Below, in pieces: positions 1-63,966 of a stretch of 63,966 nucleotides of DNA (its first letter is position 1; each line of letters starts with the position of its first letter). The stretch covers positions 1 to 63,966 of the forward strand of contig JAOZFG010000018.1 in assembly GCA_027491435.1 (NCBI GenBank). The letters are read 5' to 3'. The stretch comes from Thermoproteota archaeon (lineage in GTDB: Archaea > Korarchaeota > Korarchaeia > Korarchaeales > Korarchaeaceae). The position numbers and the translations under genes are program-made. The notes under the pieces were generated by a model. The model worked only from the letters and a program-made list of their open reading frames with translations. It searched no databases and had not been told where the DNA came from.

Positions 1-113
1 ACAACGCCCCGGCAGTGATAGTCATAGGAATACAGCCCACCAAGCCGCCCACCAAGGTCACCGTCAAGCCCGTCGTCGTGGTGCCGGTAGGGCTGCCCAA
101 GCCCGCCGGCTGA
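1..113 (+). CDS. C-terminal end of an unidentified protein (partial)
   Basis: An open frame enters from the left edge and ends at TGA 111-113, giving about 36 residues rich in Val, Pro and Lys (ending PVGLPKPAG). Codon use is GC-rich and unlike the AT-rich gene that follows. I do not recognise the protein; the Pro/Val/Lys repeats suggest a low-complexity tail. It is called coding only because the frame is open and has biased codons, so the call is tentative. Confidence 0.4.
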   Translation, partial: NAPAVIVIGIQPTKPPTKVTVKPVVVVPVGLPKPAG

Positions 114-226
114 ACTCCCCTCCCCTCTTCTATTTTCTTACATGTCAGGTCTACAATTGATCTTCAGTCCAGCACTTAACTTCCTCCTGTTGTCTACGTT
201 CTATTAGCCCCCTGCCATATTCTGCC

Positions 227-236
227 TTTAAATATA
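227..236 (+). promoter_or_regulatory. TATA box of the toroid surface-protein gene
   Basis: TTTAAATATA lies about 30 nt before ATG 265, the spacing expected for an archaeal TATA box giving a very short leader. The 150 nt between the preceding stop and this gene contain no other clear feature. Confidence 0.6.
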
Positions 237-264
237 GGGAGACTACACACGAGTTGAGGGTAGT

Positions 265-2679
265 ATGAAAGCCATAAAGGCAAGCACGTTAGTTTTCATG
301 CTAATATTTCTACTTTCTCACTTAACGTTTAACGTTCAATCAGCAAATACCGACAATATTGTGAAGGCTATATCGGAGCCTGTCAAAAAAGTTGTTAACT
401 TCCCCACTTACGAATCACCGTCGGAGATATACGGCGGAGGGTATGGATACGTTGGAGGCGTCCTCTACGTTTACAAGAGCTCGTTTACCTTCGTAGCAAT
501 ACCCGACATAGGTATGAACACTTATGCCTCTCTAATACTCGGGGAGGGTCTAAAAGTAAAAGAATTTATAGATTTAGGAAACCTCGAAGGAGCAGCTAAG
601 AACAAGTTGGCTTCGATGACCTCTTGGCTCTTGGATAACTCCGTAGGTGGGTTATGGAGGTCGGAAACCAGCGGAAGTCTGCCGGATGTCTACCTGAGTG
701 CTTTGGTTATCAAATCAATAGCTTACTCTTACGAACAGGGCTTACTACCTAAAGAGAAGGAAGGGGATTTTGTCAGGTCAGTATCAGCGCTAATTTCACT
801 TCAAAGCCAGGGAGGCGGCTGGGGGGCTGTTCCTGGGTCTAACATAGCTGAGCAAAAGGAACCCGACCCTGAAGTTACAGCTCAAGTTCTCTCGACTCTA
901 GTAGCTGTCAAATCAGCCGGGTTAAATATCCCAGGCTTGGATACAGCCATAAATAAGGCAATATCTTTCTTAGAGGGGACGGCCAAGAAGGGCGGAGGGA
1001 AAACGTATTGGTCTATACCTAGGAGAAACACTTTTCAGATCACAGCAGAAATCTCTAATTCATTAGCTGATGCCCTAATATTAGGATATAAGCTTAGAGA
1101 TAATAGCCTAATAAAAGGTATAATCAATTACTTAGAACCTAAGGCTAAAGAGAGTTATTCTGCCGGGACTTACGACATAGCCACAGCTGAGGCGGTCACA
1201 GCGTTAGCCAAGCTCTCAGCTTTAGGATATATAGATACAGAGGCGTTCGTTCAGTCGTGGCTTCCCATGATTGAGGACTTCGCCTTATCAATTAGACCAG
1301 ATGGTTTGTTTGGGAATGAGCCGTTTATATGGCTGAGATTGTACACTACAATGCTTCACTTGAACGTGTTCAGCTACTGGGTCAGAATGACGTGCCTTTC
1401 CATGAACGCCTATTTAGTGGGCGGATACGGTGACTATAATCCTCCGGTAGTTATAGAGGGGACCGGGATAACGCTGAAGATAAGCTTAAAGAATAAGGTG
1501 AGCTCAAAGCTAAATTTGGGAATTTCTGTGGGGGTAGATCCGCCCGCTAAGATCAGCTCTACAGCCAATAAAGCCATAACTTTATCTCCGGGTAAGTCGA
1601 CTGAGCTCTCAATAAAGATATTAGTACCGGATAAGATTCCCAATAAAAAGAACGTTACAGTGTACCTATATGTGAAAGAAGGAAACCCATTGAAGCCATT
1701 ACTCGCCAAAACGCTCAACTTCTTAGCGGTTAGGAATCCAGAGATAATAATCAAAGCGAAAACAATAAATCCAAACAGGGTTTCACTTAAGGAGCCGGTT
1801 ACCATAACACTAAAAATCCAAAATACAGGAGATTTACCCCTATCTAATGTTAAGATTACTGAAATATTAAACAAAGGGTTTACGGTGGTACCAGGAGGGA
1901 ATGGGACCGTGCTTTTATCATCAAGCGAAAGTTTAGGCTCTTACGTTTTATCGTCTCCCATAGGTCCAGGTGAAATAATAACGTTCTCTTACAAGGTGCA
2001 GGCTGAGGACGTTCCTCCAGGACCTCAACAGGTTTCCAGAACCGTCCTAATGTATACGGATGCCAGAGGGGAGACCCATAACAAGACCGCAGACGTATCG
2101 ATAACGGTACTGAGGCCGCTAGTATCTCTAACCTACAATGCCACGGAGATGGTAATTGAATGGGATTCCTCAAAGACTGTGGTAGCTTCTCTCTCAAATT
2201 CAGGTAATGAAGACGCTACAGATTTATCTATTGGCATATCCCCAGGCGAGGGCATAAGGCTCAATCTAACAGCGCTACCCGAAGGTGTTTACATAAAACC
2301 AAACCCCGATGGCTCCTTTACATTAAAAATAAAGAGGATAAAGGCAGGAGAGAGCTTGAGCCTTCCAATATCTGTTAAAGCCACTAATTTCTACCCATCT
2401 TTAGATTTAGGGACATATCTCTCCATAAAGTATGAGTATAAAGATTCTAAAGGGAGGAACATGCCCTCGTTCTCTGGTTCAGGACTGGTAAAACTCAGGG
2501 TCGTCGCTTCCCAAAGCTTTTTCATAATAATAGCCTTGATAACGGCTGTGGTAATAGTACTTGTGGCGATAAGGGTCTATAACAGAAGAAAAATTGCTAG
2601 AAGAGAGGAGAGAAGAGCATCACCCTTTATAAGGCAACCGCCTAAGAAGAGGAGAGGGAGGCGTCCGTTTGGATCGTAA
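265..2679 (+). CDS. Membrane-anchored surface protein with alpha/alpha-toroid and Ig-like repeats
   Basis: This 804-residue protein is probably exported and anchored on the outer face of the membrane. Residues 1-27 look like a Sec signal peptide. Residues about 90-345 resemble the prenyltransferase/squalene-cyclase type alpha/alpha toroid, with repeats such as GGGWGAV near 183-189. Three beta-rich stretches (about 395-490, 495-615, 620-745) look like CARDB/DUF11 Ig-like domains with NTGDLPLSNV-type motifs. A single membrane helix (751-771) is followed by a very basic tail of about 30 residues, which predicts an inside C-terminus. The TATA box and start ATG agree. It is more AT-rich than the ribosomal genes in this window. 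The next gene overlaps it, so the two are probably co-transcribed. Catalytic activity cannot be inferred; binding or scaffolding is equally possible. Confidence 0.75.
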   Translation: MKAIKASTLVFMLIFLLSHLTFNVQSANTDNIVKAISEPVKKVVNFPTYESPSEIYGGGYGYVGGVLYVYKSSFTFVAIPDIGMNTYASLILGEGLKVKEFIDLGNLEGAAKNKLASMTSWLLDNSVGGLWRSETSGSLPDVYLSALVIKSIAYSYEQGLLPKEKEGDFVRSVSALISLQSQGGGWGAVPGSNIAEQKEPDPEVTAQVLSTLVAVKSAGLNIPGLDTAINKAISFLEGTAKKGGGKTYWSIPRRNTFQITAEISNSLADALILGYKLRDNSLIKGIINYLEPKAKESYSAGTYDIATAEAVTALAKLSALGYIDTEAFVQSWLPMIEDFALSIRPDGLFGNEPFIWLRLYTTMLHLNVFSYWVRMTCLSMNAYLVGGYGDYNPPVVIEGTGITLKISLKNKVSSKLNLGISVGVDPPAKISSTANKAITLSPGKSTELSIKILVPDKIPNKKNVTVYLYVKEGNPLKPLLAKTLNFLAVRNPEIIIKAKTINPNRVSLKEPVTITLKIQNTGDLPLSNVKITEILNKGFTVVPGGNGTVLLSSSESLGSYVLSSPIGPGEIITFSYKVQAEDVPPGPQQVSRTVLMYTDARGETHNKTADVSITVLRPLVSLTYNATEMVIEWDSSKTVVASLSNSGNEDATDLSIGISPGEGIRLNLTALPEGVYIKPNPDGSFTLKIKRIKAGESLSLPISVKATNFYPSLDLGTYLSIKYEYKDSKGRNMPSFSGSGLVKLRVVASQSFFIIIALITAVVIVLVAIRVYNRRKIARREERRASPFIRQPPKKRRGRRPFGS

Positions 2680-3283
2680 GAAGTTCATTGCATACACTTC
2701 TATTCCCATACTAGCCTTCGTGCTCATTATTCTACTTTATTCATCAGTGGTTATCCATGAAGGCAATACGCCAGTCTACAGAACCAAGAAATGGAAAATT
2801 GGCATCATGTACCCGGAAAGCGCGACCGGCGTGGAGGGCTCAGGGGCGCTGGGGATATCCACCTACACCATTAGCTTAACCCTGAGCTTCTTCTCAGGCG
2901 GTCAGCTAAATGAGACCAATCTCTTGGCCGGACCAATAGGAAGCACTGAAGGGGTTAATTCTTCTATCGTACTTAAGCCCTCTAAGACCCCCAAGGTTAT
3001 AGTGTACGCACATAACAGGACTGTGATCTTAGAAGGCGACTATAAATACGGCCTTTTCGCAGCAGTTGACAGGTTTCTATTGCTATTTTCAGGTAAGTAC
3101 GCCATCGGCCTCGACACATCTAGGAGGTACCTAACGATAATACATCCGGATAAGGGGACGAAGTACGGAATCCCCTGGTTAGGCGGGCTCTCTATAGAGG
3201 AAGTGAGGGGAGTCCCCGTAGAATATCATGGAACCGACCAGGCAGATGTAATGGACCTCATACTAGGACCTTTTACTCCATAA
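2669..3283 (+). CDS. Small membrane-anchored extracellular protein, unknown function
   Basis: This 204-residue protein starts at TTG 2669, overlapping the end of the upstream toroid gene by 11 nt, so the two are probably translationally coupled. Residues about 9-28 form one hydrophobic helix after a short basic N-terminus (MDRKK), which fits an N-terminal signal anchor with the rest outside. The body has a glycine-rich segment, a NxTVILEGDYKYGLFAAVDRF-like stretch near 115-140 and N-glycosylation sequons. I do not recognise the family. It is vaguely like the substrate-free nucleotide-fold segments of archaeal S-layer proteins, but that is weak. It may act with the toroid protein. Confidence 0.6.
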   Translation: MDRKKFIAYTSIPILAFVLIILLYSSVVIHEGNTPVYRTKKWKIGIMYPESATGVEGSGALGISTYTISLTLSFFSGGQLNETNLLAGPIGSTEGVNSSIVLKPSKTPKVIVYAHNRTVILEGDYKYGLFAAVDRFLLLFSGKYAIGLDTSRRYLTIIHPDKGTKYGIPWLGGLSIEEVRGVPVEYHGTDQADVMDLILGPFTP

Positions 3284-3284
3284 A

Positions 3285-3359
3285 CGGGCCCGGGGGGACT
3301 TGAACCCCCGACCTGCGGCTTAGAAGGCCGCCGCTCTATCCTTGCTGAGCTACGGGCCC
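3285..3359 (-). tRNA. tRNA-Arg (anticodon TCT)
   Basis: On the minus strand this folds into a full cloverleaf. The acceptor is GGGCCCG/CGGGCCC, the D stem GCTC/GAGC, the anticodon stem GCGGC/GCCGC with loop CTTCTAA (anticodon TCT), the variable loop AGGTC and the T arm GGGGG-TTCAAGT-CCCCC. The discriminator is G. CCA is not encoded and no intron is seen. It faces away from the surface-protein gene at 3423 and appears to share its AT box. Confidence 0.95.
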
Positions 3360-3380
3360 CTATTCGTCTTCAGCCGAATA

Positions 3381-3392
3381 CCTTAATAATAC
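3381..3392. promoter_or_regulatory. AT box shared by tRNA-Arg and the divergent surface gene
   Basis: CCTTAATAATAC lies about 27 nt before the tRNA-Arg 5' end on the minus strand and about 35 nt before ATG 3423 on the plus strand. It is the only TATA-like element in the 63 nt between them, so it may serve both directions. Confidence 0.45.
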
Positions 3393-3422
3393 TACCTCCG
3401 CTCAAGGTCATTGGGAGCGCTT

Positions 3423-5642
3423 ATGGAAATTAAAAGGTTTCCAATCCTGTTGATGTTGATACTAATAACAACGTTCTTCTTCACGTCGACGAGTTATGAG
3501 ACCGCTCAGCAGACCTTAAAGTACGATTGGTTAGATCTCTCAATGAAGAATGGTACCACTTACGAACTTCCGGGCGGTTATCAGCTACAAGCATACATAT
3601 CTGAGTTTGGCGGTCATGGGACGCATGCTGTTAAAGCGTCAATATATAAAGAGGGTAAAGTTTGCGTCCCTTGGGTGGCAGTTCCGGTTGAAAAAGTAGG
3701 TAACCTTGAAACTAGAAAGCTAATAGAAGTTAAAGAAGATTGCTCTGTCTCCGGGAAAAGGTTATACTATGTATACATAAAGGGAGATTTATCTAAGGGG
3801 GCTGGAGAAGCTATTAAGGATACCATATACTTCGATATACTGAACTCAATATATTCACCAGAAGTTAACTTAACTGCCACGACCACCTTCCCTAAGAGGA
3901 GGGATTTTGGGGAAAAAGAGTCTTTCACCTTCACTATACCGTTCTCCATTAAAAACAATGCAGAGAACATAAGGGTGAACTGGGTGAGGATCGTCGCTGC
4001 TTGGCATAGGGTAGGAGGCGTTGGTTCCATAAACCTAACCAACGTGGAGGTAACTGGAGCCCCGCCCCCTTCACCATCGAGCTGGGCAGGGGGTTCACTA
4101 AACCTCACCCTCCCAGGACTAGACCCAGGTGAGTCGAGGCAGATAAAGTTAACCTTCTTAGCCGGGCCGAATTCGAAAGATTTCGGTAACTACACCATAA
4201 ATGTGATGATAATACATCCAGCTGTGTATGAGTTTATAGGCTTGGATCCGGATAGAGGTGTAAAACAGTTTAAGTATAACCCAAACAATACAGAGAGCGA
4301 CTCCTTCCAGTTCGTGGTATTTACAGGGACTAGATACGCTGGCCACACGGGGAAACCAGAGTTAACTATACTGCTGACTAGGCCCACTGGCGACGTTACC
4401 GTGGATCCCGGCTCAACAGTGACCTTTGACTTCAGGGTCAAGAACAACGGCAACGACTACGCCTACAACGTCACCCTGGACGCCAAAGTGAAGCCCGACG
4501 CTCAAATCACCATAGTAAAGCCTGACAACGTGGCTGGAAACCCCTTCCCAATAGTTGTGCCGGTTGACGTTCCACCAGGTGGTCTCACGGAGCCCATACA
4601 GTTTAGAGTCAAGCTCCCAGAGGACAGCGAGGGCAAGATTTACAGGGTGAACATCACGGCCTCGTACTTCACCATAAGGGGCGAGTACAGGGAGACCAGC
4701 AAGTCGGTGCTGATAACCGTTAGGGAGATAGGGGAGAGCAAGGTGACCATAAAAAAGAAGGTGAGCCCCACCTCTATATCGGTTAACGGCACAATACAAG
4801 TAGTGGTGACTGTCTCTAACAACGGAACCGCTCCGGCCTCAAATGTGGTGATAAAGGACTACTACCCTAAGGAATACTTCAGACTAGTATCAGGGGAGAC
4901 CTCCAAGAAGATATCTTCCCTAGCTCCAGGAGATTCTGTCTCAATAGTTTACAAACTTAAGGCCATTAAAGAAGGGATACCCATACTCCCTCCAGCTTCG
5001 GTAACTTACGTTGATCCTAAGACAGGCCCGAAGGGGCCCATAACCTCTGGCGAGAGCAGCGTAGTTATCACGGTAATAAAGCCCAAGCTCTGGGCTAAGG
5101 TCGAGGATCAACCTCCAAACGTCACCGTCAAGAACTCTCTGGTCACCTTCTCAATATACGTGAAGAACGATGGAAACGGGGCAGCCAAGGACGTCTCCCT
5201 CTACATGGAGCTCTCACCCGGTTATTACATGGTGACTCCTCCAACAGTGGAGAAGAGTGAAGGTACGATATGCGACCAGCCTAAGTGGGAGCCCACCAAA
5301 GACAAAGTTAAGGTATCGGTGTCTTGCGACAAAGTAGACCCTCAGGGGTGGATTAAGCTCTCTTTAACGTTAAGGCCCCAATCAGAGGGCAAACAATGGC
5401 TTACTGTGAAAAGCCTGACTTACAAGTCTGCTGACGGAACTTCGAAGTTCCACGTGCCAGTTTCCTATTACTCATACGAAACCGTGGTAGTAACTCCCTT
5501 TGAACAGAGGATGTTCTCTCTTGTGCTCTTCTCTTTCTCAGTGATACTTGTGGGGCTCTTCGTGATAGCCCTTACAAGAGGTTTCGGGTTCACAGCCTCT
5601 CCCAGGAGGAGAAGGGTTGGCAGGTTAGGGGCCTTTGAATAG
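3423..5642 (+). CDS. Large surface protein with CARDB/DUF11-like beta repeats
   Basis: This protein of about 739 residues has a signal peptide ([20 protein letters not shown] then STSYE), several Ig-like beta domains and a membrane helix near the C-terminus (about 690-720, [20 protein letters not shown]), then a short basic tail (SPRRRRVGR). The middle repeats contain [12 protein letters not shown]-like and [10 protein letters not shown]-like motifs typical of CARDB/DUF11 domains, plus many NxT/NxS sequons. The frame also opens at TTG 3411, but ATG 3423 directly precedes the signal peptide and fits the TATA box. Architecture matches the second half of the toroid protein at 265, so both may belong to one cell-surface system. 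No catalytic domain is visible. Confidence 0.72.
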
Positions 5643-5683
5643 CCCTCCTCACCTTTTTGCTTCACCTCCCTTGGGATGGCAAC

Positions 5684-5693
5684 ATTAAAATAA
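5684..5693 (+). promoter_or_regulatory. TATA box of the P1 stalk protein gene
   Basis: ATTAAAATAA lies about 35-40 nt before ATG 5726 in the gap after the surface-protein gene. A GGGTGGTG ribosome binding site follows at about 5711-5718. Confidence 0.5.
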
Positions 5694-5725
5694 TCGGATA
5701 TTTCATGATAGGGTGGTGTATCGAC

Positions 5726-6055
5726 ATGGGAATGGAGTACATATATGCAGCCCTAATGCTTCACGAGGCCGGTAAGAAGATAGAGGAGGATCTGCTGACT
5801 CAGGTGCTGAAGGCGGCGGGCATAGAGCCCGATCCAGCTAAGGTTAAACAACTCGTCAGCTCGCTCTCGGGGGTTAACATAGACGAGATAATAAGCCAGG
5901 CCACAACCATGCCCGTGGCTGCAGCTCCTGCCGCAGCTCCTGCTGCCGAGGAGAAGGCTGCCGAAGAGAAGAAGGAAGAGGAAGAAGAAGAGAAGAAGAA
6001 GGAGGAAGAAGAAGAGGAGGCTGCCCTAGCGGGCCTTGGAGCCCTCTTCGGTTAA
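5726..6055 (+). CDS. rpl12: Ribosomal protein P1 (archaeal L12, stalk)
   Basis: This acidic stalk protein of the large ribosomal subunit recruits translation GTPases. The protein (about 109 residues) begins [17 protein letters not shown], the archaeal P1 N-terminus, then has the dimerisation helices, an Ala/Pro hinge ([12 protein letters not shown]) and a very charged Glu/Lys tail ending GLGALFG, the conserved GTPase-binding end. Start ATG 5726 is chosen for its GGGTGGTG site 8 nt upstream; ATG 5732 is an alternative. Upstream in-frame codons back to 5657 are not conserved P1 sequence. The usual neighbours uL1, uL10 and uL11 are not beside it; alaS follows. Confidence 0.93.
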
Positions 6056-6064
6056 ACCCCCTCC

Positions 6065-6075
6065 TGTTTTTATTA
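6065..6075 (+). promoter_or_regulatory. TATA box of alaS
   Basis: GTTTTTATTAG lies about 25-30 nt before ATG 6098, so the alaS mRNA is probably almost leaderless and separate from the P1 gene. Confidence 0.5.
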
Positions 6076-6097
6076 GTGTCAACCCCCTTTCAAGAGG

Positions 6098-8821
6098 ATG
6101 GACATGTCCTTACAGGGACCTGTGGAAATACAATTCCTGAAAGAGCGGGGATACGTCAGGAAGAGATGTCCCATCTGCGGAGAGTACTTTTGGACCCTTG
6201 ACCCAGACCGGGAAACTTGTGGAGAGGCTCCCTGCGAGCCTTACTCATTCTTAGGGAAGGCTATATCGGAGAAGAGCATAGAACAGGTCAGGGAAGACTT
6301 TCTCAGTTTCATGGAGAAGAGGGGTCATACTAGGATAAACAGGTACCCAGTAATAGCTAGGTGGAGGGACGACTTATTCTTAACCAGTGCCTCCATAGTT
6401 GACTTCCAGCCCTTCATCACCTCAGGCCTGGTGCCGCCTCCAGCAAATCCCTTGACGATATCACAACCCTGCATAAGGCTGAAGGACGTGGACAAAGTAG
6501 GCCCTACCATGGGCCGACACCTGACTATTTTTGAGATGATGGCCCATCATGCCTTTAACTCGAAGGAGAGGTGGGTGTACTGGAAAGAAAGGACTGTAGA
6601 GCTGTTTCATGAATATGCTACCGAAGTCTTGGGTATACCGGAGGAGGAGATAATATACAAGGAGGGCATATGGGAGGGAGGGGGGAACGCAGGGCCAGAC
6701 TTGGAGCCCATTGTAAGGGGGCTAGAGATAGCGACCTTAGTCTTTATGGAATACAAGATGGTCAACGGAAAGTACGTTCCAATGGACACCAAAGTGGTAG
6801 ACACCGGCTATGGCCTAGAGCGTATAACTTGGCTGCTAAACGGATCCCCGACTGGCTTCCATGCAGTGTACGGAAAGTTAGTTGACGACTTCATGAGTTT
6901 GTTCGGAGTGGGTAGAGTAGATGATAAATTTTTAATGGAATACACGAAGGTATCCTCTCTGCTACGTGAGTTAGAGAAAGGGAAGAGCGTAAACTCCCTC
7001 AGGAGGGAGATATCTAAGAGAACTGGGATTCCTCTTGAGCTAATAGAGGATAAGATAGTTCCTTTAGAGCTTACCTTCGCCGTGCTGGACCACACTAAGG
7101 CCCTGGCCTTCATGCTCGCGGATGGCTTGGTTCCCTCTAACGTGAATGAAGGTTACTTGGGCAGGCTGTTGATCAGGAGAACGCTTAGGATATTGAAACA
7201 GTTAGGAGTTGAGATAAGCCTCTCAGAGCTGGTTTCAAAGCAAGTGGATTACTGGTCGTCTAAGGGCTTTCCTGAGCTTAAGGAGTCCATAGACAGGATA
7301 ACTGATATGTTGGACATAGAGCAGAAGAGGTTCGAGGAGTTGTTAAGGAGGGGAAGGCAGCTAGTTAGGGACATCCTCCGAAGCAAGAAGAGGGTCAGTG
7401 AGGAGGACCTGGTGGTCTTGTATGAGTCCCACGGGCTAACCCCAGAGTTCGTAGCCCAGGTGGCTAAAGAGGAAGGATACGAGGTTAAAGTTCCTGACAA
7501 CTTCTTTGAGCTCATCGCCGCTAAACACGAGTCCAAGCCTCCTAAACCACCAGAGCTGCCAGATTACGTGGATGAACTAATGAAATATTCACCCACCAAA
7601 CCGCTTTATTATCAGAATCCATACCTTCTCAATGCGAGCGCTCAAGTAGTTGGGGTAATCAGGGGGAACGGGGTCATCCTGGACTCCACAGTCTTCTACC
7701 CCGAGGGAGGGGGCCAGCCGTCGGATGTGGGGTACATCAGCTGGGACGGTGGTTCCGCTTACGTTGAAAGGGTTGAGAAGTACAAGGGAGTTATAGTACA
7801 CTGGGTCAAAGGCGAAGCTCCACCTGTGGGTACCAAGGTGTCATGTCAAGTGGATCGGATCAGAAGGCTTAACAGGATGAGGCACCACTCAGCCACTCAC
7901 GTGATCCTAGAGGCTGCCAAGAGGGTTCTAGGCAGTCACGTCTGGCAATGGGGCGCCCAGAAAGGGGATGAGGTAAGTAGGCTGGATATAACCCATTACA
8001 AACCGATAACCCCTGACGAGCTCAGGAGGATAGAGGAGATTGCCAACGAAGCAGTGATGAGAAACATAAGGGTTAACACCTTCTGGCTGACCAGGACTGA
8101 GGCTGAGAAAAGGTACGGGTTTGAGATCTACCAAGGAGGGGTGGTGCCCGATCCAACCCTCAGGATCGTCGAGATAGAGGGATACAACGTTCAAGCATGT
8201 GGCGGCACGCATGTCATAAGGACTGGTGACATAGGGTACATAAAGATCTGGAGAGCTAAAAGGATCCAAGACGGTGTAATAAGGCTAGAGTTTTCCGCCG
8301 GGATGCCTGCTGTTAGGAAAATGATCGGGATGCATGAAGAGTTAAAAAAGGTAAGCTCTTCCTTAGGAGTTCCCGAGGAAAGGCTGTCAGACTCCATTGC
8401 TGAGCTGAAAGAAGAGCTTAAGAAGCTTAAGAGCAAGCTGAACGAGCTGAAAGGCTTTGAGTTGAGGTCCTTGATAAGCTCCGCGTTGGAAAAGGCGGAA
8501 GTCGTCTCAGGGATAAAGCTGGCTAAAGTACTAGTGAGCGATGATTATCAGCTGGACGAAGTCGTAAAGAAGGCGGACAAGCTACTGGAAGAATCCACGG
8601 CCGTAGTAATCATTAGGGATTCGGGCAACAGGTACAACGTGGCCTTGCTTACGTCCGAAGACATTAAGGGGAGAGTTAAAGCGGGCTCCCTGATAAGGGA
8701 GATCACTAAGTCGCTGGGAGGGGGTGGCGGAGGGAACGATAAGCTAGGAAGGGGGGCTATACCACGGGAGAAACTGGAGGAGTTCTTGACAAAGTTAAGG
8801 GATTCCCTGATCAAGAGATAG
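6098..8821 (+). CDS. alaS: Alanyl-tRNA synthetase
   Basis: AlaS charges tRNA-Ala and edits mischarged Ser and Gly. The 907-residue protein has the archaeal form. An N-terminal Cys cluster (CPICGEYFW...CGEAPC) precedes the class II core with the TSASIVDFQP region. The editing domain has the HHSATHV (HxxxH) motif near residue 598 and the CGGTHV Cys/His pair near 705, and a coiled-coil/DHHA1-type C-terminal domain ends with a Gly-rich loop (GGGGGGND) used in tRNA contact. Length is normal for archaeal AlaS. ATG 6098 fits the TATA box; a second ATG lies two codons later. The following DUF434 gene may start inside the last codons. Confidence 0.96.
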   Translation: MDMSLQGPVEIQFLKERGYVRKRCPICGEYFWTLDPDRETCGEAPCEPYSFLGKAISEKSIEQVREDFLSFMEKRGHTRINRYPVIARWRDDLFLTSASIVDFQPFITSGLVPPPANPLTISQPCIRLKDVDKVGPTMGRHLTIFEMMAHHAFNSKERWVYWKERTVELFHEYATEVLGIPEEEIIYKEGIWEGGGNAGPDLEPIVRGLEIATLVFMEYKMVNGKYVPMDTKVVDTGYGLERITWLLNGSPTGFHAVYGKLVDDFMSLFGVGRVDDKFLMEYTKVSSLLRELEKGKSVNSLRREISKRTGIPLELIEDKIVPLELTFAVLDHTKALAFMLADGLVPSNVNEGYLGRLLIRRTLRILKQLGVEISLSELVSKQVDYWSSKGFPELKESIDRITDMLDIEQKRFEELLRRGRQLVRDILRSKKRVSEEDLVVLYESHGLTPEFVAQVAKEEGYEVKVPDNFFELIAAKHESKPPKPPELPDYVDELMKYSPTKPLYYQNPYLLNASAQVVGVIRGNGVILDSTVFYPEGGGQPSDVGYISWDGGSAYVERVEKYKGVIVHWVKGEAPPVGTKVSCQVDRIRRLNRMRHHSATHVILEAAKRVLGSHVWQWGAQKGDEVSRLDITHYKPITPDELRRIEEIANEAVMRNIRVNTFWLTRTEAEKRYGFEIYQGGVVPDPTLRIVEIEGYNVQACGGTHVIRTGDIGYIKIWRAKRIQDGVIRLEFSAGMPAVRKMIGMHEELKKVSSSLGVPEERLSDSIAELKEELKKLKSKLNELKGFELRSLISSALEKAEVVSGIKLAKVLVSDDYQLDEVVKKADKLLEESTAVVIIRDSGNRYNVALLTSEDIKGRVKAGSLIREITKSLGGGGGGNDKLGRGAIPREKLEEFLTKLRDSLIKR

Positions 8822-8871
8822 CCCAAAAGCTCTATCTTCTTTACTCTTTAGGCGTTAAGAGAGCTGTAGAT

Positions 8872-9465
8872 GTGGTAGGAGAGGATTATGGCCTTTCCAA
8901 AGAGGAAAGAGTCGCTCTCTCAAAGGTGATAAGGGATCCGGTGGAAAGCCTCTTGAACGCCTTCAAGCTATGTCCCATTGAATGCGTCACCGGCAAGGAC
9001 TTGGGCGTGGACGGGTTTAACGTGCTCATAACAATAGAGACCGCTATTTCTGGAGAACCGGTCTTTCTATCGACTGACGGCTTCGTCAGAGACCTTAGCA
9101 TGCGTTACTCCAAGTACAGGCCTAGCAGGCATTTTTACGAGGCTGCATCCCTCCTAAAGAACCTGCTGATAAAGTTAGATCCTGCTGAGGCGGTAATATA
9201 CCTAGACTCCCCTATACCCAGGAGCGGCGAAATAGCCAACGAGCTCAGGCCACTTCTAGATGACGTTGCTAGAGTAGAGGTGACTAAGGAGGTGGATAGG
9301 AAGGTTTCTCACCATGAAGTGTCGGCCAGTAGCGACGTAGTAGTGATAAGGAAGTCCAAATGCGTCGTGGATATCCCGGCGGCCGTTATAAAAGAAGAGG
9401 GGGTGGAGCCAGTTACCTTATTACCTTGGCTAAAAAGGGTATGGAGGGTTTGGGACAGGTGGTAA
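8872..9465 (+). CDS. DUF434 (COG2454-like) protein, start uncertain
   Basis: This protein of about 197 residues has unknown biochemical function and is recognised as DUF434 from VVGEDYGLSKEERVAL near its N-terminus and a C-terminal nuclease-like region with DSPIPRSGE. The first canonical start is GTG 8872, but the same frame stays open back to 8743 and encodes IAQKLYLLYSLGVKRAVD just before it, which matches the usual DUF434 N-terminal helix. No ATG, GTG or TTG exists in that upstream stretch. An ATA at 8818, overlapping the alaS stop, would give a normal N-terminus. It probably forms an operon with alaS and with mtnA, which starts 1 nt after its stop. Confidence 0.75.
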   Translation: MVGEDYGLSKEERVALSKVIRDPVESLLNAFKLCPIECVTGKDLGVDGFNVLITIETAISGEPVFLSTDGFVRDLSMRYSKYRPSRHFYEAASLLKNLLIKLDPAEAVIYLDSPIPRSGEIANELRPLLDDVARVEVTKEVDRKVSHHEVSASSDVVVIRKSKCVVDIPAAVIKEEGVEPVTLLPWLKRVWRVWDRW

Positions 9466-9466
9466 C

Positions 9467-10504
9467 ATGCTAAACTTGCCCAGGACGGTGGATTTTAAGG
9501 ATGGGAGAGTCGTTTTAGTAGATCAGAGGGTGTTACCCGAAAAGCTGGCCTTTTACGAGTGTGACACCGTGGAGTGCGTAGCTTACGCCATAAAGAATAT
9601 GGTAGTTAGAGGCGCTCCCGCCATAGGGGCCACAGCCGCTTTCGGCTTGGCCATGAGGGCCCTTCAGATCTCAGAGCTTAGCTACGATCAGTTCATGGAT
9701 GAGATGGATAAAGCAGCCGAAATGTTGAGGTCTACCAGGCCTACTGCTGTGAACCTGTTCTGGGCCATTGACAGGGTGATGGAGGCAGTGAGGTCCTCAC
9801 AGAACCCTGAAGAAAGCGCGGAACTCGCGTTAGAGGAGGCTAGGAGGATAGCTGAGGAAGACGTGTCGAACAACATGAGAATAGGTGAGCACGGGAGTCC
9901 CCTTATAAGGGACGGTTCGACTGTGATGACAATATGCAACGCGGGCTCCCTAGCCACCGTTTGGTACGGAACCGCCACAGCCCCCATGTACAAGTCACTG
10001 GAGGAGGGTAAGAGGTTCCAAGTGATTGCCTTGGAGACGAGGCCCGTCCTCCAGGGGGCGAGAATAACGGCATTTGAACTCTCCAAAGCTGGAATTCCAG
10101 TTAAAGTGATCGTTGACGGGGCAGCGGGTTTCGTTATGAGGGAGTTTGGAGTAGACCTGATAATAACTGGCGCCGATAGGGTGCTGGCTGATGGGACGGT
10201 CTTCAACAAGATAGGCACCTATACCCTCTCGATCTTGGCTAAGGAGCACGGAGTCCCTTTCTTCGTTGCGGCCCCAACGTCTACCTTTGACCTGAAGTCA
10301 AAGAGGTCTGACGTGAGGATAGAGATGAGGGATCCTTCGGAGGTAAAGCAGATAAGGGGGGTCAAGATAGCTCCCGACGACGTGGAAGCGTTAAATCCAG
10401 CGTTTGACATGACTCCTCCTGAGAACGTAACCGGCATAATAACTGAGAAGGGGATAGTTAAGCCCCCACTCAAAAAATCTATATCCCAGCTGTTCGCCCA
10501 CTAA
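9467..10504 (+). CDS. mtnA: Methylthioribose-1-phosphate isomerase family protein (MtnA-like)
   Basis: MtnA converts 5-methylthioribose-1-phosphate to methylthioribulose-1-phosphate in methionine salvage. The 345-residue protein has the family hallmarks: RGAPAIGATA near 49-57, the catalytic Cys in TICNAGSLAT (C157), the catalytic Asp in TGADRV (D237), KIGTYTLS, AAPTSTFD and the C-terminal NPAFDMTPPENVTGIITE. Archaeal homologues can also act on related 5-deoxyribose or ribose-1,5-bisphosphate substrates, but the CNAG/GADR pair favours MtnA or a close aldose-phosphate isomerase. It is tightly packed between the DUF434 gene and a GTPase gene 8 nt downstream. Confidence 0.88.
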   Translation: MLNLPRTVDFKDGRVVLVDQRVLPEKLAFYECDTVECVAYAIKNMVVRGAPAIGATAAFGLAMRALQISELSYDQFMDEMDKAAEMLRSTRPTAVNLFWAIDRVMEAVRSSQNPEESAELALEEARRIAEEDVSNNMRIGEHGSPLIRDGSTVMTICNAGSLATVWYGTATAPMYKSLEEGKRFQVIALETRPVLQGARITAFELSKAGIPVKVIVDGAAGFVMREFGVDLIITGADRVLADGTVFNKIGTYTLSILAKEHGVPFFVAAPTSTFDLKSKRSDVRIEMRDPSEVKQIRGVKIAPDDVEALNPAFDMTPPENVTGIITEKGIVKPPLKKSISQLFAH

Positions 10505-10512
10505 GTGATAAG

Positions 10513-12090
10513 ATGAGATACGGAAGGCCTGAGAGGGAGGAAGGTAACGTAGAGTATAAGCTCAAGCTATCCCCCGGTGATGAGGAGAGATTAGAAAAGC
10601 TAGCTACTCAACTTAACTACAGGCTAAAGGAAGGGGGTGGTGAGGCCTTTTACGAGATTGGCATATCTGACAGCGGTGAGCCGGTGGGCATAAGCGAGGA
10701 GGAGGCCAGGAAGAGCCTCGAAGTTATGGACAAGATAGTTAAGAGGATAGGCGCGACTTACATGGTGGTAAGGAAGGAGAGAGTGGGCCGGGGATACGTT
10801 TACGAACTCCTGATAAGGAGAACCCTGGACGTCCCCCCTGTTCAGGTTTCGGTGGCTTTACTTGGCAACGTGGACGCTGGTAAATCAACCCTCAAGGGAG
10901 TGTTGGTTAGCGGAACGTTGGACGACGGAGATGGCCTAGCCATGAGCAAGGTTGTTAGGTATCTCCACGAATTGAAGTTCAGAAGATCATCCTCAGTGTC
11001 AATACACTTGCTTGGTTTTGACTCCGAGGGGAACTCCGTGAATGAGGGGCTCATCGAGTATGACGAGGCTGAGATCTACCTCAAGTCCACAAAGGTGATT
11101 ACGTTGGTTGACTTGGCTGGCCATGAAAGGTACCTCAAGACAACTCTTAAAGGGGTGTTGGGCTCCACCCCTGACTACGTCGCAATGGTGATGGGGGGAA
11201 ACGCGGGCCCTATAGGGAGTTTCAAGGAACACTTGGGGATCTCAGTCACCCTGAAGATACCCCTCTTCGTGGTAGTGACTAAGGTGGACATGACCCCAAA
11301 GGAAACCTTGAAAAAGAACATTAGAAAGCTCTACTCGCTTCTCAAGCTACCAGGGGTGAATAAGGTCCCCTTCATAGTAAAGGATATGAATGATGTGGCC
11401 ATAGCTGCGAGGAACATGCCCTATGGCAGAGTATCTCCTATATTCATGATCTCTAATGTGACTGGGGAGGGGCTTCCTCTCCTTAAGAAGTTCCTTAACA
11501 TACTCCCTCCCAGATTAGACTGGCACGAGAGGGTGAAGGGCAGGTTCTTAGTTTACATAGACGAGAAGTTCAACGTTACCGGCGTTGGGTTGATCGTATC
11601 AGGATTGATTGAATCAGGAAGGGTGAAAGTCGGGGACAGGCTCCTCATCGGGCCGTTCCACGACGGCAGCTTCAGGACGGTGAGGATCAAGTCAATACAC
11701 GTGAACAGGGTTCCGGTTCAAGAGGCAGAGGCCGGACAATTAGCTACCTTCGCGATAACTAACGTCGACTACAGCGAGGTTAGGAAGGGAATGGTCTTGC
11801 TAGATGTGGATCAGAGGCCCAGGGCGGTAAGGGCCTTCAAGGCGAAGATAAGGGTCCTCCATCACCCGACTACCATTAAGGTCGGTTATGAACCAGTAAT
11901 TCAATTTAAGACAGTCAAACAACCGGCTAAGCTGGTAGAGTCCTCGAAACCTTTTCTGAGAAGTGGAGAGAGGGCTTTGGTCACCTTTAAGTTCATCAAA
12001 AGGCCTGAATACATCACCGTGGACACGGTCTTCCTCTTCAGGGAGGGCAGGACCAAGGGGCTGGGAAAAGTGGTGGAGCTGGTGGGCTGA
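10513..12090 (+). CDS. GTPBP1-like translational GTPase
   Basis: This 525-residue GTPase belongs to the EF1A-related GTPBP1 family (COG5258), linked in eukaryotes to mRNA decay and translation. An N-terminal domain of about 110 residues precedes G1 GNVDAGKST (118-126). The family marker RSSSVSIHLLGFD follows, then G3 DLAGHERYLKT, the family-typical NAGPIGSFKEHL, G4 TKVD, and two beta-barrel domains (VTGVGLIVSGLIESG, then a C-terminal barrel ending FLFREGRTKGLGKVVEL). Length and order match the family. It starts at ATG 10513 just after mtnA and is followed at once by the helicase gene. Confidence 0.88.
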   Translation: MRYGRPEREEGNVEYKLKLSPGDEERLEKLATQLNYRLKEGGGEAFYEIGISDSGEPVGISEEEARKSLEVMDKIVKRIGATYMVVRKERVGRGYVYELLIRRTLDVPPVQVSVALLGNVDAGKSTLKGVLVSGTLDDGDGLAMSKVVRYLHELKFRRSSSVSIHLLGFDSEGNSVNEGLIEYDEAEIYLKSTKVITLVDLAGHERYLKTTLKGVLGSTPDYVAMVMGGNAGPIGSFKEHLGISVTLKIPLFVVVTKVDMTPKETLKKNIRKLYSLLKLPGVNKVPFIVKDMNDVAIAARNMPYGRVSPIFMISNVTGEGLPLLKKFLNILPPRLDWHERVKGRFLVYIDEKFNVTGVGLIVSGLIESGRVKVGDRLLIGPFHDGSFRTVRIKSIHVNRVPVQEAEAGQLATFAITNVDYSEVRKGMVLLDVDQRPRAVRAFKAKIRVLHHPTTIKVGYEPVIQFKTVKQPAKLVESSKPFLRSGERALVTFKFIKRPEYITVDTVFLFREGRTKGLGKVVELVG

Positions 12091-12091
12091 C

Positions 12092-13951
12092 TTGAAAATA
12101 AGGATAAAAGACAAAGTGTTCGAGAAGTCAGTTCCTGAGGAAAAATTTTGGCAAATTCTCAGGAAAATTAAAAAAATATGCAAATTTAACAGGGATCATA
12201 AAGAATGGGTATTTATACCAGAGCGGGCACTGTGTAACGACTACTCCTTCCTCTACAAGGAGTTATCTATCCCCCGCGGCGTAGTGGAATCCGCCGTCAG
12301 GGAGGCTAGGGAGGGCATAATTAGAGAGCTCAAAGACCTGCTAAGGGAAGGTGTGGTGGCATACTATCCCTGTGAGAAGCCGAGATCCCCATTTTACTTA
12401 ACGGATAAATTCGCCATTCTATCTAACAAAAAGGCAAAGGAACTCCTCCTCCGCGAAGGTCCGCTTAAGGCCTTCGAGAGAATAAGCGCCCAGCTCAACA
12501 CGGGCATTTACCCAGAAGAAGCCCTCAAAGTGCTCGGCGACATTCTAAAGATAGTTAAGAGAATAAGGTTTAAAGACGGAATAAAAAAGATGATTATAGA
12601 ACTGGAGGATCCAGAGGAGAAATTAATTAAGTTACTCGAGCCCCTCTTCACCCTCAAATATTATGTTAAAACCTTAACTGAAATTACCGTAAAAGATATA
12701 AGAATAGTTAAACAGAGGTCCTTTAGAGAGCTTGAAGCCCCCTTCTTCTTGTATCATAAGGTTAGGGACATAGCGGAGAAGCAAGGGTATGACGTCGTCG
12801 ACGAGATCTCGTGGCCAGAGGAAAGATTGGATGATCTATCGGCAAATTACGAGCTTTATGACTTTCAGAAGGAGGCAGTAGATGCTTGGGAAAAGCAATC
12901 TATGTTTGGGACGGTGGTCCTTCCGACAGGGGCTGGTAAAACCTACGTGGGGTTGGAGGCCATAAGGAGGGCTTCTATACCGACCTTAGTCTGCGTGGTA
13001 ACTGAGGAGCTAGCGAAGCAGTGGGTTGAGCTTATAGATAAAAAACTCGGGGTGAAGGCAGGCATCTTTACTGGAAAGAAAAAGGAGATAAGGCCTATCA
13101 CGGTGGGTATATACAATTCGGTGGCCAGGCACATAGATAAGCTGTACGACAGATTTGGCTTAATAATATTCGATGAGGTCCACCACGTTCCTGCCCAGAC
13201 CTTCAAAGACGTAGCCCTTCAGGCTAAAGCGAGAAGGAGGCTAGGGCTATCTGCTACTCCGGATAGGGCGGACGGTAATGAACATTTAATCTTCCTCACC
13301 TCCGGAGATGTAGTTTATAAGATGAGTTACATTGAGTTAATGGAGAGAAGTTTCCTAGCTCCGCTGAGGCATCACATTGTTTACGTGAACCTTAATGAGG
13401 ATGAAAAGAGAAAGCTGGCTAGAGAACTTGCTCTTGCTAGAGGGGAGGAGGAAAGGAAGGTCATAGAGAGAAGGTACGCCTTGCAAGCCTCTGAGAAGAT
13501 ACAGAGGATCTTGGAGATAGTCTCCAAGGAGAGAAGCAGGAAGATAATTATATTTACCGAGTATTTGGATCAGGCCGAATCTATTTACAGGGCATTGAAG
13601 GAGGCCGGCTTTAGGGTAGCCTTATTGACTGGTAAGACCAAGAACAGGTACGAAATATTCGAATCGTTCCGAAGAGGAGATGTAAACGTAATCGTGACTA
13701 CCAGAGTATTGGACGAGGGAGTAGATGTACCTGACGCTGATGTGGCCATAATAGCGAGTGGAACCGGTTCTAAGAGACAGATGGCTCAAAGGGTGGGGAG
13801 AGTATTGAGATGGGCGCCCAATAAGGTAGCTGACGTTTATGAAATTGTAACTAAAGGGACAATAGAAGAAAGATTATCCAGAATAAGAAGGAAAGGTCTT
13901 CCAAATCTTTCATACAGGGGAAGAAGGGCCAAACCTTATAAGTTAGGTTAG
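12092..13951 (+). CDS. XPB/Rad25-like superfamily 2 DNA helicase
   Basis: This is a DNA-dependent ATPase/helicase of the archaeal XPB (SSL2) group, implicated in DNA repair or promoter melting. The protein of about 619 residues has a long N-terminal region, Walker A PTGAGKT (about 278-284), DEVH motif II (about 361-364), LSATP (about 387-390) and C-terminal motifs ILDEGVDV-like and MAQRVGRVLRW. TTG 12092 is preferred because it lies 1 nt after the previous stop with GGTGG just upstream; the frame also reads in from 11963 inside the GTPase gene, where it is just overlap. The usual crenarchaeal nuclease partner Bax1 is not adjacent. Its stop codon lies inside the predicted iron box. Confidence 0.88.
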   Translation: MKIRIKDKVFEKSVPEEKFWQILRKIKKICKFNRDHKEWVFIPERALCNDYSFLYKELSIPRGVVESAVREAREGIIRELKDLLREGVVAYYPCEKPRSPFYLTDKFAILSNKKAKELLLREGPLKAFERISAQLNTGIYPEEALKVLGDILKIVKRIRFKDGIKKMIIELEDPEEKLIKLLEPLFTLKYYVKTLTEITVKDIRIVKQRSFRELEAPFFLYHKVRDIAEKQGYDVVDEISWPEERLDDLSANYELYDFQKEAVDAWEKQSMFGTVVLPTGAGKTYVGLEAIRRASIPTLVCVVTEELAKQWVELIDKKLGVKAGIFTGKKKEIRPITVGIYNSVARHIDKLYDRFGLIIFDEVHHVPAQTFKDVALQAKARRRLGLSATPDRADGNEHLIFLTSGDVVYKMSYIELMERSFLAPLRHHIVYVNLNEDEKRKLARELALARGEEERKVIERRYALQASEKIQRILEIVSKERSRKIIIFTEYLDQAESIYRALKEAGFRVALLTGKTKNRYEIFESFRRGDVNVIVTTRVLDEGVDVPDADVAIIASGTGSKRQMAQRVGRVLRWAPNKVADVYEIVTKGTIEERLSRIRRKGLPNLSYRGRRAKPYKLG

Positions 13952-13961
13952 ACTAACATAA
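13943..13961. promoter_or_regulatory. DtxR/IdeR-like iron box upstream of feoAB
   Basis: TTAGGTTAGACTAACATAA agrees with the bacterial DtxR/IdeR consensus TWAGGTTAGSCTAACCTWA at 17 of 19 positions; the mismatches are the central base and one base in the right arm. Its core GTTAG-A-CTAAC is a perfect inverted repeat. It lies 40-60 nt before the feoA start, overlapping the end of the helicase gene, where a metal-bound repressor could block the feo promoter. No such repressor gene lies in this window. Confidence 0.6.
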
Positions 13962-14001
13962 TGGGTAATAACGGCTACCCCCAATTAGGGTGGGCGTGAT
14001 C

Positions 14002-14271
14002 ATGAGAATTGCAGTCCTCTCAGGGGTTCCAGCGGGCTCTAAGGCCAAGGTGATCTCTATAACCGCTGGCAAGGGGAAGGTGAGGAGGCTTATGGAGATG
14101 GGCATACTTCCGGGAGAAATTTTAGAGGTCATCTCCAATTCAGTAGGGCCAGTTATCGTCAGGGTTAGGGGGTCTATGGTAGCCATAGGCCGAGGCATGG
14201 CGTCGAATATACTGGTGGAGGTGATAGGGAATGAAAGTAGACTACACCATAGCGATAGCGGGACCTCCTAA
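14002..14271 (+). CDS. feoA: Ferrous iron transport protein A (FeoA)
   Basis: FeoA is a small cytoplasmic SH3-like partner of FeoB. The protein (89 residues) has the typical RRLMEMGILPGEILEVI core and a C-terminal IGRGMASNILVEV strand. ATG 14002 is preferred over GTG 13990 because GCGTGATC directly precedes it as a ribosome binding site. Its last 41 nt overlap feoB, so the pair is translationally coupled. The iron-box-like palindrome lies just upstream. Confidence 0.92.
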   Translation: MRIAVLSGVPAGSKAKVISITAGKGKVRRLMEMGILPGEILEVISNSVGPVIVRVRGSMVAIGRGMASNILVEVIGNESRLHHSDSGTS

Positions 14272-16330
14272 CGTGGGTAAGAGCACTCTATTCAACAGGC
14301 TCACTGGCGGGGAGGCTCACGTTGCTAACTGGCCAGGGGTCACTTTGGAGAGGAAAGAGGGAGTTCTAAGACACCATGACAAATTACTGAAGGTTGTTGA
14401 CCTCCCTGGAACTTACAGCCTTTCAGCTAACGACTTAGGTGAACTCATAGCCAGGGAGTTCTTGGTGAACGAGAGGCCTGACGCAGTTATCGTGGTTGTA
14501 GACGCCACATCCCTAGATAGAACCCTATATCTAGCAATAATGCTATTAGAGATGTATCCGAAAGCTGTTTTAGCCCTTAATATGGCTGATGCAGCCGAGA
14601 AGAGGGGAATTCACGTAGATTTGGAGGGTTTAGAGAAGAGGTTAGGCGTTCCTGTAGTCATGATATCTGCCCTAAAGGGGGTGGGCGTAGGCTCCCTTCT
14701 AGATAGGGTATTGGAAGTTGCTGAAGGAAGTGTTGGAAGGGAAGAACCGCTTAAGGTGGACTACGACGGGCTCGAACCCTATATAGCAATGCTGGAGGAT
14801 CTTTTAGGTGATATACCAGAAAAGCTAGGGTATCCCAGCAGGTGGCTGGCCGTTAGGCTGCTCGAAGGCGACGAACACATATTAGACAAGGTAAATGAAT
14901 TAGATTCATCTTTGGCTCATTCAATCAATGAATTAATCGAAAAAGCCAAAAAAGAGCTTAATATAAGCCCGGATCTTCTGGCAATTCAATCAAGATATGA
15001 GCTTATAGATCAGTTGGTTGCCAGGTACGTGACGAGGGTCAAGCTGGCGAGGCCTTCCCTTTCAGAGGCCCTAGACAAGGCTCTTTTGAATCCGCTGGCC
15101 GGTCCTCTGCTAGCTACGGCCCTAATATTGAGTACTTTCTTCATAATATTTACGCTTAATACGGGTTTTCCATTAAATTTGTTGTTTGATCTCCTGGGGA
15201 TGGAGAGTATAGCCTCTGCTATAGAGGAAAATAGTTTATCAGGATTATTGGGACGTCTCTTCGAGTCGTTATCAGAGCAGGTCAAGGAGGGGCTCCTGTC
15301 TTCTGGAAGTGAAGAGTGGTTAGCCCTCTTAGTGTCTGATGGAATAATAGGGAGCCTAGGTACTCTAATTTCTTTCGTACCGCTCCTCTTCTTTGCCTAT
15401 GTAATAATGGGGGCTTTTGAGGACAGTGGACTCTTCGCTAGGGCTGCAGTGGTGTATGATAGGTTGTTTAGAAAGTTCGGGCTGTCTGGTAGGGCTTTCT
15501 TCCCTGCTGTTCTGGGCATGGGATGTAACGTGGCTTCGATAATCTCAACTAGAGCCATGGACGACGACAGGGAGAGGGTAGTAACAGCGATGGCTTCTCC
15601 CTTAATACCGTGCCAAGCCAGGTTAGTCGTCCTCTTGGCCCTAGCCGCCTCCGCGTTCGAAGATCCTTTAATGCAGGCCTCGCTCGCAGTAGGCATTTAC
15701 CTGTTAAGCTTTATAATGTTTCTAATCGTATCTGATTTGCTTAATAGATTCGTCTTTAAGATAAGAATTGCCCCTGACCTACTAATGGAACTCCCACCTT
15801 ATCACAGGCCGAGCCTCAGGGTGATATGGTGGTACGCTAGGAGCAACACTGAGCATTTCTTGAGGAAGGCGGGATGGATAATAATGGCCCTAGGAATCTC
15901 GACTTGGTTTTTGCTAAACTTCAACTTTAATGGGTACGTAGGAGATAACGTAACAGCTAGCTTTGCTGCCTCCTTAGGGAAGGCCTTAGTTCCCATAACA
16001 TCTATGATAGGGCTTAACGACTGGAAGTTCGCCTTGGGATTTGAAGTGGGGTTCATAGCCAAGGAAGGGTTAGTAGTGACTTTCTCCAACTTAGCGGGAG
16101 TAGCTGACCCAGTGAAAGCCCTTAGGATACTGGGGCTCACCCCTCTCAAGGCGCTATCTATGGCCTTAGCTATGAACTTCTACGTTCCCTGTCTAGCTAC
16201 TGTAGCAGCTCTAATTACTGAGCTGAGGAGACTGAAGTACGTTTTAATAACTGTGGGATATCAGATGATCTTGGCCTTCGTCTTAGCAGCTGGCGTCTAT
16301 TGGGCAGGAGTCATGCTAGGGTTTGCCTAG
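14231..16330 (+). CDS. feoB: Ferrous iron transporter FeoB
   Basis: FeoB is a membrane Fe(II) importer with an N-terminal G domain. The 699-residue protein has G1 AGPPNVGKST (9-18), the GVTLERKEG switch I region, G3 VVDLPGTYSLS, G4 NMAD and SALKGVG. Then come a helical GDI region and a membrane domain from about residue 290 with the Gate motifs, including LGMGCNVASI (one conserved Cys) and PLIPCQARLVVLL. A second Gate-type repeat follows (VGFIAKEGLVVT, FYVPCLATVAAL). Length is normal for archaeal FeoB. It is translated as a unit with feoA. Confidence 0.95.
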   Translation: MKVDYTIAIAGPPNVGKSTLFNRLTGGEAHVANWPGVTLERKEGVLRHHDKLLKVVDLPGTYSLSANDLGELIAREFLVNERPDAVIVVVDATSLDRTLYLAIMLLEMYPKAVLALNMADAAEKRGIHVDLEGLEKRLGVPVVMISALKGVGVGSLLDRVLEVAEGSVGREEPLKVDYDGLEPYIAMLEDLLGDIPEKLGYPSRWLAVRLLEGDEHILDKVNELDSSLAHSINELIEKAKKELNISPDLLAIQSRYELIDQLVARYVTRVKLARPSLSEALDKALLNPLAGPLLATALILSTFFIIFTLNTGFPLNLLFDLLGMESIASAIEENSLSGLLGRLFESLSEQVKEGLLSSGSEEWLALLVSDGIIGSLGTLISFVPLLFFAYVIMGAFEDSGLFARAAVVYDRLFRKFGLSGRAFFPAVLGMGCNVASIISTRAMDDDRERVVTAMASPLIPCQARLVVLLALAASAFEDPLMQASLAVGIYLLSFIMFLIVSDLLNRFVFKIRIAPDLLMELPPYHRPSLRVIWWYARSNTEHFLRKAGWIIMALGISTWFLLNFNFNGYVGDNVTASFAASLGKALVPITSMIGLNDWKFALGFEVGFIAKEGLVVTFSNLAGVADPVKALRILGLTPLKALSMALAMNFYVPCLATVAALITELRRLKYVLITVGYQMILAFVLAAGVYWAGVMLGFA

Positions 16331-16364
16331 CCTCCTTTTATTTTCATCTTTCAAATAATTTCGT

Positions 16365-16862
16365 ATGGACGAGCTGGACTCCAGAATACTCCGAGAGTTG
16401 TCCAAAGATGGTAGAATTCCAGTTAAGGTCTTAGCGGAGAGGATTGGTGTTCCTAGGACTACAGTTGCGTTAAGAATGAGGAAATTAGTGGATTCTGGGG
16501 TCATCAAGGGATTCTACGCTGAGATAGACTATAAGAAGCTTGATTATACCATAACCTCGTTCGTCCTCATACAGGTCAAGAGGGGAAAGCCCATACAGGG
16601 CAAGTCTAACCAGGAAGTCTTGGCCGAGAACTTGGTAAAAGAGCTTTCTAAAAGAGATGGGCTACCTTGGATAGAGGAAGCTCACATAGTGACCGGGGAC
16701 TTCGACTTACTCCTAAAGGTGAGGGCAAAATCCATGGAAGAGCTTACCAAATTCCTGATCGCTGAGCTAGCAAAGTATCCAGACGTTGAGAGGACTCACA
16801 CAATGATAGTGTTGGAGACCCCACACGAGGGGAGGATACCTCCTGAAAAGCTCAAGGTTTGA
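16365..16862 (+). CDS. Lrp/AsnC-family transcriptional regulator
   Basis: This 165-residue protein has an N-terminal helix-turn-helix starting MDELDSRILRELSKDGRIPVK, with PRTTVALRMRKLVDSGVI as the recognition region, and a C-terminal RAM ligand-binding/oligomerisation domain (EEAHIVTGDFDLLLKVRA). This is the standard archaeal Lrp/AsnC layout. A TATA-like CAAATAATTT lies just before ATG 16365. Its 3' end overlaps the convergent cyclo-ligase-like gene by 11 nt. The target and effector are not known; feoB lies 35 nt upstream in the same direction. Confidence 0.9.
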   Translation: MDELDSRILRELSKDGRIPVKVLAERIGVPRTTVALRMRKLVDSGVIKGFYAEIDYKKLDYTITSFVLIQVKRGKPIQGKSNQEVLAENLVKELSKRDGLPWIEEAHIVTGDFDLLLKVRAKSMEELTKFLIAELAKYPDVERTHTMIVLETPHEGRIPPEKLKV

Positions 16863-17544
16863 GCTCTGACAGCAAAGGTATCTCCTCCAGCAACTCATCG
16901 CTGACCTTTTCCCAAAGTATCCTCGGGCGTCCCCTCCTGCCCGTCCTTATTATCCTGGTAGGGGTGACTATCAAGCTTACGGGCATGTCGTGCTCCTCGG
17001 AAGGGATCTCCTTCAGGACTTGGAGGTCATGCACTGTTGTGGCCACTGGAGTATCCTCTGTGATGGCCCCGATCTCCCCTAGAATCCCGTATTCCAGGTC
17101 TGAGTATCCATGCCCCTTACCTACCCTGTTGCCAGACTCGTCGACTGCCACGGATCCGGTGACCTTCATATCGATCCTAGGAACGTTAAGCCTCACGTTA
17201 ATCCCGTGCTTAAACGCCCCCTTGATGGATGAGGCCTCCCAGTAATTTTTCGGCATTATTTTCGACGGATCTAGTAGGAGAAAGCCCTTCCTCAGCCGAG
17301 GGGTCGACATGATAACAACTTTTCCCTGCATCAGCGCCAGGTGCCTAACGAACCTTTGAGGGGAATCCGGATTAACGAATATCACGGAAGAAGACCTCCA
17401 CTCGGGCGTCTTAGAAAGGTTTACAGCGGCAATTTCTGCCCCCTTAAAGTTAGGTATCCTCCCCTCTACAGGGAAGGGGAATCTGGCAACTCCCCTCTCC
17501 ACCAAGAGGTTCCAGACGTATCTCCTTATATCTTCCTTATTCAA
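16852..17544 (-). CDS. 5-formyltetrahydrofolate cyclo-ligase-like protein
   Basis: This 230-residue protein belongs to the archaeal branch of the 5-formyl-THF cyclo-ligase family (COG0212), whose bacterial members make 5,10-methenyl-THF with ATP. Signs are the N-terminal DIRRYVWNLLVERGVARFPF and the conserved VGKGHGYSDLEYGIL near 140-155, plus the TTVHDLQVL segment. Archaeal members lack several folate-site features, so the substrate (folate or another pterin) is uncertain. It converges with the Lrp gene and is divergent from the wHTH/zinc-ribbon gene at 17569 with only 24 nt between starts. Confidence 0.8.
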   Translation of the reverse strand: MNKEDIRRYVWNLLVERGVARFPFPVEGRIPNFKGAEIAAVNLSKTPEWRSSSVIFVNPDSPQRFVRHLALMQGKVVIMSTPRLRKGFLLLDPSKIMPKNYWEASSIKGAFKHGINVRLNVPRIDMKVTGSVAVDESGNRVGKGHGYSDLEYGILGEIGAITEDTPVATTVHDLQVLKEIPSEEHDMPVSLIVTPTRIIRTGRRGRPRILWEKVSDELLEEIPLLSELKP

Positions 17545-17568
17545 GTAGCTACACCCCGAGGTGTTTAG

Positions 17569-17862
17569 ATGAGCTTTAGGGAGAGGATAATGGAGGTTCT
17601 ATTAAATACTAACGAGCCTCTCACGGCCGAACAGATAGCCGTTATGGCTGGCTTGGATCCATCTCAGTCCAGAGAAGTTTACGAGCACTTGAGGCACATA
17701 GCTAAGACCGTGAGGGCAAAATATGGGAAAGTCCTGTACATGCAGCCAGCCGAGTGCAGGAAGTGTGGTTACGTGTTCAACTCAGACAAACCTAAGAAGC
17801 CCAGTAAATGCCCCAGGTGCGGTAGCACTTGGATAGAGCCGCCGAGGTTCATCATCAAGTGA
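17569..17862 (+). CDS. Winged-helix plus zinc-ribbon transcriptional regulator (COG3357-like)
   Basis: This 97-residue protein joins an N-terminal winged-helix domain (EPLTAEQIAVMAGLDPSQS) to a C-terminal zinc ribbon with CRKCGYVF and CPRCGSTWIEPPRF, a small two-domain type conserved in archaea. It is probably a transcription regulator or a general transcription accessory factor. ATG 17569 gives the whole family length. It overlaps the convergent M20 peptidase gene by 8 nt at the 3' end. Confidence 0.85.
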   Translation: MSFRERIMEVLLNTNEPLTAEQIAVMAGLDPSQSREVYEHLRHIAKTVRAKYGKVLYMQPAECRKCGYVFNSDKPKKPSKCPRCGSTWIEPPRFIIK

Positions 17863-19090
17863 TTATTATGTCGACTATCGTGTCCCTGACCTTCTTCACC
17901 ACATCCTCGCTGACGCTTTCTAAGCTCGAGTGGGCCCTGCTCTCCTCCTCTATCGTGCCCAATGAGATGGTAGGTATCCCTTGACTAGCGAAGACGAAGC
18001 CGTCGTTTCCCCCCAGGGAAGCCGCTATCCTTTCCTCTCCAAAGTGTTTTTTGTACGAGTTCAAGGCCACCCTGACCAACTCGCTGTTTGGGTCGGTTCG
18101 CCAACCTGGGTTCATAGTTTCCTCTAACTCCAACTCGACGTCGACCCCGTATTTGACTGAGAGGTTGGTCACGAAGGCCCTGAGCTCATTGACAACTTTC
18201 TCCTTGTCCTCATCAGGGATGAACCTAACGTCAAAGCCAAGCCTAGCCTCGTCAGGTATCACGTTATGCTTGCTACCCCCTTCCATCATGGTTATGCTAA
18301 ACCTGCCCCAAAGCTTTGGGACGGGGGATCCTGGTGGCGAAGGTATCGACGATATCTTCGACGCCATGTGAGCGGAGAAGGTCGTAAGCAGATCGTTGCC
18401 TACAAGTATGGCGGCATGAACAGGGTTTTTAGACAGAAAAGGCCTACCGGCGTGCCCGCTAACCCCTTTAACTTTGATCCACCCATGTACCACGCCACTT
18501 GCCCCAACTCCTATGAAAGATGGAGCGGCATCAATGACTAACACGTTATCGGGCTTGATACCGGCCTCCTTGAACCCCTTTTCAGCGAGGACGAAGACTC
18601 CCTTACCCCCTACCTCTTCATCACCAACCACAGCCATTATGGGCTTGTACCTGAGCCCTCCACCGTTTGAGTAGTGCTCTCTAACCCTATCCAAAGTCGA
18701 TATAGAGAGCGCTATGGCGGACTTATCGTCGGCAGCACCTCTACCATAAATCCTGCCATTTACCCTTATAGGATCAAAGGGGCTGAATTCACGTCCGTTT
18801 AAAACCCATGTTTTATCGGCGGGCACCACGTCGTAGTGAGACAAAAGTATTAAGTTGACGTCGGCTGTGACGTCTGGCCACACAAGTATGCTGGGCAGGG
18901 GCCCTTTCTCATCACTATACTCGTGGACGAAATATCTGAAACCTAATTCCTCAGCCTTGTCCCTAATGACCTCAATAATCTCCCTATAATTCTTCCTCAA
19001 CTTAGAATTTGTATCTATTCTGACTAAGTTCATCAGGAAGAGAAACATCTCCTCGTCCGTCAGCATATGGTTAGTCTCGCCGTGAACCAT
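17855..19090 (-). CDS. M20-family metallopeptidase/deacylase (ArgE/DapE-like)
   Basis: This zinc-dependent amidohydrolase has 411 residues. Metal and catalytic motifs are visible: LLSHYDVVPA (first metal His/Asp), GRGAADDKSAIALS (bridging Asp) and VVGDEEVGGKG (catalytic Glu pair). A dimerisation lid runs about 180-300, and a late NDGFVFASQGIPTISLG segment carries the last ligand region. The family includes acetylornithine/succinyl-diaminopimelate deacylases and aminoacyl peptidases; sequence alone does not fix the substrate. ATG 19090 is the upstream start; ATG 19066 (MLTDEEM) also fits. Confidence 0.87.
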   Translation of the reverse strand: MVHGETNHMLTDEEMFLFLMNLVRIDTNSKLRKNYREIIEVIRDKAEELGFRYFVHEYSDEKGPLPSILVWPDVTADVNLILLSHYDVVPADKTWVLNGREFSPFDPIRVNGRIYGRGAADDKSAIALSISTLDRVREHYSNGGGLRYKPIMAVVGDEEVGGKGVFVLAEKGFKEAGIKPDNVLVIDAAPSFIGVGASGVVHGWIKVKGVSGHAGRPFLSKNPVHAAILVGNDLLTTFSAHMASKISSIPSPPGSPVPKLWGRFSITMMEGGSKHNVIPDEARLGFDVRFIPDEDKEKVVNELRAFVTNLSVKYGVDVELELEETMNPGWRTDPNSELVRVALNSYKKHFGEERIAASLGGNDGFVFASQGIPTISLGTIEEESRAHSSLESVSEDVVKKVRDTIVDIIIT

Positions 19091-19392
19091 AAAAAGTCAG
19101 CTTAACTCAAGTTATTCTATTGTGACATAATTAGTACAATATAAAAGTATTGATTTTAAACTTATCAAATTATTTTGATATTATTAGTTAATATAAGATA
19201 AATTTTTAATAAGATTAACTGTGCGAATCCTCTCAGAATCACGCATACTGGGCAGAGAAGGCTTATCTCAATTAAATAATGAGTCGTAGCTGGAGTGGGA
19301 GCTTGATAACTGCTCAGGCTCTTGCTAAACCGGCGTTAATCGCTTGAGTAATTATTAAGTTAAAAGCCCTGAACTATTCATAGGTGTCTATC
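19091..19392. other. AT-rich intergenic region with an inverted repeat
   Basis: This 302 nt gap separates the divergent M20 peptidase and malic enzyme genes. It is far more AT-rich than the flanking genes. It holds a perfect inverted repeat TATCAAA-TTAT-TTTGATA at 19163-19180, a candidate operator, and a TATA-like stretch TTATTAAGTTAAAAG near 19350 that fits the malic enzyme start. I see no open frame with convincing codon use and no clear C/D or H/ACA RNA. Confidence 0.5.
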
Positions 19393-20775
19393 ATGTCCGA
19401 GGAGAAACCCTCTGTTGAGGAGCTTCTTAAGAAGGCTGAGAAGCCTTCTAAGTTGGCTATGGCTTATCACAGGTTCTATGAAGGCAAGGTACAGGTTCTC
19501 CCTAAGTGTGTTGTGAGAAACGTAGATGATTTCGCTATTTGGTATACTCCAGGTGTTGCTGCTCCATGCAAGGAGATAGCTAAAGACCCAGATAAGTCGT
19601 TCTTCTACACCAATAGGTGGAATTTCGTCGCTGTGGTTAGTGACGGTTCTAGAGTTCTCGGGTTGGGCAATATAGGCCCTGAGGCTGGCTTACCCGTTAT
19701 GGAGGGAAAAGCCCTCCTATTCAAGTATCTGGGAGGAGTAGACGCATTTCCCCTCGTAGTGAAGGCTCACGATCCGGATGATATGGTTAAGTTCTTGGAG
19801 TGGATTGAACCCAACTTTGGAGGCATTAACCTGGAGGACATAGCTAATCCCAAGTGTTTTTACGTTCTTGAGGAAGCTAGAAAGAGGCTTGAAATTCCTG
19901 TTTGGCACGATGATCAGCAGGGCACTGCCACGGTGGTGTATGCAGGCCTTAAGAACGCCTTTAAGGTTGTGGGAAAAGATATGAAGCAAGCTAAAATAGT
20001 GTTCCACGGGGCCGGGGCCTCCAATATAAGAGGGGCAATAGTGTTAATGAAGGCTGGAGTTCCTCCCAGCCATATAGTGATGATCGATAGCAAGGGCCCA
20101 CTTTACAGAGATAGGCCTGATATAGAAGAGATAAAGAAGAAAAACCCGTGGAAGTACGAGCTCGCAGTTCAAACTAACGCGGAAAATGCTAAGACCATCG
20201 AGGAGGCCTATAAGGGCGCAGACGCCGTTGTCGGAATGAGCAAGCCCGGACCTGGCGTAATAAAACCCGAATGGATAAAGCTGATGAATGACGACCCGAT
20301 AGTGTTCGCCTGCGCAAACCCTGTCCCTGAGATATGGCCTTGGGAGGCCAAGGAAGCCGGGGCAAAGGTTGTGGCCACGGGAAGGAGTGATTTCCCCAAC
20401 CAAGTTAATAACAGCCTTGGATTCCCTGCTATATTCAGGGGAGTTCTGGACGTTAGGGCTAGGACGATAACTGATGAGATGTGCATTGCTGCCGGCGATG
20501 CCTTGGCTAAATTCGCTGAAGAGAAGGGTATACATGAGGAGTACATATTGCCTACGATGGACGAGTGGGAGGTCTATCCGCTTGAGGCAGTAGCTGCCGC
20601 CGAACAGTCTATAAAGCAAGGGGTTGCCAGGATAAAGCTAAGCAGACAGGAGCTTTACGAGAGGGCCGTCAACATAATAAAGAATGCCAGAGAAGCTACA
20701 GAGATTCTGATGAAGGCGGGGTTGATAAAGAGCCCGCCTCCCGAGGAAGAGGTCCTGGAGAGCTACGGTCCTTGA
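19393..20775 (+). CDS. Malic enzyme (NAD(P)-dependent oxidative decarboxylase)
   Basis: This enzyme decarboxylates malate to pyruvate, linking the C4 acid pool to pyruvate. The protein of about 460 residues has the malic N-terminal domain (WYTPGVAAPCKEIAKD, FVAVVSDGSRVLGLGNIGPEAGLPVMEGK with the catalytic Lys region) and a C-terminal Rossmann domain (HGAGASNIRGA). It also contains PVWHDDQQGTATV and ACANPVPEIWPWEA. Length matches bacterial/archaeal short-form malic enzymes without a phosphotransacetylase fusion. ATG 19393 is preferred over GTG 19384 because TAGGTGTC lies just before it. Confidence 0.93.
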   Translation: MSEEKPSVEELLKKAEKPSKLAMAYHRFYEGKVQVLPKCVVRNVDDFAIWYTPGVAAPCKEIAKDPDKSFFYTNRWNFVAVVSDGSRVLGLGNIGPEAGLPVMEGKALLFKYLGGVDAFPLVVKAHDPDDMVKFLEWIEPNFGGINLEDIANPKCFYVLEEARKRLEIPVWHDDQQGTATVVYAGLKNAFKVVGKDMKQAKIVFHGAGASNIRGAIVLMKAGVPPSHIVMIDSKGPLYRDRPDIEEIKKKNPWKYELAVQTNAENAKTIEEAYKGADAVVGMSKPGPGVIKPEWIKLMNDDPIVFACANPVPEIWPWEAKEAGAKVVATGRSDFPNQVNNSLGFPAIFRGVLDVRARTITDEMCIAAGDALAKFAEEKGIHEEYILPTMDEWEVYPLEAVAAAEQSIKQGVARIKLSRQELYERAVNIIKNAREATEILMKAGLIKSPPPEEEVLESYGP

Positions 20776-20777
20776 TC

Positions 20778-20795
20778 CTTTCCCCCTCTTTTTCC
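20778..20795 (+). terminator. T-rich transcription end after malic enzyme
   Basis: CCTTTCCCCCTCTTTTTCC immediately follows the malic enzyme stop. Pyrimidine/T-rich runs of this type end transcripts in archaea. The gene beyond is convergent (minus strand). Confidence 0.35.
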
Positions 20796-20837
20796 GTTTA
20801 CAGTCTCGGGTATCTTGGTGACGATCGTAACTGAGGC

Positions 20838-21932
20838 CTACCATAAGATCCCCATGACCAACATCATGTTCCTAACACCCATCGTCTCACCTAGAGCGCC
20901 ACCAATAAGTGGGGCTACAGCATTAGTTAACGATGTTAAGGCGTTAAATGTGGAGATTCTCTTTCCCCTACTTTCAGTAGATGCGTCCAGTAGATAAGCA
21001 GGGGAGACGGTGAAATACATGGAGAACCCGACCATACCAACCCCAGTTCCCAGTAAGACGTGCTCAAAACTCCTACCAAAGTAGTAACTAAATGGGACCG
21101 CTGAAGCGAGGGCTGGAGTTATCACTAAGAAGGGCTTCCTACCATACCTGTCTGAGGCGGCTCCCCAAACGGGCTGGAGGGCTATTTGGACCAAATTGGC
21201 TACCATGCCTATAGTTCCTATCTGGGACTTGCTTAAGTTAAACAGCTTAACTTGTGCAACGGAAAATAGGGGCCAGGCCATTGACCAGATAAAGCTCCAC
21301 ACAACGCTCGCAATCAAGAAGGGTCGGTAAGCCTTACTGACCTCAGTTTCCCTCTCCCCCTCAATTGAAGCCTCGACTCTGTAACCCTTTGGGAACGCCA
21401 TCAGGAAAGATGAGGCAAATATCGCGGCAAGAAATCCAACCACAGCTGAGGCCTCATAGCCGGCAACGTCCATTAAGTAGCCAGCTATCGGAGAGAAGAT
21501 CGCCCTCCCGACATTTGATGTGGTGTTAAGAAAGCCTGACACCTTGCCCCTGTTAGTCAGGGTGGTGATCTCTCCAATGACATCTAACCAAGCTGTGTTA
21601 GCGAGTCCAAACATGCTGCTCGAAAGCGAGACGAATGCGTAGAACTGCAAGGGGTCTCGAGACGAGTAGACCAAATAAGTGAACATGCCCCCGCTGAACA
21701 GTCCTAAAGCCCCCAGTATCCTATTATTGCCCCTTTCAACGAGCCTCCCCCAAATTGGTTGGGTGAGGGCGTTAGCTAAACCCGTTAAAGCTATGGTCAT
21801 CCCAACTTCAAGGGGTCCGAATCCTAACCTCTCTATGGAGAACGCCTGAAGGAGGAAAAAAGTATAACTGAGGGCCACCCCCTGAAAGAGGCTTACGGCT
21901 AGAAGCGTGGAGAACTTCCTATCAATAAACAA
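20838..21932 (-). CDS. Major facilitator superfamily transporter
   Basis: This 364-residue protein has about 11-12 hydrophobic helices. MFS signs are the loop motif QPIWGRLVERGNNRI between helices 2 and 3, repeated in the second half as QPVWGAASDRYGRKP. It is slightly short for an MFS carrier (usually about 400), ending MLVMGILW. The cargo is unknown. It is the last gene of a minus-strand run after a TauE/SafE permease and a DUF1634 protein, which points to an export role for small molecules, possibly sulfur-containing anions, though that is only inferred from neighbours. Confidence 0.85.
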   Translation of the reverse strand: MFIDRKFSTLLAVSLFQGVALSYTFFLLQAFSIERLGFGPLEVGMTIALTGLANALTQPIWGRLVERGNNRILGALGLFSGGMFTYLVYSSRDPLQFYAFVSLSSSMFGLANTAWLDVIGEITTLTNRGKVSGFLNTTSNVGRAIFSPIAGYLMDVAGYEASAVVGFLAAIFASSFLMAFPKGYRVEASIEGERETEVSKAYRPFLIASVVWSFIWSMAWPLFSVAQVKLFNLSKSQIGTIGMVANLVQIALQPVWGAASDRYGRKPFLVITPALASAVPFSYYFGRSFEHVLLGTGVGMVGFSMYFTVSPAYLLDASTESRGKRISTFNALTSLTNAVAPLIGGALGETMGVRNMMLVMGILW

Positions 21933-21942
21933 TTTTTACCCC

Positions 21943-22197
21943 CTAGGGGCCAAGATCACTAACTAGCAAGGAGAAGGCGATAATTGCTATTATTAGAAGG
22001 CCTAGTAGGGCGTCGCCCCTCTTATTCTGAGAATATAGGTCATAGCTTACCGAAGCTAGCGATGATATAGGAGTTAATGATATTATCGTCGCTCCCAAGT
22101 AACTGATTAACCGTTCTCCTAAGACCAGCCCAGCTATCATCACAGCTAAACCCAAGAACACTCCATATCTAAGGATAATTTGAGATTTTCTGAACAT
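21943..22197 (-). CDS. DUF1634 small membrane protein
   Basis: This 84-residue protein has two to three membrane helices (LRYGVFLGLAVMIAGLVLG, then LISYLGATIISLTPI, then LLGLLIIAIIAFSLLV). DUF1634 proteins are commonly encoded next to TauE/SafE permeases, as here: the permease gene ends 4 nt before this gene. It probably forms part of the same membrane system. Start ATG 22197 follows a GGTGATTT ribosome binding site on the minus strand. Confidence 0.75.
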   Translation of the reverse strand: MFRKSQIILRYGVFLGLAVMIAGLVLGERLISYLGATIISLTPISSLASVSYDLYSQNKRGDALLGLLIIAIIAFSLLVSDLGP

Positions 22198-22201
22198 GAA
22201 A

Positions 22202-22933
22202 TCACCCTAGAACCAACTTTATACCGGCGTACAACAAGATAAGGGAAAATATAGTTTTTATAGCCTTGGGCTTGGCCCCTTTGAGGAGCTTAGCCCCCAG
22301 AGTTGCCCCTGGAATTATTCCCAGAGCGAAACCGGCCACAAGCCCGGGATCAACCAGCCCTTTAGCTAAGTAAACCATTGTCCCTGTGGAAGCTGTTAAC
22401 CCTATCATAAAAGCGCTGGTGGCAACGGCTTCCTTAATCGGCAGGTCCATTACTAGGTTCATTATGGGGACCTTAAGAACCCCCCCTCCTATGCCCAACA
22501 TCCCAGACATGAGTCCAGCTATGAAGGAGGCCGAGGATCCTTCCTTAATCTTCTTAACCCTGCCAGAAGCTTCTCTAGTTTTCCCGAAAATCATCATCAA
22601 GGATATTATGATAAGGCCGTATCCGAGTAACTTTTTAACGTCTTCTTGGGGAAGGGAGATGGTTATGTGGCTCCCAATTACAGCCCCCAAACAGGTTGCT
22701 GGCGTCAGAGAGAGCGCCACCTTCATGTTTACCATGTTATCTTTCAGGTACACGTAGGCGGCAGAGCTCGACGTTATTATGACCGTCATAAGGCTGGACG
22801 CTACAGCGACCTTAGCGTTAATCCCCAAGATTAGGGTCATGAAGGGGACCATTAAAGTTCCTCCACCTATCCCAGCTAACGCCGACACAACGCCTATGAG
22901 CACGCCCGAGGCCATGGTTAACAAGTACTCCAT
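22202..22933 (-). CDS. TauE/SafE-family sulfite/anion exporter
   Basis: This 243-residue membrane protein has the TauE/SafE internal duplication. Each half carries a glycine-rich motif: SALAGIGGGTLMVPFM near residue 20 and GLMSGMLGIGGGVLKVPIM near residue 140. About 8 membrane helices are predicted. Family members move sulfite, sulfoacetate or related organic anions. It leads a minus-strand operon with DUF1634 and the MFS gene. Confidence 0.88.
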   Translation of the reverse strand: MEYLLTMASGVLIGVVSALAGIGGGTLMVPFMTLILGINAKVAVASSLMTVIITSSSAAYVYLKDNMVNMKVALSLTPATCLGAVIGSHITISLPQEDVKKLLGYGLIIISLMMIFGKTREASGRVKKIKEGSSASFIAGLMSGMLGIGGGVLKVPIMNLVMDLPIKEAVATSAFMIGLTASTGTMVYLAKGLVDPGLVAGFALGIIPGATLGAKLLKGAKPKAIKTIFSLILLYAGIKLVLG

Positions 22934-22990
22934 TGAGGTCCCTCTCCCGAACCCCCCCTGATCTTAAAATTAAAGACGCTTACTTACTGG

Positions 22991-23314
22991 GTGGCGCGAT
23001 TGGGGGAGCTGTTATCAACAAACTCGGCCAGCAAGAGGCTCAGAGGTAAAGATCTCCTGGTTTATAGTTCATGTATTAATGAGGAGTGGCCCAACATCTT
23101 AAAGGACTTTAGCGATATGGTTCAGTTGCACGTGTGTCCGGAGAGGGATCACATAAACGTAGTGGCCCTCAAATTGGCCTCAATGTTAGCTAGAGTTGAC
23201 CTCAAGGGGATTAAAGTCCTTTCAGTTGATGGGAGCCCTCACTGCCTCCACCTACATCACGCGGTTGAGGAGGCCATCAGGGTTACAGGTTCAATCCCGT
23301 TACACATCTGGTGA
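22991..23314 (+). CDS. Small conserved archaeal protein of unknown function
   Basis: This 107-residue soluble protein starts at GTG 22991 and has a TATA-like CTTAAAATTAAAG about 20-25 nt upstream. The C-terminal part reads IKVLSVDGSPHCLHLHHAVEEA, with a Cys/His cluster that could bind metal; further Cys residues lie near 28 and 50. I recall related small archaeal proteins with an SPHC motif but no function. A 40-codon frame (23311-23433) overlaps its stop and may be co-translated. Confidence 0.65.
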   Translation: MARLGELLSTNSASKRLRGKDLLVYSSCINEEWPNILKDFSDMVQLHVCPERDHINVVALKLASMLARVDLKGIKVLSVDGSPHCLHLHHAVEEAIRVTGSIPLHIW

Positions 23315-23433
23315 TTTATAAAGGTAAAGTTAGAAATGTCTCGGAAAAAGCCGTCAAAGTTTCAAGGTATCTCCACAAGATCGATAAACTTCTATCGGAA
23401 GTTGAGGATGTAGGGGCCAATCGAGCCCTCTGA
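23311..23433 (+). CDS. Possible small ORF, 40 residues
   Basis: GTG 23311 overlaps the TGA of the preceding gene (GTGA), a typical coupled arrangement. The frame encodes MIYKGKVRNVSEKAVKVSRY and ends SEVEDVGANRAL, a basic/amphipathic mix with plausible codon use and no low complexity. It fills most of the gap to the uL14 promoter. I cannot assign a function, and chance is possible at this length. Confidence 0.4.
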   Translation: MIYKGKVRNVSEKAVKVSRYLHKIDKLLSEVEDVGANRAL

Positions 23434-23497
23434 GCTCCGGCCTTAAAGGGTGGATATTTTTAAAGAGGATGTAGCTCAAGGGAACGAGGAGTGGAGT

Positions 23498-23923
23498 ATG
23501 TCAAGGGTAGCGAGAAGGAGGAAGGTAGAAGGCGTAAAGCCTAAGATATCGAGAGGCCTACCCGTAATGGCCAAGCTGAAGTGTGCGGATAATACGGGGG
23601 CTAAGGTGCTAATGATAATAGGCGTCAAGGGGTACAAGGGGAGGAAGGGTAGGATTCCCAGCGCTAGCGTTGGTGACATGGTCACTGTCGTAGTGAAGAA
23701 GGGCAAGTACGATCTCATGCACAAGCCTATGAAGGCCATAATAGTGAGGCAGAGGAAGCCCTACAGGAGGAAGAACGGTCAATGGGTTGTCTTTGAGGAC
23801 AACGCCGCAGTGCTGGTGAATGAAGACGGCACCCCCAAGGGATCTGAGTTCAGGGGCCCCATAGCTAAGGAAGCCATAGAGAGGTGGCCCGTGCTAAGCG
23901 CCGTGTCGGCGCAGGTGGTGTGA
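23498..23923 (+). CDS. rpl14: Ribosomal protein uL14
   Basis: uL14 is a core large-subunit protein near the inter-subunit bridge. The 141-residue protein has the family signature [20 protein letters not shown] and [25 protein letters not shown], ending with the [13 protein letters not shown] segment. The frame opens at 23450 but ATG 23498 is chosen: GAACGAGGAGTGG precedes it, and the upstream codons match no uL14. A TATA-like ATATTTTTAAAG (about 23455-23466) lies 32-40 nt upstream. This gene begins the ribosomal operon here; the usual uS17 is not upstream. Confidence 0.97.
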
Positions 23924-23932
23924 GGTGGTTTA

Positions 23933-24298
23933 ATGAGCGCTCCTAAATCCCACAAACCAAGCAAACAAAGGAAGTTCTTGGCAAACGCCCCTCTGCACGT
24001 AAGGGCAAAGATAATGTCAGCACACCTTTCACCTGAGCTCAGGGAGAAGTATGGACGGAGAGCTGTACCCATAAGAAAGGGAGATAGAGTTAGGGTAATG
24101 AGGGGCGAACATAGGGGATTTGAAGGTGAAGTAATAAGCGTAAATCGGGAGAAGTACAGGATAGCGATAAAGGGATTGACCAGGAAGAAGGCTGACGGAA
24201 CTGAGGTGCCTATACCGATCCACCCATCTAAGGTGATGATAGTTAAGCTCAGCTTGGACGATAAGAAGAGAGTTGCTATGTTGGAGAGGAAATCTTAG
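23933..24298 (+). CDS. rpl24: Ribosomal protein uL24
   Basis: uL24 is an early 50S assembly protein. The 121-residue product has the archaeal N-terminus [20 protein letters not shown] and the KOW motif [21 protein letters not shown]. It follows uL14 after 9 nt with GAGGTGGTTTA before ATG 23933. Confidence 0.96.
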
Positions 24299-24307
24299 GG
24301 TGATTGA

Positions 24308-25027
24308 ATGGCAAGAATGGGTGGAAAGAGGCACTTAAAGAGGCTTGCAGCCCCAGGTTACTGGCCCGTAGCCAAGAGGGAGTACAAGTGGGTTACCAAA
24401 CCTAGACCGGGGCCCCACCCCGTAGAGGAAGGATTTCCACTTCTGTTAGTGGTTAGGGACATATTGAAGCTGGCCACGACTGCCAAGGAGGCCAAGAGAA
24501 TAATATTCATGAAGAAAGTACACGTGGATGGTAAACCTAGGTATGACCACAAGTTCCAAGTGGGGCTAATGGACGTAATCCAGATACCGGAGATAAATAA
24601 GACCTACAGGGTAGTCCCTGATCCCTACAAGTTTCTCAAACTAATAGAGATACCTGAGGAGGAGAGCCGCCTTAAGTTAGTCAAGGTGATTAAGAAGTTC
24701 ACTGTAAGAGGGGGCAAGATACAACTGACAACTCACGATGGCAGGAACTTCCTAGCTAACCCTGAAGATGAGCTCTCTAAGGTCAAGCCTGGCTATACTC
24801 TCCTCATAGAGGTTCCCTCTCAGGAAGTTAGGGACATCTTCCCTCCAGTTGAGGGGGCCACAGCAGTCCTCATAAGGGGGAGAAGGGCTGGTTACCTTGG
24901 GGTGATCAGGTCGCTAGGTCAATACGTCGTGTTTTCCGATTACGACAACCCCGAAGTGACTTACAGAGGTACCAAGGAGAACATGTTCGTGGTGGGTAGG
25001 GAAAAGCCAGCCCTAACGCTGAGGTGA
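24308..25027 (+). CDS. rps4e: Ribosomal protein eS4
   Basis: eS4 is a small-subunit protein found in archaea and eukaryotes. The 239-residue protein starts MARMGGKRHLKRLAAPGYWP, contains an S4-type RNA-binding region (FMKKVHVDGKPRYDHKFQVG), the conserved central domain and a C-terminal KOW-like segment (RRAGYLGVIRSLG). It is preceded by GGGTGATTGA. Its stop overlaps the region just before the uL5 start. Confidence 0.96.
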   Translation: MARMGGKRHLKRLAAPGYWPVAKREYKWVTKPRPGPHPVEEGFPLLLVVRDILKLATTAKEAKRIIFMKKVHVDGKPRYDHKFQVGLMDVIQIPEINKTYRVVPDPYKFLKLIEIPEEESRLKLVKVIKKFTVRGGKIQLTTHDGRNFLANPEDELSKVKPGYTLLIEVPSQEVRDIFPPVEGATAVLIRGRRAGYLGVIRSLGQYVVFSDYDNPEVTYRGTKENMFVVGREKPALTLR

Positions 25028-25032
25028 ACTCT

Positions 25033-25581
25033 ATGGATCCGGATCAGATAGAGGCCAGGTGGTCCAAGAATCCCATGTTGTTACCAAAGGTCATGGCGGT
25101 AACTCTCAACATATCTGTAGGTAGGAGCGGAGAAGTGCTGGAGAGAGCTAAGAAGCTATTGGAAGAGCTTACAGGTCAGAAACCTGTGGAAAGGAGGGCC
25201 AAAAGGACTATAAGAGAATTTGGCATAAGGAAGAATGAGCCTATAGCAACCTCAGTCACTATAAGGGGTAAGAAGGCTTATGAGTTACTGGATAGGCTGG
25301 CAGGAGCTGTTGATAGGAAGATAAAAGCCGAGTCATTTGACGAGTTCGGCAATTTCGCCTTTGGGATTAAGGAGCACATAGACATACCAGGTGTCAAGTA
25401 CAGGGCTGACATAGGCATCTTCGGGATGGACGTAATAGTAACCATGGGGAGAGCCGGCTACAGAGTGGCTAAGAGGAAGGTAAAGAGGGCCAGGATACCC
25501 AGGAGGCACAGGTTAACCAAGGAGGAGGCTATCCATTACGCGAAAAAGTACTTAAACCTCGAGGTAGTATCTGAGGGTTGA
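25033..25581 (+). CDS. rpl5: Ribosomal protein uL5
   Basis: uL5 binds 5S rRNA in the central protuberance. The protein (182 residues) has [20 protein letters not shown], the [25 protein letters not shown] signature and a basic C-terminus. ATG 25033 is chosen because AGGTGAAC lies just upstream; GTG 25024 would only add three residues and overlaps the eS4 stop. Confidence 0.96.
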
Positions 25582-25592
25582 AGGGTGGAAGT

Positions 25593-25757
25593 ATGGCTAA
25601 GCCCAGGAAGAAGGTTAGGACCAAGGGTAAGGGGGCTTACGTGTGTAGGAGATGCGGGAGAGTGGGCTACGGCATCATAAGGAAGTACGGCCTTTACCTC
25701 TGCAGACAGTGCTTCAGGGAAGTTGCTCCGCTAATGGGGTGGAAGAAGTACGAGTGA
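25593..25757 (+). CDS. rps14: Ribosomal protein uS14 (zinc-binding type)
   Basis: This 54-residue protein fits exactly between uL5 and uS8, as in other archaeal operons. It carries the two zinc pairs [11 protein letters not shown] and [11 protein letters not shown] and the C-terminal LMGWKKYE. Start ATG 25593 has AGGGTGGAAGT upstream, and the frame runs without interruption to TGA 25755-25757. Confidence 0.96.
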
Positions 25758-25766
25758 GGTGGTCGC

Positions 25767-26159
25767 ATGACTAGGCTAGACCCATTAGCTGACGCGATGA
25801 GCACGCTTACAAATGCCTCTAGGCTAGGTAAGAGGGAGACCGTCATAAACGTGGCTTCCAAGCTGATAGGGAAAGTTCTAAGGGTGCTACAGGAGGAAGG
25901 CTACATAGAGGAGTTCGAGTACATAGATGATGGGAGGGCCGGTAAGTACAGGGTGAGGCTTAAGGGGAGGATAAATAAGGCGGGCGTTATAAAGCCCAGG
26001 TTCCCGGTTAAAAAAGATGAGATACTTTACTGGGAGAAGCTTTACTTGCCAGCGGACAACGTGGGGGTGATGATACTCTCCACAAACCAGGGGGTCATGA
26101 CTCACAGAGAGGCTAAGAATAGGGGGATAGGAGGAGTTCTGTTGGCTTACTGCTATTAG
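25767..26159 (+). CDS. rps8: Ribosomal protein uS8
   Basis: uS8 binds the central domain of 16S rRNA. The 130-residue protein has [18 protein letters not shown] at the N-terminus and the C-terminal signature [20 protein letters not shown]. It follows uS14 after 9 nt with GAGGTGGTCGC as ribosome binding site. Confidence 0.97.
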
Positions 26160-26169
26160 GGGTGATGTA

Positions 26170-26721
26170 ATGCCTAGGTATTATCCCGTGGTGACTATGA
26201 TACAGACCACGGAGGTGGAGGTACCTCAAGGCGTGAAAGTTGAGGTTTCCGGTGCCCGCATTAAGGTGGAGGGCCCCAAAGGAAAGCTTGAGAGGAAGTT
26301 TGACGAGAACATAGTTCAACTGGAGAAGCAGGATGGAAAGGTGGTGGTAAAGGTTTTAGGCAAGAGGAAATTCCACACCGCCTACCTTTACACCGTAGCT
26401 TCTCACATACGGAACATGATAAGGGGGGTAACTGAGGGCTTTAAGAAGGAGATGATCGTAGTTTTCGCTCACTTCCCGATAAAGGTGGAGGTTGACGAGA
26501 AGAGAAAGCTCGTGATAATATCAAACTTCTTGGGAGAGAAGGCCCCGAGGTACGCCAAGATAGTCGGCGACACCAAGGTTAGGGTTGAGGGCGATAGGGT
26601 CTACGTAGAGGGCATTTCCAAGGAGGACGTCGGTCAAACGGCCGCCAACATAAGGTGGGCTACCAAGATAAAGGACAAAGATCCCAGGGTCTTTATGGAC
26701 GGGATATACGAGGTGAAGTAA
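26170..26721 (+). CDS. rpl6: Ribosomal protein uL6
   Basis: uL6 lies near the sarcin-ricin loop. The 183-residue archaeal form begins with a short extra segment (MPRYYPVVTMIQTTEVEVPQ), then VKVEVSGARIKVEGPKGKLER, the TVASHIRNMIRGVTEGFKKEM segment and a C-terminal half with AANIRWATKIKDKDPRVFMDGIY. GGGGTGATGTA precedes ATG 26170. The gene is adjacent to eL32, with a 1 nt gap. Confidence 0.96.
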   Translation: MPRYYPVVTMIQTTEVEVPQGVKVEVSGARIKVEGPKGKLERKFDENIVQLEKQDGKVVVKVLGKRKFHTAYLYTVASHIRNMIRGVTEGFKKEMIVVFAHFPIKVEVDEKRKLVIISNFLGEKAPRYAKIVGDTKVRVEGDRVYVEGISKEDVGQTAANIRWATKIKDKDPRVFMDGIYEVK

Positions 26722-26722
26722 T

Positions 26723-27109
26723 ATGGATAAAAAGGTGGATAAAAAGGTTCTCTTAAAGAAGTTAAAGAAGAAAAAGCCAAGGTTCCTTAACTTGGCTAGG
26801 TATTGGCATTTGGGTAGCGTGAAGAGCTGGAGGAAGCCCAGAGGAATTGATAACAAACAGAGGCTGAAACTGAAGAGCAGGCCTAAGCATCCGACCATAG
26901 GTTACAAGAATCCCGATGAGATCAGGGGACTACACCCCTCGGGGAGGATACCCGTAGTGGTTAACAACTCTAAAGAGCTCGAGAAGTACGTTCAGCAGTA
27001 TGGAACGGAGAATATAATCGTATATATAAGTAGGAGAGTTGGAAGGAGGAAGAGGGAGACCATAAAGTCCGTGGCCGAGGCCCTAAATGTTATGTTGGCT
27101 AACGGGTGA
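26723..27109 (+). CDS. rpl32e: Ribosomal protein eL32
   Basis: This archaeal/eukaryal large-subunit protein has 128 residues. After a very lysine-rich start (MDKKVDKKVLLKKLKKKKPRF) comes the family core YWHLGSVKSWRKPRGIDNKQR, KHPTIGYKNPDEIRGLHPSG and a C-terminal ISRRVGRRKRETI. It sits in the standard slot between uL6 and eL19. Confidence 0.96.
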   Translation: MDKKVDKKVLLKKLKKKKPRFLNLARYWHLGSVKSWRKPRGIDNKQRLKLKSRPKHPTIGYKNPDEIRGLHPSGRIPVVVNNSKELEKYVQQYGTENIIVYISRRVGRRKRETIKSVAEALNVMLANG

Positions 27110-27113
27110 TCGG

Positions 27114-27551
27114 ATGACTAAGACCAGCCTCAAATACAAGAAGGAGCTTGCTGCCAGGTTAGCTGGTGTAGGCGTGGGCAGGGTCAAGTTCGACCCCAGT
27201 AAATTAGAGCTCATATCTGACGCCGTAACTAGGAGGGACATTGAGAGGCTCATAAGGAGTGGGGCCATAATTATACTGCCCAAGAAGGGGGTGAGCAGGG
27301 CCAGAGCTAGGGAAAGGCCTAAAAGGAGAGGGCCCGGTAGCAGAAAAGGGGGGAAGTACTCCAAGTTACCCAGAAAGAGGAGGTGGATCAACAAGATAAG
27401 GGCTCTAAGGAGGGAGCTACGGGCCATGAAGGAGAGGGGTTGGTTAGACGCCAAGACTTACAGGGAGCTTTACAGGGGACTGAGCAAGTTTAACAGCGTG
27501 GCTCACCTCAGGTCATTCGTCAAGAGGGAAATTCTAAAGCAGGAGGTGTGA
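27114..27551 (+). CDS. rpl19e: Ribosomal protein eL19
   Basis: eL19 is a basic helical protein (145 residues) that bridges subunits. It has KKELAARLAGVGVGRVKFDP, the DIERLIRSGAIIILPKKGVSRARAR region and many Arg/Lys. ATG 27114 is the true start: GGGTGATCGG precedes it, and the longer frame from 27087 merely overlaps the end of eL32. Confidence 0.96.
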   Translation: MTKTSLKYKKELAARLAGVGVGRVKFDPSKLELISDAVTRRDIERLIRSGAIIILPKKGVSRARARERPKRRGPGSRKGGKYSKLPRKRRWINKIRALRRELRAMKERGWLDAKTYRELYRGLSKFNSVAHLRSFVKREILKQEV

Positions 27552-27554
27552 TCT

Positions 27555-28136
27555 TTGGCTAGGTCAGGAAGGTATAAGGTGAAGTTTAGAAGAAGGAGAG
27601 AAGGTAAGACAGATTACAGGAAGAGGCTAGCGTTGCTAAAGGGCGGAAAGCCTAGAATGGTGGTTCGGAAGACAAACAGGTATATAATAGTGCAATTCGT
27701 TGAGTTCAAACCAGAAGGCGACAGGGTATTGGCCTACGCATTCTCCAAGGAGCTATCCAAGTATGGATGGCCGTATAGCGGTAAAAGTCTACCGGCCGCT
27801 TACCTGACCGGTTATCTAGCTGCTAAAAGGGCGTTAGATGCGGGAATTAATGAAGCCATCCTAGACATAGGAAGGTACACCTCGACCAAGGGCTCAAGGT
27901 TGTATGCCGCCCTCAAGGGGGCTGTAGACGCTGGCCTCCAAGTACCTCATTCTGAAGAGGTACTGCCAGAGGAGGAGAGGATAAGGGGGGAGCACATAGC
28001 CTCTTGGGCCTCCGAGCTCTATGAAAAGGATAGGGAGTTCTACGAGAGGCAGTTTTCCGATTACATAAGGAGGGGCCTAGACCCCAGGGAGATTCCCAAA
28101 ATCTTTGACTCCGTTCTAGAGAAAATTAGGGGGTGA
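27555..28136 (+). CDS. rpl18: Ribosomal protein uL18
   Basis: uL18 contacts 5S rRNA. The 193-residue archaeal form has YKVKFRRRREGKTDYRKRLALL, RMVVRKTNRYIIVQFVEF, an AYLTGYLAAKRAL segment and a C-terminal extension typical of archaea. It starts at TTG 27555, just after GAGGTGTGATCT, the strongest type of binding site in this operon. Confidence 0.95.
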   Translation: MARSGRYKVKFRRRREGKTDYRKRLALLKGGKPRMVVRKTNRYIIVQFVEFKPEGDRVLAYAFSKELSKYGWPYSGKSLPAAYLTGYLAAKRALDAGINEAILDIGRYTSTKGSRLYAALKGAVDAGLQVPHSEEVLPEEERIRGEHIASWASELYEKDREFYERQFSDYIRRGLDPREIPKIFDSVLEKIRG

Positions 28137-28141
28137 TCTTA

Positions 28142-28771
28142 TTGTCGAGAGTTGAGGGCTTAGATACTGAGTGGGTTCCGAGGACCCGGATAGGCAAGAT
28201 GGTTGCTGAGGGCAAGATAAAGAGCCTAGACGAGATACTCAAGAGGGGAATTACCATAAGGGAGCCCGAAATTATAGACTTGCTGGTTCCTGGCCTCAAG
28301 GAGGAGGTCATTGAAGTCAGGAGGGTGCAGAGGCAGACTGACGCGGGTGAGCTGACCCAGCTTAGGGTGGTGGTAGCGGTTGGAGATGGCATGGACTACG
28401 TTGGAGTAGGCAAGGGCAAAGGGAGGGAGTTCAGGATAGCCTTAGCCGATGCCGTGAGAAACGCCAAGCTTAACGTCATAAAAGTCAGGAAGGGGTGTGG
28501 CTCCTGGGAGTGTGGCTGCGGGAGGCCTCACTCTATACCTGCTACAGTTCATGGAAAGTCAGGCTCTGTGAGGGTCACCCTGATGCCTGCCCCCAGGAAG
28601 CTCGGTATAGTGGGCAACGAGACCGCTAAAGTGATACTCGGCCTTGGAGGCATAAAGGATATCAGGATATTCTCTAGGGGAGAGACTAGGAATAGGATGA
28701 ACTACGCTTTCGCCCTTTATGATGCCCTGAGGAATTTGTTGAAGTTGAACCTCCCATGGGAGTGGAGGTAA
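28142..28771 (+). CDS. rps5: Ribosomal protein uS5
   Basis: uS5 takes part in mRNA entry and fidelity. The protein (209 residues) contains EWVPRTRIGKMVAEGKIKSLDE, the double-stranded RNA-binding GVGKGKGREFRIALADAVR motif, GCGSWECGCGRPHSIPATVHGK and the C-terminal domain. TTG 28142 is chosen because GGGTGATC lies 5 nt before it; the GTG at 28133 is part of that binding site and would overlap uL18. A hairpin separates it from uL30. Confidence 0.95.
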   Translation: MSRVEGLDTEWVPRTRIGKMVAEGKIKSLDEILKRGITIREPEIIDLLVPGLKEEVIEVRRVQRQTDAGELTQLRVVVAVGDGMDYVGVGKGKGREFRIALADAVRNAKLNVIKVRKGCGSWECGCGRPHSIPATVHGKSGSVRVTLMPAPRKLGIVGNETAKVILGLGGIKDIRIFSRGETRNRMNYAFALYDALRNLLKLNLPWEWR

Positions 28772-28829
28772 GGGGAGCGCGTCCGAAAGGCGCCGAGGCG
28801 CTCGATGACGGACGCGCCCTTGAGGAGGT
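28772..28829 (+). other. GC-rich hairpin between uS5 and uL30 genes
   Basis: The arms GCGCGTCCG (28777-28785) and CGGACGCGC (28809-28817) pair perfectly over 9 bp. A second, shorter stem (roughly GGCGC with GCGCT) can form inside the 23 nt loop, with an asymmetric loop containing AAA opposite CGATGA. Flanking GGGG/CCTT can extend the outer stem. All other gaps in this part of the operon are under 12 nt, so the 64 nt gap with this structure is probably functional: a processing signal or protein-binding site. Confidence 0.55.
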
Positions 28830-28835
28830 GTTGAT

Positions 28836-29312
28836 ATGAGCGTGCCCATAATGGCTGTCGTGAGGATAAGGGGTAGGGTTGGAATAAAGCCTGATATAAG
28901 GCATACCCTCGATATGTTGAGGATTAGGAGGAAGTTCTGGGCCACTATAGTTCCCTACACCCCTTCATACAGGGGGATGCTTCACAAGGTGAAGGACTAT
29001 TCAACGTACGGTGAGTTAGACAGAGAGACTCTCATAGATCTCCTGAGGTACAGGGGAAGGATCAAACAAGGGGGCAAGATAACCGACGAGTGGTTGAGGG
29101 AGAACACGGAGTTTAACAGCGTAGAAGAGTTGGCTGATGCCATACTATCAGGCAAAATTAAGTTTCACAAGCTTGAGTGGGCGATACCATACTTCAGGCT
29201 CAGGCCTCCGAAGGGAGGCTTCAAGAGGAGCACTAAGAGGTCATGGAACGACGGGGGAGAGCTAGGATACCGGGGGAAAGAGATTAATAGGCTCTTGAGG
29301 AGGATGATATGA
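28836..29312 (+). CDS. rpl30: Ribosomal protein uL30
   Basis: The 158-residue archaeal uL30 starts MSVPIMAVVRIRGRVGIKPD and includes the TLDMLRIRRKFWATIVPY core and a C-terminal extension with FRLRPPKGGFKRSTKRSW, as in other archaea and eukaryotic L7. GAGGAGGTGTTGAT precedes ATG 28836. It overlaps the uL15 start by 4 nt. Confidence 0.95.
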   Translation: MSVPIMAVVRIRGRVGIKPDIRHTLDMLRIRRKFWATIVPYTPSYRGMLHKVKDYSTYGELDRETLIDLLRYRGRIKQGGKITDEWLRENTEFNSVEELADAILSGKIKFHKLEWAIPYFRLRPPKGGFKRSTKRSWNDGGELGYRGKEINRLLRRMI

Positions 29313-29776
29313 TGAGGTTCATTCCCAGGAGAAGGAAGAAGAGTAGGAAGCTAAGGGGCTTCAGGCTTCACGGTTACGGTCAGCAGAGGCAGCATAGGAG
29401 GAGCGGAAGGGGAGGTGGCTTTGGGAAGGCGGGAGGTCATAAGCACTTCTGGACTTGGTACACAGCTCACTGGCCGGACTACTTCGGTCAGGGGAGGAGG
29501 GGGTTCAAGAGGCCTAGGGCGGTGGCCAGAGAAATTAAGGCGATCAACGTTGGAGAGCTGGAAAGGGAGCTCCCTAATTTAGAGTCAGCAGGAGCCGTCA
29601 AGAGGTCTGAAGATGGTACTATAGAGGTAGATCTGACAGCCGCAGGTTATGACAAGTTACTGGGCAGAGGTAACGTGGCCCAGCCTTTAGTAGTTAAGGT
29701 TGAGAGGGCCACTAAAATAGCTATCCAAAAGTTGGAGAGGATTGGAGGCAAGGTAATCCTCCCAGAGGTGGACTGA
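29309..29776 (+). CDS. rpl15: Ribosomal protein uL15
   Basis: uL15 is a large-subunit assembly protein. The 155-residue product has KKSRKLRGFRLHGYGQQRQHR, a Gly-rich loop (GRGGGFGKAGGHKHFWTWY), and the C-terminal globular domain ending KVILPEVD. It is translationally coupled to uL30 (ATG inside its last codons), and secY starts directly after its stop. Confidence 0.95.
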   Translation: MMRFIPRRRKKSRKLRGFRLHGYGQQRQHRRSGRGGGFGKAGGHKHFWTWYTAHWPDYFGQGRRGFKRPRAVAREIKAINVGELERELPNLESAGAVKRSEDGTIEVDLTAAGYDKLLGRGNVAQPLVVKVERATKIAIQKLERIGGKVILPEVD

Positions 29777-31177
29777 ATGAGTGCTATCAGAAAAATAATG
29801 TCCACCCTGAATAAGGCTATACCCGAGGTGGAGAAGCCGGCCAGATCTCCGCCGCTCAAAGAGAAGCTCATCTGGACTGGGATAGTCCTCCTAATCTATT
29901 TCTTCTTGACCGAAGTTCCCATTTATGGGATACCCAAGGGAGGGCTGGACTTCCTTGCCGAATTGAGGGTCATATTTGCAGGGGCCAGAGGAAGCATAGT
30001 GGAGCTAGGAATAGGTCCTGTGGTCACAGCCGGTATAGTATTAGAGCTACTGGTTGGAAGTAAGATAATAGAGCTTGACTTCACAGATCCAGAGGACAGG
30101 AAGTTCTTTCAGGAGTCCCAGAGGGTTGCGGCCATCTTCTTCATAATATTCGAGAACGCGGCCTACGTTTTAGGTGGAGCTTACGGTACCCTTACCCCAT
30201 CTCAGCAGGCCCTGGCTATATCGCAGCTAGCAATAGGTAGCTTCCTCCTGATGATGCTAGATGACCTGGTGAGCAAGTGGGGTATAGGGAGCGGTATAAG
30301 TCTGTTTATATTGGCTGGAGTTGCTCAGAGGGTCGTATGGGGAACTCTCTCTCCCGTCACTGAGAAGACCTCAGGAAGGTACGTCGGAGTAATCCCAGCT
30401 TTGATAGCCGAGGGGGCCAACGCCATCTACAGACCCAATCTACCGGACTTGTTGGGGTTGATAGCCACCATAGTGGTCTTCTTAGCTGTAGTCTGGGCTT
30501 ACGAGGTCAAGATAAACGTTCCTATAGTTCACTCAATGATGGGAGGACAGAGGACCAAATATCCGATAAGGCTCCTGTACGTGAGCAACGTCCCCATAAT
30601 ATTCACGGCAGCCCTCCTGGGGGATATAAATATAATATCCAAGGTGGTCTGGACGAGGCTCGGCTCCAACCCTGAGGGATGGACCAAGTACATAGTGGAG
30701 TTCTTTGGCAAATATGAGATGGGTCCCGCAGGTTACTTGAGGCCCGTCTCAGGGCTGGCTTACTACCTGCAGACACCCACAGGTCCTTCGGTCTTAGTAG
30801 CAGATCCTTTGAGGGCTCTAGTGTACACGATAATATTCGTGCTAGCGTCGGTGGCCTTCGCCAAGATATGGGTCATGACCGCCGGCATGGATCCGAAGAC
30901 TGTGGCGGAGCAGCTAGTTAAACAGGGAATAGTCGTGCCGGGCAGGAGGTCCATCCCTAAGGTCGTGGGCAAAACCATAGAGAGGTACATAGAGGCGGTC
31001 ACTTACTTAGGCGGGTTCGCTGTGGGAATACTGGCAGTCTTGGCAAACTTCACAGGTGCCCTGGGTACTGGGAGCGGTATACTGCTGGCCGTTACGATAG
31101 TGGCTTCCTTCTACGAGGCCATAGCCAGGGAGAGAGCTCTAGAGATGTACCCAAGGCTGAAAAAGTTCTTCGGGTAA
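29777..31177 (+). CDS. secY: Protein translocase subunit SecY
   Basis: SecY is the channel of the Sec61/SecYEG translocon. The 466-residue protein has ten membrane helices, the plug-region sequence IYGIPKGGLDF after helix 1, the SKWGIGSGISLFILAGVAQ motif, cytosolic loop KINVPIVHSMMGGQRTKYPIRLLYVSNVP and the C-terminal KFF end. It is placed at the end of the spc-type operon as in other archaea; SecE and SecG are not in this window. Confidence 0.97.
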   Translation: MSAIRKIMSTLNKAIPEVEKPARSPPLKEKLIWTGIVLLIYFFLTEVPIYGIPKGGLDFLAELRVIFAGARGSIVELGIGPVVTAGIVLELLVGSKIIELDFTDPEDRKFFQESQRVAAIFFIIFENAAYVLGGAYGTLTPSQQALAISQLAIGSFLLMMLDDLVSKWGIGSGISLFILAGVAQRVVWGTLSPVTEKTSGRYVGVIPALIAEGANAIYRPNLPDLLGLIATIVVFLAVVWAYEVKINVPIVHSMMGGQRTKYPIRLLYVSNVPIIFTAALLGDINIISKVVWTRLGSNPEGWTKYIVEFFGKYEMGPAGYLRPVSGLAYYLQTPTGPSVLVADPLRALVYTIIFVLASVAFAKIWVMTAGMDPKTVAEQLVKQGIVVPGRRSIPKVVGKTIERYIEAVTYLGGFAVGILAVLANFTGALGTGSGILLAVTIVASFYEAIARERALEMYPRLKKFFG

Positions 31178-31182
31178 TCAAG

Positions 31183-31686
31183 ATGGATCTAGACTTTATA
31201 ATATATCCACCAGGTTCCATAATCTTTCTAACATTTTTGGCCCTATTCATAAATTTATTTGTAAATTTAATAAGCAAGAGGGAGATAGACTACCAGAGGA
31301 TGAGGGAGCTACAGAAGATAGTCAAGGAGTACAACGAGCTCCAGAAACAGCTCCTGAGAAATCCAGACGACAAAAAGCTGAAGAAGAAAATCGATAGAAT
31401 GAAGCCTAAGGCGAACGCCGCTCAAGCCGAGATAACTAAGATGAGCATGAGGCCTATGCTTTACACGACCATACCGATAATAGCCATCTTCTGGATACTG
31501 GGCGGAATGTATAGGGAGATACCCGTTGTCCAACTTCCTTTCCCTCTACCCTTCGTAGTAGATTATTTCCACGGCGACAGCGCTTTATCAAGCGTCACCT
31601 TGGGCTACCTAGGTTACTACATAATAGCCTCTTACTTCTTCTCGATGATCCTCCAGAGGATCTTGGGAACGTCCCTCAGCAGCTAA
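31183..31686 (+). CDS. DUF106 / EMC3-like membrane insertase homologue
   Basis: This 167-residue protein is related to the archaeal YidC/EMC3/TMCO1 (Oxa1 superfamily) group, which helps insert membrane proteins. It has an N-terminal helix (IIFLTFLALFINLFVNLI), a charged coiled coil (about 35-75, with RMRELQKIVKEYNELQKQL), then a MRPMLYTTIPIIAIFWIL helix and a final YYIIASYFFSMIL helix. It starts 5 nt after secY, the usual neighbour. The adenylate kinase gene often found here is absent. Confidence 0.85.
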   Translation: MDLDFIIYPPGSIIFLTFLALFINLFVNLISKREIDYQRMRELQKIVKEYNELQKQLLRNPDDKKLKKKIDRMKPKANAAQAEITKMSMRPMLYTTIPIIAIFWILGGMYREIPVVQLPFPLPFVVDYFHGDSALSSVTLGYLGYYIIASYFFSMILQRILGTSLSS

Positions 31687-31692
31687 CGTTAA

Positions 31693-31702
31693 AGTTATAA
31701 AA
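31693..31702 (+). promoter_or_regulatory. TATA-like box before eL34
   Basis: AGTTATAAAA lies about 38-47 nt before ATG 31740, in the 53 nt gap after the DUF106 gene, followed by GGGGGTAAGCC as a binding site. A new transcript probably begins here. Confidence 0.5.
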
Positions 31703-31739
31703 CTAGGTGAGCCCATCCTACAGGCCAAGGGGGTAAGCC

Positions 31740-32045
31740 ATGGTGATCATCGAGGACATAAATAAGCGTGGTAAGAGGAGAAGGCTCAAGAAAGCTAGGG
31801 TGGCCGTGAGAACTCCTGGTGGAAGGACTGTGTATCACTACAGGCATAAGAAGCACTCCCCAGCCAAGTGCGCCAGGTGTGGAAGGCCTCTAAACGCCAC
31901 CCCAACCGCTCCCAGGTCCATCATGGCCAAGATCCCTAAGAGCCAGAGGAGGCCTAACAGGCCTTACGGCGGAAATCTGTGTCCCAGGTGTCTACGAGAG
32001 GTTTTAATCCTTCAATCAATCCAGGAGGGGCTAACCCTCCTGTGA
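31740..32045 (+). CDS. rpl34e: Ribosomal protein eL34
   Basis: This 101-residue zinc-binding large-subunit protein has VRTPGGRTVYHYRHKKHSPAK, the zinc pairs CARCGRPLN and CPRCLREVL, and the conserved KSQRRPNRPYGG. Its last ten codons (SIQEGLTLL) form a perfect hairpin in the RNA, described separately. It leads an eL34-eL14-cbf5 group. Confidence 0.94.
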   Translation: MVIIEDINKRGKRRRLKKARVAVRTPGGRTVYHYRHKKHSPAKCARCGRPLNATPTAPRSIMAKIPKSQRRPNRPYGGNLCPRCLREVLILQSIQEGLTLL

Positions 32046-32062
32046 TCCTCCGTGAGGAGGAT
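32022..32062 (+). other. Tandem hairpins at the end of eL34
   Basis: Two perfect stems lie side by side: CAGGAGGG (32022-32029) with CCCTCCTG (32035-32042) inside the last codons of eL34, and ATCCTCC (32045-32051) with GGAGGAT (32056-32062) closed by a GTGA loop just after the stop. The purine arms resemble ribosome binding sites, so the folds could affect translation of eL14, whose start is at 32092, or mRNA processing. Confidence 0.5.
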
Positions 32063-32091
32063 TTCTACCCGCTCGTAAGAGGGGTGTTATC

Positions 32092-32397
32092 ATGCCCGTG
32101 ATCGAGGTAGGAAGGGTCTGTAGGAAGGTCGCCGGCAGAGAGGCCGGCAGGTATTGTGTCGTCGTCCGGATTATAGATGACAACTACGTGGAGATAACTG
32201 GACCTAAGGAGCTGACTGGAGTGAGGAGGAGAAGGGTAAATGTCAAGCACATTGTGCCGCTGCCGGAGAAGCTGGACATACCTGAGGGAGCCAGTGATGA
32301 GCAAGTGTTAGAGGCATTGAAGCAAACTGATTTATACCCAAAGCTCTTAGAGGAGAAAGAGAAGAGAGAGAAGAGGAAGGGGAAGCCTAAGAGTTGA
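32092..32397 (+). CDS. rpl14e: Ribosomal protein eL14
   Basis: The 101-residue protein has the eL14 KOW-type core VGRVCRKVAGREAGRYCVVVRIIDDNYVEITG and ITGPKELTGVRRRRVNVKHIVPL, then a lysine-rich tail. GGGGTGTTATC precedes ATG 32092. Its stop overlaps the TTG start of cbf5 (TTGA), a coupled arrangement. Confidence 0.94.
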   Translation: MPVIEVGRVCRKVAGREAGRYCVVVRIIDDNYVEITGPKELTGVRRRRVNVKHIVPLPEKLDIPEGASDEQVLEALKQTDLYPKLLEEKEKREKRKGKPKS

Positions 32398-33374
32398 GCG
32401 ACGATTTTTATGAGTTGATTGTTAAATCCCCTTCTGAGCCGGGGGAGTATGGGTACAGGCCCAGTGAGAGGCCCATACTCCTCCACCTAGAAAATGGCAT
32501 AATAATTCTTGATAAGCCCAGGGGGCCCACCTCTCACGAGGTAACCAAGCTGATAAAGAGGATACTCAACTTCCCGGGTAAGGTGGGACATTGTGGAACG
32601 CTAGACCCTAAAGTCTCAGGGGTCCTACCTATAGTCTTGGGAAACGCAACTAAGCTCAGCAGGGTGATAGCTGGCACGGATAAGGAGTACGTTGGAGTTC
32701 TTTACCTGCACGGTGAAGTGAACGATGAGGAGCTTCTAGAGGCCCTGAAGAAGTTTGAAGGTCCCATCTTTCAGAGGCCTCCACTTAAGTCTGCGATAAA
32801 GAGGGCTTTGAGGGTCAGGAGAGTATTTAGCCTAGAGTTGATAGAGAGGGAGGGAAGGTTCGTCCTCCTCAGGACGGTCGTTGAGTCTGGCACCTACATA
32901 AGGAAACTTTTCTACGACATCGGCGAATACCTCGGAGTTGGAGCTAGCATGAGGGAGCTGAGGAGAACGAGATCGGGCATATTCAATGAGAGGGAGAGCC
33001 GTAGGGTTGAGGAGGTTCTAGAGGCCTACAGAACATGGAAGGAAGGTGGGGATGAGAGTAAGTTAAGGGAGGTGGTACTCCCCCTAGAGGTGGCGGTCAA
33101 GAGGCTTCCAAAGATAGTGGTAAAGGACAGCGCTGTAGCCTCAATAACCCATGGGGCGAGCCTTAAGGCCAAGGGCGTTAGCATGTTATCCCCTGACATA
33201 AAAAAGGGGTCTTTAGTCGCTCTGATGACACTCAAAGGGGAGTTAATCGCCCTAGGAAGGTCGTTAATGTCGTCAGAGGAGATAGAAAGGGCAGACTCAG
33301 GCGTGGTGGCTGAGATAGAGAGAGTGGTCATGCCTAGAGATTTATACCCTGCTATGTGGAAGCGAAAGGAATAA
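32394..33374 (+). CDS. cbf5: tRNA/rRNA pseudouridine synthase Cbf5 (TruB family, H/ACA RNP catalytic subunit)
   Basis: Cbf5 makes U55 in tRNA and guided pseudouridines in rRNA. The 326-residue protein has DKPRGPTSHEV, the catalytic-Asp motif GHCGTLDPKVSGVLPI, ERPPLKSAIKR-like and GTYIRKL segments, and a C-terminal PUA domain (LPKIVVKDSAVASITHGASL to VALMTLKGELIALG). It starts at TTG 32394 overlapping the eL14 stop. Nop10, Gar1 and L7Ae are not in the window. tRNA-Ser follows 26 nt after the stop. Confidence 0.95.
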   Translation: MSDDFYELIVKSPSEPGEYGYRPSERPILLHLENGIIILDKPRGPTSHEVTKLIKRILNFPGKVGHCGTLDPKVSGVLPIVLGNATKLSRVIAGTDKEYVGVLYLHGEVNDEELLEALKKFEGPIFQRPPLKSAIKRALRVRRVFSLELIEREGRFVLLRTVVESGTYIRKLFYDIGEYLGVGASMRELRRTRSGIFNERESRRVEEVLEAYRTWKEGGDESKLREVVLPLEVAVKRLPKIVVKDSAVASITHGASLKAKGVSMLSPDIKKGSLVALMTLKGELIALGRSLMSSEEIERADSGVVAEIERVVMPRDLYPAMWKRKE

Positions 33375-33400
33375 TAATCCCTAGGTCCCCTGATATATGG

Positions 33401-33489
33401 GCCGGGGTGCCCTAGCCAGGAAGGGGGCTGGCCTGGAGAGCCAGTGGCCCACACGGGCCGCGTGGGTTCAAATCCCACCCCCGGCGCCA
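33401..33489 (+). tRNA. tRNA-Ser (anticodon GGA)
   Basis: This is a class II cloverleaf. The acceptor is GCCGGGG/CCCCGGC, the anticodon stem CTGGC/GCCAG with loop CTGGAGA (anticodon GGA), followed by a long variable arm (TGGCCC...GGGCCG) and the T arm GTGGG-TTCAAAT-CCCAC. The discriminator is G and CCA is encoded (33487-33489). No intron. It lies between cbf5 and uS13. The body is nearly identical to the tRNA-Ser at 62294. Confidence 0.95.
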
Positions 33490-33538
33490 CCTGTTTGAGG
33501 AACCGCCTGGGAGGCTGACCTCTAGCTCGCGCTGTAAA

Positions 33539-33549
33539 CGTTTAAAAAT
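33539..33549 (+). promoter_or_regulatory. TATA box before uS13
   Basis: GTTTAAAAATG lies about 40-50 nt before the uS13 TTG start, with GAGGGGTGAGCG as the ribosome binding site in between. It probably starts the uS13-uS4-uS11 transcript. Confidence 0.5.
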
Positions 33550-33588
33550 GTGGTTGTGTAGGGTAGCTAGTGAAAGAGGGGTGAGCGG

Positions 33589-34041
33589 TTGTCCGAGGCT
33601 AGGGAGATAAGGAAAATAGTGAGGCTCCTGAACACGACCTTAGATGGTACCAAGCCTGTATCAGCGGCCCTAACTTATGTTAAAGGCCTTAATCACACCC
33701 TGATTAGGGCAATACTGTTTAAGGCAGGAATAGACCCGTTCAGGAGGTTGGGAGAACTCACGGAAGAAGAGCTAGGGAGGATAGAGCACGTCGTAAACAA
33801 CCCTTCTGAATACGGCCTACCTTGGTGGATAATGAACCGACAGAAGGACCCCAGGACTAACAAATCCTGGATACTGACAGGAGACGACGTATCCTGGGTT
33901 ATGACTCAGGACATCAACGTGATGAAGAAAATAAGGAGCTGGAAGGGCATAAGGCACGAGCTGGGCTTGAAGGTTAGAGGCCAGAGGACTAAGACCACCG
34001 GAAGGAGGGGCAGAACTGTTGGCTATCAGAGGAAGAAGTAG
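33589..34041 (+). CDS. rps13: Ribosomal protein uS13
   Basis: uS13 sits at the head of the small subunit. The 150-residue protein has IRKIVRLLNTTLDGTKPV, the helix-hairpin region and the C-terminal RGQRTKTTGRRGRTVGYQRKK, which contacts tRNA. TTG 33589 is the start, 6 nt after GGGGTGAG. Confidence 0.96.
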   Translation: MSEAREIRKIVRLLNTTLDGTKPVSAALTYVKGLNHTLIRAILFKAGIDPFRRLGELTEEELGRIEHVVNNPSEYGLPWWIMNRQKDPRTNKSWILTGDDVSWVMTQDINVMKKIRSWKGIRHELGLKVRGQRTKTTGRRGRTVGYQRKK

Positions 34042-34052
34042 GGGGGGCCTAG

Positions 34053-34550
34053 ATGGGAGATCCGAAGAAGCCCAGGAAGAAGTACGAGAGGCCTTATAAG
34101 CCCTGGAGCAGGCAGTTCCTGGAGGAGTCTAACAGGCTAGCTGGTGAGTACGGGTTGAGAAACAAAAGGGAACTGTTGAGAATGGCCTACTTGGCTAGGA
34201 AGTATAGGAGGATTGCTAGGCAACTGATTGCAAATCCCGAAGAGGCTGAAAAGGAGATAGAACCTATCCTGAGGAAGTTGAAGAGGTTGGGCGTGCTATC
34301 AGAGGACGCCACCCTAGATGACATGCTGGACCTCAGCGTAGAGCAGTTCTTGGAGAGAAGGCTCCAAACGATAGTCTGGAGGAAGGGCTTCGCTAAGACC
34401 CCCTATATGGCCAGGCAACTTATTACTCACGGTCACATAAGGATTAACGGAAGGAGGATAAGGCAACCAGGCTATTTAGTGACCTTAGACGAGGAGGACA
34501 AGATAGAGTGCACTCACCCCTCGTGTCTAGAGCAAGAGGTGAGTAGCTGA
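34053..34550 (+). CDS. rps4: Ribosomal protein uS4
   Basis: uS4 nucleates 30S assembly. The 165-residue protein has [48 protein letters not shown] (S4 RNA-binding domain) and a C-terminal pair of Cys (CTHPSCLEQ). Its stop overlaps the uS11 start by 1 nt. Confidence 0.96.
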
Positions 34551-34951
34551 TGTCGGCCCAAGAGAAGAAGGGAAAGATTGGGGTGGCTCACATATACTCC
34601 TCTTTTAACGACACTATAGTCCACATCACCGACATAACTGGCGCGGAAACCCTGGCCAGGTTTTCCGGAGGGATGTTCGTCGACGCCGACAGGTTAGAGG
34701 GCTCTCCATACGCTGCCCTCAAGGCAGCGATGGCGGCTGCAAAGGAGGCTAAGAGGAAGGGAATAACGCACTTAATCGTTAAAGTCAGGGCGCCAGGTGG
34801 GATAAAAAGCAGGATACCCGGACCGGGAGCTACTGCAGCTATAAGAGGCCTATCTAGGTCAGGTCTAATCCTAATCAGGGTAGAAGACGTGACCCCGATA
34901 CCCCACGATGGTTGTAGGAGGCCTCACGGCAGAAGGGGAAGGCGTGTCTAA
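34550..34951 (+). CDS. rps11: Ribosomal protein uS11
   Basis: uS11 lies on the 30S platform. The 133-residue protein has [37 protein letters not shown] and [42 protein letters not shown] 34550 overlaps the uS4 TGA. An unassigned gene, not rpoD, comes next. Confidence 0.97.
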
Positions 34952-34963
34952 AATTTAATTTTT
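34950..34963 (+). promoter_or_regulatory. TATA box before the unassigned gene upstream of rpoD
   Basis: The AT-only stretch AAAATTTAATTTTT directly follows the uS11 stop. Transcription would begin about 25 nt downstream, near 34983-34988, which is well upstream of the first ATG of the next gene (35082). This is one reason to suspect a non-ATG start near 34986-34995. Confidence 0.55.
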
Positions 34964-35081
34964 CATTCCTTCCCAATAACGGGGGATTAACATAATTCCG
35001 AAGGTAGACCTCCTGGAGGAGATATATCAGTGGTACAGGGAAAGGGGGCCCGTTGAGCTGGTCGATAAGCCTAGAGAGGAC

Positions 35082-35849
35082 ATGAACGTGTTAAGAATAC
35101 ACGCCAGGCACAAGGACATCTTCGTGTTAGTCACCTATACCACTTCCTCAGATCCTTCTGAGCTAGCCGAAGTTTTAGAGGATTGCCTCCAGGAGGTCGA
35201 GTCCTATGAGGGACGAATAGACAGGGTGGAAATCTGGCTGCCTGGCCCTCCTCCAGAAGTGGAGTTAGACCTGCCAGACAGGTTCAGCTACTTGGACGTC
35301 GTCTGGAGGGACATGAGCGAGCTCAGGTCTAAACCTGCAATCCAATTGACTACAAAAGCTAAGGCACAAGTTAAGATCTCCCACAGGAGTTCCAGCGAGG
35401 ATATCGTAGAGGCTGTAAGACAGGCTGTCATTCAAACAATAAAACCTTTGATTTCGCAACTGACGACTGCCAGCGAAGTGGAGGGCAGAGCTTCGAGGGA
35501 AGAGCTTGAGAGGAGGGTAAGGGAATTGGAGAAAAGGGTGGAGCTCTTAGAATCTATGATAAAGCTCCTCTCTAACATACAGTCCGGGGCTGCGATAGGT
35601 CCGCAACCCACGTTACAGCCCATCCAGTTAGATCTGAGGCCCTCCATAGAGAATCCAATGGAGGAGAGAGAGTATCTGGAGGAGCCCGTGGATGAGCGAG
35701 AAGTTGAAGAAGTCCCTTTCGATGAAGGAGGAGGGAGGGTTGAGGTAGAGCCCTCAGCGGATGTTAATCCCGACGAAATACTTAAAGAAATAATGGAAAA
35801 TCCCTGGGTTGATATATTAAAGAGGAAAGGTGAAGGCAATGAAGGCTAA
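35082..35849 (+). CDS. Unassigned protein between uS11 and RpoD, start uncertain
   Basis: The protein has 255 residues from ATG 35082. An N-terminal beta-rich region (NVLRIHARHKDIFVLVTY) precedes a long charged coiled coil (about 115-165, REELERRVRELEKRVELLES) and a very acidic tail. It ends PDEILKEIMENPWVDILKRKGEG. I recognise no family. The frame stays open back to 34980 and encodes a sensible extra segment (PKVDLLEEIYQWYRERG), but it has no ATG, GTG or TTG; ATA 34992 or ATT 34986/34995 fit the TATA box and a GGGGGATTA ribosome binding site. Its place between uS11 and RpoD suggests a role near translation or RNA polymerase. Confidence 0.65.
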   Translation: MNVLRIHARHKDIFVLVTYTTSSDPSELAEVLEDCLQEVESYEGRIDRVEIWLPGPPPEVELDLPDRFSYLDVVWRDMSELRSKPAIQLTTKAKAQVKISHRSSSEDIVEAVRQAVIQTIKPLISQLTTASEVEGRASREELERRVRELEKRVELLESMIKLLSNIQSGAAIGPQPTLQPIQLDLRPSIENPMEEREYLEEPVDEREVEEVPFDEGGGRVEVEPSADVNPDEILKEIMENPWVDILKRKGEGNEG

Positions 35850-36594
35850 AATTTTAAATTTAGATTCCTCAAAAGCTAGGATCCTTTTAATAAATACTAC
35901 CCCCGGGCTGGCGAACTCCTTGAGGAGGGCTATAATCGCAGAAGTCCCGACCTTCGCGGTGGATGAGGTTGTATTCTACGTCAACGACACCCCGTTCTTT
36001 GATGAGTACATAGCTCACAGGTTGGCCATGGTCCCTTTGAAGACCGACTTGAACATAGTTAAGGCGAACCCAGATAGGGTTGTGGTGTTGAGCTTTGACA
36101 GGAGGGCCGAGGAGGACTTCGAAGTAGTCTACTCTGGAGATCTAACCTCCTCCGATCCCCTGATAGTTCCCGCTTACGACAGAATTCCGATAATAAAGAT
36201 GAGGAAGGGTCAGAGGCTCAGGTTCGAGGCTATAGCTAGGTTAGGCAGGGGCAAAGAACACGCTAAGTGGCAACCGGCAGCGGCAGTCGGCTACACGTAC
36301 TTCCCGGTATATAGGATAAGGAAGGAATCCGGGTGTGATCTCAGCCCCTGTGAAGGATGTATAAGCGAGGAGGACGAATACTTGATCGTAGAGGACTTCA
36401 CTAAATGTGAAGGTTGCGAGGATGCCATAGAAGGTTGTAAGAAGGAAAAGCCGAAGTCGGTGGAAATTGCCTGGAGAGAGGACTGGATAATACTAAGTTA
36501 CGAGAGTACGGGCTCCTTGACTCCAGAGGAGATATTCCTGGAGGCTATAGCCCAACTGAAGTCCAAGTTCTCCGAGTTCCTATCCAAGATATGA
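35839..36594 (+). CDS. rpoD: RNA polymerase subunit D (alpha/Rpb3-like)
   Basis: RpoD assembles with RpoL to seed the archaeal RNA polymerase. The protein (251 residues) has the alpha-like dimerisation motif GLANSLRRAIIAEVPTFAVDEV, a middle domain of ferredoxin type with six Cys (CDLSPCEGC near 170 and CEGCEDAIEGC near 190), and the C-terminal ALPHA-type strand ending LKSKFSEFLSKI. ATG 35839 is used because AGGTGAAGGC precedes it; GTG 35830 is also in frame. It overlaps the upstream gene by 11 nt. Confidence 0.95.
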   Translation: MKAKILNLDSSKARILLINTTPGLANSLRRAIIAEVPTFAVDEVVFYVNDTPFFDEYIAHRLAMVPLKTDLNIVKANPDRVVVLSFDRRAEEDFEVVYSGDLTSSDPLIVPAYDRIPIIKMRKGQRLRFEAIARLGRGKEHAKWQPAAAVGYTYFPVYRIRKESGCDLSPCEGCISEEDEYLIVEDFTKCEGCEDAIEGCKKEKPKSVEIAWREDWIILSYESTGSLTPEEIFLEAIAQLKSKFSEFLSKI

Positions 36595-36600
36595 CAATTA

Positions 36601-36611
36601 GCTTTAAATAG
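36601..36611 (+). promoter_or_regulatory. TATA box of tRNA-Leu
   Basis: GCTTTAAATAG lies about 27-37 nt before the tRNA-Leu 5' end, right after the rpoD stop codon. Confidence 0.6.
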
Positions 36612-36637
36612 GGACTTGATGTAGAATTGAAGTGGAG

Positions 36638-36724
36638 GCGGGGGTAGCCAAGCCAGGCCCAAGGCGCCCGCTTGAGGGGCGGGTGGGCGTCAGGCCCGCG
36701 TGGGTTCAAATCCCACCCCCCGCA
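36638..36724 (+). tRNA. tRNA-Leu (anticodon GAG)
   Basis: This is a class II cloverleaf. The acceptor is GCGGGGG/CCCCCGC, the anticodon stem CCCGC/GCGGG with loop TTGAGGG (anticodon GAG), then the variable arm TGGGCG...GCCCG and the T arm GTGGG-TTCAAAT-CCCAC. The discriminator is A. CCA is not encoded and no intron is seen. Confidence 0.95.
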
Positions 36725-36748
36725 CTAGACGATCAAGCCTTGTCAATC

Positions 36749-36758
36749 TTTATTAAAG
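36749..36758 (+). promoter_or_regulatory. TATA box of the eL18-uL13-uS9 operon
   Basis: TTTATTAAAG lies 30-40 nt before ATG 36788, downstream of tRNA-Leu. The eL18 mRNA would have a very short leader. Confidence 0.6.
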
Positions 36759-36787
36759 GGAACTCCTGTCCATTATGGGATGCTGAA

Positions 36788-37153
36788 ATGAAGAGGACTG
36801 GGCCCACGAATCCCAGGCTCATAAAAATGATCAATGAGCTAGAGAAGATTTCCAGGCTGAACAGGGCTCCTATATGGAAGGCAGTAGCTGAGAAGCTTAG
36901 GAAGCCCACCCGGAGTAGGATAGAGGTTAACTTGTGGAAAGTTAACAAATTCTACAGGGAAGGGGTTTCTGCCTACATAATACCAGGTAAGCTCCTGGGA
37001 GAGGGGGATATAGATAAGCCAGTAACTGTAGCAGCGGCTTTCGTCTCAAAGTCAGCGGCTGAAAAAATTAAAAAGGCTGGAGGAAGGGTCCTCTTCCTCG
37101 ATGAATACGCTAAGGAAAACCCCAAAGGAAGCAACACCGTGATTCTAGGGTGA
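36788..37153 (+). CDS. rpl18e: Ribosomal protein eL18
   Basis: The 121-residue protein has MKRTGPTNPRLIKMINELEK, the EVNLWKVNKFYREGVSAYIIPGKLLG core and the final KKAGGRVLFLDEYAKENPKG. ATG 36788 is the true start; the same frame reads back through tRNA-Leu to 36632 only because that RNA is open in this frame. It begins the eL18-uL13-uS9 group, 4 nt from uL13. Confidence 0.95.
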   Translation: MKRTGPTNPRLIKMINELEKISRLNRAPIWKAVAEKLRKPTRSRIEVNLWKVNKFYREGVSAYIIPGKLLGEGDIDKPVTVAAAFVSKSAAEKIKKAGGRVLFLDEYAKENPKGSNTVILG

Positions 37154-37157
37154 TGTT

Positions 37158-37646
37158 ATGCGCTTCGACGTGGTTATAGATGCTGAAGGTAAGATCCTAG
37201 GTAGGATCTCAAGTTATGCGGCCAAGAAGCTCTTAGAGGGAAAGAGGGTCGCCATAGTCAACGCTGAGAAGGCTATAATAACGGGAAACCCTCAGACAGT
37301 GCTTGAGAAGTACAAGAAAAGGAGGAGCATACAGAGCAGGATAAGGCCAGAGATGTCTCCAGTTCAGCCCAGAACTCCTGACAGGATAGTGTGGAAGACT
37401 GTCAGGGGGATGCTCCCCATGAAGAAGGCTAAGGGCAGAGAGGCCATTAGAAGGCTTAGAGTGTTCATTGGGGTTCCACCAGAACTTAGAGACGTAGAGA
37501 AGGACGTGGAGCTCAAAAAGGATCCGAACAAGTACGTCAAGTACACCGTAGAGAACCTGAAGCCCAAGCCCGGGAAGAAGTATATAACTGTTTTAGAGCT
37601 CTCAAAGTTGTTAGGTTGGAGGGGAGCGAAGTATGTCGAAGGGTGA
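37158..37646 (+). CDS. rpl13: Ribosomal protein uL13
   Basis: uL13 acts early in 50S assembly. The 162-residue protein has FDVVIDAEGKILGRISSYAAK, ERPQTPDR-type PVQPRTPDRIVWKTVRGMLP and RRLRVFIGVPPEL. It overlaps uS9 by 14 nt. Confidence 0.96.
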   Translation: MRFDVVIDAEGKILGRISSYAAKKLLEGKRVAIVNAEKAIITGNPQTVLEKYKKRRSIQSRIRPEMSPVQPRTPDRIVWKTVRGMLPMKKAKGREAIRRLRVFIGVPPELRDVEKDVELKKDPNKYVKYTVENLKPKPGKKYITVLELSKLLGWRGAKYVEG

Positions 37647-38049
37647 TGGGGTTATAACTGCTGCCTCAGCCAGGAGGAAGACCGCTAGAGCTTATGCCGT
37701 TATTAAAGAGGGAAGCGGAAGGCTCTTCATAAACGGGGTTCCCGTAGAGGTCTACGCACCCAACGAGTTCGTTAGGATGAAGATACTGGAACCCCTGTGG
37801 TTGGCTCACGAGTACGCGGAGAAGTACGACTTCTACGTCAGGGTCAAGGGAGGAGGATTCATGGCCCAAGCTGACGCGATAAGGATGGCCGTGGGCAGGG
37901 CCTTAGTTGAGGCAACGGGCTCAGAACACTTAAAGGAACTCTACAAGGAGTACGACAGGACCATACTTAAGGGAGATCCCAGGCAGAAGGAGCCCAAGAA
38001 GTACGGCGGAAGGGGAGCTAGAGCTAGGTTCCAGAAATCTTATAGGTGA
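37633..38049 (+). CDS. rps9: Ribosomal protein uS9
   Basis: uS9 reaches the P-site tRNA with its C-terminal tail. The 138-residue protein has TAASARRKTARAYAVIKEGSG, a GGGFMAQADAIRMAVGRALVE core and the final KKYGGRGARARFQKSYR. In many Thermoproteota rpoN and rpoK follow; here aIF5A does. Confidence 0.96.
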   Translation: MSKGDGVITAASARRKTARAYAVIKEGSGRLFINGVPVEVYAPNEFVRMKILEPLWLAHEYAEKYDFYVRVKGGGFMAQADAIRMAVGRALVEATGSEHLKELYKEYDRTILKGDPRQKEPKKYGGRGARARFQKSYR

Positions 38050-38078
38050 AATTTCACTCCCCTATTTTGGGTGATCCC

Positions 38079-38483
38079 ATGGGAATTACTCATGCTTCGG
38101 CAGGGGACCTTAAGAAGGGTAGCTATGTCGTAATTGATGGGGAGCCCTGTGTGGTCCTCAGCGTCTCTAAGTCCAAGCCCGGTAAGCACGGGGCGGCTAA
38201 GGTTAGAATAGAGGCCAGGGGGATCTTCGACAATGCCAGGAGGTCCAAGATATTCCCAGCAGACGCCACGGTAGAGGTGCCGATAGTGGACAAGAAGTCC
38301 GCTCAGGTCCTTAACGTTTACGGGGGAACCGTTCAACTAATGGACCTCAGCAGTTACGAGACCTTTGAGCTACCCTTACCAGATGATCAAGAGCTTGCTA
38401 GTAAGCTCCAACCTGGAGCCGAAGTGGAGTACTGGGAATCCCTGGGCAAGAGGAAGATAGTGAGAGTTAAAGGGGGAGCCTGA
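38079..38483 (+). CDS. eif5A: Translation factor aIF5A
   Basis: aIF5A relieves ribosome stalling and carries hypusine or deoxyhypusine. The protein (134 residues) has an SH3-like N-terminal domain with the modification loop SKPGKHGAAKVR (the Lys in PGKHG) and an OB-fold C-terminal domain. ATG 38079 is chosen because TGGGTGATCCC lies just before it and the sequence MGITHASAGDLKKGSYVVIDG is the normal N-terminus; the longer frame from 38046 runs back into uS9. Confidence 0.94.
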   Translation: MGITHASAGDLKKGSYVVIDGEPCVVLSVSKSKPGKHGAAKVRIEARGIFDNARRSKIFPADATVEVPIVDKKSAQVLNVYGGTVQLMDLSSYETFELPLPDDQELASKLQPGAEVEYWESLGKRKIVRVKGGA

Positions 38484-38487
38484 TTAG

Positions 38488-39795
38488 TTGCCGATCCCCT
38501 TAGGACAGTCCCTCAAGAGGGCCATTGACAGGGTTAGGGGGAAGCCCACCCTCGATGAGAGGGCTGTCCACGAGTTTATCAGGGACGTCCAGAGGGCTCT
38601 TATAGAGGGAGACGTAAACGTAAAGCTCGTTCTCCAGCTTACCAGGAAAGTGAAGGATAGGGCTTTAAAGGAGACCCCTCCCCCCGGAGTCAGCAGAAAG
38701 GACTTAGCTGTAAAAATACTCATAGATGAGCTGATTCAGCTGTTAGGCGGCAAGAGGGCGGAACTACCGATACAGGGCAGGAAGACTAACGTAATCATGG
38801 TGGTGGGCATCGAGGGATCTGGTAAAACCACGACAGTGGCTAAGCTAGCTCATTGGTTTTCTAAGAGGTATGGGAAGGTGGCAGTAATATCATCGGACGT
38901 GATAAGGCCAGCAGCTCACGAGCAGCTCAAACAGCTCATAGGAGATGAGGTGCCCATATTCAGGATAGACTCTAGCGACCCAGTCGAGATAATCAGGGAA
39001 GGGGTCTCCAAGTTCAGGAAGGAGAAGTACAACGTAGTTCTGGTTGACACAGCAGGAAGGCATAAGGACGAGGAAGGCCTGATGAGAGAGCTTGAGGAGT
39101 ATGTCAGGGCGGCTAATCCTGACCTAGTCTTGCTAGTCATAGATGGGACTATAGGTCAGGCGGCCTTCTCTCAAGCGAAGTCCTTCGCCGAGAGGGTGAA
39201 GGTAGGCGGAGTGATCGTCACTAAATTAGACGGTGCCGCCAAGGGAGGAGGGGCTCTGTCAGCTGTAGTGGCTGCTGGAGCTCCCATATACTTCATAGGG
39301 ACCGGCGAATCCCTGGAGGACTTAGAGAGGTTTGACCCAGAGAGGTTCGTCTCCAGGCTGTTAGGCGGAGGGGACTTGATAGAGCTGGCTAAACGAGTGG
39401 AAGAGGCGTTTTCAGACTTGGAGCTCGTTGAGAAAATTTCCAAGGGTAAGTTCGACCTGAACGATTTCAGGGAGTACTTAGAGGAACTGAACAAGGCGGG
39501 CCCGTTGGATAAACTGCTTGGAATGATTCCCGGACTTAGCTTAAAATCATATGACCTTCCTAAGGAGAACATAAGCAAGTGGATAGCCATAATAAACTCA
39601 ATGACCCCAGAGGAGAGGAGAAATCCCTCCATAATAAGGGGGAGCAGGATTGAGAGGATAGCTAGAGGCTCTGGAACCAGATCGAAGGACGTTAGGGTTC
39701 TCCTGAAGTCCTACCAGAAGACCAAGAGGTTGATGGAGTCGTCCTCCACTAAGAAGATGCAGAGGATGCTCAGGAGGATGGGTCTGAGTGTTTAA
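38488..39795 (+). CDS. srp54: Signal recognition particle GTPase SRP54
   Basis: SRP54 binds 7S RNA and signal peptides. The 435-residue protein has the N domain, G1 GIEGSGKTTT, the DVIRPAA loop (usually DTYRPAA), G3 VDTAGRHKDE, G4 TKLDGAAKGGGALSA and a Met-rich M domain (IARGSGTRSKDVRVLL, KKMQRMLRRMGL). It starts at TTG 38488. Its RNA partner is at 56971-57291 in this window. Confidence 0.96.
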   Translation: MPIPLGQSLKRAIDRVRGKPTLDERAVHEFIRDVQRALIEGDVNVKLVLQLTRKVKDRALKETPPPGVSRKDLAVKILIDELIQLLGGKRAELPIQGRKTNVIMVVGIEGSGKTTTVAKLAHWFSKRYGKVAVISSDVIRPAAHEQLKQLIGDEVPIFRIDSSDPVEIIREGVSKFRKEKYNVVLVDTAGRHKDEEGLMRELEEYVRAANPDLVLLVIDGTIGQAAFSQAKSFAERVKVGGVIVTKLDGAAKGGGALSAVVAAGAPIYFIGTGESLEDLERFDPERFVSRLLGGGDLIELAKRVEEAFSDLELVEKISKGKFDLNDFREYLEELNKAGPLDKLLGMIPGLSLKSYDLPKENISKWIAIINSMTPEERRNPSIIRGSRIERIARGSGTRSKDVRVLLKSYQKTKRLMESSSTKKMQRMLRRMGLSV

Positions 39796-40966
39796 GCTAA
39801 AGGAGGTTAGGCTGTGCCCCTACTGTCTAGGCAGTCTGGTGGGGGCTAACCTGACTTGGATACCTAATTACGTTAAGGGGGCCACGCTACATAACCTCCT
39901 CCAGTTAAACGAGGGCTGCGAAATATGCAATGACCTCCTACCTTCTACCTTCGATGACCTTGTCGAGAAGGCCCTTAAATCTCTGGAAGGTTTGGAGTTC
40001 TACACCGTTAAAGCCGGCGTAGTATTGCCCCCTTGGTTAGTAGAGAAGGAGGACAGGCTGAGGGCTAAATATAACCCCCCTCACATGGTCTCGGTCAAGT
40101 TGACCCTGATAAAGTGGGCCGACCTGGTCCTATCAGCTAGGACCGGCAGGGAAGTGTCCAAGGACCCTGACGTGGAGGTGCTGCTGGACTTCGAGACGAA
40201 GTCTATAGGGTTGAGGATAAAGCCAGTGTTTGTGTACGGGAGGTACAGAAAGCTGAAGAGGGGGTTGTCCCAATCTAGGTCCATATGCCCCTACTGTGGT
40301 GGAAAGGGATGTGAGAAATGCAACTGGACTGGGAGAATAGCTGAAGGTTCGGTAGAGGGGGCTATAGGCGAGGTCATGAGGGAGTTCTTCGAAGCTGAGG
40401 ACTACGTTTTACACGCCAGCGGAAGGGAGGATGTAGACGCTAGGATGCTAGGCAACGGAAGGCCCTTCGTCATGGAGGTGAAGAGGCCTAGGGTTAGAAG
40501 GGTGGATTTGAAGAGGTTAGAGGACGAGATAAACAGAAGGTCCTCTGGCGAAGTTGAGGTGCTCAACCTGAGGTACGCTGATAGGTCAGAAGTCAGGAAG
40601 ATAAAGGAGATGTCAGACAAGATAAGAAAGAGGTACAGGGCTCACGTGGAGGTTGAGGAGGGAAAGGTCTCCCCAGAAGACCTGAAGAAGTTAGAGGAGT
40701 TCTTCAGGGACAGGGTTATATACCAGAGGACCCCCAAAAGGGTCTTGTGGAGAAGGGCGGACATCGTCAGAAGGAAGAAAGTTTATTGGCTCAAAGCCAA
40801 AATGGTAGATGAACGGCATTTTGAGCTCGAAATCGAGTGCGATGGAGGTTTATATGTGAAGGAGCTCATATCCGGCGATGACGGGAGGACCACCCCCAGC
40901 GTGTCCGAGGTGCTGGGAAGGAAATCTTTTTGTAAGGAACTTGATGTCCTAGAGGTGGTAGGCTGA
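39788..40966 (+). CDS. pus10: tRNA pseudouridine synthase Pus10
   Basis: Pus10 makes pseudouridine 54 and/or 55 in archaeal tRNA. The 392-residue protein has an N-terminal THUMP-like RNA-binding half with zinc Cys pairs (CPYCLG, CEICN) and, later, CPYCGGKGCEKCNWTG. The catalytic domain has ASGREDVDARMLGNGRPFVMEVKRP with the catalytic Asp. GTG 39788 overlaps the SRP54 stop by 8 nt. Neighbouring eL21 and rpoF are the usual archaeal partners. Confidence 0.93.
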   Translation: MFKLKEVRLCPYCLGSLVGANLTWIPNYVKGATLHNLLQLNEGCEICNDLLPSTFDDLVEKALKSLEGLEFYTVKAGVVLPPWLVEKEDRLRAKYNPPHMVSVKLTLIKWADLVLSARTGREVSKDPDVEVLLDFETKSIGLRIKPVFVYGRYRKLKRGLSQSRSICPYCGGKGCEKCNWTGRIAEGSVEGAIGEVMREFFEAEDYVLHASGREDVDARMLGNGRPFVMEVKRPRVRRVDLKRLEDEINRRSSGEVEVLNLRYADRSEVRKIKEMSDKIRKRYRAHVEVEEGKVSPEDLKKLEEFFRDRVIYQRTPKRVLWRRADIVRRKKVYWLKAKMVDERHFELEIECDGGLYVKELISGDDGRTTPSVSEVLGRKSFCKELDVLEVVG

Positions 40967-40978
40967 AGGGTGATAAAT

Positions 40979-41275
40979 TTGGGTAGGAGGTCAGCAGGCT
41001 TTCTCCACAAGTCCAGGAGCTTCCTCTCCAAGACCCCCAGGGAGAGAGGTATACCGTCCCCCGCCAAGTTCCTTAAGGAGTTTAGCGTGGGGGAGAAGGT
41101 AGTAATAGATGTGGAGCCTTCAATCAGGAGGGGGATGCCCCACAGGAGATACCAGGGCAAAGTAGTGATGGTGGTCTGGAAGAGGGGGTCCGCTTACCTA
41201 GTTGACGTGAAGCTGGGGGACAAGGTAAAGCACCTAATAGTGCTACCAGTTCACCTGAAGAGGCATAAGGGCTAG
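40979..41275 (+). CDS. rpl21e: Ribosomal protein eL21
   Basis: The 98-residue protein has the GRRSAGFLHKSRSFLSKTPRERG start, the FSVGEKVVIDVEPSIRRGMPHRRYQG core and KHLIVLPVHLKRHKG end of eL21. TTG 40979 follows GGGTGAT by 4-5 nt, as seen for uL18 and uS5; GTG 40970 would consume the ribosome binding site. Confidence 0.93.
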   Translation: MGRRSAGFLHKSRSFLSKTPRERGIPSPAKFLKEFSVGEKVVIDVEPSIRRGMPHRRYQGKVVMVVWKRGSAYLVDVKLGDKVKHLIVLPVHLKRHKG

Positions 41276-41285
41276 GGGGAAGGGG

Positions 41286-41633
41286 TTGTCAGCGACTCAG
41301 AAGAAACCCCTAACTTTAGCTGAGGTAAAGTCAATAGTGTTCGAAAGATGGTCCAACAATGTGGCCGAGTTGACCATCGATCAGAAGAGGCTTCTTCACT
41401 ATCTCTCCAAGTTCACCAAGGTGGATGATCCTAAGAAGGCTAGAGAGGCAGTCAATCAGCTAATGGAGAAGTTCGGCCTGTCTGAGGAGCACGCTATAAT
41501 GTTGGTCAACGTGATACCTTCTTCAGTTGATGAGCTGAAGGCTTATCTGTACAAAGATTATCCCCTCTTAACCCAGGAAAATTATAAAGAAATGCTGTCC
41601 ATACTCAAATCGTTGGTAGAAGAAGGGGAGTAG
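41286..41633 (+). CDS. rpoF: RNA polymerase subunit F (Rpb4-like)
   Basis: RpoF forms the stalk with RpoE. The 115-residue all-helical protein begins MSATQKKPLTLAEVKSIVFERW and contains the HRDC-like LVNVIPSSVDELKAYLYKDY motif typical of archaeal Rpb4. It follows eL21 and starts at TTG 41286. Confidence 0.92.
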   Translation: MSATQKKPLTLAEVKSIVFERWSNNVAELTIDQKRLLHYLSKFTKVDDPKKAREAVNQLMEKFGLSEEHAIMLVNVIPSSVDELKAYLYKDYPLLTQENYKEMLSILKSLVEEGE

Positions 41634-41646
41634 GTGCTGTCAGACG

Positions 41647-42216
41647 ATGTGGAGGTACGTCCCTGGGAGGAGGAAGCCCCACGACAGTTGGGCTTACGTG
41701 GTCTATGTTGACAGATTTAAGAGAAGCGTTCATGTCTTAGGGGATAGATACTTTATCCTCATGGAGTTCTCCCTGAGGCCTAACGTGGAGTTGATGGACG
41801 GGGATAAGATATACGTTGGTAAGGGACAGAGGAAGGAGGTGAGCAGGTTTCTAAGATACCTGTCTTACGACGACCTGCCATCTACTGCCAAGTTCGGGTT
41901 AGAACAGTTGGTTACTAAGATATTAAAGGAAAATGAGAAGTTCTTCGTGGAGTTCTTCAACGAGAGCGTCCCTATAACTCCAAGGCTGCATCAGTTAGAG
42001 CTCCTCCCGGGGGTAGGCAAGAAAACTATGATGAAGATACTTGAGGAGAGACAGAAGAAGAGGTTTGAAAGTTATGAAGACGTTGAGAGAAGGACGGGGC
42101 TTAAAGATCCTATTAGGTCCCTAGCTCAGAGGGTTATAGAGGAGCTATCCGGTAACGAGAAATACTACATTTTGGTGGCCCCAAAGAAGCTACTGGAGGA
42201 AGAGGTTACGTGGTAA
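41647..42216 (+). CDS. DUF655 nucleic-acid-binding protein
   Basis: This 189-residue archaeal protein combines an S1/OB-like N-terminal part (DSWAYVVYVDRFKRSVHVLGDRYFILMEF) with a helix-hairpin-helix (LELLPGVGKKTMMKILEERQ). It is conserved next to eL21 and rpoF and often precedes ksgA; here ksgA is absent and isopentenyl phosphate kinase converges, overlapping by 11 nt. It probably binds RNA in ribosome biogenesis, but no activity is proven. Confidence 0.9.
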   Translation: MWRYVPGRRKPHDSWAYVVYVDRFKRSVHVLGDRYFILMEFSLRPNVELMDGDKIYVGKGQRKEVSRFLRYLSYDDLPSTAKFGLEQLVTKILKENEKFFVEFFNESVPITPRLHQLELLPGVGKKTMMKILEERQKKRFESYEDVERRTGLKDPIRSLAQRVIEELSGNEKYYILVAPKKLLEEEVTW

Positions 42217-42952
42217 CTTTAGTGCCTTTCTCCCCCCTCAAGGCCCTTATCAGATCACCTCTGGATCTATAATCCGTTATGATTACGTCTACTCCTAGCT
42301 CGGCTAATTTTAAGGCCCTCTCAACTTTACCAAGCATCCCCCCAGTCACGTCTATCCCAGCATCCCCCTTAAAGATCTTGGAATCCTTGCTAACTTCCCT
42401 TAGCACGACACCTCTCTCGTCTAAAACGCCGGGAGCGTCTGTGAGAAACACGGCCTTTGATATGGTATTTGAGAGCACTAAGGGGATCTCATCTGCCGAC
42501 ACTATTTTCGCGCCTTCCTTGTATGAGAAGACCACGTCCCCATGAGAGACGGGAACGAACCCCCAGGACAGCATAGTGATGATCTGTTCAGTAAAAGCTT
42601 TGTGGCTACCGTCCCAGGTCATAAATCCTCTGGGAGACACGCCGACGGCAGGGATTCCGTTAAGTATTAGCCTGCCGACTACAGCGTTGTTAAGTATCCT
42701 GACCATATGTAGCACTTCAGATGCCTCTACAAGCTTGCCGTTTAACCCCCTTTGAAGCCCATACTCCTTCACCGGTCTGTGACCGTAGGTTCCAGCTCCA
42801 TGGGCCAACACGATCCTGTAATTGTTCATTATTTCCTTCATATCCTCGGAAATTCCATCAATTACTTCAAAATTAATCTTAAAATCACCTAATTTCTTAT
42901 CGGTAATCAGGGATCCGCCGATCTTTATGAACACCACATCCAAGAGCATCAC
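42206..42952 (-). CDS. ipk: Isopentenyl phosphate kinase
   Basis: IPK converts isopentenyl phosphate to IPP in the archaeal mevalonate pathway. The 248-residue amino-acid-kinase fold has FIKIGGSLITDKK, LAHGAGTYGHRP with the catalytic His, HGDVVFSYKEGA and the C-terminal DVTGGMLGKVE motif. It starts at GTG 42952 or ATG 42949 after GGGTG. The DUF655 gene converges on it; the PIN-domain ATPase is divergent, 32 nt away. Confidence 0.93.
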   Translation of the reverse strand: MMLLDVVFIKIGGSLITDKKLGDFKINFEVIDGISEDMKEIMNNYRIVLAHGAGTYGHRPVKEYGLQRGLNGKLVEASEVLHMVRILNNAVVGRLILNGIPAVGVSPRGFMTWDGSHKAFTEQIITMLSWGFVPVSHGDVVFSYKEGAKIVSADEIPLVLSNTISKAVFLTDAPGVLDERGVVLREVSKDSKIFKGDAGIDVTGGMLGKVERALKLAELGVDVIITDYRSRGDLIRALRGEKGTKVTT

Positions 42953-42984
42953 CCTTATATGGTGGTGTTCTTTGAAAGGAACTG

Positions 42985-44559
42985 ATGAATAAAATAGTCA
43001 TACTAAGTCAGGATGTACTAGTGAGGTCTCTCCTCAGGCTTAACGATAACCTAGAGAAGATAAGAGGATCTAAGGTGGTTATTCCCTCCTGGGTGCTCTC
43101 AGAACTGGAAGGGAAGTCGGCTAAAGGGGACAGATTCGCCTTAGGAGGGCTAAACGAGATTGTTTGGCTCAGGAAGATCGCGGAGCAAGGAGTCATAGAG
43201 TCGGTGGAGGTAAGGGAGTCTAAAGATAAGGGGGTGGAATCCCTAGCTAATCTGGCCAGCTCTATGGGTGGGAAAGTGGTTACAGGAGACAGGGTCACAG
43301 CCCTTGCCCTTATGGCCAGGGGAGTTGAAGTCCTCTACATAGGGCCATTAGGGGAGGGTCTCTCCATATCCAAATACTTCGATGAGTACACCATGAGCGT
43401 TCATCTTAAGGAAGGAGCCCCTCCCATGGCCAAAAGGGGAACTCCTGGAAACTTCGAGCTCGTTAAACTCTCGAAAGAACCCCTTTCAGAGTACGAGCTG
43501 AGGTCCATGGCCTATGAGATACTAGAAAAGGCCAAGACTGACCCGAACGCTTTCGTGGAAATTGAGCACAAAGACGCTTACATAATACAGATAGGGAGCT
43601 TTAGGATTTTATTGGCCTTTCCTCCCTTCTCTGACGGGTTAGAGATCACTGTAGTTAGGCCCCTGGTTAAGGTAACCCTGGACGACTACAACCTGAGCGA
43701 AAAATTGAAGGAGAGGCTTAGGGAAAGGGCCGAGGGCATAGTGATAGCTGGACCGCCCGGCGCTGGGAAAACTACCTTCGCTAGTGCCCTAGCCGAGTTC
43801 TATAGGAGCAGGGGCAGAATCGTCAAGACTCTGGAGTCACCCAGGGATCTGCAGGTGGGTCCGGAGATAACTCAGTACGGCAGGCTAAACGGCTCATTTG
43901 AGAATACAGCAGACCTATTGCTCCTAGTTAGACCTGACTACGTTATATTCGATGAAATGAGGAAGACTCAGGACTTCAAGATATTCGTGGACATGAGGCT
44001 GGCAGGGGTGGGCATGATAGGAGTGGTCCATTGCGGCTTTCCAATAGAGGCAATACAGAGATTTATAGGCAGGGTGGACTTGGGCGTGCTTCCTCACGTG
44101 GTCGACACCCTGATATTCATAAAGGACGGTAGGGTTCAGAAGGTATACAGCCTCAAGATCGTGGTGAAGATGCCGTCGGGCATGAAAGACGTTTCGTTGG
44201 CTAGGCCAGTTGTCCTGGTCAAGGACTTCGAAAGCGGCAACGTGGAGTATGAGATATACACCTTCGGGGATGAGATAGTGGTCATGCCTCTCAAGAAGCC
44301 CTCTCAGGAGGAGGCCATAACCGTGGAGGTCCCTGTCAAGTACAGGCTCAGGAAGAGGAAGCACACGATAATCCTAGAATTAGGGCCAGAGATGGCCAAC
44401 ACAGAGGTAACCCTCTACTCGGGTTCAAGGGAGCTAGCCACTCTCACCACGGATTCCAAGGGGAGGATAGCCTTAGCCAGGGCCAGTCCTCTAGGAAGGA
44501 GGGTAGTTGAGGCGGCTAAATCTGATAACCTGAGGATCTTGCCCTCTAAAGGCGATTGA
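42985..44559 (+). CDS. PIN-domain ATPase (COG1855, PilT/VapC-type)
   Basis: This 524-residue archaeal protein joins an N-terminal PIN nuclease domain (KIVILSQDVLVRSLLRLNDN to GKVVTGDRVTALALMARG, with Asp residues) to a PilT/secretion-type ATPase (Walker A GPPGAGKTTF near 257; VIFDEMRKTQDFKIF) and a C-terminal KH-like region (ITVEVPVKYRLRKRKHTIILE). It is conserved in archaea, but its RNA or protein target is unknown. A CCTTATATGG box precedes it. It converges on nadM, overlapping by 14 nt. Confidence 0.88.
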   Translation: MNKIVILSQDVLVRSLLRLNDNLEKIRGSKVVIPSWVLSELEGKSAKGDRFALGGLNEIVWLRKIAEQGVIESVEVRESKDKGVESLANLASSMGGKVVTGDRVTALALMARGVEVLYIGPLGEGLSISKYFDEYTMSVHLKEGAPPMAKRGTPGNFELVKLSKEPLSEYELRSMAYEILEKAKTDPNAFVEIEHKDAYIIQIGSFRILLAFPPFSDGLEITVVRPLVKVTLDDYNLSEKLKERLRERAEGIVIAGPPGAGKTTFASALAEFYRSRGRIVKTLESPRDLQVGPEITQYGRLNGSFENTADLLLLVRPDYVIFDEMRKTQDFKIFVDMRLAGVGMIGVVHCGFPIEAIQRFIGRVDLGVLPHVVDTLIFIKDGRVQKVYSLKIVVKMPSGMKDVSLARPVVLVKDFESGNVEYEIYTFGDEIVVMPLKKPSQEEAITVEVPVKYRLRKRKHTIILELGPEMANTEVTLYSGSRELATLTTDSKGRIALARASPLGRRVVEAAKSDNLRILPSKGD

Positions 44560-45100
44560 TCTTCTTTTGCTTATAGTATATCTTTTTTATCCTGCTTTCC
44601 AGGTCTATCTCAATGAGGAAATCCCTCACCGAGGGGGGTACCAAGAGCTTCCAGTGATCATCTCCCTTCAACATTAGCTCCCTTATCTTGGTGGCCTCGT
44701 AGAGGTCCCTCCTGTGGAAGGGTATACCCTCCACCTTAAGCCCAACGGCCCTCAAATCCTTTACCGTCTCTGGGTCGTTTGAGAAGGCTATGTCCACCCT
44801 AGGCACCCTGTCCAAGACAAGCTCACCCCACACTTCCTCGGGAGACTCGGTATCAGGCACTGAGGAGAGGTAAATCCTCTTCATGTTGAACCCCTCCCTC
44901 CTTAAAGCCCTGACTATCATCTCCATTCTCTCATCGCAGGACATGGGGTTTCTAGGCTCACAGCAATACTGCGAGCTCCCTATAGCGATAACGAGCTCGT
45001 CGGTCTTGGACAGAGCGTATTTAAAAGCGTGGAGGTGTCCGTAATGCAGCGGTTGAAACCTGCCAACTATCAGTGACCTGGTAGGCCTTTTCACCCTCAC
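44546..45100 (-). CDS. nadM: Nicotinamide-nucleotide adenylyltransferase NadM
   Basis: NadM makes NAD+ from NMN and ATP. The 184-residue protein has the nucleotidyltransferase motif GRFQPLHYGHL and the late YEATKIRELMLKGDDHWKLLVPPSV segment, with FSNDPETVKDL, as in archaeal NadM. It is the last gene after Nudix, separated by 33 nt, and probably part of the cofactor block. Confidence 0.9.
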   Translation of the reverse strand: MRVKRPTRSLIVGRFQPLHYGHLHAFKYALSKTDELVIAIGSSQYCCEPRNPMSCDERMEMIVRALRREGFNMKRIYLSSVPDTESPEEVWGELVLDRVPRVDIAFSNDPETVKDLRAVGLKVEGIPFHRRDLYEATKIRELMLKGDDHWKLLVPPSVRDFLIEIDLESRIKKIYYKQKKINRL

Positions 45101-45133
45101 ACCCTTGCAAGCCGTACTGGGTTCGAAAAATAA

Positions 45134-45880
45134 TTAACTTTCACTGTCTTCCGGACTCTCCCCCTCGATTATCTCGGTAATTTCATCAACTATAAGGTCC
45201 TCTGGTAGGTCTTCCTCAAGCAGCTGGTACTTATCATAATCCTGCTTTCTAATATCAAGCTCCCTTCCTCGCAAACTTATTGCTTCCCTGGAAGGGTGCA
45301 TCTCCACCTCCACCATAGCCCTAGCCAAGTTCTCCGCTGTGGCTTCGTGCAGTATTATTATGGAGCCGTTCCTAAGCTTCAAAATGACTCTCTTGTGTTT
45401 GTGTCCCCTGGGCACCCCTATTAGTACCCTATCCACGTCCCTATTCCTTATACTTATCCTGAAACCAGAGGCGAGGGACTCTATGAGCTTTCTAGTGGAA
45501 TCGGCAAGCTTTAACTTGAGGGCGTGATTTAACTCCACCCACCTGACCTCTTTCACATCTCCCCCAGGTCTAAGCCTGCCTCCAACCTGTTTACACAGCA
45601 GGTCCACAAGCACGTAGTGGTACTTAACCTTCCCATCAGGGTCCCTCACCAGGACTGTGTCCGCGTAGATGGGGTAGAGGGGCACCACCTCCAAGCCCGT
45701 CTCCTCGAGCATTTCCCTTCTAACCGCCTCTTCAAGAGTCTCACCTAGCTCTACTAGCCCGCCGGGCACGGCCCAATAACCCCTACCTGGCTCGGTCTTT
45801 CTCCTGGCCAGGAGGATTTTGCCGTTCCTAAGGAGAACCCCTCCCACCCCTGGCAGGGGATGATTTGGGTACTCCCTCAC
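45134..45880 (-). CDS. Nudix hydrolase with a C-terminal extension
   Basis: The N-terminal half (about 1-135) is a Nudix domain with the catalytic GLVELGETLEEAVRREMLEETGLEV motif. The C-terminal half of about 110 residues (RISIRNRDVDRVLIGVPRGH and onwards, ending acidic) is not typical of Nudix enzymes and I do not recognise it. Total length is 248 residues. The gene lies 4 nt after the type II PanK gene and before nadM, so nucleotide-linked cofactors (ADP-ribose, NADH or CoA) are reasonable substrates, but specificity cannot be read. Confidence 0.87.
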   Translation of the reverse strand: MREYPNHPLPGVGGVLLRNGKILLARRKTEPGRGYWAVPGGLVELGETLEEAVRREMLEETGLEVVPLYPIYADTVLVRDPDGKVKYHYVLVDLLCKQVGGRLRPGGDVKEVRWVELNHALKLKLADSTRKLIESLASGFRISIRNRDVDRVLIGVPRGHKHKRVILKLRNGSIIILHEATAENLARAMVEVEMHPSREAISLRGRELDIRKQDYDKYQLLEEDLPEDLIVDEITEIIEGESPEDSES

Positions 45881-45884
45881 CTTA

Positions 45885-46745
45885 TCACCCTACCAGAGAT
45901 GATTTATCTGTCAGCAACCTGAGGGCAGCCCCTATGGCAGTGGCGAACTGAGGATCCTTTGGTACTGTAGCTTTCCCTCCGAACAACCTTATGGGCTTGA
46001 GTATGGCCCTTAACACGGGCTCATGTGTGACCAGACCTCCAACTAGTATTATCCTATCATGTAACCCCACGGATTTGGCAGCGAAGAAAGACACCGTCCC
46101 TATAACTTGCCCGACCATGTTCACTAGGCCAGCAGCGACGTCCTCCGGCGAAACAACATCACCAACTTTGCCGAAGTTGGAGGCCGTCACGTCGGGCGTT
46201 AAAAGACCGATGGGACCACCTACTATATCGCCCACGGTAAGGTCTACGTTCCTCGGATCTCCTTTAGAGGCGAGCTCTATTATTGAGTTAACGTTGGTCC
46301 TCCTGAGGAGCAATCTCCCTAAGCCGGATAAGGTGCCCGCACCGACGCCGGTTCCTCCCAAGTGTCTAACCAGAGTCCTGTTACCGTCTCGCCTCACCTC
46401 AACTATAGCGGTTCCGGTACCTGCGCTGACTACCACCCCCTCGTTAGTTCCCGATAGAAAGAGACCTCCCACGCCTACAGCTTCTATCTCATCTATTTCC
46501 ACGACGTCCAACCCCAGAATCTTAGGTGGTAGGGGCTTAGTCTTCCCTCCACTAGAAGCTATGGCTTCAACTTCAGACATCAAAATGCCTAACTCGGATA
46601 GTAGCTTGCCTATAGCTCCTGCAGCTGCAGCTAACGGATCTGATGCCACCACGACCGTTTTACCGTATATCTTAGACTCAGAGATTAGCACGGCCTTAGT
46701 GGTGGTTCCTCCCATGTCAAGGCCCACTATCAGCATTTCAACCAC
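45885..46745 (-). CDS. coaW: Type II pantothenate kinase (PanK II / Fumble family)
   Basis: PanK phosphorylates pantothenate, the first step from vitamin B5 to CoA. The 286-residue protein has the ASKHA phosphate-1 motif GLDMGGTTTKAV (D10), the PanK II marker VSAGTGTAIVEV, HLGGTGVGAGTLSGLGRLLL, DLTVGDIVGGPIGLL and DVTASNFG, close to eukaryotic and Staphylococcus PanK II. Most archaea instead use pantoate kinase plus phosphopantothenate synthetase. It lies in an operon 3 nt after an ECF S component, which suggests pantothenate uptake. Confidence 0.88.
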   Translation of the reverse strand: MVEMLIVGLDMGGTTTKAVLISESKIYGKTVVVASDPLAAAAGAIGKLLSELGILMSEVEAIASSGGKTKPLPPKILGLDVVEIDEIEAVGVGGLFLSGTNEGVVVSAGTGTAIVEVRRDGNRTLVRHLGGTGVGAGTLSGLGRLLLRRTNVNSIIELASKGDPRNVDLTVGDIVGGPIGLLTPDVTASNFGKVGDVVSPEDVAAGLVNMVGQVIGTVSFFAAKSVGLHDRIILVGGLVTHEPVLRAILKPIRLFGGKATVPKDPQFATAIGAALRLLTDKSSLVG

Positions 46746-46748
46746 TTC

Positions 46749-47300
46749 CTAACGGGTAGAGGCCTCCTGTAACTTAGCCCTCATAACCTTACTAACTATG
46801 GGGGGGACCAGCACGTAAGCGAATGGGAGCTCCCAGGCGAAGGTCGTGAACCCTATTATCATTGCAGCCTCAAAGCTAAGTGGGGTAACCTCCTTCTGGA
46901 ATGGTAGGGGAAAGGCCTGGCTCCAGGCCAAGAGCCCCAAACCTATTATCACGTGACCGACGAGCAAGCCTAGGGTGACTGCGATAAGATACCTCCTGAA
47001 GGAGTACTTCTCCTTACCCGCTAGCTCGCCCACTATGTAGAACCCTATGAAGTTAGAGGTCACTCCCACGCTTAGGCTTAAGAGGGCGTTCCCGTGAGTC
47101 ATCATGTCTGAGATAAATATCCCTATAGCCGCTGACAACCCGCCCACTAAGCCACCGTACAAACACGAAATCGTTGCAGGAACGACTACAGCAGGCCAAA
47201 ACCTGACTCCATAGAAAGTCAGTCCTAGATAGGTCAGATAGCCGACAATAGCGTATAGGGCTCCCCCTATTGAGGAAATCACAAGCTCTTTTGTGCTCAT
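46749..47300 (-). CDS. ECF-type transporter substrate-binding (S) component, possibly for pantothenate
   Basis: This 183-residue protein has about six membrane helices, with YAIVGYLTYLGLTFYGVRFWP and the small-residue helix GGLVGGLSAAIGIFISDMMTHG typical of ECF S components. Energising ATPase and T subunits are not in this window and may be shared modules elsewhere. Its tight linkage to PanK II points to pantothenate as substrate; this is inference. A TATA-like ACATAAATAATAGG (minus strand, about 47324-47337) lies upstream of ATG 47300. Confidence 0.75.
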   Translation of the reverse strand: MSTKELVISSIGGALYAIVGYLTYLGLTFYGVRFWPAVVVPATISCLYGGLVGGLSAAIGIFISDMMTHGNALLSLSVGVTSNFIGFYIVGELAGKEKYSFRRYLIAVTLGLLVGHVIIGLGLLAWSQAFPLPFQKEVTPLSFEAAMIIGFTTFAWELPFAYVLVPPIVSKVMRAKLQEASTR

Positions 47301-47378
47301 GAGCCCCCCCGAATTCCAGGAGGCCTATTATTTATGTAACTCTCCCAACAGTTATATTGCTGTGAACTCTACTAGCTC

Positions 47379-48398
47379 GTGTCGATGGTCCTAACCGGCA
47401 GGCAGGTCGTCAGGATCACCAGGGAGAGTGGAGTGCCTTTAATGGGAAGCGTAGCCTTTGGTCTAGTTGACAGAGGGACGAACCTGATACAGGTCAGGCC
47501 AATATCAACATGCGCGTTCTCCTGCATATTCTGCTCTACAGATGCAGGTCCAAGGTCTCGAACTAGGAGATCAGAGTACGTAGTAGACCTAGACTACATG
47601 ATGGACTGGTTCTCGTCGGTAGTGGCCTATAAGAACGTGGACGACATAGAGGCCCACATAGACACTGTGGGAGATCCCTTTACCTACCCCCACATGGTGG
47701 AGCTCGTTGAAAGGATAAGAGAGATCCCTCAAGTCAAGGTTATCTCCGCCCAGACCCACGGCCCGCTTCTTACAGTTGATCTAGTCAAGTCCCTGGAGAG
47801 GGCTGGCATGGACAGGATAAACTTGAGCATAGATTCCCTCAATGAGGGGAGGGCCAGATACCTGTCGGGGAGTCCGTGGTTTAAGCTGGATAAGGTGCTA
47901 AAGGTGGCTGAAGAGATAGCCAAAAGCTCAATAGACTTGTTGATAGCTCCCGTATGGGTTCCTGGGATAAATGACGAGGACATACCCAAACTGATCGAGT
48001 TTGCCCTAAAAATAGGTGCTGGGAAGAGGTGGCCTCCTCTAGGAATCCAGAAGTACGAGGTTTACAAAGGAGGCAGGAAACCCAAGGGGGTTAGGCCCAT
48101 GTCTTGGAGGGAGTTCTACAGAAGGTTGAGGGAGTATGAGGAGGAGTTCGGAGTAAAGCTGATTCTCAGGAGGGAGGACTTCGGCATCAGGGACGTAAAA
48201 CCAGTGCCTAAGACCATGAGAAAAGGGGAGACCGTCATGGCTAAGGTGGTTCTCCCTGGCTGGAGAAGGGGGGAAAGCCTAGCTATTGCCAGAAAGAGGG
48301 TGATAACGGTGTTAGGAGAATTTCCTATAGGAGTTGAACTCAAACTGAGGGTAATCAGGGATAGGGATGGCATCTACTACGGCAGGCCCATAAGATGA
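47379..48398 (+). CDS. Radical SAM protein (COG2100-like)
   Basis: This 339-residue archaeal radical SAM protein carries the cluster motif CAFSCIFCS (C-x3-C-x2-C) at about residues 42-50, a TIM-barrel region (AHIDTVGDPFTYPHMVELV, DRINLSIDSLNEGRARYL) and a C-terminal TRAM-like segment (TVMAKVVLPGWRRGESLA and after). A CAGTTATATTG box precedes it. The substrate is unknown, perhaps a tRNA or protein modification. Confidence 0.83.
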   Translation: MSMVLTGRQVVRITRESGVPLMGSVAFGLVDRGTNLIQVRPISTCAFSCIFCSTDAGPRSRTRRSEYVVDLDYMMDWFSSVVAYKNVDDIEAHIDTVGDPFTYPHMVELVERIREIPQVKVISAQTHGPLLTVDLVKSLERAGMDRINLSIDSLNEGRARYLSGSPWFKLDKVLKVAEEIAKSSIDLLIAPVWVPGINDEDIPKLIEFALKIGAGKRWPPLGIQKYEVYKGGRKPKGVRPMSWREFYRRLREYEEEFGVKLILRREDFGIRDVKPVPKTMRKGETVMAKVVLPGWRRGESLAIARKRVITVLGEFPIGVELKLRVIRDRDGIYYGRPIR

Positions 48399-48468
48399 TC
48401 TATTGCCGTAGCTAAAAGGAACGAATATAAGTGAGATTTACAAGGAGGTCTGACTATAAGCCTAGGGG

Positions 48469-49956
48469 ATGAAGTTGGAGGAGATATCGCTCAGCCCTGG
48501 TGAGATAAGGCTTCTTAAGCTCTTAATAGATTATGGGGGCACATCCAGGCTCGATGATCTGCCCTTGGACAAGAGCAAGGTTTCGGCTTGGGCTTTCCTC
48601 CTCAGGGACAGGGGAATCGTTGAGGTGAGGGAGGAATCCAGGATCTACTACAAGCTGACTGAGAGAGGTCTGAGACACTTAACCGAAGGCCTGCCGGAGG
48701 AGAAGCTGATCAGAGAGTTAAAGTTAGCAGGTGGGGAGGCCCCTATAAACGTGCTCAGAGAGAAGCTAGGTGAAGAGTTCAACGTTGCAGTAGGGGAAGC
48801 CAAGAGGAAGGACTTAATACAGATAAGCGACGGCAAGGTCAGGCTTCAAGGTGATGATATCCCAGAGAGAAAGGTAATTGAGGCCCTAGGGAAAGAGGGT
48901 AAGTCTCAGCTGGATTGGGTGGATAAAGGCCTCATAGATAGGCTTAAGAGGAGGGGGCTCATTGAAGCGGAGGAGGAAAGGTCGTACGTCGTTATCTTAA
49001 CTGAGCTGGGAAGGAGGATAGCCTCTGGCGAAGTTTCCGTAGTAGAGGAGGTAGGGAAGCTTACGAGGGATCTCATTATCGCTGGAGAATGGAAGAAAAA
49101 GAGGTTGAAGAGGTACGACTTGAAGGCCGAGCCTCCCCTCGTGATAGCTGGGAAGCCCCACCCATATCAAGAGTTCTTAGAGGAGGTAAGGGAGATACTG
49201 ATAGGCATGGGGTTCGTAGAAGTTAAGAGCCCCATAGTGGAAGCCGAGTTCTGGAACTTCGACGTGCTTTTCCAGGCCCAGGATCACCCTGCTAGAGAAG
49301 TTCACGACTCTTATCAGGTGAAAGTTCCGTCAAGACCAGCTGATTTGAGTAAATACGGGCAACTGGTCGAGAAGGTTAGTAAGACCCATGAAAACGGGTG
49401 GATCACGGGATCCAGGGGTTGGGAGTACAAGTGGAGCTTTGACATAGCCAGGAGGCTCATGTTGAGGTCTCAGATGACAGCCGCCTCAGCCAGGACGTTG
49501 GCTTCGGGTCTCCCTGTCCCCTACAAGATATTCGCTATAGACAAGGTGTTCAGGCCCGAAACTCCTGACAAGACCCACGCCATAGAGTTCCATCAATGCG
49601 AAGGCGTAGTCTTAGCAGAGAACATGAGCGTTAGACACTTGATGGGCTTTCTAGCCGAGTTTGCCAAACAGCTGGGCTTTGATCAGGTCAAGTTCAGGCC
49701 CGCTTATTTCCCCTTTACGGAGCCAAGCGTGGAGGCCTACGTCAAGCACCCGGAATTAGGTTGGATAGAAATAGCCGGATCCGGCATGTTCAGACCTGAG
49801 ATGATGATCCCCCTAGGGTACGAGTACCCCAGGGTTCAAGCTCTTGCCTGGGGGATAGGAATAGGCAGGCTGGCCATGATGAGGCTGGGCATAGATGACA
49901 TAAGGGAGCTCCACTCCCAGAACCTGGAGTTCCTGAGAAATTCCAGGGTGAGATGA
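48469..49956 (+). CDS. pheS: Phenylalanyl-tRNA synthetase alpha subunit
   Basis: PheS is the catalytic subunit of PheRS. The 495-residue protein has an N-terminal winged-helix array (about 1-220) typical of archaeal/eukaryotic PheS. The class II core follows, with HPYQEFLEEVREILIGMGF, the QDHPAREVHDSY motif, motif 2 region KIFAIDKVFRPE..THAIEFHQCEG and a final AWGIGIGRLAMMRLGIDDIREL (motif 3). ATG 48469 has CTAGGGG upstream. pheT begins directly after its stop. Confidence 0.95.
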   Translation: MKLEEISLSPGEIRLLKLLIDYGGTSRLDDLPLDKSKVSAWAFLLRDRGIVEVREESRIYYKLTERGLRHLTEGLPEEKLIRELKLAGGEAPINVLREKLGEEFNVAVGEAKRKDLIQISDGKVRLQGDDIPERKVIEALGKEGKSQLDWVDKGLIDRLKRRGLIEAEEERSYVVILTELGRRIASGEVSVVEEVGKLTRDLIIAGEWKKKRLKRYDLKAEPPLVIAGKPHPYQEFLEEVREILIGMGFVEVKSPIVEAEFWNFDVLFQAQDHPAREVHDSYQVKVPSRPADLSKYGQLVEKVSKTHENGWITGSRGWEYKWSFDIARRLMLRSQMTAASARTLASGLPVPYKIFAIDKVFRPETPDKTHAIEFHQCEGVVLAENMSVRHLMGFLAEFAKQLGFDQVKFRPAYFPFTEPSVEAYVKHPELGWIEIAGSGMFRPEMMIPLGYEYPRVQALAWGIGIGRLAMMRLGIDDIRELHSQNLEFLRNSRVR

Positions 49957-51606
49957 ATGCCCGTAGTTACTTTTCCCAAGTCAGAGCTGGAGAGACTCCT
50001 TGGGGTTAAATTGGATGAGGATTACCTGGAGAACCTGCTAGAGGACACAAAGGTGAACTTGGAATCTTTCACTGAGGAAGAGGTGGAGTTCGAAATACCA
50101 GCCGACAGGATGGACTTGATTACGATAGAGGGCTTAGCTAGGATGTTAAAGGGGGTTATGGGCAGGGAGCTGGGTATCCCACATTACAAAGTAGTGAGGA
50201 GGTCTATAGAGACCAAGGTAAGTGAGAGCGTCAAGAAGGTTAGACCCTACGTAGTCGTGGGCTTGGTGAAGCACGTGGACCTCTCAACGGAGGAGAGCCT
50301 TATCTCCCTTATAGAAGCTCAAGAGAAGCTACACGACACCATAGGCAGAAACAGGAGAAGGGTGGCTATAGGCTTGCACGACTTCTCTAAGGTAACCCCC
50401 CCTATAGTGTATGACGCTAGGTCAGCTAGTGAAGTGGTGTTCACTCCCCTGGGGGAACCCTTCGAGATGACTGCCAAGGAGGTGCTGGAGCAGTTAGATA
50501 AGGGCAAGGAGTACGGTCATATAATCCGAAACCCAGAGGGCCTTGTCCCGCTCATACTGGACTCTGAGGACAACGTGTTGAGCATGCCTCCCATTATAAA
50601 CTCTGAGCTGACTAGGCTCACCCCAGGAATTAGGGACGTCCTGATAGACGTCACGGGGACCGACCTTAAGGCAGTGACCCAAGCTCTCAACATAATAGCT
50701 TACTCCTTGGCGGAGAGAGGGGGAGAGATACACACAAGCTCAGTAATCTATCCTGACGGCACAGAGCTAGAGACGCCGACTCCCACTTCAACGGAGGTGA
50801 AGGCAGAAATACCCTTCATAAGAAGCGTAGTAGGCCTTGACATCTCTGAAGAAGAGATTAAAGAGTCCCTCCTCAGGGCTAGGCTGGATGTCAAGTTAAG
50901 CGAGGGGCTGGTGGTCAGGGTTCCGCCGTACAGGAACGACTTCCTGCACCCGGTTGACGTGGCCGAGGAGGTAGCCATAACCTATGGACTAAATAGGCTG
51001 GGATACGAGCTTCCAAACAACGTCATGACCGTTGGAAGGAGACACCCTGTGGAAAAGGCCTCAACAAAGTACAGGGAGCTCATGATAGGCCTTGGGTATC
51101 AAGAGGTCCTTAACTACATAATGACGAGCAAGGAAGCTCTGTTCACCTCCATTGGTAGGCCTGAAAGGCCCGTGGTGGAGGTGGCCAATCCCGTGTCAGA
51201 GAGCTACTCTGTGCTCAGAGATTCCTTGATCCCCGGGTTGCTCCACTTCCTGTCCAAGAATACCCACGTCTCATATCCCCAAAAGATCTTCGAGATAGGG
51301 GACGTAGTCCTGGTGGATGAGAGCTCGGAGACCGGGGCCAGAGATGAGAGAAGGCTCGGGGCAGCTTACTCAGACATATCTGTTGGCTTCGAAGACGTGT
51401 ACTCCCACCTGAAGTTTCTAATGAGCTCTCTGGGGATTGAGATTAAGTTGGAGGAGCATAGCGAGCCTCCTTTACTTGAGGGCAGGTGCGCTAAGGTCCT
51501 AGCTAACGGTGATGAGGTGGGAGTGATCGGTGAAGTTAACCCTGAGGTGCTATTAAGGATCGGGATAACCAACCCGGTAGCCGTGTTTGAGGTGAAGGTT
51601 ATATGA
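49957..51606 (+). CDS. pheT: Phenylalanyl-tRNA synthetase beta subunit
   Basis: PheT carries B3/B4 editing and B5 domains. The 549-residue archaeal form has the B1-like start FPKSELERLLGVKLDEDYLE, the editing region (IGLHDFSKVTPPIVYDAR), B5-like segment VRVPPYRNDFLHPVDVAEEVAITYGLN and a catalytic-like C-terminal domain (ANPVSESYSVLRDSLIPGLL). It overlaps moaB by 4 nt. Confidence 0.95.
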   Translation: MPVVTFPKSELERLLGVKLDEDYLENLLEDTKVNLESFTEEEVEFEIPADRMDLITIEGLARMLKGVMGRELGIPHYKVVRRSIETKVSESVKKVRPYVVVGLVKHVDLSTEESLISLIEAQEKLHDTIGRNRRRVAIGLHDFSKVTPPIVYDARSASEVVFTPLGEPFEMTAKEVLEQLDKGKEYGHIIRNPEGLVPLILDSEDNVLSMPPIINSELTRLTPGIRDVLIDVTGTDLKAVTQALNIIAYSLAERGGEIHTSSVIYPDGTELETPTPTSTEVKAEIPFIRSVVGLDISEEEIKESLLRARLDVKLSEGLVVRVPPYRNDFLHPVDVAEEVAITYGLNRLGYELPNNVMTVGRRHPVEKASTKYRELMIGLGYQEVLNYIMTSKEALFTSIGRPERPVVEVANPVSESYSVLRDSLIPGLLHFLSKNTHVSYPQKIFEIGDVVLVDESSETGARDERRLGAAYSDISVGFEDVYSHLKFLMSSLGIEIKLEEHSEPPLLEGRCAKVLANGDEVGVIGEVNPEVLLRIGITNPVAVFEVKVI

Positions 51607-52121
51607 GCGTTCCCGCAGAACATAAGAAGCACGCTCCCAAGAAATTGTCCTTTTCAGTGTTTATAGTGAGCACCTCCAGGTCTAAGGGAACCGGCAAGGA
51701 GGACATCACCGGGGAGACGATAGAGGGGAAGTTGAAGGAGGCAGGCCACTCGGTGGTCAGGAGGGAGGTCATACCTGACGACGTGCACGAGATAAGGTCC
51801 GCCTTAATTAGGTCGGCAGGAGACTCTGACGTCATCATATTCTCAGGAGGCACTGGGGTTCACCCTGAGGACGTGACACCTGAAGCCTTACTACCTATGC
51901 TGGACAAGGAAATCCCGGGGTTCGGGGAGCTCTTCAGGTTTTTGAGCTATTCCACGGTGGGCAGCTCAGCTATGGCCAGCAGGGCCTTTGCGGGAGTCTA
52001 CAGGGGAAGGTTAGTGTTCGCGCTACCTGGCTCCCCAGACGCTGCTGAGCTGGCTCTCACCGAATTAATACTGCCTGAAGCCTCTCACCTGGTCTGGCTA
52101 GCGGGCTCTACTCGTAAATAA
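51603..52121 (+). CDS. moaB: Molybdenum cofactor biosynthesis protein MoaB (MogA/MoaB family)
   Basis: MoaB adenylates molybdopterin before metal insertion (in archaea often for tungsten). The 172-residue protein has FSVFIVSTSRSKGTGKEDITGE, VIIFSGGTGVHPEDVTPEAL and FALPGSPDAAELALTELI. It is coupled to pheT by overlap and converges on the fused moeA gene (14 nt overlap). Confidence 0.9.
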   Translation: MSVPAEHKKHAPKKLSFSVFIVSTSRSKGTGKEDITGETIEGKLKEAGHSVVRREVIPDDVHEIRSALIRSAGDSDVIIFSGGTGVHPEDVTPEALLPMLDKEIPGFGELFRFLSYSTVGSSAMASRAFAGVYRGRLVFALPGSPDAAELALTELILPEASHLVWLAGSTRK

Positions 52122-54069
52122 CATCTCCCATGTCTTTAGGTACCTCTATCCCCGGTACTCTCGATAACCTTGCTTTGAAGCCCTCGTCCTTAAGAGCTCT
52201 CAGGAACTCCTTTACCCCTCTCTTATCCATGGAGGTCCTTCTTACTATGAAGTCGTAGTTCTCCTTGAACAGGGGTATGAACTCAAGCTCATATAGCTCA
52301 GCAACTGCCCTTATCCCTATTCCGGCGTCAGCCACCCCGTTGGCTATGGCCGCCGCCACGGCGTTATGGGATTTGGCCTCAGTCCAATAACCCCTTATCC
52401 TATCGGGTCTGAAGTTAATCCCCATCTTCTCTGCTTCCTTCTTTAGGAGGAGGTCAATCATTATTCTAGTTCCGGAGCCCCTGTTCCTGTTTATCATAAG
52501 CACGTCCTCTCTGAAGAGGTCAGCCACGGACTTAATGCCCTTGGGGTTCCCTTTGGCCACTATAATGCCTTGCTCCCTAACGTAACCCCTCAAAAGAACG
52601 GCCTTCCCCCTAAGGGAGAACTTGTCCATGAGGCTTGTGTTATACTCCCCAGTCTCAGGGTCTAAGGCGTGCACGCCAGCTACGTCTGCCTCCCTATGTC
52701 TTATCGCCTTGAAGCCGCCCGTCGATCCTACGTAAACCGATTTAACCCTCAAGCCCTTTCTCCTTAACTCAGACAGCAGGAGCTCCAAGCCCAGACAGTG
52801 ACTCCCCATTACCGAGAGGTCCGGGATAACGCCTTTGCCGTACAGATAAGCCAAGACCTTCTCGCCTTCCTCTATAATTTCCTGATCCTCATCCATGACT
52901 ATGTAACCATCGGCTCGTGTTAGAGTGGTTATGGCTTCAGAACCGGTTGGCACAGGGAAGACTAGGTAATCCTCGTCCTTAACCAAGTGTACTGGTAGCA
53001 GGTCCTTTCTACCCTTTTCTCCAAAGATCCTCTCGGCGACAATGGCTTCCACGGTTAAGCCCTCCTCCATAGGCGGGAGCCCGGCCCACTTCCTGATAAG
53101 GGGGGAAACCAGGGTTCTGTAGGCGGTTAGAGAGCTAGTGGGATATCCTGGCAGGCCCAGTATGAGCTTCCCATTAGCCTCAGCTATTATGGTTGGCTTA
53201 CCGGGATGTATGGCTATTCCGTGGACTAAGACGCCCGGGGGGCCTAGCTCATTCATTATTCTGTAGATCACGTCCCCTGCCCCGACGCTCGTGCTTCCGG
53301 ATATGATGATTAGGTCGCCCAGCTTCAGACCTTTTTTTATCGCTTCTCTCATTTTAACCTCGTCGTCAGGCAATATGCCGCCCAGTATAGGCTCTCCTCC
53401 GTCCTCGATAACTGAGGTGGCCAAGGTATATTGGTTCACATCGTATATCTTGCCGAAGCCCAGTTTTTCCCCGGGACTCACGAGCTCGTCTCCCGTGGAG
53501 AATATTACGACCCTGGGCTTGCCCCTGACCCTCACCGACTTAAGTCCTACGGCGGCGAGGGCCCCTATATCCCTCGGCGTTAAGATCGTTCCCGCCGAAA
53601 GAACTAGCTCCCCCCTTCTTATGTCCGATCCTGCCCCGTGAACGTTATCTCCGGGCGCCACAGCCCTGTAAACGAGGATTTTATTGTTCTCCCTAGAAGT
53701 GTGTTCCTCCATAACAACAGCGTTAGCCCCTCTGGGTAAGGGGGCTCCCGTAGCCACCTCTACAGCCTCGCCAGGCCCTACCTCGCCGACGAAAGGGTGA
53801 CCTGCAGCCGCCTTGCCTATGACCTTCAGGACGCTTGGCCTGTCCTCATCTGCCCCGAATGTGTCCTCGGCTCTGACTGCGTAGCCGTCCAGGGAGGCCC
53901 TGTCAAAGGAGGGGACGTCTACCTCCGAGTAAACGTCTTCAACGAGCGTCCTTCCCAAGGCCCTTTCTAAGGGTACCTCCTCAACCTTGTTGAACTCATA
54001 CTTGGACAGTAAGCTTGAAACCTCATCCAGCTTCGCCAACTTCCTGAATACCTTTCTCACCAACTCCAC
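52108..54069 (-). CDS. moeA: MoeA fused to a periplasmic-binding-protein-like domain
   Basis: This is molybdopterin molybdotransferase (metal insertion), N-terminal about 400 residues: VPSFDRASLDGYAVRAEDTF, ATGAPLPRGANAVVMEE, IIISGSTSVGAGDVIYRI with the conserved GxTS-type motif and LGLPGYPTSSLTAYRTLV. A C-terminal domain of about 230 residues (DLSVMGSHCLGLELLLSEL to GIEVPKDMGDVIYE) resembles the LysR-type/PBP type 2 domain, known in archaeal MoeA fusions and thought to sense molybdate or tungstate. It overlaps the next moeA gene by 13 nt. Confidence 0.92.
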   Translation of the reverse strand: MELVRKVFRKLAKLDEVSSLLSKYEFNKVEEVPLERALGRTLVEDVYSEVDVPSFDRASLDGYAVRAEDTFGADEDRPSVLKVIGKAAAGHPFVGEVGPGEAVEVATGAPLPRGANAVVMEEHTSRENNKILVYRAVAPGDNVHGAGSDIRRGELVLSAGTILTPRDIGALAAVGLKSVRVRGKPRVVIFSTGDELVSPGEKLGFGKIYDVNQYTLATSVIEDGGEPILGGILPDDEVKMREAIKKGLKLGDLIIISGSTSVGAGDVIYRIMNELGPPGVLVHGIAIHPGKPTIIAEANGKLILGLPGYPTSSLTAYRTLVSPLIRKWAGLPPMEEGLTVEAIVAERIFGEKGRKDLLPVHLVKDEDYLVFPVPTGSEAITTLTRADGYIVMDEDQEIIEEGEKVLAYLYGKGVIPDLSVMGSHCLGLELLLSELRRKGLRVKSVYVGSTGGFKAIRHREADVAGVHALDPETGEYNTSLMDKFSLRGKAVLLRGYVREQGIIVAKGNPKGIKSVADLFREDVLMINRNRGSGTRIMIDLLLKKEAEKMGINFRPDRIRGYWTEAKSHNAVAAAIANGVADAGIGIRAVAELYELEFIPLFKENYDFIVRRTSMDKRGVKEFLRALKDEGFKARLSRVPGIEVPKDMGDVIYE

Positions 54070-55295
54070 CCCCTCAACAACCTGACGTCCACGACCTCAC
54101 CCCTCTCAAAACCCTCTAGGTCCTCTGGAACTACTACAATGCCCTGCGCTTTAACCAATGAACTGACTATCCCCGACCCTGTTATCCTTATGGGCTCCGC
54201 CTCATAAGGCTCGCTAGATCCTCTGAGCCTCACCCTAACGTAATGTCTTATTCCCGGCCGGGAGGGTATGCGCCTGGTTAGCCTGGCTTTAACGGTGCTC
54301 CATAACCTCCTCCCCTTTATCCCAGCAGCCTTGTCTACTATGGGGGTCAAGACCTCCATGGCCACTATAGATGCGGACACTGGATAGCCAGGAAGCCCAA
54401 CGAAGGGCTTGCCTTGAAGGATTCCCAGGAGGGTCGGCTTTCCAGGCATTATCGCTATGCCATGAACTACGACTTCACCTCCCAGATCCTCTAACACCTT
54501 AGGGACTAAGTCCCTCCTGCCCACGCTTGTGCCAGCAGTGGTGACCACTATGTCATACTTCAGGGCGTGCTCTACGGCCTCTTTTATCGAACTCTCATCG
54601 TCCTTGACTATGCCTAGGTAGTGTACATCAGCTACATCCCGTAAAAGGCCCTCTATCATGAACCTGTTGGAGCTGATTACCTTCCCGCCGTTTAGCGGAG
54701 TCCCGGGCTCTACTAGCTCATCTCCAGTGGCGATAATGGCTACGGTAGGCCTTTTCCACACTTTAAGCGTGGTTATGTTCTGGGATGCCACGGCCAACAG
54801 CTCAAAGCCCCCTAAGATCCTGCCCGCCTCCAGGAAAACTTCGCCCTTTCTGAAGTCAGAACCCGGCGGGTCCACGTTAGTCCCAACGGACACCTGCTTG
54901 TAGACCTCAACAACCCCGTCAAGCTCCTTAGAATCCTCAAGGGCCAGGACTGCATCAGCCCCCTCTGGAAGCTGAGCCCCGGTGGCTATCCTTACAGCTT
55001 CCATCTCTCCAACTTTAATTTTTGGTTCATCTCCAGCCTTCACTTCTCCAACGACCTTAAGCACTATCGGCGAGTTTCTGGAGGCGCCGAAGGTGTCTCT
55101 AGCTCTGACGGCGTATCCATCGAACGCCGCCCTAGAAAATGGCGGATCGTCCATAACGGCCGTTAAATTAGTGGCCAGAACCCTGCCCAACGCCTGTTGT
55201 AATGGCACCTCTTCAACGCCAACAGGTTCAACTCTAGGCAAATAGATAGCGAGGGCCTCACTTAAGCGGGTGAGCCTCTTAAATAGCTTTGTCAT
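54057..55295 (-). CDS. moeA: Molybdopterin molybdotransferase MoeA
   Basis: This second MoeA paralogue (412 residues) is stand-alone: PPFSRAAFDGYAVRARDTFGA, IATGAQLPEGADAVLALED, TTAGTSVGRRDLVPKV, GLPGYPVSASIVAMEVLT and a C-terminal MoeA domain (LRGSSEPYEAEPIRITGSGIVSSL). Two MoeA copies often divide Mo and W insertion; that division cannot be read here. It is transcribed before the fused copy, and its start region faces tatC. Confidence 0.92.
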   Translation of the reverse strand: MTKLFKRLTRLSEALAIYLPRVEPVGVEEVPLQQALGRVLATNLTAVMDDPPFSRAAFDGYAVRARDTFGASRNSPIVLKVVGEVKAGDEPKIKVGEMEAVRIATGAQLPEGADAVLALEDSKELDGVVEVYKQVSVGTNVDPPGSDFRKGEVFLEAGRILGGFELLAVASQNITTLKVWKRPTVAIIATGDELVEPGTPLNGGKVISSNRFMIEGLLRDVADVHYLGIVKDDESSIKEAVEHALKYDIVVTTAGTSVGRRDLVPKVLEDLGGEVVVHGIAIMPGKPTLLGILQGKPFVGLPGYPVSASIVAMEVLTPIVDKAAGIKGRRLWSTVKARLTRRIPSRPGIRHYVRVRLRGSSEPYEAEPIRITGSGIVSSLVKAQGIVVVPEDLEGFERGEVVDVRLLRGWSW

Positions 55296-55314
55296 ATGAG
55301 AACTGAGAAACCCT

Positions 55315-55324
55315 ATTAATTAAT
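55315..55324. promoter_or_regulatory. Palindromic AT box between moeA and tatC
   Basis: ATTAATTAAT is self-complementary and centred 54 nt-gap-wide between divergent starts: about 26-35 nt before the tatC GTG and 20-29 nt before the moeA ATG. It is the only TATA-like element in the gap and could serve both directions. Confidence 0.45.
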
Positions 55325-55349
55325 GGCTACCCCTTTCTAGAGATCTAAA

Positions 55350-56162
55350 GTGGCTGGCGACAAGGAGGCTCCTTGGCAGGAGCATCTCGTTGAACTCTTG
55401 GAAAGGCTTAAGAAGATACTAATAGCCCTAACGATCTCCACAGCATTGTCTTTCGTGATACCAGTCCAGATACTCACTGGAGAACCGGGATATACCCCTA
55501 TAGCTTTCTACTTGATGAGGAAGATAAGGGACGACATGATAAACCTGAACAACCCGTTAGTTAAACCGGTCGCTAAGGTCTTGGGGATCAAGAAGTTAGA
55601 GGTCATGCTGATAGCCGTGGGATGGGTGGATTCAATCGAAGTTCTCCTGGAGATTGGCATTCTCTTCGGCCTGGTAGTGTCTGCCCCCTACATAGGTTAT
55701 CACGTGTACAAGTACTTGGAGCCAGCCCTTCTGGAACACGAAAAGAAGTACCTCACTCTGTTTACTCTGCTTTTCCTAACCCTGTTCCTGGCGGGGGTTC
55801 TCTACGCCTACTACATAATACTTCCAATTACTATGGTAGTACTCACCTGGCTCTTCATGTTGGGAGGGGTTAGCCTCACCTTCTCGGTTAAGGAGTTCTT
55901 CTCCTTTGTTATATTTGGGATGCTCACCATAGGCCTGTCTTTCACATTCCCTCTGGTTGTTGCTTTTGCAGCCTACCTAGACTTGATAACGCCGGAAACC
56001 CTGAAGAAGAGCTGGAGGTACGTAACCTTCGTGATATTCGCTGTGACAGCAATTGTGACTCCGGATCCTACGCCAGTGTCAATGTTCTTACTAGCAGCGC
56101 CCTTCTTGGTACTGTACACGTTGGCCTACCTGCTGGCTAAAAAGATGCATAGGATTAGGTAA
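55350..56162 (+). CDS. tatC: Twin-arginine translocase subunit TatC
   Basis: TatC recognises twin-arginine signal peptides of folded exported proteins, including molybdo/tungsto-enzymes. The 270-residue protein has PWQEHLVELLERLKKILIAL at the N-terminus and about six membrane helices, with FGLVVSAPYIGYHVYKYLEPALLEHEKKY and the late FAVTAIVTPDPTPVSMFLLAAP. It starts at GTG 55350. It abuts tatA, which converges on it with no gap. Confidence 0.93.
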   Translation: MAGDKEAPWQEHLVELLERLKKILIALTISTALSFVIPVQILTGEPGYTPIAFYLMRKIRDDMINLNNPLVKPVAKVLGIKKLEVMLIAVGWVDSIEVLLEIGILFGLVVSAPYIGYHVYKYLEPALLEHEKKYLTLFTLLFLTLFLAGVLYAYYIILPITMVVLTWLFMLGGVSLTFSVKEFFSFVIFGMLTIGLSFTFPLVVAFAAYLDLITPETLKKSWRYVTFVIFAVTAIVTPDPTPVSMFLLAAPFLVLYTLAYLLAKKMHRIR

Positions 56163-56510
56163 TCACGACTTCTTGGCAATTTTCTCAATCTCCTTCATTA
56201 TCTCCTCATCGCTCTTTCCTTCCACGTCTATGCCTAGCTTCATGGCGAGTTCCCTCAATCTTTTACTCTCCTCCTCATCCTTGTTCCTCTTTTCCTCCTT
56301 AGATTCCTCCATCAAGGAGGAGCTCGCCTTTCTAAACTCTCTGACCGCCTCCCCAGCTGATCTAGCAAGCTCTGGTAACTTCCTGGGGCCGAAGAGCAGT
56401 AACGCAATTAGTATGAGCAAGAGTATTTCTCCCCAACCCACATTGAAGAACTGCATGAGCTTGATGGGAACTTCTATCAACCCAACCACCTCTTCTAAGA
56501 CCCCCTGCAC
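56163..56510 (-). CDS. tatA: Sec-independent translocase protein TatA
   Basis: TatA forms the Tat pore. The 115-residue protein has a hydrophobic helix (VGWGEILLLILIALLLFGPRKLPEL) with the FGPRKLPEL hinge motif, an amphipathic helix (ARSAGEAVREFRKASSSL) and a charged tail. The N-terminal 23 residues before the helix are unusually long. A GCTTTATACGT element (plus strand 56555-56565) fits a minus-strand TATA box. Confidence 0.9.
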   Translation of the reverse strand: MQGVLEEVVGLIEVPIKLMQFFNVGWGEILLLILIALLLFGPRKLPELARSAGEAVREFRKASSSLMEESKEEKRNKDEEESKRLRELAMKLGIDVEGKSDEEIMKEIEKIAKKS

Positions 56511-56610
56511 CCTTATTTACTTATACCCGAGCTGTCCCTACTACCCAGAAAAATGCTTTATACGTCTCGGACTTATCACCTACTAATGATCTAGAATGCC
56601 AAAATTTTCA

Positions 56611-56629
56611 AATTATCTATAGGATAATT
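56611..56629. repeat. Inverted repeat between tatA and ferredoxin
   Basis: AATTATC (56611-56617) and GATAATT (56623-56629) form a perfect 7-nt inverted repeat around TATAG. It lies in a 214 nt AT-rich gap, about 45-60 nt upstream of the ferredoxin TATA box, where an operator could sit. The rest of the gap holds promoter elements only. Confidence 0.4.
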
Positions 56630-56671
56630 CACAAATAATTAAAATTAATATCTGTTATAACCGGAGGAAAA

Positions 56672-56683
56672 GTTAAAAAATAT
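56672..56683 (+). promoter_or_regulatory. TATA box of the ferredoxin gene
   Basis: GTTAAAAAATAT lies about 42-53 nt before ATG 56725, with GGAGGAGGTG as a strong binding site 4-12 nt before the start. Confidence 0.5.
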
Positions 56684-56724
56684 TAGTGCTAGGTAATACG
56701 CGCCCCACTAGGGAGGAGGTGCCT

Positions 56725-56952
56725 ATGCCCAAGTACAAGATAGTCCACGATAGGGATTCCTGTATAGCTGATGGAGTTTGTGCCTCCTTGTGCCCTGACA
56801 ACTGGATTATGGACGAGGACGGGCTGGCTAGCCCGATAAAGACCGAGCTTGACGATTTAGGGTGCAACATGGAGGCCGCTCAGGCCTGTCCCGTCAACAT
56901 AATCCACATCTATGAGATAAAGGATGACGGGACTGAGGTACAGCTGATCTAA
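56725..56952 (+). CDS. fdx: Single-cluster ferredoxin with Asp ligand (Pyrococcus type)
   Basis: This low-potential electron carrier (75 residues) has the cluster motif C-IAD-GV-C-ASL-CP at about residues 12-23, with Asp in the second ligand position as in Pyrococcus furiosus ferredoxin, and a distal ACPV. Asp ligation allows interconversion of [3Fe-4S] and [4Fe-4S] forms. ATG 56725 is chosen for its GGAGGTGCC binding site; the frame opens earlier at 56686. A T-run follows the stop. Confidence 0.92.
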   Translation: MPKYKIVHDRDSCIADGVCASLCPDNWIMDEDGLASPIKTELDDLGCNMEAAQACPVNIIHIYEIKDDGTEVQLI

Positions 56953-56956
56953 ACCC

Positions 56957-56968
56957 CTTCTTTTTTTA
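56957..56968 (+). terminator. T-run terminator after ferredoxin
   Basis: CCTTCTTTTTTT lies within 16 nt after the ferredoxin stop and just before the convergent SRP RNA gene, fitting an archaeal T-run terminator. Confidence 0.45.
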
Positions 56969-56970
56969 AG

Positions 56971-57291
56971 GGGGTGGCGAGCCCCACCGGGGTGGGTCGA
57001 GCTACCCGCCCAGCCCTCCAAAGGAGGTCGCTCCCTCCAGCTTTCCCAGCAGCGCCACCGTCCACCTTAGGGCCGCTCCCTTCCGGGCCTAACCCGCTTC
57101 GGTGGCAAAGGGGCTCACCCCATCCCTCCGGATGAGGATGCCCCACCGGCGGCCCACTGGGGCCAGAGGTCATCGGACCCCCTGAGGAGGGGCAGGGCGG
57201 TTCGCTCGACCTCTCCCCGGAGGTTACTGGCCCCGGCATTAGCCTTCCGGTTCAGGGGGCGGCTACTCCCCCGGCCCTACCTCGCCACCCC
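56971..57291 (-). ncRNA. Signal recognition particle 7S RNA
   Basis: Read on the minus strand, the ends GGGGTGGCGAG and CTCGCCACCCC pair perfectly over 11 bp (helix 1), as in archaeal SRP RNAs. The 5' domain reads GGGCCGGGGGAGTAGCCGCC. The helix 8 loop is present as TTAGGCCCGGAAGGGAGC followed by GGCCCTAAGG, the universal SRP54-binding signature. Length about 321 nt is normal. The whole region is strongly GC-rich and no open frame in it is believable. A TATA-like CCTTTATTTTG (minus strand, about 57311-57321) lies about 25 nt upstream, overlapping the end of rpiA. The ends are set by helix 1 pairing. Confidence 0.93.
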
Positions 57292-57321
57292 TTTGTTAGT
57301 TGCAGTCACCCAAAATAAAGG

Positions 57322-57993
57322 TTACTTGTACCTAAGCACCTTGTTCCCCTTGGCGACGTATATTTCGTCGGCCATCCCTGTGAAAATACCGACATCCACG
57401 ACGCCGTTCATCACCTTTATGGAGGTCTCAACCTCTGAGGGCCTCTCCACCCTTATTGGTAGGTCCACTATGAAGTTACCATTGTCGGTCACGAAGGGCC
57501 TGTCCATTAACTTTCTCAGCTTGGGCTTCACCCCAAACATCCTCTCTAAGGCTGAAATGGTCACCTTGAAACCATAAGGGACTATCTCCACGGGTATCGG
57601 CGTCTTCGTTCCCAGCCTGTCGACGAGCTTGGTGTGGTCGGCAATTATTATGTACCTCTTGGAGCTGTTGGCCAGCACCTTCTCCCTTAGGAGAGCCCCT
57701 CCACCCCCCTTAGTCAGGTTGCCCTTTGGGTCTACCTCATCTGCGCCATCTACAGTTATCTCAACCTCATCCTCTAGTTCCACAACTGTCAATCCGTGAG
57801 CCTTGGCCACCCTCTCTATCTGAGACGAGGTGACCACCACCTTCGGCCTCTTGCCGAGGTTAACCAGTTCTTCCACGAACTTAGCAACTGTGGTGCCTGA
57901 CCCTAGACCTAAGACCTCAACGTCAGGTATCATCTCAGCCACGTGCCTAGCTACAGCCCTCTTCTCTTCCTCAATCACGCTATCCCCTCGCAT
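57322..57993 (-). CDS. rpiA: Ribose-5-phosphate isomerase A
   Basis: RpiA interconverts ribose-5-phosphate and ribulose-5-phosphate. The 223-residue protein has EVLGLGSGTTVAKFVEEL, the catalytic DGADEVDPKGNLTKGGGGALLREK, DHTKLVDRLG and the final GIFTGMADEIYVAKG. It overlaps the upstream GTPase gene by 14 nt and ends the mbf1-GTPase-rpiA operon. Confidence 0.94.
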   Translation of the reverse strand: MRGDSVIEEEKRAVARHVAEMIPDVEVLGLGSGTTVAKFVEELVNLGKRPKVVVTSSQIERVAKAHGLTVVELEDEVEITVDGADEVDPKGNLTKGGGGALLREKVLANSSKRYIIIADHTKLVDRLGTKTPIPVEIVPYGFKVTISALERMFGVKPKLRKLMDRPFVTDNGNFIVDLPIRVERPSEVETSIKVMNGVVDVGIFTGMADEIYVAKGNKVLRYK

Positions 57994-59143
57994 GTATTTC
58001 CACTATATCACAGTCGTCCAAGACGAAATCTGGGCCGACCTTCATGGGGGAGTAGGGTAGCCTCTTAGACCATATCTTAGCATACCTGAACCCCTCTTTA
58101 AGGGATTCGTGAATCACGCCGGCCAGGTCCAGGGTGGTGGAGCCCCTAGGGAGTATCACAGCCCTCTCGGCAGGCTCCTTCTCCTTAACAGCCTTGGTGA
58201 ACACCCTTATCAACCCCAAAGCGTCCAAGATTTTCTTACCTAACCAGTCCTTGTCGAGCTTCTTAAAGGGGACCCCCAGTACCGCTACGGCCTTGTCCTT
58301 AAGGGCCCTCTCTATGAGCCCGAGGGGCTTGTCGTCTAGGTCGGACCTGGTAACGAACACCAAAAAGGGCTTATATTTTTTCTCCCCGAATACTGCTTCC
58401 TCCACGTCCTCGAGGGTTACCCTTCCCTCAATTTCAACCCAGGCCCTCTTTATCCCGTAAGAGCTGAGTATCCTCTTAACGTCATCCTCAGTTCCGTCCA
58501 ATATCCTTCCTTTGTTGGTGACTATGATTGCAGGAGCCGCCTTGCTTCTCTTTATCCTCACGTAACCCTCAGGCTTACCGAAGACAATGCCTCTCTCCCT
58601 CAACATTTTTGCCAGCTCCTTCAACTGGTCTATCGGTCTCTCTAGGGCGTTGACAACTAAACCCAACACGTCGGCATTGCTGGCCAAAGCCATGGCTATG
58701 CCAGTAGTCCCGCCAACTCCACCAGGAACTAATGGAGGGGCCTCTACTACCTGAATCTGAGTGCCCCTAAATTCCATCATCCCTTCCACCGGCCTTATGG
58801 TGGAAAATGGATTTGGAGAGATCTCAACCCTGGCATTGGTTAAGGAGGAAAGCACGGTACTCCTCCCAGAGTTGGTGAAACCTACTAGAACGAGTTGAGC
58901 GGCCCCCCTCTTCTCTACCATTAAGGAAGGCCTCTTCCCCCTCTTGGCACTCTTTCTCTTCTCTATCTGCTCCCTGAGCTCTGCCATCCTCCTCCTTATG
59001 AACTTCTCCATCTTTTCTGTTCCTTTGTGCTTAGGCATCAAAGCGTAGAACTCCTCCAGCTTCTTCAGCTTCTCCTCTGGAGTTTTAGCTCTAGTGTACT
59101 CTTCCCACTTAGCTAACGCCTGAGGGGGAAGGTTGGTAGGCAC
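57980..59143 (-). CDS. DRG/OBG-family TGS-domain GTPase with altered P-loop
   Basis: This 387-residue protein resembles the ribosome-associated DRG/Rbg GTPases (COG1163). A helical N-terminus (about 1-75) is followed by a G domain starting LVLVGFTNSGRSTVLSSLTNA and a C-terminal TGS domain (ERAVILPRGSTTLDLAGVIHESL to DCDIVEIHA). The P-loop lysine of GxxxxGK[ST] is Arg (GFTNSGRS, AGG codon), G3 is EAPPLVPGG instead of DLPG, and G4 is TRSD instead of NKxD. Loss of normal GTP hydrolysis is possible. It lies between mbf1 and rpiA. Confidence 0.85.
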   Translation of the reverse strand: MPTNLPPQALAKWEEYTRAKTPEEKLKKLEEFYALMPKHKGTEKMEKFIRRRMAELREQIEKRKSAKRGKRPSLMVEKRGAAQLVLVGFTNSGRSTVLSSLTNARVEISPNPFSTIRPVEGMMEFRGTQIQVVEAPPLVPGGVGGTTGIAMALASNADVLGLVVNALERPIDQLKELAKMLRERGIVFGKPEGYVRIKRSKAAPAIIVTNKGRILDGTEDDVKRILSSYGIKRAWVEIEGRVTLEDVEEAVFGEKKYKPFLVFVTRSDLDDKPLGLIERALKDKAVAVLGVPFKKLDKDWLGKKILDALGLIRVFTKAVKEKEPAERAVILPRGSTTLDLAGVIHESLKEGFRYAKIWSKRLPYSPMKVGPDFVLDDCDIVEIHARG

Positions 59144-59150
59144 CTCACAC

Positions 59151-59720
59151 CTACCTCCTCTTCTTTCTCTTTATCTCTATAGCCTCCCCTAAAGTTATGT
59201 GCCTAGTGGGCACGTTAACGGTAGGGCCAGAGATCTCCATCTCAGCCTCCTTGAACCTCGCTGGATTTCTTTCAATTATCTTAACCTCCAGGAGCTTCTC
59301 TATTTCCCTAGCCACCTCAGGAGGAGGATAAACCTTGCCGGCCTCTATATTCCTGAGGAGCGACGCCTTTATGTTCAGAGCCCCTGCTACTTGCTCGACG
59401 GTAAGGCCAAGGGCTTCCCTGGCCTCTCTTATTATGCTTCCATAGTTCTCAATGAAGTCTATGTCCTCATCCCTTTTGACCCTCCTCGCCGGCTTTGGCA
59501 CGCCCTTAGGGGGCTTCCTGGGAGGTTCCCTCCTAAGCGGGGCCTCAACCTTCCTATCCTCTATTTTCACTTTTCTCTCTTCTTGCTTCCTCCTAAGAGT
59601 CCTGGCACACCTCGGGCACACTTTGGCTTTATACCCTTCAATTTCAACTATAACAGGGGTTCCAAAGAACGTTCCACCGCATATCTCACATATGTAGACT
59701 TCCTGACTCATGCCGCTCAC
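59151..59720 (-). CDS. mbf1: Multiprotein-bridging factor 1 (MBF1)
   Basis: MBF1 links transcription and translation quality control (ribosome collisions in eukaryotes). The 189-residue protein has an archaeal zinc ribbon (VYICEICGGTFFG, VCPRCARTL), a basic linker, and a Cro/C1-type HTH (GSIIREAREALGLTVEQVAGAL). It leads the operon with the GTPase and rpiA, and its promoter mirrors that of the divergent NAC gene. Confidence 0.92.
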   Translation of the reverse strand: MSGMSQEVYICEICGGTFFGTPVIVEIEGYKAKVCPRCARTLRRKQEERKVKIEDRKVEAPLRREPPRKPPKGVPKPARRVKRDEDIDFIENYGSIIREAREALGLTVEQVAGALNIKASLLRNIEAGKVYPPPEVAREIEKLLEVKIIERNPARFKEAEMEISGPTVNVPTRHITLGEAIEIKRKKRR

Positions 59721-59740
59721 CTTAATAGTACGCCCACAAT

Positions 59741-59782
59741 AGTAAACTTTACTGGACCTCCTTGGGACCAGTAAGCTTTACT
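59741..59782. promoter_or_regulatory. Mirror-image divergent promoters/operators of mbf1 and NAC
   Basis: AGTAAACTTTACT (59741-59753) and AGTAAGCTTTACT (59770-59782) are near-identical, each nearly self-complementary, and the outer 15-nt arms (AGTAAACTTTACTGG and CCAGTAAGCTTTACT) are inverted with two mismatches and 12 nt between. Each copy runs into a TATA-like stretch toward its own gene (ACTATTG to mbf1, ACTTATATT to NAC). Confidence 0.5.
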
Positions 59783-59804
59783 TATATTGGGTCACTGAAA
59801 CCCT

Positions 59805-60152
59805 ATGAGGTTGAGGCCAAAGGATGTTCAGAGGATGCTCAGAAGCATGGGCGTCAAACTTAAAGAGCTGGATGCCTCGGAGGTTTTAATAACTCTTAGG
59901 GACGGCTCTAAAATAAGGATAGTTGACCCCCAAGTGATGGTTACCCAAGTCGGGGCCCAAGAGGTATATCAGGTTACGGGCAAGGTTGAGTTAATAGAGG
60001 CCGAGCAAGAGGTTTACACTCCCTCAGAGGAAGACATAGAGCTTGTGGCCAGCCAAGCTGGAGTAGATAAGGAGAGAGCAAAAAGAGCCCTGATAGAGAC
60101 AAAGGGGGACTTAGCTGAGGCGATAATGAGGTTGATGGAGGAGGGAGCTTGA
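59805..60152 (+). CDS. nac: Nascent polypeptide-associated complex protein (NAC)
   Basis: Archaeal NAC is a homodimer near the ribosome exit tunnel. The 115-residue protein has the NAC domain (QRMLRSMGVKLKELDASEVLITL, QVGAQEVYQVTG) and a C-terminal UBA domain (EEDIELVASQAGVDKERAKRAL). ATG 59805 lies about 23 nt after the TATA-like CTTATATT. It overlaps the HIT gene start by 4 nt. Confidence 0.94.
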   Translation: MRLRPKDVQRMLRSMGVKLKELDASEVLITLRDGSKIRIVDPQVMVTQVGAQEVYQVTGKVELIEAEQEVYTPSEEDIELVASQAGVDKERAKRALIETKGDLAEAIMRLMEEGA

Positions 60153-60679
60153 GCCTAAGGAGACTCTGGGCAGTCTGGAGGATGCCTTACATAAAATTGC
60201 TTTCTACACAACAGGAGAAGGAGTGCATATTCTGCACTCTGCCACAGAGCGAGGACATGAGGAAGGCGCTAATCCTCTACAAGACTTCAAAGGCGTTCAT
60301 AATCATGAACAAGTACCCATACAATCCTGGTCACCTGATGGTGGCCCCCCTGAGGCACGTCGCCCATATGGACGAGCTATCCGATGAGGAGGCGAAGCAC
60401 ATATGGTACCTATTGAAACTAGCCCTCAAGACCTTGAAGAGGGCGATGAGCCCCGAAGGTTTTAACGTTGGAGCTAACTTAGGTAAGGCGGCTGGGGCTG
60501 GCTTTGAAGGTCACCTGCACATACACATAGTTCCCAGGTGGAATGGCGATACTAACTTCATGCCCGTTATAAGCAACACTAAAGTGGTTAGCGACGCGTT
60601 ACACAACACCTATGATGAGCTTAAGAAGGTCCTCGATCAAGTATTAAAGGAGGAGCCTGATTTGGTGCCCGCGGATTAG
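60149..60679 (+). CDS. HIT-family nucleotide hydrolase/AP4A-type phosphorylase
   Basis: This 176-residue protein has the HIT triad GHLHIHIVPRW (HxHxH), an N-terminal RRLWAVWRMPYIKLL and the zinc-like pair CIFCTLPQSED of the archaeal GalT-like/HIT subgroup. TTG 60149 overlaps the NAC stop and gives the usual RLWxxWRMxYI N-terminus. The substrate (AMP-linked nucleotide) is not determined. Confidence 0.9.
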   Translation: MSLRRLWAVWRMPYIKLLSTQQEKECIFCTLPQSEDMRKALILYKTSKAFIIMNKYPYNPGHLMVAPLRHVAHMDELSDEEAKHIWYLLKLALKTLKRAMSPEGFNVGANLGKAAGAGFEGHLHIHIVPRWNGDTNFMPVISNTKVVSDALHNTYDELKKVLDQVLKEEPDLVPAD

Positions 60680-60696
60680 CATCATTCCCTCATAAC

Positions 60697-60706
60697 AGTT
60701 TTATAT
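60697..60706 (+). promoter_or_regulatory. TATA box of tRNA-Pro
   Basis: GTTTTATATT lies about 21-30 nt before the tRNA-Pro 5' end, just after the HIT gene. Confidence 0.55.
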
Positions 60707-60726
60707 TCCCCATCGGCAGGTTAGAG

Positions 60727-60800
60727 GGGGCCGTGGTCTAGCTTGGTAGGATGCCGGCCTCGGGAGCCGGAGGTCCCGGGTTCAAATCCCGGCGGCCCCA
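60727..60800 (+). tRNA. tRNA-Pro (anticodon CGG)
   Basis: The acceptor is GGGGCCG/CGGCCCC, the anticodon stem CCGGC/GCCGG with loop CTCGGGA (anticodon CGG) and the T arm CCGGG-TTCAAAT-CCCGG. The discriminator is A. CCA is not encoded. No intron. It converges on tRNA-Thr about 40 nt away. Confidence 0.95.
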
Positions 60801-60841
60801 CATCAAAAAACTTAAGTGATTTACCTACTTGTATAAAATAG

Positions 60842-60915
60842 AGCCCCGGGCGGGATTCGAACCCGCGACCTGCCGCTTACGAGGCGGCCGCTCTGACCAG
60901 CTGAGCTACCGGGGC
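60842..60915 (-). tRNA. tRNA-Thr (anticodon CGT)
   Basis: On the minus strand the acceptor is GCCCCGG/CCGGGGC, the anticodon stem GCCGC/GCGGC with loop CTCGTAA (anticodon CGT) and the T arm GCGGG-TTCGAAT-CCCGC. The discriminator is T, as expected for archaeal tRNA-Thr. CCA is not encoded and no intron is seen. Confidence 0.95.
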
Positions 60916-60938
60916 TGAGTATGGGTAACCAAATGGGA

Positions 60939-60950
60939 CTAATAAATTTT
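60939..60950. promoter_or_regulatory. AT box shared by tRNA-Thr and TFE
   Basis: TAATAAATTTTG is close to palindromic and lies 24-35 nt before the tRNA-Thr 5' end (minus) and 22-33 nt before TFE ATG 60972 (plus). Confidence 0.45.
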
Positions 60951-60971
60951 GCTAGTGAAGGTGTGGGCGTC

Positions 60972-61517
60972 ATGGACGTCGAAGACCTCTTACTCGTGAG
61001 CGCCTTGGCAGTGGTGGCTCAGGATCTATCTTTAGCCAGGAGAATGTTGAAGTTCTCTAACTCCTACGTCTTCGAGGAGGGAGAGCTTATGGAAAACTTG
61101 AAGCTCCCAGCAGCTGATCTGAGGAGGCTCATATACAAAATGCAGGATTACAATCTAGTTTCACAGATAGCCGTCAAGGAGGGGGATGAAGGGGTTAAAA
61201 GGGTCTACTGGCGGTTGAACAAAGAGACGGCTACTGTATTCTTGATAAAGAAGTTGGAAGAGTTGAAGTCTATAATAGAGAGGAGAAGGCAGGAGGAGGA
61301 GGTGAACGAGTACTACGTTTGTGCGGCGGATCCAACTCACATAAGGTTGAGTTTTGATGAAGCTGTCTCCAAGTTGAGCGAGGAGGGCATGACCTGCCCA
61401 GTCTGCGGCGCCATGTTAGAGCCCCAGCCCAGGGACAAGGTGTTAAAAATACTTGATGAACTGGCCGAAGTCGTGGAGGAGGCGTTGAACGTCCTAAAGG
61501 GGTTAGAACTTGCCTAG
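60972..61517 (+). CDS. tfe: Transcription initiation factor E alpha (TFE)
   Basis: TFE stabilises the open promoter complex. The protein (181 residues) has a winged-helix domain (about 1-90), a linker helix (KKLEELKSIIERRRQEEEV) and a zinc-ribbon-like domain in which the first knuckle reads YYVCAADPTH (single Cys) and the second TCPVCGAML. ATG 60972 (MDVEDLLLVSALAVVAQD) fits TFE and the AT box; the frame extends to 60921 but would run into the tRNA-Thr promoter. It overlaps DUF2110 by 8 nt. Confidence 0.91.
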   Translation: MDVEDLLLVSALAVVAQDLSLARRMLKFSNSYVFEEGELMENLKLPAADLRRLIYKMQDYNLVSQIAVKEGDEGVKRVYWRLNKETATVFLIKKLEELKSIIERRRQEEEVNEYYVCAADPTHIRLSFDEAVSKLSEEGMTCPVCGAMLEPQPRDKVLKILDELAEVVEEALNVLKGLELA

Positions 61518-62265
61518 GGAGTTTATAATACAGGAAAGGACGCTGGGAAAAGGTGTCTCAGTTCTAGAACACCTTGGGTGGGAGATACTAGAGAAGCTCG
61601 AGGGCCTAGAGGTTCCAGAGCTCGACTTGGACGAAGAGAGGGGATGGGTTAAAGTCAGGGTGGCCGGCCCTGACGAGGAAGCTGCCGAAAATTTACTGAT
61701 TAGGCTCTACGGAAGGGTTCCAAGCATTCACGAGGTTAAGGAGGGGGACGAGTTCAGGGGCTACTTGGTGGACGTGGGCAAGGTGGGGTATGGACTCTAC
61801 TTCAAATCCTTCCTGGAGGACAAGGATGCCCTTTACCCGCTTTATCAAATGAGGAAACAGCTGGTAGACGGAAAGAAGGTCCCTACCAGGGCCATAGCTA
61901 GGGCATATGGCTTGATGGAAGGTTTGGCCCTACAGCTCAGGGTGATCAAGGTGGAGCCCGAAGGGGTGTCCGTGGAAATATCGCCAAGGCAGCTTGGGCT
62001 TATAAAGAGCATAGTCTACCAAGAACTGGAAGCCCTCTTCGTCGTTGGGGCTACCCCCAAGGAGTTAGAAAGGGCCTTACTGAGGACAGGCCACAAGAGG
62101 GATGTGAGGGTTAGGAGGTTGTCCTTCCTCTCCCACATGTTGATCTGTAAGAGGGGGACTCAGGCCAAGGGCCTGATTCCCAGGCTGGGCCCCCACCTGC
62201 CTGGAGCCGTGTTCTCCACATTCATCTGGTCTAAGGTGAGGGATCTCTACAAAGCAAATTTTTAA
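61510..62265 (+). CDS. DUF2110 protein
   Basis: This 251-residue protein has no known function but is often next to TFE in archaea. Its N-terminal part is beta-rich and acidic; a central VDVGKVGYGLYFKSFLEDKDALY and a basic C-terminal region (KRDVRVRRLSFLSHMLICKRGTQAKG) suggest nucleic-acid binding. TTG 61510 overlaps the TFE end, so the two are probably coupled. Confidence 0.85.
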   Translation: MPREFIIQERTLGKGVSVLEHLGWEILEKLEGLEVPELDLDEERGWVKVRVAGPDEEAAENLLIRLYGRVPSIHEVKEGDEFRGYLVDVGKVGYGLYFKSFLEDKDALYPLYQMRKQLVDGKKVPTRAIARAYGLMEGLALQLRVIKVEPEGVSVEISPRQLGLIKSIVYQELEALFVVGATPKELERALLRTGHKRDVRVRRLSFLSHMLICKRGTQAKGLIPRLGPHLPGAVFSTFIWSKVRDLYKANF

Positions 62266-62270
62266 AAACC
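62258..62270 (+). promoter_or_regulatory. TATA box of the tRNA-Ser/tRNA-Val pair
   Basis: TTTTTAAAAACC lies about 24-36 nt before tRNA-Ser at 62294. tRNA-Val starts 5 nt after the tRNA-Ser CCA, so both are probably one transcript. Confidence 0.55.
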
Positions 62271-62293
62271 TGACATGTCCTATTAGAAGACGG

Positions 62294-62395
62294 GCCGGGG
62301 TGCCCTAGCCTGGTAGGGGGCTGGCCTGCTAAGCCCTGCGTGGAAAGCCAGTGGCCCATCGGGCCGCGAGGGTTCAAATCCCTCCCCCGGCGCCA
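62294..62395 (+). tRNA. tRNA-Ser (anticodon GCT) with a 14-nt intron
   Basis: This class II cloverleaf has the acceptor GCCGGGG/CCCCGGC and T arm GAGGG-TTCAAAT-CCCTC. The anticodon stem CTGGC/GCCAG closes only if 14 nt (62332-62345, AGCCCTGCGTGGAA) are removed after position 37, the canonical archaeal site, giving loop CTGCTAA with anticodon GCT. CCA is encoded (62393-62395). The body is nearly the same as tRNA-Ser(GGA) at 33401. Confidence 0.9.
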
Positions 62396-62400
62396 CTCAA

Positions 62401-62476
62401 GGGCCGGTGGTCTAGCGGCTATGACGCCGCCCTTACGAGGCGGAGGTCGGGGGTTCGAGTCCCCCCCGGCCCACCA
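62401..62476 (+). tRNA. tRNA-Val (anticodon TAC)
   Basis: The acceptor is GGGCCGG/CCGGCCC, the anticodon stem CCGCC/GGCGG with loop CTTACGA (anticodon TAC) and the T arm GGGGG-TTCGAGT-CCCCC. The discriminator is A and CCA is encoded (62474-62476). It follows tRNA-Ser(GCT) by 5 nt. Confidence 0.95.
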
Positions 62477-62490
62477 AGGGAGGCCTAATT

Positions 62491-63915
62491 TTGATCGAGG
62501 AGAGAGGAGGGTTTTACGACAGGGATCCTAGGCATTACGACTTAAGGGTGGCCGTGCTCTATCCCTCTCCATATCTGGTATCAGTTAACTCGCTGGGCCA
62601 TCAGCTGCTTTACTACTCTCTAAACGAGATAGAGGGGGTTATGGCCGAGAGGTTCGTGCTAGACTTCAAAGGATCCGTTGAGTCTGGGAGGGACCTAAAC
62701 GAGTTCGATGTGGCAGTGGCGACCCTGCACTTTGAAGGTCAGTACCCGCTACTTCTCAAGATGATAGAGGGATTTAAAGGTCAGGTGATAGTCGGCGGCC
62801 CGGCTGTGACGGCGAATCCCATACCAATAATGGGCTCAGTTGACGCGGTGGGAGTAGGTGACAGCGAAGAAATAATACCCAAGGTGATTTCATCAATGAC
62901 GGAGGGAGAGCTGAGCTCCCCTGGCTTGATAAACTCAAGGGATCCATCTCCCACCGAGCTGATCAGGGCTAAGAAGCTGAAAGTTTTGAAGAGGCAGATA
63001 CTAGTTACTAAATCCGGAAAACCGCTAAATCCTTTTTTGATCGAGGTATCTAGAGGCTGCAATTGGGCCTGTAAGTTCTGCCTGATTGGCTGGCACTGGC
63101 ACCCGTTGCAGGAGGCCGACCCATGGGAATTAAAGGAGGCCCTGTACTCAGCTAAGGATCAAGGCTTCAAGGAGGTGTACGTGATAGGGAGCGACATAAT
63201 GGAAGCCAAATCGCTCAAGAAAGTCCTGGAACTTGTAAGAGAACTGGACATGAAGGCCTCTGTGCCATCCCTAAGGGCTGACCTAATAGATGAGGACTTC
63301 TTGGATCTGTTGATTAGCGTCGGTGAAAAGAGGGTCACGGTGGCCCCTGAAACTGGCAGCTCTCGAATGAAAATTCTCATTAGTAAGCCCATAGACAACG
63401 ACGACATATTATGGCTGGCGGAGGCGGTTAAAGACAAGGGATTCAGCTCCATGAAGCTCTACTTCATGGTGGGCCTCCCTAATGAAAGGGATGAAGACGT
63501 TCTAGAGTCAGCCAAGCTTGCTTCCAAGGTAAACGAGTTAATTAAGACTAAGGTTACGGTGAGCATATTCGTACCAAAGGCGGGAACCCCATTCGAGCTA
63601 GAGCCCTTGGCAAGGCCGGAGGTCGTGGCTAGGAGGGGGAAGATCTTCGAGAAGGAGTTCAGGGGTAAGATAAACCTAATGCACCCAGGAAGGGCATACC
63701 TACAGACAGTCTTCTCCGTCGGCTCGTGGGAAATTGCTAACCTTCTCAAGAGGGCTTATAAGAGGCCCTACAATAAGGGAGCCTATCAAAAGGAGGCAAA
63801 GAAGCTGGGGATAAATCTAGATAGTCTAGTTTACGAGAAGAGGGAGGAGGCCCCTTGGAGGGATCTGGTATTGGTCAGTCCCAGTCAAAGGGTTAGAAGA
63901 GAAATTAATTTTTAA
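62491..63915 (+). CDS. B12-binding-type radical SAM protein
   Basis: This 474-residue protein has an N-terminal cobalamin-binding-like Rossmann region (AVLYPSPYLVSVNSLG to GVGDSEEIIPKV) and a radical SAM barrel with the cluster motif RGCNWACKFCL (C-x3-C-x2-C) near residue 189. TVAPETGSSRMKI and SMKLYFMVGLPNERDED follow. It belongs to the widespread archaeal B12-binding-domain radical SAM group, often methyltransferases or methylthiolases; substrate unknown. TTG 62491 follows GGGAGGCC downstream of tRNA-Val. Confidence 0.87.
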   Translation: MIEERGGFYDRDPRHYDLRVAVLYPSPYLVSVNSLGHQLLYYSLNEIEGVMAERFVLDFKGSVESGRDLNEFDVAVATLHFEGQYPLLLKMIEGFKGQVIVGGPAVTANPIPIMGSVDAVGVGDSEEIIPKVISSMTEGELSSPGLINSRDPSPTELIRAKKLKVLKRQILVTKSGKPLNPFLIEVSRGCNWACKFCLIGWHWHPLQEADPWELKEALYSAKDQGFKEVYVIGSDIMEAKSLKKVLELVRELDMKASVPSLRADLIDEDFLDLLISVGEKRVTVAPETGSSRMKILISKPIDNDDILWLAEAVKDKGFSSMKLYFMVGLPNERDEDVLESAKLASKVNELIKTKVTVSIFVPKAGTPFELEPLARPEVVARRGKIFEKEFRGKINLMHPGRAYLQTVFSVGSWEIANLLKRAYKRPYNKGAYQKEAKKLGINLDSLVYEKREEAPWRDLVLVSPSQRVRREINF

Positions 63916-63947
63916 GGAACGTGTGGAAATAAGCTGGGGTTAAGCGT

Positions 63948-63966
63948 ATGCCAACGTACGTATTCC
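63948..63966 (+). CDS. Start of another gene (partial)
   Basis: ATG 63948 is followed by CCA ACG TAC GTA TTC (MPTYVF) to the window end. TTAATTTTTAAGG near 63905-63917 could be its TATA box. The few residues do not identify it. Confidence 0.4.

What the first reader, a model, noticed from the sequence alone, without database searches (positions are those of the whole stretch)
44546..47300. Type II pantothenate kinase with an ECF importer in a cofactor-salvage block
Archaea normally make 4'-phosphopantothenate through pantoate kinase and phosphopantothenate synthetase. Here a PanK II (Fumble/CoaW type) gene sits 3 nt after an ECF S component and is followed by Nudix (4 nt) and nadM (33 nt), all on the minus strand. 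This suggests uptake and phosphorylation of pantothenate rather than synthesis, plus NAD maintenance. It would explain cofactor dependence and may be a lateral gain.
Basis: partly seen in the sequence, partly recalled or inferred. Interest (0 to 1): 0.6.

Follow-up and report, generated by a model that had tools for sequence, protein, structure and literature searches.

The report
Archaeal pantetheine salvage kinase and importer
This korarchaeal archaeon has lost almost all of the pathway for making coenzyme A and keeps only an importer gene, a kinase and the last two enzymes, so it most likely lives on pantetheine, a coenzyme A breakdown product from its neighbours, rather than on vitamin B5 as first proposed.

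Summary
In detail: an ECF S component, a PanK II-like kinase, a Nudix hydrolase and nadM lie in a tight minus-strand run at 44546-47300 of a korarchaeal genome. But CoaB/CoaC, which turn phosphopantothenate into phosphopantetheine, are also missing here and CoaB in 23 of 24 genomes of the family, while PPAT and dephospho-CoA kinase are kept. Phosphorylating pantothenate would be a dead end; phosphorylating pantetheine bypasses the gap (the 'pantetheine shunt', known from bifidobacteria). The kinase belongs to a PanK II subfamily in which the substrate-positioning Arg is His. Outside Korarchaeia, 31 of 40 genomes with this subfamily also lack CoaB, against 0 of 14 controls. The S component adjoins the kinase in 35 of 41 archaeal loci; PPAT adjoins in eight. 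Most likely: a pantetheine importer plus pantetheine kinase, inherited across Korarchaeia, not a recent lateral gain. Weaknesses: no biochemistry; 9 of 12 CoaBC-less bacteria keep CoaX; a few archaea have this kinase with CoaBC and no other known source of phosphopantothenate, so it may accept both substrates.

The parts
46749..47300 (-). ECF transporter S component (183 aa), proposed pantetheine/pantethine (or pantothenate) binding subunit
   Evidence: PF12822 1.8e-13; AlphaFold2 pLDDT 91, S-component fold, best PDB matches RibU/ThiT/FolT; adjacent to PanK in 35/41 archaeal loci
45885..46745 (-). PanK II-like (Fumble/CoaW superfamily) kinase, His-type subfamily, proposed pantetheine kinase; conserved start probably ATG at 46736
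   Evidence: PF03630 7.3e-23; PRK13317 215 bits, below the 234 cut-off; nearest structure S. aureus CoaW 4nb4 E 2e-17; catalytic Glu86 kept, Arg replaced by His128
46479..46493 (-). Codons 85-89 (DEIEA) with catalytic Glu86 of the kinase
   Evidence: E invariant in 22/22 and 81/81
46362..46367 (-). Codons of Arg127-His128; His128 stands where canonical PanK II has the substrate-positioning Arg (S. aureus R113)
   Evidence: alignment with 4nb4; H in 81/81
45134..45880 (-). Nudix hydrolase (248 aa); closest NCBIfam models are Nudix domains fused to NMN adenylyltransferases; C-terminal part unassigned
   Evidence: PF00293 3.2e-24; top hits PRK05379
44546..45100 (-). NadM-type nicotinamide-nucleotide adenylyltransferase
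   Evidence: NF002243 150.4 bits, cut-off 127

Best explanation
The S component and the kinase form a pantetheine (or pantethine) salvage module. The S component, driven by the shared EcfA-EcfT module encoded elsewhere, takes up pantetheine or a disulfide of it. The kinase phosphorylates it to 4'-phosphopantetheine, bypassing the absent CoaB/CoaC. PPAT (G000:C16) and archaeal DPCK (G000:C5) complete coenzyme A. Shown here: gene content, conserved adjacency, fold, absence of PanB/PoK/PPS/CoaB/CoaC. Inferred: substrate of the transporter, substrate of the kinase, and dependence on other organisms for pantetheine. The pair was probably inherited through Korarchaeia, with CoaBC lost on the way to the window's family while S-PanK was kept.
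For: CoaB (PF04127) absent from G000 and 22 further genomes of its 24-genome family but found in 14/14 controls and in deeper korarchaea G001-G004; PF02441 (CoaC) absent from G000. PPS, PanB and PoK absent from G000. PPAT above cut-off in G000, DPCK in 27/29 including G000. EcfT in all 29, with a partial EcfA beside it in G000. S adjacent to PanK through the family. Outside Korarchaeia 31/40 genomes with the same kinase subfamily lack CoaB (19/21 archaea; all sampled spirochaetes and clostridia) against 0/14 controls, with at least 6 state changes on the kinase tree. PPAT, the next enzyme after the missing steps, adjoins in 8 bathyarchaeal/theionarchaeal loci. The 7 CoaB+ bacteria sampled all have a separate CoaX. 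Precedent: bifidobacteria lacking PPCS/PPCDC need pantethine or CoA and cannot use pantothenate (PMC8660834); 91 gut strains with PanK+CoaD+CoaE and no CoaBC were assigned the pantetheine shunt (PMC6593275); type I PanK phosphorylates pantetheine (PMC11487621).
Against: No assay. 9 of 12 CoaB-less bacteria keep CoaX, which would have no outlet under a pure pantetheine shunt. Korarchaea G002-G004 have CoaB and this kinase with no PPS found, so there it may be the pantothenate kinase. The fold search does not resolve the S component's substrate. In G001 the S component sits with PoK and PPS, compatible with other pantoyl substrates. Most genomes compared are metagenome bins, and the His-type set was collected partly by a pattern that contains the His.
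Confidence: 0.64

Rival explanations
1. One reading: pantothenate is imported and phosphorylated to 4'-phosphopantothenate, and an unrecognised, non-homologous pair of enzymes replaces CoaB and CoaC.
For: His-type kinase occurs with CoaB and without PPS in G002-G004, implying pantothenate kinase activity there. CoaX kept in 9/12 CoaB-less bacteria suggests phosphopantothenate may still be used. Archaeal CoA enzymes have repeatedly proved non-homologous to bacterial ones (PMC6650551).
Against: Needs two unknown enzymes, whereas loss of one fused gene plus a known kinase activity suffices. No conserved unknown gene accompanies S-PanK across lineages. PPAT rather than a new gene adjoins in Bathyarchaeota.
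Confidence: 0.2
2. The kinase is a dual pantothenate/pantetheine kinase from an ancestor that used pantothenate; in the window's family only the pantetheine activity is useful, and the S component still carries both compounds.
For: CoaB+ and CoaB- korarchaea share related kinases (44-51% identity to the window's in the CoaB+ ones), with the S-PanK pair in two of the four. Type I PanKs accept both substrates (PMC11487621).
Against: Substrate-contact residues (Arg to His, mostly Ser to Ala) differ from characterised type II enzymes in all members, suggesting an already changed pocket. It overlaps the best explanation and differs in specificity only.
Confidence: 0.1
3. The kinase acts on something unrelated to coenzyme A (another ASKHA small-molecule kinase), and coenzyme A or a late precursor is imported by another route.
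For: The protein misses NCBI's pantothenate-kinase cut-off and also matches BadF-type and activase models. The His-for-Arg change touches a pantothenate contact (PMC8366970).
Against: Neighbourhood with CoA genes (PPAT in Bathyarchaeota/Theionarchaea, CoaBC 0.5 kb away in G001), co-occurrence with CoaB absence, catalytic Glu kept, nearest fold S. aureus PanK II. Kept PPAT and DPCK argue against import of whole CoA.
Confidence: 0.06

Closest known systems
Type II pantothenate kinase CoaW of Staphylococcus aureus (PDB 4nb4, 2ews) and eukaryotic PANK
   Same: Fold, Fumble domain, catalytic Glu, GTGT and GG-T/I-G motifs
   Different: Arg113 (CoaW numbering) replaced by His; the Ser of GTGTS usually Ala; below the curated cut-off; archaeal; found mostly where CoaBC is missing
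Pantetheine shunt ('Apn' variant) of Bifidobacterium and some Clostridiales (PMC6593275, PMC8660834)
   Same: PanK, PPAT and DPCK without CoaBC and without pantothenate synthesis
   Different: Archaeal; uses a His-type PanK II, archaeal PPAT and the archaeal DPCK family; has a linked ECF S component, whereas in bacteria the importer is mostly unknown
ECF pantothenate transporters PanT / PanU
   Same: ECF S component using a shared EcfA-EcfT module, linked to pantothenate-type metabolism
   Different: No sequence match in the PDB; fold nearer RibU/ThiT/FolT than PanT; substrate untested
Archaeal PoK-PPS pathway (Thermococcus kodakarensis, PMC6650551)
   Same: Shares the last two steps, PPAT and DPCK
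   Different: PoK, PPS, PanB and CoaBC all absent from the window's genome

Membership tests
Type II pantothenate kinase (PanK II, Fumble/CoaW) | Pfam Fumble domain above gathering score | tested here: met
   81.7 vs 28.5 bits, profile positions 150-300 of 334
Type II pantothenate kinase (PanK II, Fumble/CoaW) | NCBIfam equivalog cut-off for type II pantothenate kinase | tested here: not met
   PRK13317 215.1 vs 234; TIGR00555 104.1 vs 247.6
Type II pantothenate kinase (PanK II, Fumble/CoaW) | ASKHA PanK II fold | tested here: met
   Foldseek top hits S. aureus PanK II, E 2e-17, TM 0.65-0.77
Type II pantothenate kinase (PanK II, Fumble/CoaW) | Catalytic Glu | tested here: met
   Glu86 invariant in 22/22 and 81/81
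Type II pantothenate kinase (PanK II, Fumble/CoaW) | Substrate-positioning Arg (HsPanK3 Arg207 / CoaW Arg113) | tested here: not met
   Aligned with CoaW it is His128, His in 81/81; role of the Arg from PMC8366970
Type II pantothenate kinase (PanK II, Fumble/CoaW) | Phosphorylates pantothenate | not testable with these tools
   needs enzyme assay
Pantetheine shunt (Apn variant) | CoaB and CoaC absent | tested here: met
   PF04127 and PF02441 not found in G000
Pantetheine shunt (Apn variant) | PanK, PPAT and DPCK present | tested here: met
Pantetheine shunt (Apn variant) | No pantothenate/phosphopantothenate synthesis | tested here: met
   PPS, PanB and PoK not found; PanC and PanE were not searched
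Pantetheine shunt (Apn variant) | Growth requires pantetheine/pantethine | not testable with these tools
ECF transporter (group II) | S component with EcfT and EcfA encoded elsewhere | tested here: met
   S component PF12822; EcfT and adjacent partial EcfA at the start of G000:C28
ECF pantothenate/pantetheine transporter | Substrate specificity | tested here: inconclusive
   fold matches several S components; linkage to CoA genes only
Archaeal PoK-PPS pathway | Pantoate kinase and phosphopantothenate synthetase | tested here: not met
NadM | NCBIfam archaeal NMN adenylyltransferase cut-off | tested here: met
   NF002243 150.4 vs 127; the stricter TIGR01527 not reached, 131.6 vs 181.2

The most novel reading that the evidence does not exclude
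The His-type PanK II family marks organisms with an unknown, non-CoaBC route from phosphopantothenate to phosphopantetheine in which this kinase takes part. That would explain why 9 of 12 CoaB-less bacteria still keep the pantothenate kinase CoaX and why His-type kinases track CoaB absence across several phyla.
Probability: 0.1. Interest if true: 0.85.

Novelty: new variant of a known kind. Interest (0 to 1): 0.6.

Why it matters
If true, most of an archaeal class, and many Bathyarchaeota, hot-spring Nitrososphaeria, spirochaetes and clostridia, depend on other microbes for pantetheine rather than vitamin B5. That changes how to design culture media for these mostly uncultured lineages: add pantethine, not only pantothenate. 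It would also give a sequence signature for pantetheine kinases and a candidate for a dedicated pantetheine ECF importer, a transporter that is unknown in most predicted bacterial pantetheine auxotrophs (known B5 transporters in only 12% of about 90, PMC6593275).

Tried and rejected
Recent lateral gain in this genome: rejected, 26/29 genomes of the group carry the kinase. A missed archaeal CoA pathway: rejected by PPS, PanB and PoK searches; the weak pantoate-kinase hits of 17-29 bits in relatives look like other GHMP kinases, and G000 has none. Reading specificity from the S component's fold: inconclusive, matches to RibU, ThiT, FolT, BioY and PanT. Sequence search of the S component against the PDB: nothing. 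Bacterial gene neighbours of the kinase as a guide: mixed (NTP transferase in three spirochaetes, MiaB-like, aminotransferase, PHP). Rooting the tree with S. aureus CoaW: its branch is too long to trust. The flavoprotein matches in G014 and G020 cover only the N-terminal two thirds of PF02441, with no CoaB in those genomes; I judged them not CoaC. G026, the one family member with CoaBC, PoK and PPS on a single contig, is a 2.9-Mb bin with 6% contamination; contamination or true retention is unresolved.
Full report
WHAT IS THERE. The window holds, on the minus strand, an ECF S component (47300-46749), a PanK II-like kinase (46745-45885), a Nudix hydrolase (45880-45134) and NadM (45100-44546), with gaps of 3, 4 and 33 nt. 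Relatives begin at the Met aligned with codon 4, so the start is probably ATG 46736.

WHOSE GENOME. G000 is a 1.64-Mb, 43-contig, 99.5%-complete genome. Its family contains Candidatus Methanodesulfokora washburnensis (contig NZ_RCOS01000108.1, 10784 bases, the length of G026:C159), which NCBI places in Korarchaeia. Absence of PoK and PPS from Korarchaeota was already noted in the literature (PMC6650551).

In G000 there is no PPS, no PanB and no pantoate kinase. PanC and PanE were not searched.

THE MISSING MIDDLE. CoaB (PF04127) is found in 14/14 control genomes and in the deeper korarchaea G001-G004, but not in G000 nor in 22 other members of its 24-genome family. PF02441, which covers CoaC, is absent from G000 and all but three family members; in two of those three the match is partial and the genome has no CoaB. 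PPAT and the archaeal dephospho-CoA kinase are kept. With these genes 4'-phosphopantothenate would be a dead end, while 4'-phosphopantetheine can become CoA. The economical reading is that the kinase phosphorylates pantetheine. This is the pantetheine shunt proposed for 91 gut strains (PMC6593275); in bifidobacteria lacking the same two enzymes, a requirement for pantethine or CoA and inability to use pantothenate was shown by experiment (PMC8660834).

CONSERVED MODULE. The S component is directly upstream of the kinase across the window's family and in two further korarchaeal families; G001 and G002 are exceptions. Over all archaeal loci found it adjoins the kinase in 35 of 41 (my count). In six Bathyarchaeota loci PPAT, the S component and the kinase are consecutive, the kinase usually divergent, and in two Theionarchaea PPAT precedes the kinase. 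In G001, which has PanB, PoK, PPS and CoaBC, the S component lies in a run with PoK and PPS, and the kinase lies about 0.5 kb from CoaBC. These neighbourhoods tie both genes to CoA metabolism. Nudix and NadM are neighbours only in close relatives. EcfT is present in all 29 genomes and in G000 follows a partial EcfA at a contig edge.

A DISTINCT KINASE SUBFAMILY. The model (pLDDT 86.7) is closest to S. aureus CoaW. The catalytic Glu86 is invariant. The Arg that positions pantothenate in PanK II (PMC8366970) aligns with His128, which is His in 81/81 sequences; the Ser contact is Ala in 69/81. One of the two search patterns contained the His, so its invariance is partly by selection. Among 40 non-korarchaeal genomes with this subfamily, 31 lack CoaB (19/21 archaea, 12/19 bacteria) against 0/14 controls, Fisher p = 2.5e-7 without phylogenetic correction; CoaB state changes at least 6 times on the kinase tree. 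All 7 CoaB-positive bacteria sampled also have CoaX, so the His-type kinase is not needed there for pantothenate.

WHAT DOES NOT FIT. Nine of the 12 CoaB-less bacteria keep CoaX. G002-G004 have CoaB, no PPS found, and this kinase. So the kinase may accept both substrates, or an unknown replacement for CoaBC may exist. The S component's fold does not tell its substrate. Most genomes compared are bins; but in the group of 17 korarchaeal genomes at least 90% complete and at most 5% contaminated, the 14 of the window's family all lack CoaB and the 3 outside it all have it, which makes assembly gaps an unlikely cause.

ORIGIN. The kinase is present throughout Korarchaeia. Its tree mixes korarchaeal with some Nitrososphaeria and Geothermarchaeota sequences, and the bacterial sequences group together with Theionarchaea. 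Old exchange between groups is likely, direction unknown because the root is not reliable. A recent gain in this genome is not supported.

VERDICT. Observation confirmed; interpretation partly supported, with the substrate most likely pantetheine rather than pantothenate. I found no paper in the searched library describing this for archaea, which is not proof that none exists.

Noticed in passing
L083 (G001:C215) 4616-6987: In a deep korarchaeon with PanB and CoaBC, an S component related to the window's (55% identity) sits in one strand run with pantoate kinase and PPS.
   Followed up: partly
L087 (G026:C15) 1035-3890: CoaBC, pantoate kinase and PPS on one contig of the Methanodesulfokora bin, the only such case in the family; contamination or true retention unresolved.
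   Followed up: partly
L109 3812-4738; L112 3900-4733: A second, divergent S component directly downstream of the kinase in two archaeal loci (one titled Brockarchaeota).
   Followed up: no
L133, L147, L151 upstream of the kinase: A nucleotidyltransferase (PF00483) precedes the His-type kinase in three spirochaetes that lack CoaB.
   Followed up: no
G050, G056-G058, G060, G064, G066-G068: Nine CoaB-less bacterial genomes keep type III PanK (CoaX), whose product would have no known use.
   Followed up: no
window 62294-62395 +: ARAGORN reports a tRNA-like gene with an odd four-base anticodon (aagc) just upstream of tRNA-Val; possibly an intron-containing or misread tRNA.
   Followed up: no
window 42206-44559: Next to the operon: archaeal isopentenyl phosphate kinase and a PINA-type (PRK13764) ATPase, ordinary archaeal genes.
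   Followed up: no
window 45134-45472: About 110 residues after the Nudix domain match no Pfam family.
   Followed up: no
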